Below, in pieces: positions 1-35,904 of a stretch of DNA of 35,904 bases (positions are counted from its first letter, which is position 1; every line of letters begins with the position of its first letter). The position numbers and the translations under genes are program-made. The DNA is from Nitrospiraceae bacterium (GTDB taxonomy: Bacteria > Nitrospirota > Nitrospiria > Nitrospirales > Nitrospiraceae). The notes under the pieces were generated by a model. The model was not told the DNA's origin, did not search any database, and was given only the letters and a program-made list of their open reading frames with translations. Location: contig CAKKRK010000126.1 of the NCBI GenBank assembly GCA_919902665.1, positions 1 through 35,904 on the forward strand. Reading direction: 5' to 3'.

Positions 1-270
1 CCACACGCTCACCCGCTCACCATTCCGGATGATGGTCTCGGAATCGACATAGATCCTTGCCTTGTTGTTACCATCGACCAACAGCCATTCTGCAAACGCA
101 GGAGCCTCGCTTAGCAATTGGACCGCAACCAGGATGGAGAAAACCAGGGGAACAGCGCGGAGGAGACAACCAGTGGAGAATAACAATCCGTCACGAAAGA
201 GGAGCTTATCGAGAGTGGGGCACCACGGCTTCGCTCGTCTGGCCCCTATACATCTTTGGCAGAACCTCAT
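1..270 (-). CDS. Partial secreted protein, surface-adhesin E-like, runs off the left edge
   Basis: An uninterrupted minus-strand reading frame of 90 codons runs from an ATG at 270 to the first base of the window, so the C-terminus is missing. A GGGGAG ribosome-binding site lies nine bases before the ATG. Residues about 28-60 form a hydrophobic signal peptide ending in a PAFA-type cleavage site. The mature part begins EWLLVDGNNKARIYVDSET, which resembles the start of surface-adhesin protein E-like secreted proteins that often occur in Nitrospira. The family assignment rests only on this short stretch; the open frame and signal peptide are seen directly. The N-region before the hydrophobic core is unusually long, so a later start is possible. 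Confidence 0.6.
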   Translation of the reverse strand, partial: MRFCQRCIGARRAKPWCPTLDKLLFRDGLLFSTGCLLRAVPLVFSILVAVQLLSEAPAFAEWLLVDGNNKARIYVDSETIIRNGERVSVW

Positions 271-459
271 AAACGACTGCTCCCCATCACCGAGACTTTG
301 GCCAACTGGTTGGAGGATAGTCACAATTCCTTGTCGACATGAAAGCCGTGAGGCCACCCATGGGCCGGTGAATGACTGAAGCTCAAGAGCGTATTGTTTG
401 AAACACGGGACTGGCACGCATGCTGCGCAGAACACTCGGACCATAGGCGGTCGATCGAT

Positions 460-708
460 TTAGGGTTTCTGGGCGTTTTCCTCTATCCTTTTCAAGCAAT
501 CGTTAAATGCCCCTCGCCGTTGGACAAACGACCAGAATAGTTTGTACCGATTGAGCATTTCCAACTGGTCCACGTATTCGTCGCACTGCTTCGCCTTCCA
601 ATCCTCTATATTCTCCGGGGGCGCAGTAACGACCCATGCCCCCCCTACCAAAACCAAAATAGCCAGGGCCACGCTCCCGACGAGTATAATTCCTTTCTTG
701 ACGTCCAT
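460..708 (-). CDS. Small single-pass membrane protein, unknown function
   Basis: The 82-residue product begins MDVKKGIILVG, followed by a strongly hydrophobic segment of about 20 residues and then a charged C-terminal domain of about 55 residues with two cysteines (motifs KQCDEY and NDCLKR). This looks like an N-terminal anchor with a small extracytoplasmic domain. I chose the ATG at 708 because GAAGGA lies just upstream. A GTG at 738 would add ten residues and cannot be excluded. I do not recognise the family. The gene lies 75 bases downstream of the tRNA-Leu on the same strand and could be read from the same transcript. Confidence 0.55.
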   Translation of the reverse strand: MDVKKGIILVGSVALAILVLVGGAWVVTAPPENIEDWKAKQCDEYVDQLEMLNRYKLFWSFVQRRGAFNDCLKRIEENAQKP

Positions 709-782
709 AAATCCTTCTTTCGCTATATTAAAAGTCACCGCACCCGCTAAATCTTGTCGGCCTGAGCCTTACCCGTTGATCG

Positions 783-872
783 TGGTGCCGGAGACCGGGA
801 TTGAACCGGTATGCCCCTTTTGGAGGCGAGGGATTTTAAGTCCCTTGCGTCTGCCAATTTCGCCACTCCGGC
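783..872 (-). tRNA. tRNA-Leu (anticodon UAA)
   Basis: The minus strand folds into a full class II tRNA. The acceptor stem is GCCGGAG paired with CTCCGGC, followed by discriminator A and an encoded CCA. The anticodon stem AGGGA/TCCCT encloses a CTTAAAA loop with anticodon TAA at 836-838. There is a long variable arm and a T-arm ACCGG-TTCAATC-CCGGT. The long variable arm and UAA anticodon identify a leucine tRNA reading UUA and UUG codons. The 3' CCA is genomically encoded. Confidence 0.97.
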
Positions 873-1066
873 GCGAGGCGGATTTTAACATAGCGACGAT
901 GGTCTACTGCCACTTTTCTCGTTGCCCCGTACCTGCCCATTTACCATACCCGGACATCGTGTGCGATAGACTGAATCTGCCACGGGATCGCATACCTGAC
1001 GATCGCCTAAACAAGACTCCAGAAAAAATTTAGAGAATCCATCCTCGCCTTGCGCTATGATATAGC

Positions 1067-1711
1067 GTGCGGGAATTTGTAACGATACGGTCGAGGGGTG
1101 GCGCACTCCAAGCTAAGGCTTTACGATTTTTGGTCGCTGTGTTTCTGCTCATCACGGCGATGCCGGGTGAAGCGGTGAGCCAAGAGGCGGTGCTCGACAT
1201 TCTTCCGCTCCGCCCGTTCAGTTTCGACGCAGCCTTCAACCAACAAAACTTTGGACCCAAAAGCAGACTTATATCCGTTAAAGGCGGATTCACCGCGCTT
1301 CGCTATGGCCCCCTTGAAGTGAGAGGGATCTACCAGTATTTCAGTCTTCATAATCCTATTATAACTACTGACCAACATCTTCTTTATGCGAACCCACGTT
1401 GGAATAATTTCATCGACGTGTTGGATTTTCCAAGCAGCAAACCCATCAGTCGCATCCTGCGACATGTGCTCTTCGGTCCGCTGGAGCATCGGGCGGTACC
1501 CTATGTCGGCGCAATGCTGGGAGGTACCTTGCCGGGGAGAGGCGAACTTTCACCGGGCTACCTGTATGGAGGACAGATCGGTGTACGATTTCCTGTCGCT
1601 CAGGGATTTTCCGTCGATATGGGACTTCAGTACATGCGATTCGAGATCCATGCCCAGAACAAGTCCGACTTGGCAAAACAATGGCTCTTCACCATCGGCC
1701 TTCGGTTTTAA
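1067..1711 (+). CDS. Secreted, probably outer-membrane beta-barrel protein
   Basis: The 214-residue product has an N-terminal hydrophobic segment (about residues 18-38) that looks like a signal peptide. It is followed by alternating polar and hydrophobic stretches rich in Gly, Tyr and Phe, ending in the aromatic-terminated strand WLFTIGLRF. A C-terminal Phe on an amphipathic strand is typical of BAM-inserted outer membrane barrels, so I infer that location. The listed start is a GTG at 1067; a TTG inside the hydrophobic segment is less likely. No family is recognised. The gene is followed after 45 bases by a lipoprotein gene in the same direction, suggesting a cluster of envelope genes. Confidence 0.65.
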   Translation: MREFVTIRSRGGALQAKALRFLVAVFLLITAMPGEAVSQEAVLDILPLRPFSFDAAFNQQNFGPKSRLISVKGGFTALRYGPLEVRGIYQYFSLHNPIITTDQHLLYANPRWNNFIDVLDFPSSKPISRILRHVLFGPLEHRAVPYVGAMLGGTLPGRGELSPGYLYGGQIGVRFPVAQGFSVDMGLQYMRFEIHAQNKSDLAKQWLFTIGLRF

Positions 1712-1756
1712 GCCGATGGCACTCATGAGCTATCGAGACATGGGGGGATATGAATC

Positions 1757-2785
1757 GTGCGCGTGTGTGCCGTTAAAAGATTCCATGGCTCGCTTCTCCT
1801 GGCGGGGCTCTGCATTCTTCTGCAAGGATGCGGTCTTGTCTATGACGCCGTCGAGCTCATACACCCGCTGAATCGCGATGAACTGTCCGCGATTTGTGCG
1901 CACGGACGGCTACGCGTCGGCATTTCGGTAGAACCGTTTCGTCCGTTTGTGTTTCCCGCGGTCTACACGAATGAAGGTATTCGCGTCACAGGTCTGGACA
2001 TCGAACTGATCCGAGAGGTTGCCGATGCACTCACTGCTCATTGCGGCGAACCAACTCCCATCGTACCGACCTTACATGTCACTCGATTTCCTGATCTGTT
2101 CATCAAAATGAACGAGGGGCAGCTCGATCTCTTCGTCTCGTCCGTGAGCGGGACTGTTCCCGGTACAAGGCCGGCCGGCCTCTGGTTTTCGGCTCCGTAC
2201 CTGCGCGACGACGGAATCGCCGCCATCATCCGAAAGCCAGAGGTGGCAGAGCGTGTGCGGACGCAATTGGAAAAGCAGAACGGGAATTGGGATACGCTCG
2301 CAGCCGTCCAAGAAGCCTTTGCCGGCTTAACCGTCGCCGTTCAGAAGGGGCGATCCTCTCACCAGTATGCCAAAGCCAATCTCAAACGGGTTCGCATGGT
2401 CATCTGCGATTCGCTTCCCGCCTCCATTGAATCGAAGGATCTGAATATCGATGTCATCCTGACCAACCATTCCATCCTCGAGTATGTAACGAAACGGGTC
2501 TGGCAAGAGTGGCACCCACTCACGCAACCGGACGGGTCGCCTCTCCTCCTCACACGTGATGATCTCTCCATCGTGACGAGCGAAGAGCATCGACAGTTAC
2601 AATGGTTCTTAAACAATCTGCTCTTTCGCTTGGAGGAATCAGGACGATTGAAACAGATGAGAACGCGCTGGATCGAAGCGGAATATGCTCCTACTCGGCG
2701 AGCGACGGCAGAAGGGCTGCCGCTTGAGGTGACGCAAGTTCCTGACCATTATGACCAAGGACAATGCCGTCTTGCTGAGAAATGA
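1757..2785 (+). CDS. Periplasmic solute-binding lipoprotein, SBP family 3-like
   Basis: This 342-residue protein starts at a GTG preceded by a GGGGGGA ribosome-binding site eight bases upstream. A signal sequence ends in the lipobox LLQGC, giving a lipidated Cys25. The mature part has the layout of extracellular solute-binding protein family 3: GRLRVGISVEPFRPF, the DIELIREVADAL helix, a GQLDLFVSS segment and a FSAPYL strand. These proteins normally bind amino acids or similar small ligands for ABC uptake or for sensing. No permease or ATPase gene sits beside it, so a sensory or orphan role is possible. The downstream DUF3365 gene begins 22 bases after the stop. Confidence 0.75.
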   Translation: MRVCAVKRFHGSLLLAGLCILLQGCGLVYDAVELIHPLNRDELSAICAHGRLRVGISVEPFRPFVFPAVYTNEGIRVTGLDIELIREVADALTAHCGEPTPIVPTLHVTRFPDLFIKMNEGQLDLFVSSVSGTVPGTRPAGLWFSAPYLRDDGIAAIIRKPEVAERVRTQLEKQNGNWDTLAAVQEAFAGLTVAVQKGRSSHQYAKANLKRVRMVICDSLPASIESKDLNIDVILTNHSILEYVTKRVWQEWHPLTQPDGSPLLLTRDDLSIVTSEEHRQLQWFLNNLLFRLEESGRLKQMRTRWIEAEYAPTRRATAEGLPLEVTQVPDHYDQGQCRLAEK

Positions 2786-2807
2786 TGAAGAAGCGGAGGG
2801 AATACTG

Positions 2808-3551
2808 ATGCGTCTCCTAAAAATCTTTCTACCTCTTGGCTTGGTCTTGGTTCTTCTCTGTCCCCAAAGTGGCTGGTCACAAACTTCCCAGAAGGAGGCC
2901 GAACAAACGGCAGCGCTCTTAGCGACCCTCCTCAATGCAGGGCGTGTCGTCATCGAGCAGAACCAACCGCTGATCAACGATTCAGGGAGAGGCGAGAAGG
3001 GATTCACACCTGAGGTGTTTGAACGGCTCATCCTCGATGAATTTCTCCAGCAAACACAGATCGACCTAAAACATGTGTCCTCCGCTATGCCCTCGCAGGC
3101 GAAAGATTTGTTGAGTCTGCTGCTCATCACAAGCAAAGAAGTGGTGGCGGACGCCCAGTTCGTGATTAATCAGCGCGGGATCGGCTATAAGAACTTTATC
3201 CCGGCCACATTCGGAAGCCAAGCCGCGCGGAAATTCTCGAAGCGGTCGAAGGTCACGATTAAACAGACCGCCCTCGAACCGAGGAATTTGCAGAACGCTC
3301 CGGATGAGTATGAGGAGATGGTCTTGAAACGACTTGCGAGCCAACCATCCTCAACCACGCCGATTGTAGAGTGGCTTGGCGGTGGACAGTTACTCAGAGC
3401 TGTGGTGCCGATCTATTATTCAGAGGATTGTCTTGTCTGCCATGGAAACCCCAAGGGAATCCTTGATATGTCCGGCTATCCGCGAGAAGGCGCTCAGGCA
3501 GGAGAACTGGCCGGGGCCATCAGTATTCAGATCCCCTCGGACCATCGGTAG
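2808..3551 (+). CDS. Secreted c-type haem protein with DUF3365 (Tll0287-like) domain
   Basis: The 247-residue protein begins MRLLKIFLPLG with a signal peptide ending near GWSQ. The start was chosen for the GGAGGG at 2796-2801; a frame extension to 2751 lacks this support and would overlap the preceding gene. The mature part resembles the Tll0287-like/DUF3365 fold, an all-in-one PAS-like haem-binding domain. A single covalent haem site is visible as C208-L-V-C211-H212-G near the C-terminus. Known relatives bind haem c and are thought to act as redox or gas sensors or electron carriers. It lies directly downstream of the solute-binding lipoprotein and may be cotranscribed with it. Confidence 0.8.
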   Translation: MRLLKIFLPLGLVLVLLCPQSGWSQTSQKEAEQTAALLATLLNAGRVVIEQNQPLINDSGRGEKGFTPEVFERLILDEFLQQTQIDLKHVSSAMPSQAKDLLSLLLITSKEVVADAQFVINQRGIGYKNFIPATFGSQAARKFSKRSKVTIKQTALEPRNLQNAPDEYEEMVLKRLASQPSSTTPIVEWLGGGQLLRAVVPIYYSEDCLVCHGNPKGILDMSGYPREGAQAGELAGAISIQIPSDHR

Positions 3552-3615
3552 CAGTCAGCCCGTGCCGACGGAGGAGAGCGACGGGGTGATCCGCTACCGA
3601 TGATCGTCGAGAAGC

Positions 3616-3885
3616 TTAGTTCAAGACCGCCGTCAATTGCGGCCTCGACTCTTCAGCACTCTTCGCTTGTGCCGATTTGCGGTCCAGCACTTCTTCCACC
3701 CCAGACTTGACGGCCCGACCCCATCGGCTGGTCTGCACCTGCGCCTTGCGGGCATACCGGCCGATGCTTCGACGAGCTTCCGCACCGGTCTGTGGAGCGA
3801 AGAGGAGCCCGAGTCCTGCTCCAATGACCGCCCCACCGGCAATGAATGCTGCTGCCTTGGCGACCTGATTCCCCTGCTCCGACAT
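3616..3885 (-). CDS. YtxH-domain small membrane-associated protein
   Basis: The 89-residue protein begins MSEQGNQ, with GAGGAGG six bases upstream of the ATG, which settles the start against longer options. Residues about 10-30 form a Gly/Ala-rich transmembrane helix ending LLFAPQTGAEARR, the hallmark of YtxH-like proteins. The rest is a basic amphipathic helix. Members of this family are often stress-associated, but their molecular function is unknown. The gene is alone and points away from lgt. A sigma-54-like element sits about 70 bases upstream. Confidence 0.8.
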   Translation of the reverse strand: MSEQGNQVAKAAAFIAGGAVIGAGLGLLFAPQTGAEARRSIGRYARKAQVQTSRWGRAVKSGVEEVLDRKSAQAKSAEESRPQLTAVLN

Positions 3886-4193
3886 GGTGAACCTCCTCAT
3901 GATGGTAAATGAGCCGGAAGATCGTTTCTGCACGCTTCCTATGCCATGATCATTCAGCATGCTCTGTGCCAGAATCTGAGTCTGAGCAAGAGAGGCGATT
4001 CTCGTGAAAAATCACAGGGGGCGTTTTTTGGCAATGAGAAGTGACTAATTTTTGGTCTCTTTTTCTCAACAGGCCGAGACACAGTCGTTTCAGAAAACCA
4101 ACACTTGAGCTTCCTGCGTGCTTGCAAATCAGCCATGGAAGCCGACTTACCACTGACAAACCTTAGCCATTTCTAATCCTTGTCTCGCTTGCC
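3886..4193. other. Intergenic stretch between divergent YtxH and lgt genes
   Basis: Short frames at 3950-4159 on the minus strand have no ribosome-binding site, signal peptide or family resemblance and look spurious. Apart from the sigma-54-like site on the left and the lgt promoter just to the right, I see no RNA gene or clear terminator. A T/A-rich patch near 4024-4075 is noticeable but unexplained. Confidence 0.5.
3957..3971 (-). promoter_or_regulatory. Sigma-54-like -24/-12 promoter element before the YtxH gene
   Basis: The minus strand reads TGGCACAGAGCATGC. The GG and GC dinucleotides are separated by exactly ten bases, as in the consensus TGGCAC-N5-TTGC, with one mismatch (ATGC for TTGC). 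It lies about 70 bases upstream of the YtxH start, a reasonable leader length. No enhancer-binding site was identified, so this is a single-motif prediction. Confidence 0.35.
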
Positions 4194-4222
4194 TTGCATT
4201 GACACGTGAGCCCCCGTATGAT
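4194..4222 (+). promoter_or_regulatory. Probable sigma-70-type promoter for lgt
   Basis: TTGCAT at 4194-4199 and TATGAT at 4217-4222 are separated by 17 bases, close to the housekeeping consensus. The lgt ATG is at 4335, giving a leader of roughly 100 bases. No riboswitch-like structure was recognised in the leader. Confidence 0.5.
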
Positions 4223-4334
4223 CCAACGGCAAGTTTTACCGTACGGCGCAATGGGTACCACGGATGATCCAAGATTCGTGTTCCTCTCGTGATATAAGTA
4301 CCCTCTTACAAAGGACTATTCTGGAAGCACAGTA

Positions 4335-5147
4335 ATGCCCCCCCCAGCCGCCATCCCCTACCCAAATATCGATCCAGTTTTTGTGGCACTCGGCCCCATC
4401 CAGCTCCGTTGGTATGGGTTGATGTACTTGATCGGCCTGACTGCGGCCTACTTCCTTATTCAACGAAAAGTTGCCCACAAAAGGTTAGCGATCAGGAAAG
4501 ACCAGGTCTATGACATGGTCGTCTATGCAGCCTTCGGCGTGTTTCTAGGTGGCAGGATCGGCTATACCCTGTTCTACAATTTTTCCTATTACATCCAAAA
4601 CCCGTTGAAACTGCTGGCAGTGTGGGAAGGCGGCATGTCCTTCCACGGTGGCCTTATCGGGACCGCTATCGCACTGATCTGGTTCAGTAGGCGGCAGGGC
4701 ATTCCGACCTATACCATTGCGGACTTAGCGACAGCCGTCACGCCGATTGGATTGGGGTTTGGCCGGATAGGCAACTTTATCAACGGGGAACTCTATGGCC
4801 GATCGACGGATGTGGACTGGTGCATGGTCTTCCCGGCAGGGGGCCCTGCCTGCCGCCATCCCTCACAATTGTACGAAGCAACGCTGGAAGGGCTGACGCT
4901 GTTTACGGTGTTGTGGTTGATTGATCGGCGACCGACCCCGCCTGGGACGATCTTCTGGACCTTCATCACCGGATACGGCATGAGCCGACTCATCGTTGAA
5001 CTCTTCCGTGAACCGGATCAGCACTTGGGCTTTATCTTCGGACCGATTACCATGGGCCAGATTCTTTCCATTCCGATGGTGGCGATCGGACTCATTATGC
5101 TCGTCCTAGGCTACCAGCGCGCGAGGCAGAAGGCTGCGCACGCTTGA
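4335..5147 (+). CDS. lgt: Prolipoprotein diacylglyceryl transferase
   Basis: Lgt transfers diacylglycerol from phosphatidylglycerol to the lipobox cysteine of prelipoproteins, the first step of lipoprotein maturation in the inner membrane. The 270-residue length is normal. Several transmembrane helices are visible, together with the family landmarks SFHGGLIG, the signature GFGRIGNFINGELYGR and the late arginine-containing VELFREPDQ. The N-terminus has the RWYGLMYLIG helix typical of the family. The gene stands alone, but lnt and lol genes for later steps occur in the same window, and at least three predicted lipoproteins nearby would be substrates. Confidence 0.97.
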   Translation: MPPPAAIPYPNIDPVFVALGPIQLRWYGLMYLIGLTAAYFLIQRKVAHKRLAIRKDQVYDMVVYAAFGVFLGGRIGYTLFYNFSYYIQNPLKLLAVWEGGMSFHGGLIGTAIALIWFSRRQGIPTYTIADLATAVTPIGLGFGRIGNFINGELYGRSTDVDWCMVFPAGGPACRHPSQLYEATLEGLTLFTVLWLIDRRPTPPGTIFWTFITGYGMSRLIVELFREPDQHLGFIFGPITMGQILSIPMVAIGLIMLVLGYQRARQKAAHA

Positions 5148-5306
5148 AAGTCCTGAGTGCTGGGCAAGGATGCACTTAATGCATTGAAGATGCTTGAAAA
5201 TCTCTTTCAGCTAGGCCGCTGTGAGCGAAAGGCCGAATCGTACGCGGTTGGTACGTTGAGGCCTTGAGCGAAGCGAGAATGACGCTGGAGAGTTTTTGCA
5301 GCATCC

Positions 5307-5690
5307 TCAATACGGCATGTCGTCATCGTCGAGACCGACATGGTGGCCCAGTTCATGGACAACGGTATCACGCACTTCCTGCACCACTTCTTCAGGGCTC
5401 TCACACATGCGGAGGATTGGACCCCTGTAAATGGAAATTCGTGGCGGCTGCTCCCCTCCTGGCCCAAAGAACGAATCAGCCGCGAGTGACTGACCTTGGT
5501 ACAGTCCAAGCAAATCGTCTTCACTATCCAGCTCAAGATCTTCACGCACGTCTTGCGGCGGCTCTTCTTCTACAACCACAGCAATAGATTCCATGAGCGT
5601 AGCGTAGGGAAGAGGTAGGTCCGCGATCGCCTGCTGAACCAGCTTTTCAAAATCCTCAAATGAGACATGGTCACACCTGGCCATTTCCAT
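5307..5690 (-). CDS. Metallopeptidase family protein (Zincin_1-like, HExxH)
   Basis: The 127-residue protein ends with HELGHHVGLDDDDMPY, a zinc-binding HExxH at residues 112-116 followed by Gly and acidic residues, as in the minimal zincin family PF06262. Its acidic middle portion fits that family too. I chose the ATG at 5690, eleven bases after the addA stop, preceded by AGGGTAGGGA; longer forms would lie inside addA. Substrates of this family are not established. Its position as last gene of the addBA operon suggests cotranscription, though a link to DNA repair is only inferred. Confidence 0.85.
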   Translation of the reverse strand: MEMARCDHVSFEDFEKLVQQAIADLPLPYATLMESIAVVVEEEPPQDVREDLELDSEDDLLGLYQGQSLAADSFFGPGGEQPPRISIYRGPILRMCESPEEVVQEVRDTVVHELGHHVGLDDDDMPY

Positions 5691-5701
5691 TGTCCCTACC
5701 C

Positions 5702-8700
5702 TTACAATTCTACTGCCGTTGCACATCGAAGAAACAGACAGTGAAACCGAACTGAGTCGCACCCGAGGCTCTGCCTGATCGCAGACTTATAGACTTCACT
5801 CTGTGTTCTGTACTGCTCAGCCCGCACGGCTGCCTGATCGGCTGATATCGCATCCGTCTTATAGTCGGCGACCCACAGCTCTCCATCCAGCCGGTAGAGG
5901 AGGTCGATCACCCCTTCCATGACCTGCCTGTCACCCCACGGTATGACGAAAGGGATTTCTCGGCCAAGGATTTGGGACGACCGGAGACGTTCATAGGCTT
6001 CCGATCGACCGAACGTCGCAAGAAGATCGTTCACGGAATCAGTGATTGCTTCAGCATGAGGCTGGTCGTCCGGCCCAAGGGTTGCCTGTACGGTTAATCC
6101 TACCTGAGCACATAACCCAGAAGGGTGCTGTGAAAAGTCCCAACCCTCGAGTAAGCGATGCGCCACCACACCAGCTAATCGTCCAACCCCCACATCCTGT
6201 CGAGCCGGAGTCGTCTCACGCACAACCCGCGCAAATCGTTTACCCAGCGTTGTCGGCGTCAGATGATGGGGAGTCTCACAAACCTCTGTCCAGCGAGTCG
6301 TTCTGATCTTCCACCGTTCAGCAACCTCATATGGATCAATCACTACTGCACTCGCTGCTCTATCCGACCGTCGGCGTGGCCGCTTTCGTTCCGGTGCCTT
6401 GATCACTCGATGGGGAATCGCGCTGGCGCCGATCTTCAGAGCCTCCGTCGAGGCGGTTCCGATCTCCCCCGTCCCAATACTCTGCAGCAGGTCAAAGACC
6501 GTTTCACCGATTGAGCGGCCAGTGATCCCTCCTGACAACAACAACAACTCTTTGGCCCTCGTCATTCCCACATAGAGCACGCGTCGCCGTTCCGCTTCTT
6601 CTCGCAGCCGCAGTTTGTGCTGGACCAGCAACGAACCGAGAGACCGATGACGGTCGAGAGAGAGGCCATAGATGCCACTCGACCAATCATAGGAGACCTG
6701 TGGTACGCTTCGCTCCCGCCCACTCCCTTGGTGAAGGCCTGGCAGCACAACAATGGGGAATTCCAACCCCTTGGCCTTATGAATCGTTAACACGTGCACG
6801 GCTTCGAGCGACTCCTCGGCGAGAGGACTCTCCGATTCGTCCGGTTGTTCATCAAGGCGGGCAATCATAAGCTCCACAAATCCGCTCAAGGTCATGTGAG
6901 GTCGATCGGCCAATGACGCAGCCGTCTGTTTGACTTTCAGGAGGTTGGCCACTGCCTGTTCGCCATGGAGTGATGCAGCCGCCAGATCCAGGATCGGCAA
7001 TCGGTCAAACATCAGCGCGATGGCCTCAGCCAATGGCAGCATGGCAATAGCCCGGTGGAGCCATGCCAGATGTTCGTACAGCCGCTGAACAGCAGCCGCG
7101 CTGGCATGGGACCACGACCCGAGACTCACGGCCTGGAGATAATTGAAATACCCTGCCTGCTTGAGTTCATAGAGCTCCCGATCCGTCAGCCCCCCAAGTG
7201 GTGAGCGCAGGAGACCGGCTAACGCGATTTCGTCATGAGGATGATCTAAAACCCGCAGCAAATTCACGAGGTCAATCACCTCCTGACGACGATAGAAATG
7301 CTTTTCCCCCTCGATGACGTAGGGAATATCGTGCCGGCGCAAGGCATCGAGGTAGGTATCAGCCTGCGTCAGCTTCCTGAAGAGCAACGCGATGTGTCCC
7401 GGCTTCACGGAAGGGCGACTCAGAACCTCGTCGTTCAACCAACGAGCCAGCACTTCACTCTCGGCTCTCGTCGCCCCTGCTGCATCGAATGTCTCTGCTT
7501 CACCATCCGGTCTGGTCACGCTGAGACGAACGCCCGGTTCGATTGACGCCTGACGCCGTTGGGGTCGCACCTCCAATCGAACATTCGCTGGCTGAACCAG
7601 CGGCTGTCGTTCGAACAACCGATCGAAGACCTCATTCACCGGCTCTAACACGGCCACATCACTCCGGAAGTTTGTGGTCAACGTCTGGGCCACTCCACCG
7701 TCCACCGTGACCTTTTCTACGACGCGGTCGAAGGCTTCGATATCGGCTCGCCGAAAGGCATAGATCGACTGTTTGGGGTCTCCCACAATGAAGAGTTTCC
7801 CCGGTTCGAGCGTCATCTCATGCCAGTGAGCCGCCTGGCTCCCCTGCCGCTCCGAGACCGCAAGGATGATCTCGTACTGCACCGGGTCTGTGTCCTGAAA
7901 CTCATCGACCAACACAGCTCGATAGTCCCGTTTAATCCGTTCACGGATCAACGGATGATGAAGGAGTAGTGTCCGTGCCCGTGCCAGCAACCCATCAAAC
8001 GAAATCCAGCCCTGCCGAGCAAAGGTCTCACGAATGTTCCGCACGAGCGGTATGAGCAGAGTCACGAGATCGTTCAAGAACGCATGGTCGATCGCCAGGA
8101 GCTGTTGCGCCGCCTGGATGAGCGCGGCCGCCTCTTTGAAATCACCTTTCTCCCATCCCCCCACAGCGCTCCCGAGATCCTTGCTGAACCATTCTCGCTC
8201 TTCCATCGCCAGGCCTTGCCGGCCTGGTAACCCATTGTCTGCCATGAGGCGCATCAACGACGCCGTCGCGGCGAGCATCTGCTCAACCTTCCGGCGCTTT
8301 GGTCGATCGTATGTCTTCAAAAGTTGCTCCGCCCGGTCTCCCATATGTTGTATCCAACTCAAGACAACTGGTGGCACTGCTGTCGATGCGAGTTGTTGTT
8401 GCAGAGTACCGAGGTCGATCAATTCGCTGCACAAGGACCGGGCCAACGTTCTGACCGTGTCAAGAGTGGTCGATGACAAGACCGATCGCCAGAGGCGATG
8501 TTGTTGTCCAGCTCGGCTCAATTCCTGGTCGAGCCAGCAATCCCACGCTGCAGTGAATTGCTCTTCAAACCGTAAGCCGTCGTCTTCCTTGAAATCAGGA
8601 TCAACTCCGCTCTCTAGCGGGTGGAGTCGCAATAGGTGTCCGGCGAAACTATGAAGGGTGCCAATCTGGGCCTTTTCAAGATCGTTGAGTGCGCCCTGAG

Positions 8701-9052
8701 CACGCGTGGCAATTGCATCAGTGCTGAGTCCATAGCGATCTCGCAGATCTTCCCGCGAGACAGCCCCTCCGTCACCTGCTCGCACCGGGTCAGCCTCTGG
8801 GCGAGCCAGCACAACGAGTCGCTCGCGCAGTCGGACTTTCATTTCGGTCGCAGCCTTGTTGGTGAAGGTTAAGGCGATGACCTGCGTGATCAAGACCGGA
8901 GCGGGTTCCTTCATCAGCAGATACACGAGGCGATTCACGAGCAACGTCGTCTTGCCTGTCCCGGCCCCGGCCACAACAACGACATTGCGATCGAATGTCG
9001 TCTCGGCCAACTCGCGCGCCATACGATCCGGTATCAGAAGATCGTTACTCAT
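5702..9052 (-). CDS. addA: AddA-type UvrD/RecB helicase-nuclease subunit
   Basis: A protein of 1116 residues if started at the ATG at 9052, which overlaps the addB stop region (a TTG at 9058 is the alternative). Superfamily 1A helicase motifs appear in order: Walker A VAGAGTGKT (about 27-35), VDEFQDTDP (about 382-390), GDPKQSIYAFR (about 424-434), TTNFRS, TIHKAKGLEFP and VLYVGMTRAKE. A RecB-family nuclease domain closes the protein with GVIDLLYR and VADYKTD, the D and D-x-K catalytic residues. With AddB it would unwind and degrade double-strand ends and load RecA. The length and domain order match AddA rather than plain UvrD. Confidence 0.93.
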   Translation of the reverse strand: MSNDLLIPDRMARELAETTFDRNVVVVAGAGTGKTTLLVNRLVYLLMKEPAPVLITQVIALTFTNKAATEMKVRLRERLVVLARPEADPVRAGDGGAVSREDLRDRYGLSTDAIATRAQGALNDLEKAQIGTLHSFAGHLLRLHPLESGVDPDFKEDDGLRFEEQFTAAWDCWLDQELSRAGQQHRLWRSVLSSTTLDTVRTLARSLCSELIDLGTLQQQLASTAVPPVVLSWIQHMGDRAEQLLKTYDRPKRRKVEQMLAATASLMRLMADNGLPGRQGLAMEEREWFSKDLGSAVGGWEKGDFKEAAALIQAAQQLLAIDHAFLNDLVTLLIPLVRNIRETFARQGWISFDGLLARARTLLLHHPLIRERIKRDYRAVLVDEFQDTDPVQYEIILAVSERQGSQAAHWHEMTLEPGKLFIVGDPKQSIYAFRRADIEAFDRVVEKVTVDGGVAQTLTTNFRSDVAVLEPVNEVFDRLFERQPLVQPANVRLEVRPQRRQASIEPGVRLSVTRPDGEAETFDAAGATRAESEVLARWLNDEVLSRPSVKPGHIALLFRKLTQADTYLDALRRHDIPYVIEGEKHFYRRQEVIDLVNLLRVLDHPHDEIALAGLLRSPLGGLTDRELYELKQAGYFNYLQAVSLGSWSHASAAAVQRLYEHLAWLHRAIAMLPLAEAIALMFDRLPILDLAAASLHGEQAVANLLKVKQTAASLADRPHMTLSGFVELMIARLDEQPDESESPLAEESLEAVHVLTIHKAKGLEFPIVVLPGLHQGSGRERSVPQVSYDWSSGIYGLSLDRHRSLGSLLVQHKLRLREEAERRRVLYVGMTRAKELLLLSGGITGRSIGETVFDLLQSIGTGEIGTASTEALKIGASAIPHRVIKAPERKRPRRRSDRAASAVVIDPYEVAERWKIRTTRWTEVCETPHHLTPTTLGKRFARVVRETTPARQDVGVGRLAGVVAHRLLEGWDFSQHPSGLCAQVGLTVQATLGPDDQPHAEAITDSVNDLLATFGRSEAYERLRSSQILGREIPFVIPWGDRQVMEGVIDLLYRLDGELWVADYKTDAISADQAAVRAEQYRTQSEVYKSAIRQSLGCDSVRFHCLFLRCATAVEL

Positions 9053-12000
9053 CGGCAATTTTCTGTGTACGAAGCATCTTCAACGTTTTCGGCTCGTCCG
9101 CACGATAAGCCCTCCACCACGTCGGCGCATGCTCTCGCCGACAAGCCACACGAAAGTCACAACTATCGCAATAGCCGTCTGGAAGAATGAAAAAGCGTCC
9201 GGTACGGATGCCATCCACGAGCATTCTCAGTGTGTTCTGGATCAGTACCCCGGTATCGGAGGACCACGACATCGTCTCAAAGCTTGAACGGCTGATCGCC
9301 GGTGACCACTGAGGAGCGAGAAACAGGAACTGCACCTGGCTCGGAGTAGGCTGACCAGGAACAGTGAGACCGCTATAGAGCGGTGGCTGCAGCCGATACC
9401 CACGGACCGCCGACTGGGCCAAGTTCCGGTCTTCCGGTTTCATCGCTGCGCCGACTTTGAACTTGTAATCGACTACGCGCATCGTGCCGGAGGACCGGTT
9501 CTGATCGAGACGATCAATGCGACCACGGATCTTCAACAATCCCTCGTCGAGGACACCGGGAATCGTCCCCTCACCGTCCACTTCAAATGCAATAGGCTGG
9601 TACGGATGCTCGGCCTGTTCCTCCTCGTCCGCCTTCACTGCCGCGATCACCAGCGCCACGATCTGTTCTTTGGCCAACTCCCACAGTAGATAGTGGCCTG
9701 CTCGATGTTGTGACTCCAGATCTGCCGCCGCCTGTTCCACCGACTGACGGATCTTCTGGTCCATCATGTCGTCCGCTACTTGTCGAGTTGGCCACCCAAC
9801 CTGCACGAGCTGTTCATAGCAATAACGCAATGCTGCGTGGCAGAGCGTCCCAACCAGCGCCGCATCTGGCTCCTGCGACATCGCAACCCGGCTCGGCTCG
9901 AGTCGCAACACATCTGCAGAAAAATATTGGAACGGACAGCGTGCATACCGTTCGAGCGGCGTCGGAGCGAGACCCCGTTCGATGAGCCGCACCCAATGAG
10001 ATTCCACCGCCCCCGTTATCCCATCGAAGAGATTGAGCGCCGCGCCGTCTTCTTCGATTCGATCGAGCGCCATCGCTGCATGGTGGAACGTCTCCGCATC
10101 ACGCCCGAACGCCCGTACCAGATCGGTCGGGTCTTGCCCGTTCATGGCCAACCACTGAGTCAGTTCTTCCGGCGGCAGGAATCGTGTAATCGTTGGCTGT
10201 TGTGAGACTCGATCAGTCAGACGACGAGGCACCACATCAATCGGCGGCTCATTCTGGCCGAACCAACGGCGCGCGTCGCCGAGAGACGGAGAGGCGGCCA
10301 GCATGCGGCCAGATTCATCGGCCCGTTGATAAGATAAGTAGAGTCGCTGAGTGGCAGTCTGACAACAGAGGCGGAAGAGCAACGTCTCTTCTCCATAGGC
10401 CGTCAGTTTCTCATCGATCTTAAATCCAAGCGTGGCGTCGAGCACACGCCGATGACGATCACGCAGAAACGCATCTTCGCGAATATAGCGCGGAAACACT
10501 TTTTCGTTCAGCCCGAGGACAAACAGGACTTTGAACGGCACTCCGCGGGCAGCCATCACGTCGTATACCATCACGCCCTGAGATGAACCATCGTGGAGAG
10601 GGATCGTCGTGCGCTCGAAGGTATGGGTCAATAGTTCAACAAATTCGGCCCAGGTCATCTCCTCGTTGAGCGGCTCCAACTCCATGAGCGTCGTCCAGAT
10701 ACGATCGATCACATCCCATGTCATCGCGTGGCGAGCAAGTGGACGATCGTCGGTGTCGGTGGTTGATACGGCTGCATCTGGCCGACGCAGGTGCCGCTCA
10801 ATGAGTGCTCGACAGGCTGTGACCATCTGACCGATCGTGCCTCGCGATGGCAGGGCCAAACAGGCTTGTACGAGCTGTGAGACCACCTGCCAACACAGGC
10901 CGATCACCTCCGGCGCAATGGCCAGCGAATCAACAAGGCTCTCCTCATCATCAATCACCACTGCAGCTTGGCTCACCTGTTCCAACCGTGTCCACGCCTC
11001 AACCCCGCGCGTAATGTGCAGCGCTTGGACGAGCATCTTCCACTGTTCTGGCCGATACGACGCCGACAGCTCATCATATACATCGGTGACATAGAGCGGA
11101 GACGTCACGACATCGAGAACAGACGTGCGATAGAAATCGTTCAACGGCAGGGAGGCTACCTGCAACACGAGCTTGCAGATCGGTTCCTGAATCAACGGCC
11201 TTGATGCCGTCGTACGAAAGGGAATCCGATGGCGATCGAAACTCGACTGAAGATAGAGGCTATAGGGATCGAGCGTCCGGGCGATGACACCGATTTCATC
11301 GAATCGATACCCGTTAGTTTCGATCAGATCGAGAATGGTTCGGCAGGTTGCTGCCAATTCTTCTTCCGCGCCAATTACGCTCCGTATGGTGAGTTGGGCG
11401 TGATCGTGCGCCACCGTTGAGGATTCCTGTTCCAGCCCGATCGGCGCATCGTCCGACATCACCAGCGACTGGATATGGCGATCAAAAAAGCGCCGAGCAA
11501 ACCCAAACGCCGGGTCATCCTCCAGCGGAAAAAACAAGGTCGTGTCCTTCGCACGGCTGATCGCTTCAAAGAGGGACAGCTGTACCTGCGTCAGGTCATA
11601 GAACCCATAGTAGAACACGGCCTTCAACGGCTGGAGAAACGTAGCGGTCGGAATGAGCGGGATGAGGGCCTCGGCCAGATCGTCTTGTGTCCCAACCCCG
11701 AGGGTCCTGCCCGCTTCCTTCACGGCTGCATAGAGTGACAGGAGCGCGCCGAGCCACTCACGATCGTCATCCTCGAAATAGCCTTCACGGAGACCTTGCA
11801 GCGCTTGCGCAGCATCGACCGTGGCATCCTTCAAGTCGCGAATGGTCGCCCAGAGTGCGCCCCAGGTCCCAGAGGATTGTCCGATTCGTTGCAACGGAGC
11901 CTGGCTGGTGAGCTTACTGTGAACAATGTGACGAACGAGTTGTTCAAAGAACAGCTCGTCAACGACCCGCGGCAGTGGGTAGTTGACCTGTACGTCCCCA

Positions 12001-12221
12001 GCCAGCCGTAGGGCCAATTGGTGGAAGGTTAAGATATGTACGTTGAAGAGCGACAGCCGGTGTTCGACGGCGAAAATGGTGCGAAGGCGATCGGCGAGTG
12101 GCTTGGACGGAACAAAGATCGCGATCGGCGCAAGCGGATCAGGCGCCTTGACACGTGTGAGTCGATGGACGAGAGCAGATTCAAGAGTAGGATGAAAGCG
12201 ACCCGTGACGACCTGCAACAT
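9045..12221 (-). CDS. addB: AddB-type nuclease subunit, PD-(D/E)XK with Fe-S cysteines
   Basis: This 1058-residue partner of AddA has a degenerate helicase-like N-terminus without a clean Walker A. The C-terminal nuclease shows GRIDRLDQ and MRVVDYKFK, the PD-(D/E)XK acidic and lysine residues. Four cysteines frame the nuclease: one in RYARCPFQYF (about residue 760) and three in YCDSCDFRVAC near the C-terminus. That is the arrangement that holds the 4Fe-4S cluster of AddB. The gene overlaps addA by 8 bases, implying translational coupling. The start is an ATG 16 bases after the zinc-ribbon gene stop, with a weak ribosome-binding site. Confidence 0.92.
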   Translation of the reverse strand: MLQVVTGRFHPTLESALVHRLTRVKAPDPLAPIAIFVPSKPLADRLRTIFAVEHRLSLFNVHILTFHQLALRLAGDVQVNYPLPRVVDELFFEQLVRHIVHSKLTSQAPLQRIGQSSGTWGALWATIRDLKDATVDAAQALQGLREGYFEDDDREWLGALLSLYAAVKEAGRTLGVGTQDDLAEALIPLIPTATFLQPLKAVFYYGFYDLTQVQLSLFEAISRAKDTTLFFPLEDDPAFGFARRFFDRHIQSLVMSDDAPIGLEQESSTVAHDHAQLTIRSVIGAEEELAATCRTILDLIETNGYRFDEIGVIARTLDPYSLYLQSSFDRHRIPFRTTASRPLIQEPICKLVLQVASLPLNDFYRTSVLDVVTSPLYVTDVYDELSASYRPEQWKMLVQALHITRGVEAWTRLEQVSQAAVVIDDEESLVDSLAIAPEVIGLCWQVVSQLVQACLALPSRGTIGQMVTACRALIERHLRRPDAAVSTTDTDDRPLARHAMTWDVIDRIWTTLMELEPLNEEMTWAEFVELLTHTFERTTIPLHDGSSQGVMVYDVMAARGVPFKVLFVLGLNEKVFPRYIREDAFLRDRHRRVLDATLGFKIDEKLTAYGEETLLFRLCCQTATQRLYLSYQRADESGRMLAASPSLGDARRWFGQNEPPIDVVPRRLTDRVSQQPTITRFLPPEELTQWLAMNGQDPTDLVRAFGRDAETFHHAAMALDRIEEDGAALNLFDGITGAVESHWVRLIERGLAPTPLERYARCPFQYFSADVLRLEPSRVAMSQEPDAALVGTLCHAALRYCYEQLVQVGWPTRQVADDMMDQKIRQSVEQAAADLESQHRAGHYLLWELAKEQIVALVIAAVKADEEEQAEHPYQPIAFEVDGEGTIPGVLDEGLLKIRGRIDRLDQNRSSGTMRVVDYKFKVGAAMKPEDRNLAQSAVRGYRLQPPLYSGLTVPGQPTPSQVQFLFLAPQWSPAISRSSFETMSWSSDTGVLIQNTLRMLVDGIRTGRFFILPDGYCDSCDFRVACRREHAPTWWRAYRADEPKTLKMLRTQKIADE

Positions 12222-12237
12222 GGCGAGTCATTGTACG

Positions 12238-12393
12238 CTACCCGGTCTCCGGTCCCAAGAGCTCGCCGTTGCAGTCAACGCAGGCCCAGTCGCCGTCAAT
12301 AAACGACATTGGATCGGCGCAGATCGGACAATCCGGTGGAGGCCCCTTGGATATGAGTGGAAGATCCGGGAGCTCGTTCTCGTATTCGTCCAT
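12238..12393 (-). CDS. 51-residue zinc-ribbon protein
   Basis: A short open frame encodes a protein with paired CPIC and CVDC motifs separated by 14 residues (CxxC...CxxC), which looks like a complete zinc ribbon, after an acidic and proline-rich N-terminus. The ATG at 12393 follows GGGAG. The stop falls 16 bases before addB, and the start lies six bases beyond the stop of the upstream thioredoxin-like gene, so it is packed into the same operon. I do not recognise a named family. The paired cysteines, tight packing and ribosome-binding site argue that it is real. Confidence 0.7.
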   Translation of the reverse strand: MDEYENELPDLPLISKGPPPDCPICADPMSFIDGDWACVDCNGELLGPETG

Positions 12394-12399
12394 GGCTCC

Positions 12400-12666
12400 C
12401 TACCCTTCTCGCTGTTTGATCTTCAACTGAATGGCCTTCTCCGCGCTTTCTCGACTCGGAACACCGACGAACGTCAGGCGCCCATCGATGATCGTCGCCG
12501 GCACGGCACGAACAGAATGACGGTCGGCCAGCTCCTGGCCGTCTTTCGTGGTGATATCCACTTCACGATAGGAGAAGCTGTACTTCACGCGCAACTGCTT
12601 CCACAGACTTTTAGCCGATGGACAGGCTCCACAACTGGGCGACACGAGTAATGTAATGTTTGGCAT
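12400..12666 (-). CDS. Thioredoxin/glutaredoxin-like protein
   Basis: The 88-residue protein has the thioredoxin fold signature: a beta strand ITLLVSPSCGACPSAKSL with redox motif C12-G-A-C15-P, a second strand YREVDI, and the cis-proline segment AVPATIIDG. Its size and CxxCP spacing match small thioredoxin-fold disulfide proteins like archaeal MJ0307-type glutaredoxins. It is the first gene of the operon that continues with the zinc ribbon and addB/addA. Whether it reduces the Fe-S or zinc partner proteins encoded downstream is speculation. The product has no signal peptide and is cytosolic. Confidence 0.85.
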   Translation of the reverse strand: MPNITLLVSPSCGACPSAKSLWKQLRVKYSFSYREVDITTKDGQELADRHSVRAVPATIIDGRLTFVGVPSRESAEKAIQLKIKQREG

Positions 12667-12706
12667 GATGTTTCTGAAACAGGTACGAAATGATTCTGTT
12701 GATCGG

Positions 12707-12736
12707 ATCTTAGCACCCGCTGAAAAGACGGCGCAA
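12707..12736 (-). promoter_or_regulatory. Probable promoter of the trx-zinc ribbon-addBA operon
   Basis: On the minus strand TTGCGC (12736-12731) and TAAGAT (12712-12707) are 18 bases apart. The start codon of the thioredoxin-like gene lies about 40 bases downstream at 12666. Both boxes deviate from consensus, so this is a moderate prediction. Confidence 0.4.
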
Positions 12737-12816
12737 GGACGGGACCAGGAGCAGCGTCAATCGCCGAGTCACATCATAATACGTATTCACTGTGGAAAGA
12801 TTGAGGAAACAGGCGT

Positions 12817-13890
12817 ATGATACGTATATCACCCATGGTCAACCGCTTCTCGTATACGCTCCCGTGGCTGGCCGCCATCCTACTGCTCTGCAGTCCCGTA
12901 ACGCACGCTCAAGAAGGCCGAGGAGATTCGCCTCCACTGCGAGTCTTGACCTACAACCTGCTGCACGATGGAGCATGGTCAGGATTCTTCGAGAGCGGCA
13001 CCCATCTCGAGGAGCGACTCGACATAACCATTCAAGAACTGAAGCGTTTGCAACCTGACATCATCGCACTTCAAGAAGCGTCAGACAGCCGAAAGCATGG
13101 CAACGTGCCGCAACGAATCGCTGAGGCACTCGGGTACCAGATGGTGTTCGCTCCTGCGACCGAACATATCTTCGGCATCGGTTTTGTGGATCGGCTAATC
13201 ACCTCAGCCATCGGCTTCAAAGAAGGACCGGCCATCCTGAGCCGCTATCCTATCGTCGGCTCGGAAGTCTATGATTTACCTCGGTGCCCACGTCGCATGG
13301 ACCCACGCATTCTCTTGCGAGCCGAGATTAAGGCTCCCGATGGGCCGACCCAGGTCTTTTCCGCCCACACGTCGAAAGGCGACGAATGCCAACTCCAACG
13401 AGTTGGCGAACTGTTCCGTGAACATCGAGGAACAGGGCGAGCCTTTTTGATGGGCGACTTGAATACCGGAGAGCAATCTCCAGTCCTCACCGAATGGCAG
13501 AAAGAGCCGGGATTCATCGACGCCTTCCGGGTCGCGAATCCGGGAGTACCCGGAGGAACGGTCTGGCAAAATATCCAAGTCGAATGGCCCACTGCCGATC
13601 GCCGTGTCGATTTCATTTTCCTGTTTGATGGAAGTACCAATGGAAGCTCGGTCGTGCGTTCAAGCCGTCTAGCATTTGACCAACCCGGTCGGCTCCCGAA
13701 CGGCGACGCCCTCTGGCCCTCAGACCATCGCGGCGTCTTTGCCGAAATCGGAACCGCTCCTTCTGGAAACGGTCCGACCGAAGTGGCCATCGAAAAGTCG
13801 CCCGTGTCTCCCGTGAACCGCGTCCGTCAATCGATTCGACGCGGGCCTAATCTCGTTAATCCCTTATCAAGGATCAACTATAAGAAATAA
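12817..13890 (+). CDS. Secreted endonuclease/exonuclease/phosphatase-family protein
   Basis: The 357-residue protein has a signal peptide (about residues 10-31, ending THAQ) and then a complete EEP fold. Visible active-site motifs are YNLL with N47, ALQEA with E87, SAHTSKG with H184, MGDLNTG with D214 and N216, and a final SDHRGV with D303 and H304. The family hydrolyses phosphodiester bonds in nucleic acids, sphingolipids or phosphoinositides under Mg2+. Export suggests extracellular nucleic acid or phospholipid use, but the substrate cannot be read from sequence. The start at 12817 follows GAGGA; an ATG at 12835 is an alternative. Confidence 0.88.
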   Translation: MIRISPMVNRFSYTLPWLAAILLLCSPVTHAQEGRGDSPPLRVLTYNLLHDGAWSGFFESGTHLEERLDITIQELKRLQPDIIALQEASDSRKHGNVPQRIAEALGYQMVFAPATEHIFGIGFVDRLITSAIGFKEGPAILSRYPIVGSEVYDLPRCPRRMDPRILLRAEIKAPDGPTQVFSAHTSKGDECQLQRVGELFREHRGTGRAFLMGDLNTGEQSPVLTEWQKEPGFIDAFRVANPGVPGGTVWQNIQVEWPTADRRVDFIFLFDGSTNGSSVVRSSRLAFDQPGRLPNGDALWPSDHRGVFAEIGTAPSGNGPTEVAIEKSPVSPVNRVRQSIRRGPNLVNPLSRINYKK

Positions 13891-14343
13891 GTGTGTCATT
13901 GAAGTCGGTATCTCATCCTGTCTTGTCATGCCGTTGTCGTTTGTTGCAGCGCGACCTCAACACCCAGCCTCTCCTGACCACATCCGACAGTCGTGCGCTC
14001 ATGCTCTGTAACAACCAGCCACGAACAAAAGCCTGATCGATGAGTGTTGCCCATCTGGTCGTGATTCTCCTTCAGATCTCTCCCTTTCACATCTCGCACA
14101 TTGAGCAGACAGTCGCTGGTTTGACTTCCTGGGCAGGAAGGATCAGCATGCCTCATTCCATATAGACAAAGAGGTGTTCTGTGACTCCCTGCTAGATCTC
14201 GTTAACGCCCTCATAAGACCCCGTTCCAGAACAACCCCACGCCCTCCTGGTTCCCATCACCACGAGGGCATTCTTGTGTCTACATCTCTACCCTGCGTCG
14301 ATAAGAAGCCCAATCATTTTATCTGTCTTGGAAGGAGACCGCG
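13891..14343. other. Intergenic stretch with one imperfect hairpin
   Basis: No convincing gene is seen. A 76-codon minus-strand frame at 13926-14156 lacks family features and a ribosome-binding site. An imperfect inverted repeat at 14243-14271 (GCCCTC then TGGT, seven-base loop, ACCA then GAGGGC, with one internal mismatch) could form a stable hairpin, but no T-tract follows. It could be a leader structure for the small gene at 14344 rather than a terminator. Confidence 0.4.
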
Positions 14344-14568
14344 ATGAAACGCTTAGCCACACTCATAGCCGGACTGATTTTTGGGTCACCAGCCCTCGCG
14401 TTGGCGGCAGAACATAGTGCCAGCTATCGAGGGATTGGGTTGATCTACTTCGTCTTCATCGGTGGCATCCTCATCTATGGGGTAAATGATGCCTTCGGGA
14501 AAAAGGCCATGTATGTGGCAACCCCATTTATTCTCGGATGGTGTTATTGGATGCTGCCGCCGAACTGA
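14344..14568 (+). CDS. Small membrane protein with signal-like N-terminus, unknown
   Basis: The 74-residue protein has a hydrophobic N-terminus ending ALALAAEH, then two hydrophobic stretches (IGLIYFVFIGGILIYG and a C-terminal one around ATPFILGWCYWM). It would be either a two- or three-helix inner membrane protein or a cleaved precursor. A strong GGAAGGAGA ribosome-binding site precedes the ATG, and a hairpin terminator follows, so it forms a complete monocistronic unit. I do not recognise a family. Confidence 0.75.
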   Translation: MKRLATLIAGLIFGSPALALAAEHSASYRGIGLIYFVFIGGILIYGVNDAFGKKAMYVATPFILGWCYWMLPPN

Positions 14569-14592
14569 GCCGAGGAACAAAATAGACTGAAG

Positions 14593-14628
14593 CACCACGG
14601 TCTAACGGCCGTGGTGTCTGTTGTTTCG
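14593..14628 (+). terminator. Rho-independent terminator after the small membrane gene
   Basis: An eight-base perfect stem CACCACGG (14593-14600) pairs with CCGTGGTG (14609-14616) across an eight-base loop and is followed by a T-rich run TCTGTTGTTT. It starts 24 bases after the stop codon of the gene ending at 14568. Confidence 0.75.
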
Positions 14629-14685
14629 TACTCATTACTCTCCGCTCCACTCCCACCCCTACAGATCTCATTGTGACAAGCCACA

Positions 14686-14714
14686 TTGACACTGGTTCAA
14701 GAGTTGATGACAAT
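14686..14714 (+). promoter_or_regulatory. Probable promoter for the DUF3817 gene
   Basis: TTGACA at 14686-14691, a perfect -35 box, is followed after 17 bases by GACAAT at 14709-14714, a weaker -10. The start codon at 14768 is about 50 bases further. Confidence 0.45.
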
Positions 14715-14767
14715 GCCACAGGCTAGCCACATCGCAACAGGTTCCTTAGGCTAGAAATTCAACACAG

Positions 14768-15085
14768 ATGAGTCAAATTCGAAGATATAGAATGACCGCC
14801 TTGGCCGAGGGGAGTTCTTTTCTTCTGCTGCTATTCGTAGCAATGCCGATGAAGTATCTGATGGGGATGCCGAGGGTAGTAACCGTCGTGGGAGCGATTC
14901 ACGGAATCTTGTTCTTGGCCTATGTCGCCCAGTTGGTTACGCTCCGGACTACACATCAATGGGATAACCGCTTCTCCTTCTATGCCTTTCTGGCCTCCCT
15001 TCTCCCCTTTGGGCCATTCATCTTCGACAAACACCTGCGCGAGAAAGAAACTGCCACGGAAAAGCCTTATCGTTTGCCATCGTAG
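14768..15085 (+). CDS. DUF3817 integral membrane protein
   Basis: The 105-residue protein has three transmembrane segments and the family pattern: AEGSSFLLLLFVAMPMKY at the first helix, then VGAIHGILFLAYV, and a final LPFGPFIFDKHL. DUF3817 proteins are common in bacteria and often called YdzA-like; their function is unknown. The last 19 bases overlap the end of the convergent helicase gene on the other strand, so the two transcripts face each other without a visible terminator between them. Confidence 0.88.
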   Translation: MSQIRRYRMTALAEGSSFLLLLFVAMPMKYLMGMPRVVTVVGAIHGILFLAYVAQLVTLRTTHQWDNRFSFYAFLASLLPFGPFIFDKHLREKETATEKPYRLPS

Positions 15086-16626
15086 CCCCGCTCCTTCCAC
15101 CGCTCTAATAGTTGAATCCGTTTCTTGAGCTGCTCGACTGTCGCCTGATCGACGCGGCTCCCGGTGCGGGCAATCAATTCTGCGTTGAGTCTTCGATGAT
15201 CGATCCCACTTGTTCGCGCAAGACTGGTGACCAACAATCGGTGGAGATCTCGCAGATCTTCCTTCTGTTGGTGGAGAGATACGGCTGGTTCGGCAATGAT
15301 AGCCGCATCGCCCTCCCCTTTCGCCTCGTCTTCGCCGATCAGGCTATCCATCCTGGCGACGGCCATCAGCGGCATGTATTCGTTCGTCGAAACCGTCACA
15401 CGGCCGAAGAGGTCTCGTTGCCCGGCCGGCATGATGTCTTCCAAGACATGATCGCGCTCCGCCTTGATCTGCTTGGCGTAGTGCACCAGGACCGGATCTT
15501 TCGGCAAGTACAGCCAGGCCCGCTGCGGTTTGGGCAGGCCTTCCTGCATCCGCACGAACCGGCCGACCACCTGCCGGAAATACATTTCCGTGATCACGTT
15601 CGTCCCATAGACGCCGACACGGAGCCGAGGAATATCTACGCCTTCGCTCACCATGTTGACGGCCACCAGCCACTGATGCTTTTTGTGACCAGCGAATTCC
15701 TCAATGGTGCGCGAGGCAGCAGGATCGTCTGAGACGGCTACTTCAGCCTTTGTCCCAGTGATACGGGCGACCAGGTCGGCCACCCAGCGCGCATGGTCCT
15801 GATCCATGCAGACGATCAATCCGCCGGCATCCGGTTGCTCCTCCTTCCGAAGACGTGTCAGTTGCGCATGGGCGTCGGTGATCACTGGCCCAAGCCACGT
15901 GTCTTGCAGAAGCGCCGTCTTCAACCGTTCCCGCTGGCGGTTGAACTTCAGCCCGTCTTCAAACGTGGCATGATGCTCGCGGCCTTCCGACAGCCAACTC
16001 AGCTCGCCTTCGTAGCTCGGAAAGACAATAGGTCGGCAGACGCTATCCCGAATCGCGTCGGTGTACCCATACGCGAAATTCGCCCGGCTTTCTCCTTGTT
16101 CATATTGAATAAACGGGATTGGATTGTTGTCCGAGCGAAAGGGCGTACCGGACAGAATCAGTCGGAACACCGCCGGCTCGAACGCCGAGCGCAGCGCCTT
16201 CCCCCAGTTCTTCCCATCGCCGGCGTGATGCAACTCGTCAAAGATGAGCAGCGTCTTCTTGCTCTGGCAGACCCGCTGGAAGATCTCCGGTGCCAGACAG
16301 ACTTGCTGATAGGTCACCACCGCGCCGTGATAGTCCGGCGCCTCAGCAGCTTGTTCGTTGGTCAGCGCCGGATCAAGCTGCAACCCGATCTTCCCCGCCG
16401 CATCCGACCATTGTGTGCGGAGGTGATTCGTCGGGCAGACGACCAGCACCCGGACCGCAGCCTGTTTCGCCAAATATTCATGCACCACGCGCAAGGCAAA
16501 ACGTGTCTTGCCCGCAGCAGGAGTCGCCATCGCCAGAAAATCTTTGGTCTGATGGGTACGGACTGCCGAGAGCGCACGGCCCTGCCAATCGCGAAGTGGC
16601 GCAGTCCAAGCAGGCAAGGTCTTCAT
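15067..16626 (-). CDS. SF2 DEAD/DEAH-box helicase, third gene of the topoisomerase VI cluster
   Basis: The 519-residue protein (starting MKTLPAWTAPLRDWQ at 16626) has superfamily 2 helicase motifs: a Q-like aromatic lead, Walker A ATPAAGKT (about 34-41), DELHH (about 130-134), SGTPFRSD (about 159-166), then motif V VNMVSEGVDIPRL and motif VI QVVGRFVR. This is the RecG/UvsW/XPB-like type that translocates on double-stranded DNA. The C-terminal 100 residues are helical and basic, without a recognised domain. A frame extension to 16839 would overlap top6A and is unlikely. The gene begins 59 bases after top6A. Confidence 0.85.
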   Translation of the reverse strand: MKTLPAWTAPLRDWQGRALSAVRTHQTKDFLAMATPAAGKTRFALRVVHEYLAKQAAVRVLVVCPTNHLRTQWSDAAGKIGLQLDPALTNEQAAEAPDYHGAVVTYQQVCLAPEIFQRVCQSKKTLLIFDELHHAGDGKNWGKALRSAFEPAVFRLILSGTPFRSDNNPIPFIQYEQGESRANFAYGYTDAIRDSVCRPIVFPSYEGELSWLSEGREHHATFEDGLKFNRQRERLKTALLQDTWLGPVITDAHAQLTRLRKEEQPDAGGLIVCMDQDHARWVADLVARITGTKAEVAVSDDPAASRTIEEFAGHKKHQWLVAVNMVSEGVDIPRLRVGVYGTNVITEMYFRQVVGRFVRMQEGLPKPQRAWLYLPKDPVLVHYAKQIKAERDHVLEDIMPAGQRDLFGRVTVSTNEYMPLMAVARMDSLIGEDEAKGEGDAAIIAEPAVSLHQQKEDLRDLHRLLVTSLARTSGIDHRRLNAELIARTGSRVDQATVEQLKKRIQLLERWKERGYDGKR

Positions 16627-16685
16627 AGCCGATTCATGCAAGCGGACTGTTGGTGGCTGAGTGATGGCACAGAGTAGGAGGCCAG

Positions 16686-17789
16686 TTAGTCCAGCCAGTC
16701 TTTTTCCTTGAGCTTCCTCGGCAGATATTTCTTCGTCAGGTATTGAAAATCCTTGTTGGCCAGCGCGTCGAGTTCGTACTTCAGCCCACTCGCGAGCATG
16801 CGCTTGATCTCCACCTGCCACGCTGGCTTTTGGAACCACTGATAGTTTAACAATTCCTTAGCACGTGCGATATCCTTCTCATTCAGTTTGATTCCGACAT
16901 TGCGCGGCAGTTCGTAGCGCTCCGGATCAGCACTCGACAGGCCCACGAACTTGGCCTTGGGAATGGCCATCCGTTCACTCTCGAAGGCCAAATTGATCGA
17001 GCCCTGTTTGACGACGGAATAGATGTAGTACCCCCAGGGATCGTTATCGACCAGCACATAGACCGGCAGCCGATGTTCCTCGTGCAGCCGACAGGCTAAC
17101 CGCCGCACACCCCGAGGAGGCTGACCGTTTCCAGTCAGGAGAATACAGTTATAGCGTCGCCAGAACTTGTCCTCCGAGAGCCGGTTCCACTGGGTTCCCT
17201 TTTCGACAAGCAGCACGAAATCTGCCGTACATCGCCGGATCTCCAAATACTCCGGTTCAACAATCGATGGGACCGAGTACCCGCCTTTCCCTAGCTTCGA
17301 GCAATCGACACGATCGCCGTCATCGCCGAAGACCACCGGCCCCACGATACTGCCTCTGTTTTCTGCACTGACATGGAGCTCTTCTCGAAGCGTCGCGAGG
17401 GACACCTCTAGATCTTCAATGACCGGATCGGATTCGTCCTGTGCATCGAAGGTATTCTCATGAGAATCTTTGATCGTGTGTTTGGTGCGGTAGTAGATCT
17501 CTCGAAGCGAGGTGGTGAGATCAGCGCGCTGCAACTCGGAGAGGGCATCGGCCACCAGCATCGTCTGCATGAACCTCTTCGCCATACCGACGTTAAAAAA
17601 CGACCGCTCCTGCTTTTTGCTTCCCATCTCGATGAGGCCCTTCTTTTCATTGAAGAACACATTCGAGAGTGCACGGATGGGGATTTGAAACGTCGGATCT
17701 TTCGCCCGATCAGCTGCATGAATCACAATGTCCGCCAGGCTGATCAGTTTTTTCTCAACCACAGTGGTTTTCTTTGTCTTGGCCGTCAT
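16686..17789 (-). CDS. top6A: DNA topoisomerase VI subunit A
   Basis: This 367-residue protein is the Spo11-like catalytic subunit of a type IIB topoisomerase. The winged-helix CAP domain carries SLREIYYRTKHT, with the Y99-Y100 pair; the second aligns with the catalytic tyrosine of Spo11 relatives. The Toprim domain shows VEKGTQW (E196), a GQPPRGVRRL segment and VLVDNDPWG (D248, D250), the metal-binding acidic residues. All key residues are present, so cleavage activity is expected. The ATG lies six bases after the top6B stop with AGGA between, giving coupled translation. Length and motifs match archaeal enzymes rather than the Wadjet JetD relatives. Confidence 0.94.
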   Translation of the reverse strand: MTAKTKKTTVVEKKLISLADIVIHAADRAKDPTFQIPIRALSNVFFNEKKGLIEMGSKKQERSFFNVGMAKRFMQTMLVADALSELQRADLTTSLREIYYRTKHTIKDSHENTFDAQDESDPVIEDLEVSLATLREELHVSAENRGSIVGPVVFGDDGDRVDCSKLGKGGYSVPSIVEPEYLEIRRCTADFVLLVEKGTQWNRLSEDKFWRRYNCILLTGNGQPPRGVRRLACRLHEEHRLPVYVLVDNDPWGYYIYSVVKQGSINLAFESERMAIPKAKFVGLSSADPERYELPRNVGIKLNEKDIARAKELLNYQWFQKPAWQVEIKRMLASGLKYELDALANKDFQYLTKKYLPRKLKEKDWLD

Positions 17790-17795
17790 GATGTC

Positions 17796-19892
17796 CTATT
17801 TAGATTTGCGCGGTCCTGCGCTCTTCGCCGGCTTGAGAGACTTTCCACCTGACTTCTTCTTAACCGTTAGCTGTCCGGCAAGGAGCGCGAGCTGATCCGA
17901 TTTCTCAGTGATCTTCTTCGACGGCGTTTTCGCGCCCGTCCCCTTGGTAGACTTCCCTTTTGGAGCCGGCTCGTCAGCTGACCGTGTGGTATCACGCAGG
18001 TCCGACTCTGCCGTGGGCGCCACCGTTGCTTGATCCGCTTCAACCTGAGTAGCTAATTCGGTCTCACCTTCGATTCCCTCCGCCGTGACGATAATCGAAT
18101 GCGGTAACCCTTCAGGACCGGTGCTAGTCTTCCCCAGCGCCTGATCGGTTTTCTGACCACCCGTCCGCGTCGCGGCAATCTTGTGAAGCTGTGCCTTCAA
18201 CTTTTCCTTCGGCAGCGTGCCTCCCTTGAGCCGATTACACGCATCGACGACCTCCTCGATATACAGCTCAAAAATATTCCGTCGCCGAAATTCGCTGGCC
18301 GCCCGTTCACGCCGACGAATAAAGAGTCCTAACCGCCTACCGCACTCACGCAGGGCCAGGGTGATTTCTTTTTGAATCTCATCGTAGTCTGCGATGGCTT
18401 CCTTGGATTCACTCGTAAACGGCACCCAGACCGACGCCATGTGGACAAAGATCACCATCGGTCCACCCGGAAGGGCTCCACGCGACTGCGATAAACCATA
18501 GTTTTTCCAGCCCGTACCCAGGACAGCCTTGAACGTGGAGCAGGCCGATTGTTGATATAGAAGCGGCACTCGATTCGCGTAGCGAATCACCCGGGCAAGC
18601 TCGGAATCTTCCTCCTCGTGCTCCCCTTCGGCTTTCGGCATAGCCGGCTGCTGCGGTCTATTTTGGTCCTGTGGTCTGTTCCCGTATGCGAGGCCAGCCT
18701 CAATGATGAATGGGTTGCCCCGATAGACTGCCGGTGGCCGACTGACCGCCGTGTAGAATTCACCTTTGATCTGTTTATAGAGCCCTGCAAGAATCGCCTT
18801 CTCACCGATCGGAGAAATACAGTTGGTCGGCGGCGCCATGATCTTGGTTTCTTGTAACGTCTTATACAGTGTCTCCGCCACCGGCCCCTTCAGCTCGCGA
18901 GGCTTGGCCTCAGGCGAGACCTTCGCCGCCTTGCAAATCTCGTCAGCCATCTGAGGAGACACTCGACAAAAATCGGTTGCGAGGAGGCCTGAAACTGAGT
19001 GGCTCTTCGTGTCCTGCAACATCTTGAGCAACATGCCGAACTCGATGCCGTACGGATGAGGCTTAATCTCACGCGGCTGCGGCGGCAGCTCGTGATACGT
19101 GCGCGGATATTCCTTCGCTTCCTTTTCGGGCGTGTGATAGATCAGCCTGACGTGCGGATTGGCGATCGAGGTCTGCTCCAGCCATTCATCGACCGATGCG
19201 CGGCCCTTCTGGTACTTGCCTTCGACTTCCAGCGTAACCTGCGTGCCTCGTGGTTGTTCCCAGTCGATCTGTTTATTCTCGTGAACCAACGGCTCGTTCT
19301 TCTTCGTATCGATCTGGACTTCGAAGAAATGCGCGGCAGCCCTCGGACCAATTCGGGAAATAATTTTGACCGGCTTGCCGGTCGTTAGTTGTCCGTACAT
19401 CCCGGCGGCGGAAATACCGATGCCTTGTTGCCCACGGCTCATTCGCAAGCGATGGAATTTTGACCCGTAGAGCAGCTTCGCGAAGATTCGAGGAATCTGC
19501 TGGCGCACGATGCCGGGGCCATTGTCCGTCACCGTGATACGAAATCGACTCGCCTGGCTGGGTGCCACCGGCTCCCCGTTCGACACCACCTCTAGCTTGA
19601 CCGTGACATCCGGAAGAATTCCCGCCTCTTCACAGGCATCGAGTGCGTTATCGACCGCCTCCTTGACGCAAGTCAGTAGCGCCTTGCGTGGATTGTCGAA
19701 GCCGAGCAGGTGCCGGTTCTTCGTGAAAAATTCCGAGACAGAGATTTCCCGTTGACGCGCCCCCATCTCAACCGCAGTGACTCGTTCCACCGGCTTGGCG
19801 GCAGCTTTCGTCTTTGCGGCTGGTTCGTGGTTTGATCGAGGAGCGGAAGATTTCGATTCAGGATCTGACGCGGACTCTTTCTTTGGTGCCAT
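17796..19892 (-). CDS. top6B: DNA topoisomerase VI subunit B
   Basis: The 698-residue ATPase subunit has a Lys/Ala/Ser-rich N-terminal tail of about 45 residues, then the GHKL domain with KEAVDNALDA (77-86), DNGPGI (123-128) and SRGQQGIGISAAGMY (152-166). An H2TH-like region follows and then the transducer with the switch-lysine motif WKNYGL (462-467) and VPFTSESKEAI. Beyond about residue 575 the protein becomes a charged, low-complexity Lys/Thr/Ser/Pro-rich tail of about 120 residues. ATP-driven dimerisation of B would gate strand passage by A. GAGAGGA precedes the ATG. Confidence 0.94.
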   Translation of the reverse strand: MAPKKESASDPESKSSAPRSNHEPAAKTKAAAKPVERVTAVEMGARQREISVSEFFTKNRHLLGFDNPRKALLTCVKEAVDNALDACEEAGILPDVTVKLEVVSNGEPVAPSQASRFRITVTDNGPGIVRQQIPRIFAKLLYGSKFHRLRMSRGQQGIGISAAGMYGQLTTGKPVKIISRIGPRAAAHFFEVQIDTKKNEPLVHENKQIDWEQPRGTQVTLEVEGKYQKGRASVDEWLEQTSIANPHVRLIYHTPEKEAKEYPRTYHELPPQPREIKPHPYGIEFGMLLKMLQDTKSHSVSGLLATDFCRVSPQMADEICKAAKVSPEAKPRELKGPVAETLYKTLQETKIMAPPTNCISPIGEKAILAGLYKQIKGEFYTAVSRPPAVYRGNPFIIEAGLAYGNRPQDQNRPQQPAMPKAEGEHEEEDSELARVIRYANRVPLLYQQSACSTFKAVLGTGWKNYGLSQSRGALPGGPMVIFVHMASVWVPFTSESKEAIADYDEIQKEITLALRECGRRLGLFIRRRERAASEFRRRNIFELYIEEVVDACNRLKGGTLPKEKLKAQLHKIAATRTGGQKTDQALGKTSTGPEGLPHSIIVTAEGIEGETELATQVEADQATVAPTAESDLRDTTRSADEPAPKGKSTKGTGAKTPSKKITEKSDQLALLAGQLTVKKKSGGKSLKPAKSAGPRKSK

Positions 19893-20008
19893 TCATCCTC
19901 TCATGAAACAACCATTCATTGTTTGGTACCACAAAACATTCGCGGATACAATGGATCAGATGGTACGTGGCAAGAACGAAAACAGACCTGTGTGCAGAAC
20001 AAAACTCC

Positions 20009-22240
20009 CTAGCGGGTCACAGAGGGATCTCGGAGATAGTGCGCTGGTTCCATGGTCTCTACAGACCAGACCAGGATTTTTCGGTCGAGGGTGGCCACGA
20101 TCAAATATTTCCCGTCACTCGTCCACTGCAGATCATATGGGGTTTTAACATGGAACGTCTTTCGTTTAGTTTGCGCCGAGAGGTCCCACACTGACACATG
20201 TTCACCAACTCTGGTGGCAGCCCACCGATGCGATGGATCGACGGCCATCGATGTTCCCAACATCACGGGCGGCCCATGATCAATTTCCGTGTCCCGGTTG
20301 GTGAAAGTATCCAAGCTGGCGACAACTCCGTTGCGCTTGATATCCCACAGGGCCAGGGTCGAAGCGTTTGGGTCACTGGATCGAGTAGTCGTCCAGACCA
20401 AGGACTGTTTCCATCCCAGCCCGGACCAGACTGCCGGAACCCCGACCGGCTTCTCAACTTCGCGCCAGGTCGTCATGTCCCAGACGACACGACCAGTTTT
20501 CGAAATCGTCACAAGGAACGAGTTTCCGTCCAAGAAGCTCAGACTGTCGACAACTTCTCCCTGCATGGCTCGTTTTCTTGCACAGCCGTTCCCATCACAG
20601 ACCGGAGAAAGACTGGTATGCACAAGCTCTTTCGCGACCGTTCGGATGACGAGGTCCACGACCGGAACTTTCGGACGCTCCCCTGCAACAACGAGCAATC
20701 GATTGCCAGGAAGGAATTGCAGAGCCTTGATCCGACCTTGCCTGCTTGAATAGGGTGAGAATTCACGCCAGGTGTTAGTTTCCCACAAGCGTACGTCCCC
20801 TTCCATGGTGCCCACCGCCAGGATTGCACCATCGGCGCTGAACGCCAGCGCATTGGCCGGATCAGACAGTACCAGTTGACGCAAGAGCGTTCCCTGCCCT
20901 GGATCCCATATTTTCAGCAGTCCATCGTCGCCACTCGAGACAAGCAGATTTGCACTGGGCGAAGTCGCCACTGCACGCAAGGCCAGCGCATGGACGAATG
21001 CCGGGACAGCAGGTGTCGTCGTAATAAATGTCGGTGGGGTCGATCGTTTCGCTAATACCTTGGCCTGCGGTTGGCCTGGATCTAGCACCAATTCCGGGGA
21101 ACGTGAGGGAACATCCCAGACCGAGATCTTCCCATCCACATCAGAGTTGAGGCCTCCCTGCATCCTGACTACGATCTTCGAACCAGTCGGTGACCATTTG
21201 AGTAACGACACGTGGGGGCCCATGTTGCGGCAATCCTCTCCACACAGATCCGGCAACATCGTCCCAGTGTGTAGATCCCAGATCTGCAAGGTATGGAGAT
21301 GCTCCGATTGCCCAACCACGAGATCGGCATCGGCAGCAATGTCGACGGCACGAAGCTGTGTCGGTGAGCGCATCTCGCGCCCTGGAGCTGCATAGGTGAA
21401 CTCAGTCACGGTGACCAGGTCGCCCGTATCAGCATTAAACAGCGCGTAGCTCCCTTCCCCGTTGGCTGCTACCAAACGATGCCCGTCCCGCGAGAATGCC
21501 TCGGGAGTGAGGGGGCCCTGTGCCTCTTCAGCACTCGCCAACGTGGCACGGGTAGCTATGGACGCCTCCACTGGGTCGATCAGGAGAATCGTCTTGCCCA
21601 CACTCGCCGCCAAACGAGAGCTGTCGGGTGCAAAGAGCAGATCACGTGGTTTCCCTCCCTCAATGACAAGATCACGGATGGTTGTGCTGGTGAGGTGATA
21701 CAGATGAATGGTGTGGCCTTGCGCAATCGCCAACAGCTTTGTATCGGGCGAGGCGGCCACCGAGGGGGCATCTCTCTTCACCTCCAGCGCGATATGCTTG
21801 AGCGGCACCAGCTTTTTCCCGAGCTGCCAGACGGACACAGCCTCGTTCCCGTGACGGAGAATCATCCGATCCGTCTCACTCGAATAGGCCAGCAGGCTAT
21901 AGGGCTGCTGCGATTCCGGTGGAATGGTGGCCACTGAGGCTCTGTTCTTCCAATCGTAGATCGTGACACTGTGCTCAACACAGAGCAGCCACCCGTCCTG
22001 CTTCAGCAACGCAATCTGCTGACAGTGAAGACTCGGAATCTTTGCGACGAGTGCCTTCGCCTCAAGATCCCAGATCACCAGCTCATCCGTTTGGACCACG
22101 AGCAGCCGTCCATCCTCAGAGAATGCAGTCCTAGTTTTGGCAAGGGAGCCCGCCACATCCTGGATTGATGCGGTGGCAAGGAAGGAGACAGCCAGCAGTA
22201 GAGTCTTCACACTCTTCCAAGACGGTTTCCAACGATTCAT
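20009..22240 (-). CDS. Secreted WD40-like beta-propeller protein
   Basis: The 743-residue protein starts MNRWKPSWKSVKTLLLAVSF, a signal peptide chosen over an upstream extension that overlaps the DUF4124 gene. The rest is built of WD40-like units ending in segments such as LVIWDLE, ISVWDVP, LKIWDPG and VRLWETN, often preceded by FSADG or SPSANLLVSSGDDG. The number of units suggests two propellers. Such proteins are scaffolds with no predictable ligand. It lies ten bases after the DUF4124 stop, so the two are probably cotranscribed; top6B follows 116 bases downstream on the same strand, but a functional tie is unsupported. Confidence 0.85.
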   Translation of the reverse strand: MNRWKPSWKSVKTLLLAVSFLATASIQDVAGSLAKTRTAFSEDGRLLVVQTDELVIWDLEAKALVAKIPSLHCQQIALLKQDGWLLCVEHSVTIYDWKNRASVATIPPESQQPYSLLAYSSETDRMILRHGNEAVSVWQLGKKLVPLKHIALEVKRDAPSVAASPDTKLLAIAQGHTIHLYHLTSTTIRDLVIEGGKPRDLLFAPDSSRLAASVGKTILLIDPVEASIATRATLASAEEAQGPLTPEAFSRDGHRLVAANGEGSYALFNADTGDLVTVTEFTYAAPGREMRSPTQLRAVDIAADADLVVGQSEHLHTLQIWDLHTGTMLPDLCGEDCRNMGPHVSLLKWSPTGSKIVVRMQGGLNSDVDGKISVWDVPSRSPELVLDPGQPQAKVLAKRSTPPTFITTTPAVPAFVHALALRAVATSPSANLLVSSGDDGLLKIWDPGQGTLLRQLVLSDPANALAFSADGAILAVGTMEGDVRLWETNTWREFSPYSSRQGRIKALQFLPGNRLLVVAGERPKVPVVDLVIRTVAKELVHTSLSPVCDGNGCARKRAMQGEVVDSLSFLDGNSFLVTISKTGRVVWDMTTWREVEKPVGVPAVWSGLGWKQSLVWTTTRSSDPNASTLALWDIKRNGVVASLDTFTNRDTEIDHGPPVMLGTSMAVDPSHRWAATRVGEHVSVWDLSAQTKRKTFHVKTPYDLQWTSDGKYLIVATLDRKILVWSVETMEPAHYLRDPSVTR

Positions 22241-22250
22241 GGTCTTCGTT

Positions 22251-22805
22251 TCATTCACCCGATTGATGGCGCGAGCGAGACACACTAGTCGCCCGCTCCT
22301 TAGCCCTGCGTGTTGCCTGTGAGACAAAACCATCTTCTAACTTTGAAGCAGCTTCTGAGCTACCCCGAGTCGCCGGCAAGACATCGACAAAATGATCAAG
22401 GCCCTGTTCATCCTTCCATTGCTGAACGGGAGCCTTCGCCTTCATCAGGGTACTGTCAAAGATGTGCCACGAACTCGTCAGCACCGCCTGGCTCGGACTC
22501 AACCCCTCCATGGACCGTTGTATAGTAACCTCTTCGCGTGCAGGAGAAGGGGCTATTGGACCGGGTACGGGCTCAACCTCTGCTTGGAGATGCCCAGGCA
22601 GGGTCGGGCGAACTGTCGTCTTTTTCGGCACAGTGGATCGAGGAGCTGGCGCCGCAAACGTCGCGGACTTTTTTTTGGTCATGGGAGGTGGCGTATCGGT
22701 AATATAAAAATTTCCTTGGTCGTCGGTCCATTTATAGAGTTCCGCCCATCCGACAATCGGCCATTGGAGGGAACAGCTCATGAAGCAGAGGATGAAGGCT
22801 TTCAT
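22251..22805 (-). CDS. DUF4124 domain-containing secreted protein
   Basis: The 184-residue protein has a signal peptide (ending GWAE) followed directly by ELYKWTDDQGNFYITDTPP, the DUF4124 signature found at the N-terminus of many periplasmic proteins. A Pro/Lys-rich linker follows, then a second similar WKDEQGLDHFVDVLP motif at about residues 130-145, which looks like a repeat of the same fold element. The C-terminus is basic. Function is unknown. An extended -10 promoter lies about 45 bases upstream. Confidence 0.8.
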   Translation of the reverse strand: MKAFILCFMSCSLQWPIVGWAELYKWTDDQGNFYITDTPPPMTKKKSATFAAPAPRSTVPKKTTVRPTLPGHLQAEVEPVPGPIAPSPAREEVTIQRSMEGLSPSQAVLTSSWHIFDSTLMKAKAPVQQWKDEQGLDHFVDVLPATRGSSEAASKLEDGFVSQATRRAKERATSVSRSRHQSGE

Positions 22806-22850
22806 GTTGTGGAACCGTTGCAGTACCCAAACGATGCGTCAATTGACCAA

Positions 22851-22859
22851 AGTATAGCA
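22851..22859 (-). promoter_or_regulatory. Extended -10 promoter for the DUF4124 gene
   Basis: The minus strand reads TGCTATACT, an extended -10 (TGn-TATACT), with no good -35 box. A start about seven bases downstream would give a leader near 40 bases before the ATG at 22805. Confidence 0.4.
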
Positions 22860-23273
22860 GGCGGTCCTATTGGTACCTGGATACACCGGCAACGACTGCT
22901 GCTCGGTCAAAATCAAAGAGGAGGTTAGGAGATCGAGGAGGGTGATGGAGCGAACATTTAGGGTGGGAGGAGCACGCACCTAACCGAGGACGATTAGGTA
23001 CGGCGGAGATCTTGGGAGGAGTTTAGGCTTCCCAGTACAAGCTGGTCCTGCACACCGTCCTCTCGCTCGACCCCCTGATGAACCATATTCCCTCGGGGCG
23101 TTAACTCCCCCCACTAAGGTTACGATAGGCTTCATGGTGAAGTCAGTCAAGGGGGATGGAAAATTCAGCTTGTCAAACCTCACCATGTGGTGATTGCCTG
23201 AAACGGATGGTAAGTTGTTCACGAGTTTTGAGGAACTCCCAATCCATTTCACTCACTTGGACAGGGATCGCCT
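22860..23273. other. Intergenic stretch upstream of the pyridoxamine-oxidase-like gene
   Basis: No long gene is supported; a 90-codon minus-strand frame at 22980-23252 is rich in Pro/Arg/Gly and lacks family features. A purine-rich segment contains a 12-codon plus-strand micro-ORF at 22945-22983 preceded by GAGGAGG, which may be chance. A dyad lies at 23180-23193. I see no RNA gene. Confidence 0.4.
23180..23193. promoter_or_regulatory. Operator-like dyad TCACCA-N2-TGGTGA
   Basis: A perfect six-base inverted repeat with a two-base centre lies 80 bases upstream of the gene at 23274. Such compact dyads are typical of dimeric repressor sites, but no regulator gene is adjacent and only one copy was seen. 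Confidence 0.25.
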
Positions 23274-23792
23274 ATGGCAACCGCATTAACCAGTGAGAAC
23301 GTTCAAGACGCATGGTCGGACCTCGTGGACCATGTTCGCACCGCCGTATTGCTGACGTTGAGGAACGGACGACCGTTTGGATCGCACGTGCCCTATGTGT
23401 TCGGGCCGGACTGGACACGAGCCTATCTACACCTCAGCCGACTGGCACTGCATACGCAACATCTGCTCGCTGATCCCCACGTGGCGCTGTTCATCGCTGA
23501 GCCGGACGGCCCGGACAAAAACCCGCTGGCCTTGAGGCGCATGAACCTTCAGGGTGAGGCGGCAGTGCTTTCGCCTGATGCACCATCATATGGCGAGATC
23601 CGAAAGCGATATTTGGAACGATTTCCCCAAGCTGATATGATGTTTGGCTTTGGTGATTTTTCTCTCTGGGAGTTGCGACTCGACGATGCCCACTTCGTCC
23701 TTGGGTTTGGGCAAGCCTTCGTCTCGACTACCACAGCCCCAGCCAGATGGGTGCATCAGAAAGTGGATCGAGTTGCAGCGAGGAAAGACTGA
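23274..23792 (+). CDS. Pyridoxamine 5'-phosphate oxidase-like FMN-binding split-barrel protein
   Basis: The 172-residue protein has the split-barrel layout of HugZ/PNPOx relatives: VLLTLRNGRPFGSHVPYVF, then LHLSRLALHTQHLLADPHVALFI, and RRMNLQGEAAVL. These are the strands and helix around the FMN site. The family includes flavin reductases, haem-degrading HugZ proteins and F420-type enzymes, so the substrate is not fixed. The C-terminal FSLWELRLDDAHFVLGFGQA resembles the HugZ side of the family. GGGAT precedes the ATG. The stop is four bases from the stop of the convergent Kelch gene. Confidence 0.8.
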   Translation: MATALTSENVQDAWSDLVDHVRTAVLLTLRNGRPFGSHVPYVFGPDWTRAYLHLSRLALHTQHLLADPHVALFIAEPDGPDKNPLALRRMNLQGEAAVLSPDAPSYGEIRKRYLERFPQADMMFGFGDFSLWELRLDDAHFVLGFGQAFVSTTTAPARWVHQKVDRVAARKD

Positions 23793-23796
23793 GCGG

Positions 23797-24861
23797 TCAG
23801 TCAGCCTTCGAAGTAGTTACTGACGGCGGGATAAAGACTTCGTTCAGATCGCTGAAGGACCCGCCAGGAGTCGGTCCACCACTGATCACATAAATGCGCC
23901 CTTGTATGACTGCTGAACCAAGGCCATGACGTGCAGTCGGCAACGACGCCATGCCGTGCCACCTGTCTCCGACCGGGTCATAGGCTTCGTTCTGATTGAA
24001 TGTGCCATCGGATCCTTCGCCGCCCATCACATAGATTATTCCTTCAGCAACTGCCGTCGTAATTCCGCTCCGCGCAGTTGGGAGATTGGAGACTCGCGTC
24101 CAGCGATCAGTGGGCGGATCATACCGTTCCACAACAGCAAGATTCCGAGAATAGTCGCCATCGATACGCCCGCCGATTGCGTAAACCTTCCCATGAACTG
24201 TCGCGGTAGCAAGATGATCGCGTGGGGTCGGCAGAGACGCACCTATTGTCCAGACGTTGCGCGCGGGATCATACACTTCGACCGCCGAGGTGTTGGCCTT
24301 CCGATCGTAGCCGCCGATCGCATAGAGTTTTCCCTCATCCTCTGTCACAGAAAGTGCACCACGAGCGGTCGGCATCGAAGCTCGTTCAGTCCAGCGGTCC
24401 GTGGCCGGATCATAGGCATGCACCGTCGCCACTGGGTCCCAAACACTCAGGCCCGACTTCGTGTATCCACCGATGACGTACAATCGTCTATCGACAACGC
24501 CGATCCCGACATGATGCAGGCCAACAGGCAGCGGCGCTTTGGAGGTCCATCGGTCAGTCACTGGATCATACATTTCAACGGACGGCGTGATCGCGAAATT
24601 CATCATATTGCCAAAGCTGGGCTTTTCGAACCCGCCGACAACGTAGATTTTCCCGTCTACCGCCGCAGCCGCCACCTCCGTCCGCTTCGTCGGCATCAGA
24701 GCCGCTGTACGCCAAGTTCCTCGATCTGATTCAGATTGTGCTAATTGAGTTGGTGCTGTCAGCGCAATCACAGAAATCCCAACAAAAAGTGGTGACAATA
24801 CCGAAATCAGTTTCACCACAAACTGAGTCACCTTGGCTGATGAGCCTATGAAGAAAGACAT
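23797..24861 (-). CDS. Secreted Kelch-repeat beta-propeller protein
   Basis: After an N-terminal signal or anchor (about residues 12-40), the 354-residue protein consists of six Kelch blades of about 48 residues. Each has a GKIYVVGG-type strand (KIYVVGGF, RLYVIGGY, KLYAIGGY, KVYAIGGR, IIYVMGGE, RIYVISGG) and a VEMYDPVTDRWT-type strand. This is a complete six-bladed propeller acting outside the cytoplasm, probably for binding. The ligand is unknown; bacterial relatives include sialic acid mutarotases, but no catalytic residues could be assigned. Confidence 0.9.
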   Translation of the reverse strand: MSFFIGSSAKVTQFVVKLISVLSPLFVGISVIALTAPTQLAQSESDRGTWRTAALMPTKRTEVAAAAVDGKIYVVGGFEKPSFGNMMNFAITPSVEMYDPVTDRWTSKAPLPVGLHHVGIGVVDRRLYVIGGYTKSGLSVWDPVATVHAYDPATDRWTERASMPTARGALSVTEDEGKLYAIGGYDRKANTSAVEVYDPARNVWTIGASLPTPRDHLATATVHGKVYAIGGRIDGDYSRNLAVVERYDPPTDRWTRVSNLPTARSGITTAVAEGIIYVMGGEGSDGTFNQNEAYDPVGDRWHGMASLPTARHGLGSAVIQGRIYVISGGPTPGGSFSDLNEVFIPPSVTTSKAD

Positions 24862-24996
24862 GACTTCATTTTATACTCAATTCACTAGTGTGATAGCAGC
24901 AGTGTCAGCGGTACACTTTAAGGCTTGCCAACGGAGGAACCACCGCTCAGTTGGCGTGATCAGACGGGAGCAGAACTCAAACTGAAGACGGAATCA

Positions 24997-25212
24997 CTAC
25001 TTGCTCTTATTTCGACAGAGTAGGCCGAATGAGCTGCCGAGGGCGAGGCCGCCGAGGAAGGTGAGGCCGATGATGACGCCGAGCAGAGAGGTTGGTGACC
25101 CGGCTTGGCGACGGATATGGCGGCGGGCTTGGGACCCGACGGTCGCTTCGCCACCGATCCAGAATCGAGAGTCATCGGGCTGCGTCTCTGTCTCAGGCCT
25201 CACGGATTTCAT
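24997..25212 (-). CDS. Small single-pass membrane protein coupled to the PilZ gene
   Basis: The 71-residue protein has a charged cytoplasmic N-terminus of about 40 residues, then a Gly/Leu-rich helix LLGVIIGLTFLGGLALGSSFG and a short C-terminal end LLCRNKSK. Its ATG overlaps the PilZ gene stop as ATGA (25212-25209), a classical coupling arrangement. An overlapping frame at 24960-25175 is a shadow. I do not recognise a family. The coupling suggests it works with the PilZ protein. Confidence 0.65.
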   Translation of the reverse strand: MKSVRPETETQPDDSRFWIGGEATVGSQARRHIRRQAGSPTSLLGVIIGLTFLGGLALGSSFGLLCRNKSK

Positions 25213-25538
25213 GTCTTTTCCCCTTCATCAAGCGCAATGCTTTCATCGATCAACTGTTCCAATTCATCCAACTCATGCTCCGGTAAATCAACAAACCGAA
25301 CCCCAAACGTTCGATCGACCGCCCATTGCACCTGAGCGTGCTCGATCAGGATCGATGTGTCATCTCCTGGAACAATCAGCTTGACGGCGATCTGTCTTCC
25401 TGGTTGAACCACAAGGGCGCTTTCAATCCGCGCGCCGCCGAGTGACAGATCGACGGCCTCCCCCTCCACCTCGTGCGAGTTCTCCTGAAGCAGGCTCTTC
25501 ACGTGAACAGGGACTCGACGATGCCGACGGCGCTCCAT
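25209..25538 (-). CDS. PilZ domain protein, probable cyclic di-GMP receptor
   Basis: The 109-residue protein starts MERRRHRRVPVHVK. It has the two c-di-GMP binding elements of PilZ: the arginine-rich RRRHRRVPV and, one strand later, DLSLGGARIES (D/N-x-S-x-x-G). The later FGVRFVDLP strand closes the barrel. I chose the ATG at 25538 because the PilZ arginines start there; longer versions would add a featureless extension. A stand-alone PilZ protein binds c-di-GMP and controls a partner protein. The coupled 71-residue membrane protein is a candidate partner. Confidence 0.85.
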   Translation of the reverse strand: MERRRHRRVPVHVKSLLQENSHEVEGEAVDLSLGGARIESALVVQPGRQIAVKLIVPGDDTSILIEHAQVQWAVDRTFGVRFVDLPEHELDELEQLIDESIALDEGEKT

Positions 25539-25652
25539 ATCAGTTAGAATACCTCTTCTATCGGGGAAAAGCACGTGGCGACCTTCCCAAGTCGCTGATA
25601 GTTCGAGCATTCCCTTGCAAGTCATCGAATCTTTTGGATAAGGTACGGCACG

Positions 25653-27269
25653 ATGGACCACGCTCGTTCGCGTCAGATCCTCTTTGCCTGCGCGAGCGGA
25701 CTGCTCTTGCCTTTCTGTTTTCCAAAGTTTGATCTGGGATTACTGGCCTGGATCGTCCTGATTCCCCTCCATCTCGCACTCGACCAATGTTCCAGACGGC
25801 GAGCCTTTTGGATCGGCTGGCTAAGCGGTCTCGTCGGATTCACCGGCATCATGGCCTGGGTCGTCACCGCCATGACGACTTATGGCAAAGTTCCCGAACC
25901 TGTCAGTTACGCAATTTTGCTGCTGCTGACCAGCTATCTCGGGCTCTACGTCGGACTCTATAGCCTCGCCGTCGTCTGGTTGCGCGAGCTCATCCCACGC
26001 TATGGAATTTTCTTTGCACCCTGCTTCTGGGTTGCACTCGAATTGTTCCGTACCTACCTGCTCTCCGGCCTTCCATGGTGCCTCCTCGGCTATTCGCAAT
26101 ATCGCGAACTAGACCTGATTCAGGTGGCAGACCACACAGGTGTGTATGGCATCTCCTTTCTCATTGTCCTGGTGAATGTGGCCTTCGCCGAGCTGTTCAT
26201 GTGGATCATGCCGTTTTTCCGTGGATGTCACCCGGCCAAGCTCCCGTGGGAACTCCTCACGACTGCGGCAGCCTGCATGCTGCTATCATGGTTCTATAGT
26301 TCGGCGGTCCTGAGCGATAGAGATCGGCAAAATCCGAAAACCTTCATTACCGTCGGTGTCGTTCAACCGAACATCGATCAAGCGGTAAAGTGGGATGCGT
26401 CCGTCCGTGACGAAACAATGCAGACGTTTGACCGCCTCACGGCCCAACTGGGAACCAGTGCCGACTTGGTCGTGTGGCCCGAGGCAGCTACACCGTTTAT
26501 TTTGGAGCGGGAGAAAGAGTATCAGTTGCAACTGATCGCGTGGGCGGAACGTGCGCAGGCACCGATCCTCCTCGGCAGCCCGGCCTTGAGATTTTACCCT
26601 GATCGCCGCCCCTACCTGCTGAACAGCGCGTATCTGCTGGGGACAGACGGCATGATCCTTGGCCGTTATGACAAACACCATCTCGTCCCGTTTGGAGAAT
26701 ACATCCCCTTCAAATCATCACTCCTGTTCTTCCTCGATAAACTCGTCGAAGGCATCGGCGATTTTGAATCAGGGCCAGGACCGACGACTCTTTCGTTCAG
26801 CCCAAAATCATGGAACACGGAACGTTCGTCCGGTTCCCGACCCGTCAAGTTTGGGGTGGCGATCTGCTATGAAGTCATCTTCCCGGATTTGGTCCGTCAG
26901 TTCGCAGCAAACGGCGCAGAGTTTCTGGTGACGATCACGAATGACGGCTGGTTTGGACCGTCCTCAGCCCCCGCCCAACACTTCGCCATGGTTGTCTTTC
27001 GCGCAGTGGAGAATCATTTGGCCTTCGCACGAGCGGCGAACACCGGGATTTCCGGGTTCATCGATCCGTTCGGACAGATCATCGAGACGACACCGCTCTT
27101 CATCGAGCAGGCATCGTACGCGATGATCCCGACCAGACAAGCCCGCACGTTTTACAGCTATTACGGCGATGTGTTTGCTCACGCCTGTGTTATAATCTGC
27201 GCGCTTTTGTGTCTGTTCAGCTATTTCCGCACGAAAGAACCAGTCATGACGGCTATCACGCCGGCATGA
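25653..27269 (+). CDS. lnt: Apolipoprotein N-acyltransferase
   Basis: Lnt adds the third acyl chain to the lipoprotein N-terminal cysteine, the last maturation step before Lol sorting. The 538-residue protein has an N-terminal block of about six transmembrane helices, a nitrilase-fold periplasmic domain and a C-terminal helix. The triad is visible: WPEAATPF with E277, GRYDKHHLVPFGEYIP with K341 and GVAICYEVIFPDL with C405. The length fits the family. A TTGCAA/GATAAG pair at about 25613-25640 may be its promoter. It is followed after 21 bases by prfB in the same direction. Confidence 0.96.
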   Translation: MDHARSRQILFACASGLLLPFCFPKFDLGLLAWIVLIPLHLALDQCSRRRAFWIGWLSGLVGFTGIMAWVVTAMTTYGKVPEPVSYAILLLLTSYLGLYVGLYSLAVVWLRELIPRYGIFFAPCFWVALELFRTYLLSGLPWCLLGYSQYRELDLIQVADHTGVYGISFLIVLVNVAFAELFMWIMPFFRGCHPAKLPWELLTTAAACMLLSWFYSSAVLSDRDRQNPKTFITVGVVQPNIDQAVKWDASVRDETMQTFDRLTAQLGTSADLVVWPEAATPFILEREKEYQLQLIAWAERAQAPILLGSPALRFYPDRRPYLLNSAYLLGTDGMILGRYDKHHLVPFGEYIPFKSSLLFFLDKLVEGIGDFESGPGPTTLSFSPKSWNTERSSGSRPVKFGVAICYEVIFPDLVRQFAANGAEFLVTITNDGWFGPSSAPAQHFAMVVFRAVENHLAFARAANTGISGFIDPFGQIIETTPLFIEQASYAMIPTRQARTFYSYYGDVFAHACVIICALLCLFSYFRTKEPVMTAITPA

Positions 27270-27290
27270 CCGAAGAAGGAGGATCGTGGC

Positions 27291-28437
27291 ATGATAGAAG
27301 ACGTGGCGGTTCGTGTTCGCTCTCTTGCTGAACAAGTAGCTGAACTACGGGGGCATCTTTGACTTCGCTCATATGACAGCCGACTTACAAGAACTTGAAG
27401 CACAGATGGGCCAGCCTCACTTCTGGAACGATACCCGTGCCGCCGCCGCGGTGAGCCGGAAAAAGGCAACGATCGAGCGAGAGCTGCAGCAATGGCGCGA
27501 CATCGAGACCAAAATGGGTGATGTGGATGCGCTGCTTGAGCTGGCCCACGAAAGCGGTGACTCGGCTCTGGAGACCGAGCTGACGAATGAGCTAAATCAG
27601 TTGGAGCCGCGACTCGCCACACTGCGTGTCGAGCTTCTCCTGTCAGGAGAGCTCGACTCCAATAATGCCATCGTCGCGATTCATCCCGGTGCCGGTGGCA
27701 CAGAATCCCAAGATTGGGCACAGATGCTCCTTCGCATGTACGTGCGATGGGCGGAACACAAGAAGTTCAAGGTGGACACACTGGACCTGTTGCCCGGCGA
27801 CGAGGCGGGTATCAAGAGTGTGACGATCTCGATCACGGGCTCCTATGCCTATGGATATCTGAAGGCGGAAGCTGGGGTCCATCGCTTAGTGCGCATTTCC
27901 CCGTTTGACTCTAACAAGCGGCGGCATACGTCGTTCGCGTCCGTCTTCGTCTATCCTGAGCTGAGCGAGGACATCGACGTCGAGATTGAAGACAAGGACC
28001 TCCGGATCGATACCTTTCGGGCAGGCGGTGCCGGAGGACAGAATGTCAATAAAGTGGAAACCGCCATCCGGATTACGCACTTGCCGTCCGGTATCGTCGT
28101 GCAATGCCAGAACGAACGCTCCCAGCTGCAAAATCGAAATGGTGCGATGAAAATCTTAAAGGCGCGCCTCTTCGAATTGGAACAGAAGAAAAAGGAAGCG
28201 GAGTTCAACGCCATCGTTGGCGAGAAGAAGGACATTGCATGGGGCAGCCAAATTCGGTCGTACGTGTTCCAGCCCTATCAAATGGTCAAAGACCACCGGA
28301 CAGGTCATCAACTCAGTAACGTCTCAGCCGTCATGGACGGGGACCTCGATGGGTTCATCGAGGCATTTTTGAAGAAGAAACTGGGGAAGGGAAGTGATCA
28401 ACTCTCACTGGTCGGCGGACTGGACGACGACCTATAG
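27291..28437 (+). CDS. prfB: Peptide chain release factor 2 with programmed +1 frameshift
   Basis: RF2 recognises UGA and UAA stop codons and releases the nascent peptide. The gene starts at an ATG at 27291 (GGAGG upstream) and reads 23 codons to an in-frame TGA at 27360-27362. It then continues in the +1 frame from GAC at 27361, giving about 381 residues. The slip site CTT-TGA-C is preceded by an internal Shine-Dalgarno-like GGGGG three bases before CTT, the conserved autoregulatory arrangement. The SPF tripeptide (27898-27906), specific for RF2, and GGQ (28033-28041) are both present. lnt lies upstream and lysS 20 bases downstream. Confidence 0.96.
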
Positions 28438-28457
28438 CAGGATGGCTCAAGGGTAAG

Positions 28458-29945
28458 ATGGACGAACTGAACGAACAGCGGCAACAGCGGATCAAGAAAC
28501 TCGAGCTCCTTCGAGAGGCCGGCGTCGCTCCATACGGCAGTCGCTTTGAGGTCAAGGATCGGGCCGGACAATTACTCATGCTGCATGGTGAGAAGACCAA
28601 GGAGACGTTAGAGCAGGAGAAGGTCTCGTGCACACTTGCGGGACGAGTCGTCGCCCTACGCCGGTTCGGGAAGGCCGGATTTGCTGTCCTGCAAGACGGG
28701 TCCGATCGCCTCCAGGTGTACCTCAAAAAAGATCTTCTCTCCGAACAAGCCTACACCGTCGTCGAGCAGCTCGATCTCGGCGACTGGATCGGCGTGACGG
28801 GAACATTGTTCCGCACCAAGACGAATGAGTTCACGGTCGAGGTCCATCACCTGACCTTTCTCAGTAAAGCGCTCCGCCCGCTCCCAGAAAAGTGGCACGG
28901 CTTAACGGATGTCGAAACCCGGTATCGGCAGCGCTATGTCGATCTGATCGCCAATCCTCAGATTCATCAGATCTTTTCGACCAGGAGCCGCATCATCGCC
29001 GGCATCAGAACCTTTCTCATCGAGCGCGGGTTTCTTGAGGTCGAAACGCCCATGATGCATCCCATTCCAGGTGGAGCAGCGGCCAAACCCTTCGTGACAC
29101 ACCACAATGCGCTCGGCGTCGATCTCTACCTGCGTATCGCACCGGAGCTATATCTGAAGCGCCTGATCGTCGGCGGATTTCCACGCGTGTTCGAGATCAA
29201 TCGCAACTTCCGGAATGAAGGCATCTCGACGATCCACAACCCTGAATTCACGATGCTGGAGTTCTATGTCTCCTACGCGGATTATCACGATCTGATCACA
29301 CTCACTGAAGAACTGGTCTCAAGTCTGGCTCAACAGATTCTTGGCAAGACAGTCATTCCGTACCAAGGGCACGAGATCGTCCTCACGCCTCCGTGGCGTC
29401 GGTGGTCGTACCACCAAGCCATCCAAGAGGTGAATAATCTGGCCCCAGCGGTCCTCCAGGATCGAGAGCAGGCATTGGCGGCCGCCAAACGGCTCAATGT
29501 CCCGGTGGATCCGAAGGCCTCGTTGTTTACGATCGTGAACGAGATTTTTGAGGAAACCGTTGAGCCCAACCTCCAACAGCCCACTTTTATCACAGACTAC
29601 CCGATCGAAATTTCTCCGCTCGCCAGGCGGAAGGATACGGATCCATCCCTGACAGACCGATTCGAGCTCTATATTGCCGGGCGAGAAATTGCAAATGCCT
29701 TTTCCGAGTTGAACGATCCACTGGACCAACGTGAACGGTTTGAAGGCCAGGCGGCTCAACGGGAGGCAGGCGATGAAGAGGCCCATCTCGTCGACGAAGA
29801 CTTCCTCCGTGCCCTTGAATTCGGTATGCCGCCGACCGCCGGAGAAGGGATCGGGATCGACCGACTGATCATGTTGTTCACCGATCAAGCATCCATCCGC
29901 GACGTCGTCCTCTTCCCCCAGCTCAGACCAGAGAAATCCTCGTGA
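28458..29945 (+). CDS. lysS: Lysyl-tRNA synthetase, class II
   Basis: The 495-residue enzyme charges tRNA-Lys with lysine. An N-terminal OB-fold anticodon-binding domain (about 60-165) precedes the class II catalytic core. Motif 1 lies around ETPMMHPIPGGAAAKPF, motif 2 is FEINRNFRNEGIST (about 245-258) followed by HNPEFTMLEFY, and motif 3 is GEGIGIDRLIML (about 463). The length is standard. It is the fourth-to-last gene of a plus-strand run lnt-prfB-lysS-lolC/E-lolD; the pairing of prfB with lysS is common in many bacteria. Its stop overlaps the lolC/E GTG start. Confidence 0.97.
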   Translation: MDELNEQRQQRIKKLELLREAGVAPYGSRFEVKDRAGQLLMLHGEKTKETLEQEKVSCTLAGRVVALRRFGKAGFAVLQDGSDRLQVYLKKDLLSEQAYTVVEQLDLGDWIGVTGTLFRTKTNEFTVEVHHLTFLSKALRPLPEKWHGLTDVETRYRQRYVDLIANPQIHQIFSTRSRIIAGIRTFLIERGFLEVETPMMHPIPGGAAAKPFVTHHNALGVDLYLRIAPELYLKRLIVGGFPRVFEINRNFRNEGISTIHNPEFTMLEFYVSYADYHDLITLTEELVSSLAQQILGKTVIPYQGHEIVLTPPWRRWSYHQAIQEVNNLAPAVLQDREQALAAAKRLNVPVDPKASLFTIVNEIFEETVEPNLQQPTFITDYPIEISPLARRKDTDPSLTDRFELYIAGREIANAFSELNDPLDQRERFEGQAAQREAGDEEAHLVDEDFLRALEFGMPPTAGEGIGIDRLIMLFTDQASIRDVVLFPQLRPEKSS

Positions 29946-31219
29946 CCCTTCCCTATGAAATCTTCGTCGGCCTCCGCTACCTACGCGCCAAGCGTCGTAA
30001 TCGGACCATCTCGCTGAATACCTTCGTGTCTGTGGCTGGGATTACGCTGGGAGTGGCGGCGCTGATCGGGACAGTGGGCATTATGACCGGCTTCCGGGAA
30101 GACATTCAGAGCAAGATTCTCGGGACGACGGCCCATATCATCGTCCAAGAACGAATGAAAGAGCACATGACCGACTATGACCGTCTGACCGACAAGATCC
30201 AGACGGTCCCCGACGTCGTCGCAGCCACGCCATTTGTGTTCCGCCAAGTGCTCCTTACCGCGCAGAGTGGGGTACAAGGGATTATCCTGCGCGGGATCGA
30301 CCCGAAACGAGAAGCCAATGTCACTGAACTCGCTAAGAACATCACAGCGGGGCAGCTGCTCGACCTGCTCACCCCGGTGAAAGTGATGCAGGCCCCGGCC
30401 GACGACCCTCAAGGCGATCTACGCCCCGTTGAAAAACCTGGCATCATTCTCGGCAAAGAGCTGGCGCTCAGACTGGGAGTGTTTGTCGGCGATACGGTCA
30501 ATGTGGTCTCTCCCGTCGGCCCAATCAGCGCGATGGGGATGGTACCAAAAATCCGCACGTTCGCTGTGGTCGCCCTATTCCATTCAGGCATGTTTGAATA
30601 CGATTCCTCGTTTGCCTATATCGAACTCAGCGAGGCACAGAAATTTTTCAACCTGGGCTCGAGCGTGAGCGGAATCGAAGTCAAGGTCACGAATGTGTTT
30701 CGCGCCGGAGAGATCGCCCACACGATCGAACAGGAGCTTGGATTCAGCCATGGAGCCAGAGATTGGATGCAGATGAATCGCAATCTCTTCTCAGCCCTGA
30801 AGCTGGAGAAAACGATGATGTTTCTCCTGCTTGTCTTGATCACGATCGTGGCCTCCTTCAACATCGTCAGCACCTTGACGATGATCGTGACGGAGAAGCA
30901 GAAAGAAATCGCCATCCTCAAAGCCATGGGTGCGACAAAACGCAGTATCCGACGCATTTTCATGCTGAACGGATTGATTATTGGATTTGCGGGAACCGGC
31001 ATCGGCATTCCGTTGGGCTACGCCTTCCTCTGGCTGATTCAAACGTTTTGGACGTTCGACCCAAGCGTGTACTACATCTCGAGCATTCCGGTTCATGTGC
31101 TGGCCGAAGACGTGCTCCTTGTGGCCGGCTCCGCCATCCTGATCAGCTTTTTGGCGACGGTCTATCCTGCAAATCAGGCCGCGAAGCTGGAACCAGTTGC
31201 CGCGTTGCGGTATGAATAG
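29942..31219 (+). CDS. Lipoprotein-releasing ABC transporter permease, LolC/LolE family
   Basis: The 425-residue permease of the LolCDE complex extracts mature lipoproteins from the inner membrane and hands them to LolA. The N-terminal cytoplasmic start FVGLRYLRAKRRNR leads into a first helix, a large MacB-like periplasmic domain and then three helices of the FtsX fold, with the coupling motif VTEKQKEIAILKAMGATKRSI. Only one permease gene is present, so the complex may use a homodimer or a second copy elsewhere. The GTG start overlaps the lysS stop as GTGA. LolD follows after 98 bases. Confidence 0.92.
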   Translation: MTLPYEIFVGLRYLRAKRRNRTISLNTFVSVAGITLGVAALIGTVGIMTGFREDIQSKILGTTAHIIVQERMKEHMTDYDRLTDKIQTVPDVVAATPFVFRQVLLTAQSGVQGIILRGIDPKREANVTELAKNITAGQLLDLLTPVKVMQAPADDPQGDLRPVEKPGIILGKELALRLGVFVGDTVNVVSPVGPISAMGMVPKIRTFAVVALFHSGMFEYDSSFAYIELSEAQKFFNLGSSVSGIEVKVTNVFRAGEIAHTIEQELGFSHGARDWMQMNRNLFSALKLEKTMMFLLLVLITIVASFNIVSTLTMIVTEKQKEIAILKAMGATKRSIRRIFMLNGLIIGFAGTGIGIPLGYAFLWLIQTFWTFDPSVYYISSIPVHVLAEDVLLVAGSAILISFLATVYPANQAAKLEPVAALRYE

Positions 31220-31245
31220 ATTCGTAGGACTGAGAATTGAAGGCC

Positions 31246-31293
31246 GAGGACTGAGTCGTACTTCCCATCGTAATATTCCTAGCCTCAGTCCTC
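31246..31293. repeat. Ten-base inverted repeat with direct-repeat arms between lolC/E and lolD
   Basis: GAGGACTGAG at 31246-31255 is perfectly inverted as CTCAGTCCTC at 31284-31293, with a 28-base spacer. Each arm also carries a second copy of the core: GGACTGAG at 31227-31234 and again CTCAGTCC beginning at 31284, with a CAGTCCTC repeat at 31286-31300. The arrangement resembles an intergenic repeat element rather than a simple terminator. It separates lolC/E from lolD, which otherwise would be one transcription unit. Confidence 0.6.
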
Positions 31294-31317
31294 AGTCCTC
31301 ACCACTCATCACTGAAC

Positions 31318-31983
31318 ATGATTAAAGTCACCAATCTCCATAAATCTTTCTCGATGGGGTCCTATGAACTGCCAGTCCTCAAGGAGGTGAACCTTGAAAT
31401 TCAGCGCGGCGAGCTGGTGGCGATTGTAGGAGCCTCAGGAGCCGGCAAGAGCACGTTGCTCCACATTATCGGGACCCTTGATAAACCGACCAGCGGGACG
31501 GTCACATTTGATGGACAGGACCTCTTTCAAATGACGGATCCTCAACAAGCAGAGTTCCGGAATCGGCGGATCGGGTTCGTGTTTCAATTTCATCATCTCC
31601 TTGCCGAGTTCACCGCGTTGGAAAATGCCTGCATGCCGGCCCTCGTGCAACGTCGCGAACCCGCTTCCGTCAAGGCTGACGCAACAGCCCTCCTCACGGA
31701 AGTCGGATTAGGGGACCGCCTGCATCACAAGCCAGGAGAACTCTCGGGCGGCGAGCAACAACGTGTCGCCATGGCACGTGCGTTAATACAAAAACCTGAC
31801 TTGGTCTTGGCCGATGAGCCAACCGGTAACCTTGACACGCGCAGCGGGGACGGATTATTTGGATTGATGCGCAGCTTGAACAAAACACGTGGAACCACGT
31901 TCGTGATCGTGACCCATAACGACAAACTCTCCGCTCAATCTGACCGCATTATTCATATGCGGGATGGACAAATCGTTTCGTGA
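31318..31983 (+). CDS. lolD: Lipoprotein-releasing ABC transporter ATPase LolD
   Basis: The 221-residue ATPase of LolCDE has Walker A GASGAGKS (about 37-44), the Q-loop FVFQFHHLLAEF, the signature LSGGEQQRVAMARAL and Walker B LVLADEPTGNLD. The FQFHHLLAEF segment after the Q-loop, with HHLL and a following glutamate-containing loop, is typical of LolD and related MacB-type ATPases. It powers the permease encoded upstream. A 98-base gap with the inverted repeat lies before it, and a weak hairpin at 31998-32024 follows. ATG at 31318 has no strong Shine-Dalgarno. Confidence 0.93.
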   Translation: MIKVTNLHKSFSMGSYELPVLKEVNLEIQRGELVAIVGASGAGKSTLLHIIGTLDKPTSGTVTFDGQDLFQMTDPQQAEFRNRRIGFVFQFHHLLAEFTALENACMPALVQRREPASVKADATALLTEVGLGDRLHHKPGELSGGEQQRVAMARALIQKPDLVLADEPTGNLDTRSGDGLFGLMRSLNKTRGTTFVIVTHNDKLSAQSDRIIHMRDGQIVS

Positions 31984-31997
31984 TCTCTCGCACCGCC

Positions 31998-32024
31998 TCA
32001 CCCGCGCGTTTTCCTAACGGGTGA
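31998..32024 (+). terminator. Weak hairpin after lolD
   Basis: TCACCCG (31998-32004) pairs with CGGGTGA (32018-32024) around a 13-base loop. No T-tract follows, so it is at best an attenuated or Rho-linked terminator. Confidence 0.3.
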
Positions 32025-32039
32025 ACAGACCGTGATTTC

Positions 32040-32068
32040 TTGACGAACAATCATTCCTTCTCTAGACT
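32040..32068 (+). promoter_or_regulatory. Probable promoter for the PorV/TraF-like gene
   Basis: TTGACG at 32040-32045 and TAGACT at 32063-32068 are 17 bases apart. The ATG at 32101 is about 32 bases beyond the -10, a normal leader. Confidence 0.55.
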
Positions 32069-32100
32069 CGCAAGACCGCTGATTGATTCGAGGATCTGAC

Positions 32101-33246
32101 ATGCGCTGCTCGCCATGGCTCCGAATGGCCATTCTGCTGCTGGCCTCAGCCTGGCCTTCCTACGGCTCGACAGCCGAATTTGTGATTGTGGGCCCTCGCG
32201 CAATGGGGATGGGAGGCGCTGGAGTCGCTGTGACGACCAATGCCCTCGCTACCTACTGGAACCCCGCCGGCTTAGCCATGACCCAGACGGTTGATATCCG
32301 CGTCCAGGGGGGAGGATTGGCGATCGATCGCCGCGGCCTGGGCGATGCGCTTCATGATCTGGAGAACTTCACGACCAGCGATACCTCGCCCGACAATTTG
32401 GCGAGAGGTCAGAGTATCGCTGACCGCATCAATCGACCAGGTGCCACTGTCTCAGTCAACGGATCGGCCGGTCTCTATGTGAAAGGGCACCTTGGCGAAC
32501 ATGCGTTCGGATTCAACGTGTCTGACGTGGCAACCGGCGGTGGGTTCGTTTCAACCCCGGTACAAGCTTCCCAGCCGGGCGGGCCGGCGACTCCCATCAC
32601 CGTGGCGGGCCAGATGGCGCTGCGCGGTCTCGAAGCCAGACAGCTGGCCTTTTCCTATGCCTACGCCTTTTCCGACAAGACCTTTGCAATCGGGATAACC
32701 GCGAAAGTCATCCAGGGCGCCGCATACAACGGTTCTACGGACCTCACTGGTGGAAGCGGTGTCAGCACGACTGATCATTTCGGCAAGCCGAACATCTCCA
32801 CGACCTATGGCATTGACCTGGGAGCGATCTATCGTCCATCTTCGTGGGCGAGATTTGCCGTCGTCGCCAAGGACATTAACAAGCCGACCTTCGATGCTGC
32901 CGGTGGAGGCGAGTTAAAGCTGGAGCCACAGGTCCGATTCGGCTTCGCAATCAATCCATACTCTTCTCTCACGTTGTCGGCCGATGTCGATGCAATCTCG
33001 AACAAGACCTTCGTCCCGGGGGTGAAGAGCCAGCTCCTGAGCTTAGGACTCGAACAGACGATCTTGTCGGAATTTCTCTCGTTTAGAATCGGTACCTTTA
33101 AGAACATGCAGGATGCCTCCACTCCCTTTGTCCCCACGGCAGGGCTTGGCATCCGATGGTTTAATTTTCGCGCCGATGCCGGAGGAGGGTATGACTTCCG
33201 TGAAAAGGGTGCCCTGGTTTCCGCTTCTATTTCATTCACATTCTAA
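32101..33246 (+). CDS. PorV/TraF-like outer membrane beta-barrel protein
   Basis: The 381-residue protein has a signal peptide (ending YGSTAEF) followed by the signature FVIVGPRAMGMGGAGVAVTTNALATYWNPAGLA, shared by PorV/PorQ, UPF0164 and TraF-type proteins of the FadL-like barrel group. The rest alternates beta strands and Gly/Ser turns and ends ALVSASISFTF, an outer-membrane barrel terminus. CGAGGA lies six bases before the ATG at 32101; a TTG at 32083 is weaker. The annotation 'conjugal transfer protein TraF' is a family label only and does not imply conjugation. A lipoprotein gene follows after 15 bases. Confidence 0.8.
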   Translation: MRCSPWLRMAILLLASAWPSYGSTAEFVIVGPRAMGMGGAGVAVTTNALATYWNPAGLAMTQTVDIRVQGGGLAIDRRGLGDALHDLENFTTSDTSPDNLARGQSIADRINRPGATVSVNGSAGLYVKGHLGEHAFGFNVSDVATGGGFVSTPVQASQPGGPATPITVAGQMALRGLEARQLAFSYAYAFSDKTFAIGITAKVIQGAAYNGSTDLTGGSGVSTTDHFGKPNISTTYGIDLGAIYRPSSWARFAVVAKDINKPTFDAAGGGELKLEPQVRFGFAINPYSSLTLSADVDAISNKTFVPGVKSQLLSLGLEQTILSEFLSFRIGTFKNMQDASTPFVPTAGLGIRWFNFRADAGGGYDFREKGALVSASISFTF

Positions 33247-33261
33247 TGGTATACTAGGCCT

Positions 33262-33867
33262 ATGCTGTCTCGATCATCTGTCCACATCGTATCCATGATG
33301 GCACTCGTCGCGCTGCTCGGAGGCTGCGGTGGCTTACAGGAAGTATGGGAAGGCCCAGGCGCGAGGGTCTTTCGACCCCAGACCATCGCGGTATTGCCGC
33401 CGATGGCCAGCCAATACGACAGCGCTCGGGAAGACATTCAAGAAGTCTTGGCCGTCGCCCTGAATCGACAGGGAAATATCGAACGGGTCGTCTCGCCCGA
33501 AAACGTGACCGATATCTTCCAGGCCTCGAAAGAAGCGTTCGACTCGCTCGTGTTTTACTTCTCCCGTTTGGAGATGACCGGCCAATCCGATAAGGATTCC
33601 GCCATCAAGCTCGGGAAGGCGCTCAGCGTAGACTCCTTCTTGGTGGTACGCGTCAACTCCTGGGAATATGTACGAAAGGAAGGAGATAATGTCGGGCGAG
33701 TGGGGCTAAGCCTACGTCTGATCGACGCCACAACCGGTACCACGGTCTGGAAAGCGCGCCATGAACGTTCAAACAGCTATATGTTCATTAAGCCGAGTCT
33801 AAAGGAAATCGCGAAAGAACTCGCCGACGAGATGATCAAGTACATGCCTCCCCAGACCAAGCGCTGA
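33262..33867 (+). CDS. GNA1162/LpoB-like outer-membrane lipoprotein
   Basis: The 201-residue protein has a lipobox LLGGC with lipidated Cys22. The mature part reads RPQTIAVLPPMASQ, then an ALSVDSFLVVRVNSWEY strand and a LRLIDATTGTTVWKARHERS strand, a layout shared by GNA1162 (DUF799), LpoB and CsgG-type periplasmic domains. These proteins form periplasmic assemblies or activate envelope enzymes. The start is 15 bases after the PorV-like stop, so the two are likely an operon. A TATACT -10-like box lies seven bases before the ATG and may be coincidental. Confidence 0.72.
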   Translation: MLSRSSVHIVSMMALVALLGGCGGLQEVWEGPGARVFRPQTIAVLPPMASQYDSAREDIQEVLAVALNRQGNIERVVSPENVTDIFQASKEAFDSLVFYFSRLEMTGQSDKDSAIKLGKALSVDSFLVVRVNSWEYVRKEGDNVGRVGLSLRLIDATTGTTVWKARHERSNSYMFIKPSLKEIAKELADEMIKYMPPQTKR

Positions 33868-34049
33868 TTTCCACCACTCTACTAGCAACCAAACGCCTGA
33901 GATAAGAATTCCCGCACTTTGTATTGGCCTTACTGCCCAATCCATCTGACTCTGTCACCGACCACGGCAAGCCAGAAGGCAATTGTTATAGTTACCAGGA
34001 TCGGGAACACATCAAGAAGCAGGTCACGATCCAAGGAGAGGGAGCGATC

Positions 34050-34583
34050 ATGAAGTACAGAAAAGTCATGCAGCTGAGTATGGCGATGACAATGCTCACT
34101 AGCGGATCGATCCCAGCCCAGGCCGTCTTCCCCGAGACGGAATTTAGTAAGGGAGCCCCGGAACCGCAACACCCATGGCGCGAGATGCCGCAAAATAAGC
34201 CGGATCTTCGTGGAGATCATCGCGAGTTGGGTGATAAGCACCGCGACCTCCCTCGCAACACACTGGATAACCGGACGGACCGTCAGGATCTCCGGCAGGA
34301 CAAAGAGGTGCTTCGTCGAGACGGGCCACAACTTCGACAGGAGGAGCGAACCCCGGCCAATGCCGGACAAGTTCATCAAGATCAGCGACACCTGCGCCAC
34401 GACGGTCAGGAGCTCAGGCATGATCGACAGAACCTTCAAGCCGATCGTCAACATCGTCGGGGAAGCCGCCACAAGGCCAAAAAAAATCGCAGCAAGACGC
34501 ACGATGATCTGCGAGACCTACCAGTCGACCGTCGGGCGCATCGAGATGGGCCTCCTCGCTCAATAGGACCGGATCGCGAATAA
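34050..34583 (+). CDS. Secreted low-complexity heptad-repeat protein
   Basis: The 177-residue protein begins MKYRKVMQLSMAMTMLTSG, a signal peptide ending AQAV, chosen for GGAGAGGGAG upstream; a longer frame to 33924 would remove the signal peptide from the N-terminus. The mature part is almost entirely polar, rich in Asp, Arg, His, Gln and Leu. It repeats a seven-residue unit of type L-R-x-D-x-x-x, with Leu every seventh residue in DLRQDKEVLRRDGPQLRQ and again in HLRHDGQELRHDRQNLQ. This suggests a charged extended helix. Related R/D-rich secreted proteins occur in Nitrospira and Proteobacteria, without known function. Confidence 0.65.
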   Translation: MKYRKVMQLSMAMTMLTSGSIPAQAVFPETEFSKGAPEPQHPWREMPQNKPDLRGDHRELGDKHRDLPRNTLDNRTDRQDLRQDKEVLRRDGPQLRQEERTPANAGQVHQDQRHLRHDGQELRHDRQNLQADRQHRRGSRHKAKKNRSKTHDDLRDLPVDRRAHRDGPPRSIGPDRE

Positions 34584-34691
34584 CCATGTGGACCGGTCCC
34601 AAGCCTTCACACAAATCCATTCTCGTGGTCCAGACGAATCCCTAGAACACACAAGAAGACTAAGAAAGAGGGTCAAGCCTGGTTGTGCCGG

Positions 34692-34820
34692 TCAATCACG
34701 ATCTCTGGGATTCGCAAGACGGCTGATGGGCGCATAGTGTAAGCCCACGGCATTGCCGATTTCTGCCAGACTATGGCCGTGGTCGAGATGGTCCCGTCGA
34801 ATCACCTCTTGAGTTCTAAC
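34692..34820 (-). pseudogene. Fragment resembling the C-terminal helix-turn-helix of a Y1/REP-associated transposase
   Basis: On the minus strand the frame ending at the TGA at 34692-34694 reads HLDHGHSLAEIGNAVGLHY followed by APISRLAN. That closely follows the helix-turn-helix pattern HGYTLKEIAxxLGLHYxTVSR at the end of many IS200-like or REP-associated tyrosine transposases. Upstream sequence is lost where the IS30-type inverted repeat begins at about 34820, so it looks truncated by that insertion. It is only about 40 residues, so the resemblance could be over-read. Confidence 0.4.
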
Positions 34821-35843
34821 TCCAAGTGCAACACTTTAAGCCCGGATGGACTACGGTGTTGCCATGCCCATGAGATCCTATAGACACATGAGTGCCGAAG
34901 AACGTGAGACCGTCAGTCTGGGGCTGGCCCAGGGCCATGCGCTGCGGGAGCTGGCGCGGTGCTTGGGTCGGTCGCCCAGCACGGTGAGTCGCGAAGTGGC
35001 TCGCAATGTGACACGGAGCCGGTCGAGCCTGTCAGCCGCAGCGCCGGCGGAAACTCTTGGATCCTTGGCTGTGACAGTACGTGCAGAACCACCTGGCTGA
35101 GGGCTGCTCGCCGGAGCAGATTGCTGGCCGCCTCCGACGCGCGTATCCTGGCGACATGAAGAAGCACCTCTCGGCAGAAACCATCTATGCGGCGCTGTAT
35201 GTGTTGCCACGTGGTACGCTGCGGAGCGCACTGCTGGCGTCGCTGCGTCAGGCGCGCAAAGCGCGTCGGCCTCGAGCGCGCGGCACGGATCGACGTGGCC
35301 AGATCCCCAATATGACGCCGATTGCCGAACACCCGACCGACGTGGCGACTCGCATCGTGCCGGGCCACTGGAAAGACGACTTGATTAAGGAGGGAGCACG
35401 CAATAGCGAGGCCGTCGGGACTCTGGTATAGCAAACAACCCGCTTGGTCATTCTGGCTAGGATGGAGGGAACAGATGCGAGGAGTGCCCGCGAGGGATTC
35501 ACGAAGAAACTTCGGCACGTACCGGCGCTGTTGCGCAAAACGCTGACCTATGATCGCGGGAAAGAGATGGCCGAGCATGAACGCCTGACCGAGCGCCTTG
35601 CGATCCAGGTCTTCTTCGCCGATCCCTACAGCCCGTGGCAACGCGGGACCAATGAGAACACCAACGGGTTGCGGCGTCAGTATTTGCCCAAAGGCACGGA
35701 CCTGTCGGGCTATACCCAGCGTGAGTTGAATGCCATTGCCCATCGGTTGAATACGCGTCCCCGCAAATGTTTGGACTTTGCCACGCCCCTGGAGGTCTAT
35801 GCGCACCTGCGCCATCATTCACCCGTTGCACTTGGACCTTGAA
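34814..35843. mobile_element. Decayed IS30-family insertion sequence
   Basis: TCCAAGTGCAAC at 34821-34832 is perfectly inverted as GTTGCACTTGGA at 35825-35836, with weaker matching outward, and it flanks a disabled IS30 transposase gene. The length of just over 1 kb is normal for IS30 relatives. The right inverted repeat overlaps the transposase 3' end. Target duplications of two or three bases were not distinguishable, so the outer limits are approximate. Confidence 0.75.
34864..35842 (+). pseudogene. IS30-family transposase, inactivated by one frameshift and two stops
   Basis: The N-terminal part is an HTH domain (SAEERETVSLGLAQGHALRELARCLGRSPSTVSREVARN, read in pieces) at 34864 to about 35010. 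The frame then shifts to the +1 frame near 35005-35020. In that frame LDPWL is followed by TGA at 35072-35074 where tryptophan is expected, and QYVQNHL resumes. A second stop, TAG at 35429-35431, replaces glutamate in LVERTTRLV. The rve DDE domain continues with TYDRGKEMAEHERL, FFADPYSPWQRGTNENTNGL and RPRKCLDF. The DDE acid residues are largely intact, so decay appears recent. Confidence 0.85.
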
Positions 35844-35904
35844 ACCGCCCTCTGACCTTCCCCCGATTTCACAGACACCTCTCTAAGTGGGAAAATGAGG
35901 AAAT

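Follow-up and report, generated by a model that had tools for sequence, protein, structure and literature searches.

A thioredoxin-like and zinc-ribbon gene pair adjoining addB and addA in the Nitrospirales

Introduction

Thioredoxin genes are situated close to addAB in two Rhizobiales. In Brucella, trx-1 is found two genes after addA at the end of the bvrR/bvrS operon and on the same strand (addB-addA-x-trx-1), and PMC9491525 shows co-transcription of this 16-gene operon by RT-PCR. In Shinella (one record, L278), trxA directly follows addA to give the order addB-addA-trxA, and its protein is a member of TIGR01068. A small zinc-ribbon protein with redox properties has also been described. Ruc (Rv0991c) displays zinc binding and disulfide switching, and Ruc homologs are listed for 86.3% of 73 Nitrospirae genomes (PMC7448276).

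The locus analyzed here is in a 35,904 nucleotide stretch of DNA from a Nitrospiraceae bacterium (assembly GCA_919902665.1, contig CAKKRK010000126.1), which is termed the window. It is similar to the Brucella and Shinella loci in that a thioredoxin gene is near addAB on the same strand. However in those organisms the thioredoxin gene comes after addA, whereas in the window a Thioredoxin_3-type gene comes before addB, with a zinc-ribbon gene between them. The ribbon is like Ruc in being a small Cys4 zinc ribbon with an unstructured tail. However, according to PMC7448276, the tail of Ruc is C-terminal, variable and about 7–61 residues long, whereas the window ribbon has a short acidic N-terminus and a fixed C-terminus. 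Ruc may serve as a model for the ribbon by analogy only. No description of a thioredoxin-ribbon-addBA operon was found in the limited AddAB and thioredoxin literature searched, which includes passages of PMC4824097, PMC8514734, PMC7448276 and PMC9491525.

Organization of the locus

Open reading frame and profile calls show five genes on the minus strand, which encode a thioredoxin-like protein (Trx), a zinc ribbon, AddB, AddA and a zincin-like metallopeptidase (Table 1). From the coordinates, 6 bp separate the Trx and ribbon genes and 16 bp separate the ribbon gene from addB; addB and addA overlap by 8–14 bp, the addA start codon being TTG at 9058 or ATG at 9052. The full GTG open reading frame of the zincin gene (5762–5307) overlaps addA by 61 bp. 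Judging from the translation, the true start is probably the in-frame ATG at position 5690, which is 11 bp past addA. With this start, gaps and overlaps of less than 20 bases hold across the whole unit, as the initial annotation had described.

Table 1. Positions of features in the window and of flavodoxin-type genes found before addB in family f20
Feature	Position	Strand	Evidence or remarks
Putative core promoter	12707..12736	(-)	TTGCGC (-35-like) and extended -10 TGCTAAGAT; ends 40 nt before Trx start codon
Trx-like protein, 88 aa, CGAC site	12400..12666	(-)	PF13192, dN/dS
Small Cys4 zinc ribbon, 51 aa	12238..12393	(-)	CPxC...CxxC, invariant Cys, dN/dS
addB, 1058 aa, helicase-nuclease subunit	9045..12221	(-)	PDDEXK_1, E 6.8e-30, 105.2 bits
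addA, helicase-nuclease subunit	5702..9058	(-)	UvrD-helicase, E 3.6e-49, 168.3 bits
Zincin-like metallopeptidase, HELGH	5307..5762	(-)	PF06262 Zincin_1, 102.7 bits
Flavodoxin-type gene, L279	1530-2117		Pfam FMN_red, Flavodoxin_1
Flavodoxin-type gene, L280	3820-4440		Pfam FMN_red, Flavodoxin_1
Flavodoxin-type gene, L281	8440-9012	minus	Pfam FMN_red, Flavodoxin_1
Flavodoxin-type gene, L282	3631-4218		Pfam FMN_red, Flavodoxin_1
Flavodoxin-type gene, L283	1803-2381		Pfam FMN_red, Flavodoxin_1

The AddB sequence has the C-terminal PD-(D/E)XK nuclease domain (PF12705, 105.2 bits against a cutoff of 22). The profile TIGR02773 (addB_Gpos) is matched with an E-value of 9.5e-35 and 119.5 bits, which is below its equivalog cutoff of 903.7, and the sequence is also below the cutoffs of TIGR02786 and TIGR02774. 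It is therefore classed as AddB-type and not as a member of these NCBIfam equivalogs. AddAB is said, in a passage of a review that cites Yeeles 2009, to hold a 4Fe-4S cluster. The window AddB has cysteines of the cluster type on both sides of the nuclease domain, at C762, C1018, C1021 and C1027 (a single C, then CxxCx5C), which are invariant in 20 out of 20 aligned sequences. A 4Fe-4S cluster in this protein is putative.

AddA displays matches, each below cutoff, to TIGR02785 (E 6.3e-81) and to TIGR00609 (E 4.5e-81). In all 79 testable loci of the window's family, addA follows addB on the same strand. A zincin gene is found in 56 of 79, on the same strand and 6–8.5 kb away from where addB starts, and thus appears to be a looser member of the unit.

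The two small genes

The thioredoxin-like protein has the active site SCGACPS. It belongs to Thioredoxin_3 (PF13192, 43.2 bits, cutoff 24.8), a profile that is matched at E 0.001 by all 34 aligned members. Both active-site cysteines are invariant in the 34 sequences, and the first residue between them varies. The nearest solved sequences are PDB 1fo5 and 1nho, which are named thioredoxin and probable thioredoxin; these small thioredoxins are similar in length to the window protein and also have the CxxC near the N-terminus. It differs from MJ0307-type thioredoxins however, as it scores 46.1 bits with TIGR00411, below the equivalog cutoff of 92.75, and is not placed in that family. The predicted model is of low confidence (pLDDT 62); its structural neighbours are thioredoxins, with a best E-value of 1.2e-3. 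The dN/dS ratio is 0–0.024 in 13 of 13 comparisons with hand-picked relatives.

The ribbon sequence of 51 aa consists of an acidic N-terminus, an ELPxLP motif, the two cysteine pairs CPIC...CVDC and a GPETG end. The four cysteines of the two CxxC pairs and the C-terminal glycine are invariant in 36 out of 36 aligned ribbons. The dN/dS ratio is 0–0.101 in 12 of 13 hand-picked relatives; in the thirteenth (L115) dS is saturated and gives no meaningful ratio. The window ribbon has no Pfam family at cutoff (the best is PF21302, 14.5 bits versus 27), no NCBIfam match, and no match to TIGR02605 (FmdB) or Zn_ribbon_8 at E-values up to 1. Other ribbon members show weak matches to many ribbon families, with a best E-value of 2.8e-4. 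The broadest is DZR_2, found in 33 of 36, and FmdB and Zn_ribbon_8 are weakly matched by two and one, respectively, of the 36 aligned members. The predicted model has a pLDDT of 74. Neither this model nor that of Trx finds a PDB match with an E-value of 0.001 or less, thus neither model serves as strong evidence.

Origin of the two genes as chance or spurious small open reading frames is ruled out by the dN/dS values together with the conserved length and cysteines. For the same reasons both small genes are real, and the expectation that the ribbon would prove to be a genuine gene with conserved cysteines is borne out. The ribbon is a gene under strong constraint that has no curated family at cutoff. 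The protein is predicted to bind zinc.

The ribbon C-terminus is exactly GPETG in the window (12238–12255, minus strand), and all 36 aligned sequences likewise terminate in Gly. Most other ribbons also end in GPETG; GPNIG, GPEIG or GPEVG is found in f21-like sequences (families are given here by number) and GPVTG in f8. The C-terminus itself may be functional.

Linkage to addB in the Nitrospirales

AddB is present in 94 of 98 genomes of the family, and 96 loci were taken from 93 of these in addition to the window. A locus was considered testable when the addB 5′ end was matched and at least 800 bp of upstream sequence was present; 89 of the 96 qualify and seven were dropped. Trx and ribbon genes are directly upstream on the addB strand in 88 of the 89. 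The sole exception is L128, where a ribbon but no Trx was detected. The pair is also kept beside addB in f3 and f2 loci, with a larger spacing in some of the latter, approximately 0.4 kb in G126 and 2 kb in G129.

Searches with the ribbon give a similar picture. Among the best 80 of 171 matches (named loci), 61 show Trx, ribbon and addB in order, two have the pair with another AddAB, in two the pair is located at the end of a contig, and 15 have neither neighbour; among these 15, one is short of upstream and one of downstream sequence. Of the same best 80, 78 carry Nitrospirota titles. The order Trx-ribbon-addB is also found in L228 (titled Nitrospinota) and L240 (titled Nitrosospira), whose titles may be mislabelled. 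The linkage is thus order-wide, and the proposals of a lineage-specific conserved unit and of an association beyond chance both hold.

Genome G105 contains Trx, ribbon and AddB twice, on contigs C70 and C157, which represents either duplication or assembly redundancy.

Only 13 of 83 family loci contain the gene that lies upstream of Trx in the window, and the conserved block therefore begins sharply at trx. On the other hand, 67 of 72 testable family loci have lgt at a distance of up to 11 kb, on one strand or the other. Gene order is therefore stable in general in this region, and linkage alone is no proof of function. Median identities to the window in the family loci are 88% for Trx, 76% for the ribbon, 73% for lgt, 51% for AddA and 45% for AddB. 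The high values for Trx and ribbon versus that for AddB seem unlike the tight co-evolution of an interface.

Promoter motif and transcription

In 81 of 90 sequences the motif TGNTAAGAT is present at 200 nt or less before Trx, and in 69 of these 81 it is at 30–50 nt. The background is 85 of 13,410 windows drawn from these same loci (true sites included) and 2 of 3,960 windows in 20 stretches of genome G063. A looser form, TGNTANNNT, is found at 35–53 nt in all 17 further hand-picked named loci, with a background of 130 of 3,960 windows; the exact form is found in one of these 17. The motif is conserved at the head of the pair, and the looser form is absent from all 89 Trx-ribbon gaps and present in two of 90 ribbon-AddB gaps, one motif having been scored in the gaps.

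A generic scan of positions 12100–13000 shows two promoter-like sites (0.4 +/- 0.6 in shuffles) and two terminator-like sites (0.8 +/- 1.0 in shuffles); the trx promoter candidate at 12736–12707 is not among the sites listed. One of the two promoter-like sites, a weak match (9 of 12) at 12258–12230 on the minus strand, overlaps the ribbon end just before addB, thus addB could have its own start. However the near absence of the trx-type motif from the ribbon-AddB gaps argues against an internal addB promoter of that type. A single transcript of trx, ribbon and addBA is putative.

The ribbon-addB gap in the window is just 16 nt. Longer ribbon-addB gaps in other genera (e.g. L040, L050, L072, L090) display imperfect stem-loops of unrelated sequence. 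Of 76 such gaps, 35 have z-values below -2 and 21 below -3, with a median of -1.6 (60 shuffles each). Such structures could separate addAB expression from that of the pair.

Occurrence in other families and replacement of addAB

A sample of 275 Nitrospirota genomes was analyzed with E-value thresholds of 0.01 for the ribbon, 1e-6 for Trx and 1e-60 for AddB; families f2 and f4 are outside of this sample. Trx and ribbon occur throughout the 89 genomes of f1 and f3, and window-type AddB occurs in 88 of them. The exception is G320, where canonical AddB is absent from the whole genome. Window-type AddB is found in 101 of the 275 genomes, and 13 of the 101 are without Trx. Four of these 13 (f7) and eight (f20) have neither small protein; the remaining genome, G240 (f5), has an unlinked ribbon and no Trx. 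A direct scan beside addB in five f20 loci, three f7 loci and the G240 locus detected no Trx and no ribbon. The expectation that the small genes stay beside addB in other Nitrospirota thus holds within the Nitrospirales and fails outside of this order.

The converse is also found. The ribbon is present without window-type AddB in 25 of 275 genomes (19 in f21, three in f9, one in f8, a weak match at E 3.8e-4 in f10, and G320). Genomes with a Trx-profile match and no AddB of this type comprise 20 from f21, two from f30 (weak) and G320. In the 18 f21 genomes that have both proteins, Trx and ribbon are unlinked. In f4 the ribbon is found without Trx, and AddB is matched weakly (E 2e-12 to 4e-12).

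Several f21 genomes contain two divergent ribbon copies that are unlinked to Trx, e.g. G171 on contigs C22 and C17. Neighbours of the ribbon gene differ by family: an M48 peptidase in f9, a BCCT transporter in f4, Competence-domain or amidase proteins in f21, MgsA and prephenate dehydratase in f8, and a DnaJ domain protein in f5. A fixed partner other than AddAB was looked for among the scanned representative ribbon loci outside Nitrospirales, and none is shared.

Several Nitrospirales loci display a different AddAB next to the same pair. In two genomes of the window's genus, G046 and G067, AddB is 43%–44% and AddA 50%–51% identical to the window sequences. Their AddB sequences are 63%–67% identical to each other and to that of G040, and their AddAB are closest to each other, then to G040 or genus g9. 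Trx in both is 97%–100% identical to that of the window, and lgt is of the genus type in G046 and less clearly so in G067. By comparison of loci L059 and L061 with L094–L101, addAB has apparently been exchanged in place, with Trx, and in L059 also lgt, of the genus type. In L223 and L268 the Trx-ribbon pair is followed by a different AddAB in convergent orientation (at 3730–8098 in L223, where it replaces the window type), and here the promoter motif before trx is retained despite the replaced addAB. L268 appears to come from G320, and in L180, also from G320, the different convergent AddAB (10427–16829) is between the Trx-ribbon pair and lgt. As the pair is kept when addAB changes, the redox head outlasts its addAB. 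The pair is thus independent of any one AddB. The replacing AddB in L180 retains CPF and CxxCx5C, and since the cysteine motif is still carried next door, the idea of a dedicated helper keeps some room.

The reverse arrangement, i.e. the same addBA type with a different head, is found in f20. An FMN/flavodoxin-type gene, which we take to be WrbA-like, is directly before addB in five of six f20 loci with upstream sequence (Table 1), and the gap to addB ranges from an overlap to approximately 230 nt. L279–L283 are positive and L288, with 687 bp upstream, is negative; L289 and L290 begin inside addB and are not counted. Here, as in the window, a small redox-type gene is directly upstream of the same addBA type. 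However the gene is of the FMN/flavodoxin type, without Trx or ribbon. Families f7 and f5 do not show a redox gene in this place; the gene before addB encodes a DUF4864 protein or an acyltransferase in two f7 loci. Redox genes of different kinds near addAB in three lineages may point to a wider theme.

Discussion

The reading that we favor, at about an even chance of being correct, is that Trx and ribbon constitute an independent, conserved thiol/zinc module in promoter-proximal position, with addAB as an exchangeable cargo. The module would be old and conserved on its own account. In the Nitrospirales it would occupy the promoter-proximal end of one transcription unit, with the distal addB and addA co-expressed and exchangeable, and the extended -10 promoter before trx would drive trx, ribbon and addBA jointly. 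The CGAC protein, reduced by the cellular thioredoxin reductase system, would resolve disulfides in the Cys4 zinc site of the ribbon and would also act on other cytosolic clients. If the ribbon is a substrate of Trx in this manner, it would act as a redox-sensitive adaptor loaded with zinc, of a kind comparable to Ruc. The same promoter would also govern AddAB production, and AddB would perhaps be one client among several.

A simpler explanation is that the gene order has been inherited without functional meaning, two small housekeeping genes having come to lie upstream of addAB in an order that was never broken. The persistence of lgt, which has no obvious link to the other genes, within 11 kb of most loci is in keeping with this, as is the finding that the pair stays put when addAB is replaced in inverted orientation. 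However the genes are very closely spaced in the window and its near relatives, the promoter motif is conserved at trx and almost absent from the gaps, and other redox-type neighbours of addAB occur elsewhere, all of which make an accidental order somewhat unlikely. The initial annotation had proposed instead that the pair is a helper dedicated to AddB, with Trx keeping the 4Fe-4S ligands reduced and the ribbon protecting, loading or sensing the cluster. The near-perfect linkage in the Nitrospirales, the invariant AddB cysteines together with the motifs kept by the replacing AddB of L180, and the redox-type genes beside addAB in f20 and two Rhizobiales speak for such a role. Nevertheless twelve genomes of f7 and f20 have window-type AddB with neither protein, and in G240 this AddB is accompanied by an unlinked ribbon alone. 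Conversely, 25 genomes have a ribbon but no window-type AddB. Sequence conservation of the pair far exceeds that of AddB, and exchange of addAB is apparently tolerated. A dedicated role of this type is not upheld and is considered unlikely.

The interpretation of the pair as an independent module may understate its relation to AddAB. The near-universal linkage in the Nitrospirales together with the redox neighbours in f20 and the Rhizobiales suggests a tie to AddAB that is closer than plain co-transcription. The differing neighbours of the ribbon outside this order and its separation from Trx in f21 also weigh against the module. By a bolder extension, which we regard as speculative and improbable, AddAB-type helicase-nucleases would be redox-controlled by a co-transcribed redox module that differs by lineage. 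The Nitrospirales would use Trx and ribbon, another Nitrospirota family would use a flavodoxin-type protein, and the Rhizobiales would use thioredoxin. Such a module would determine whether the AddB 4Fe-4S cluster, or its ligands, are oxidized or reduced, and the ribbon would be a sensor that is reset by the Trx-like protein. If this were true, DNA-end processing would follow the thiol status of the cell.

The ribbon represents a small protein family, strongly constrained and without a curated family at cutoff, that is tied to a promoter motif and to DNA-end repair. Nature has provided swaps in both directions, the same redox head with different addAB and the same addAB type with a different head. 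These natural swaps make redox regulation of Fe-S helicase-nucleases a testable question.
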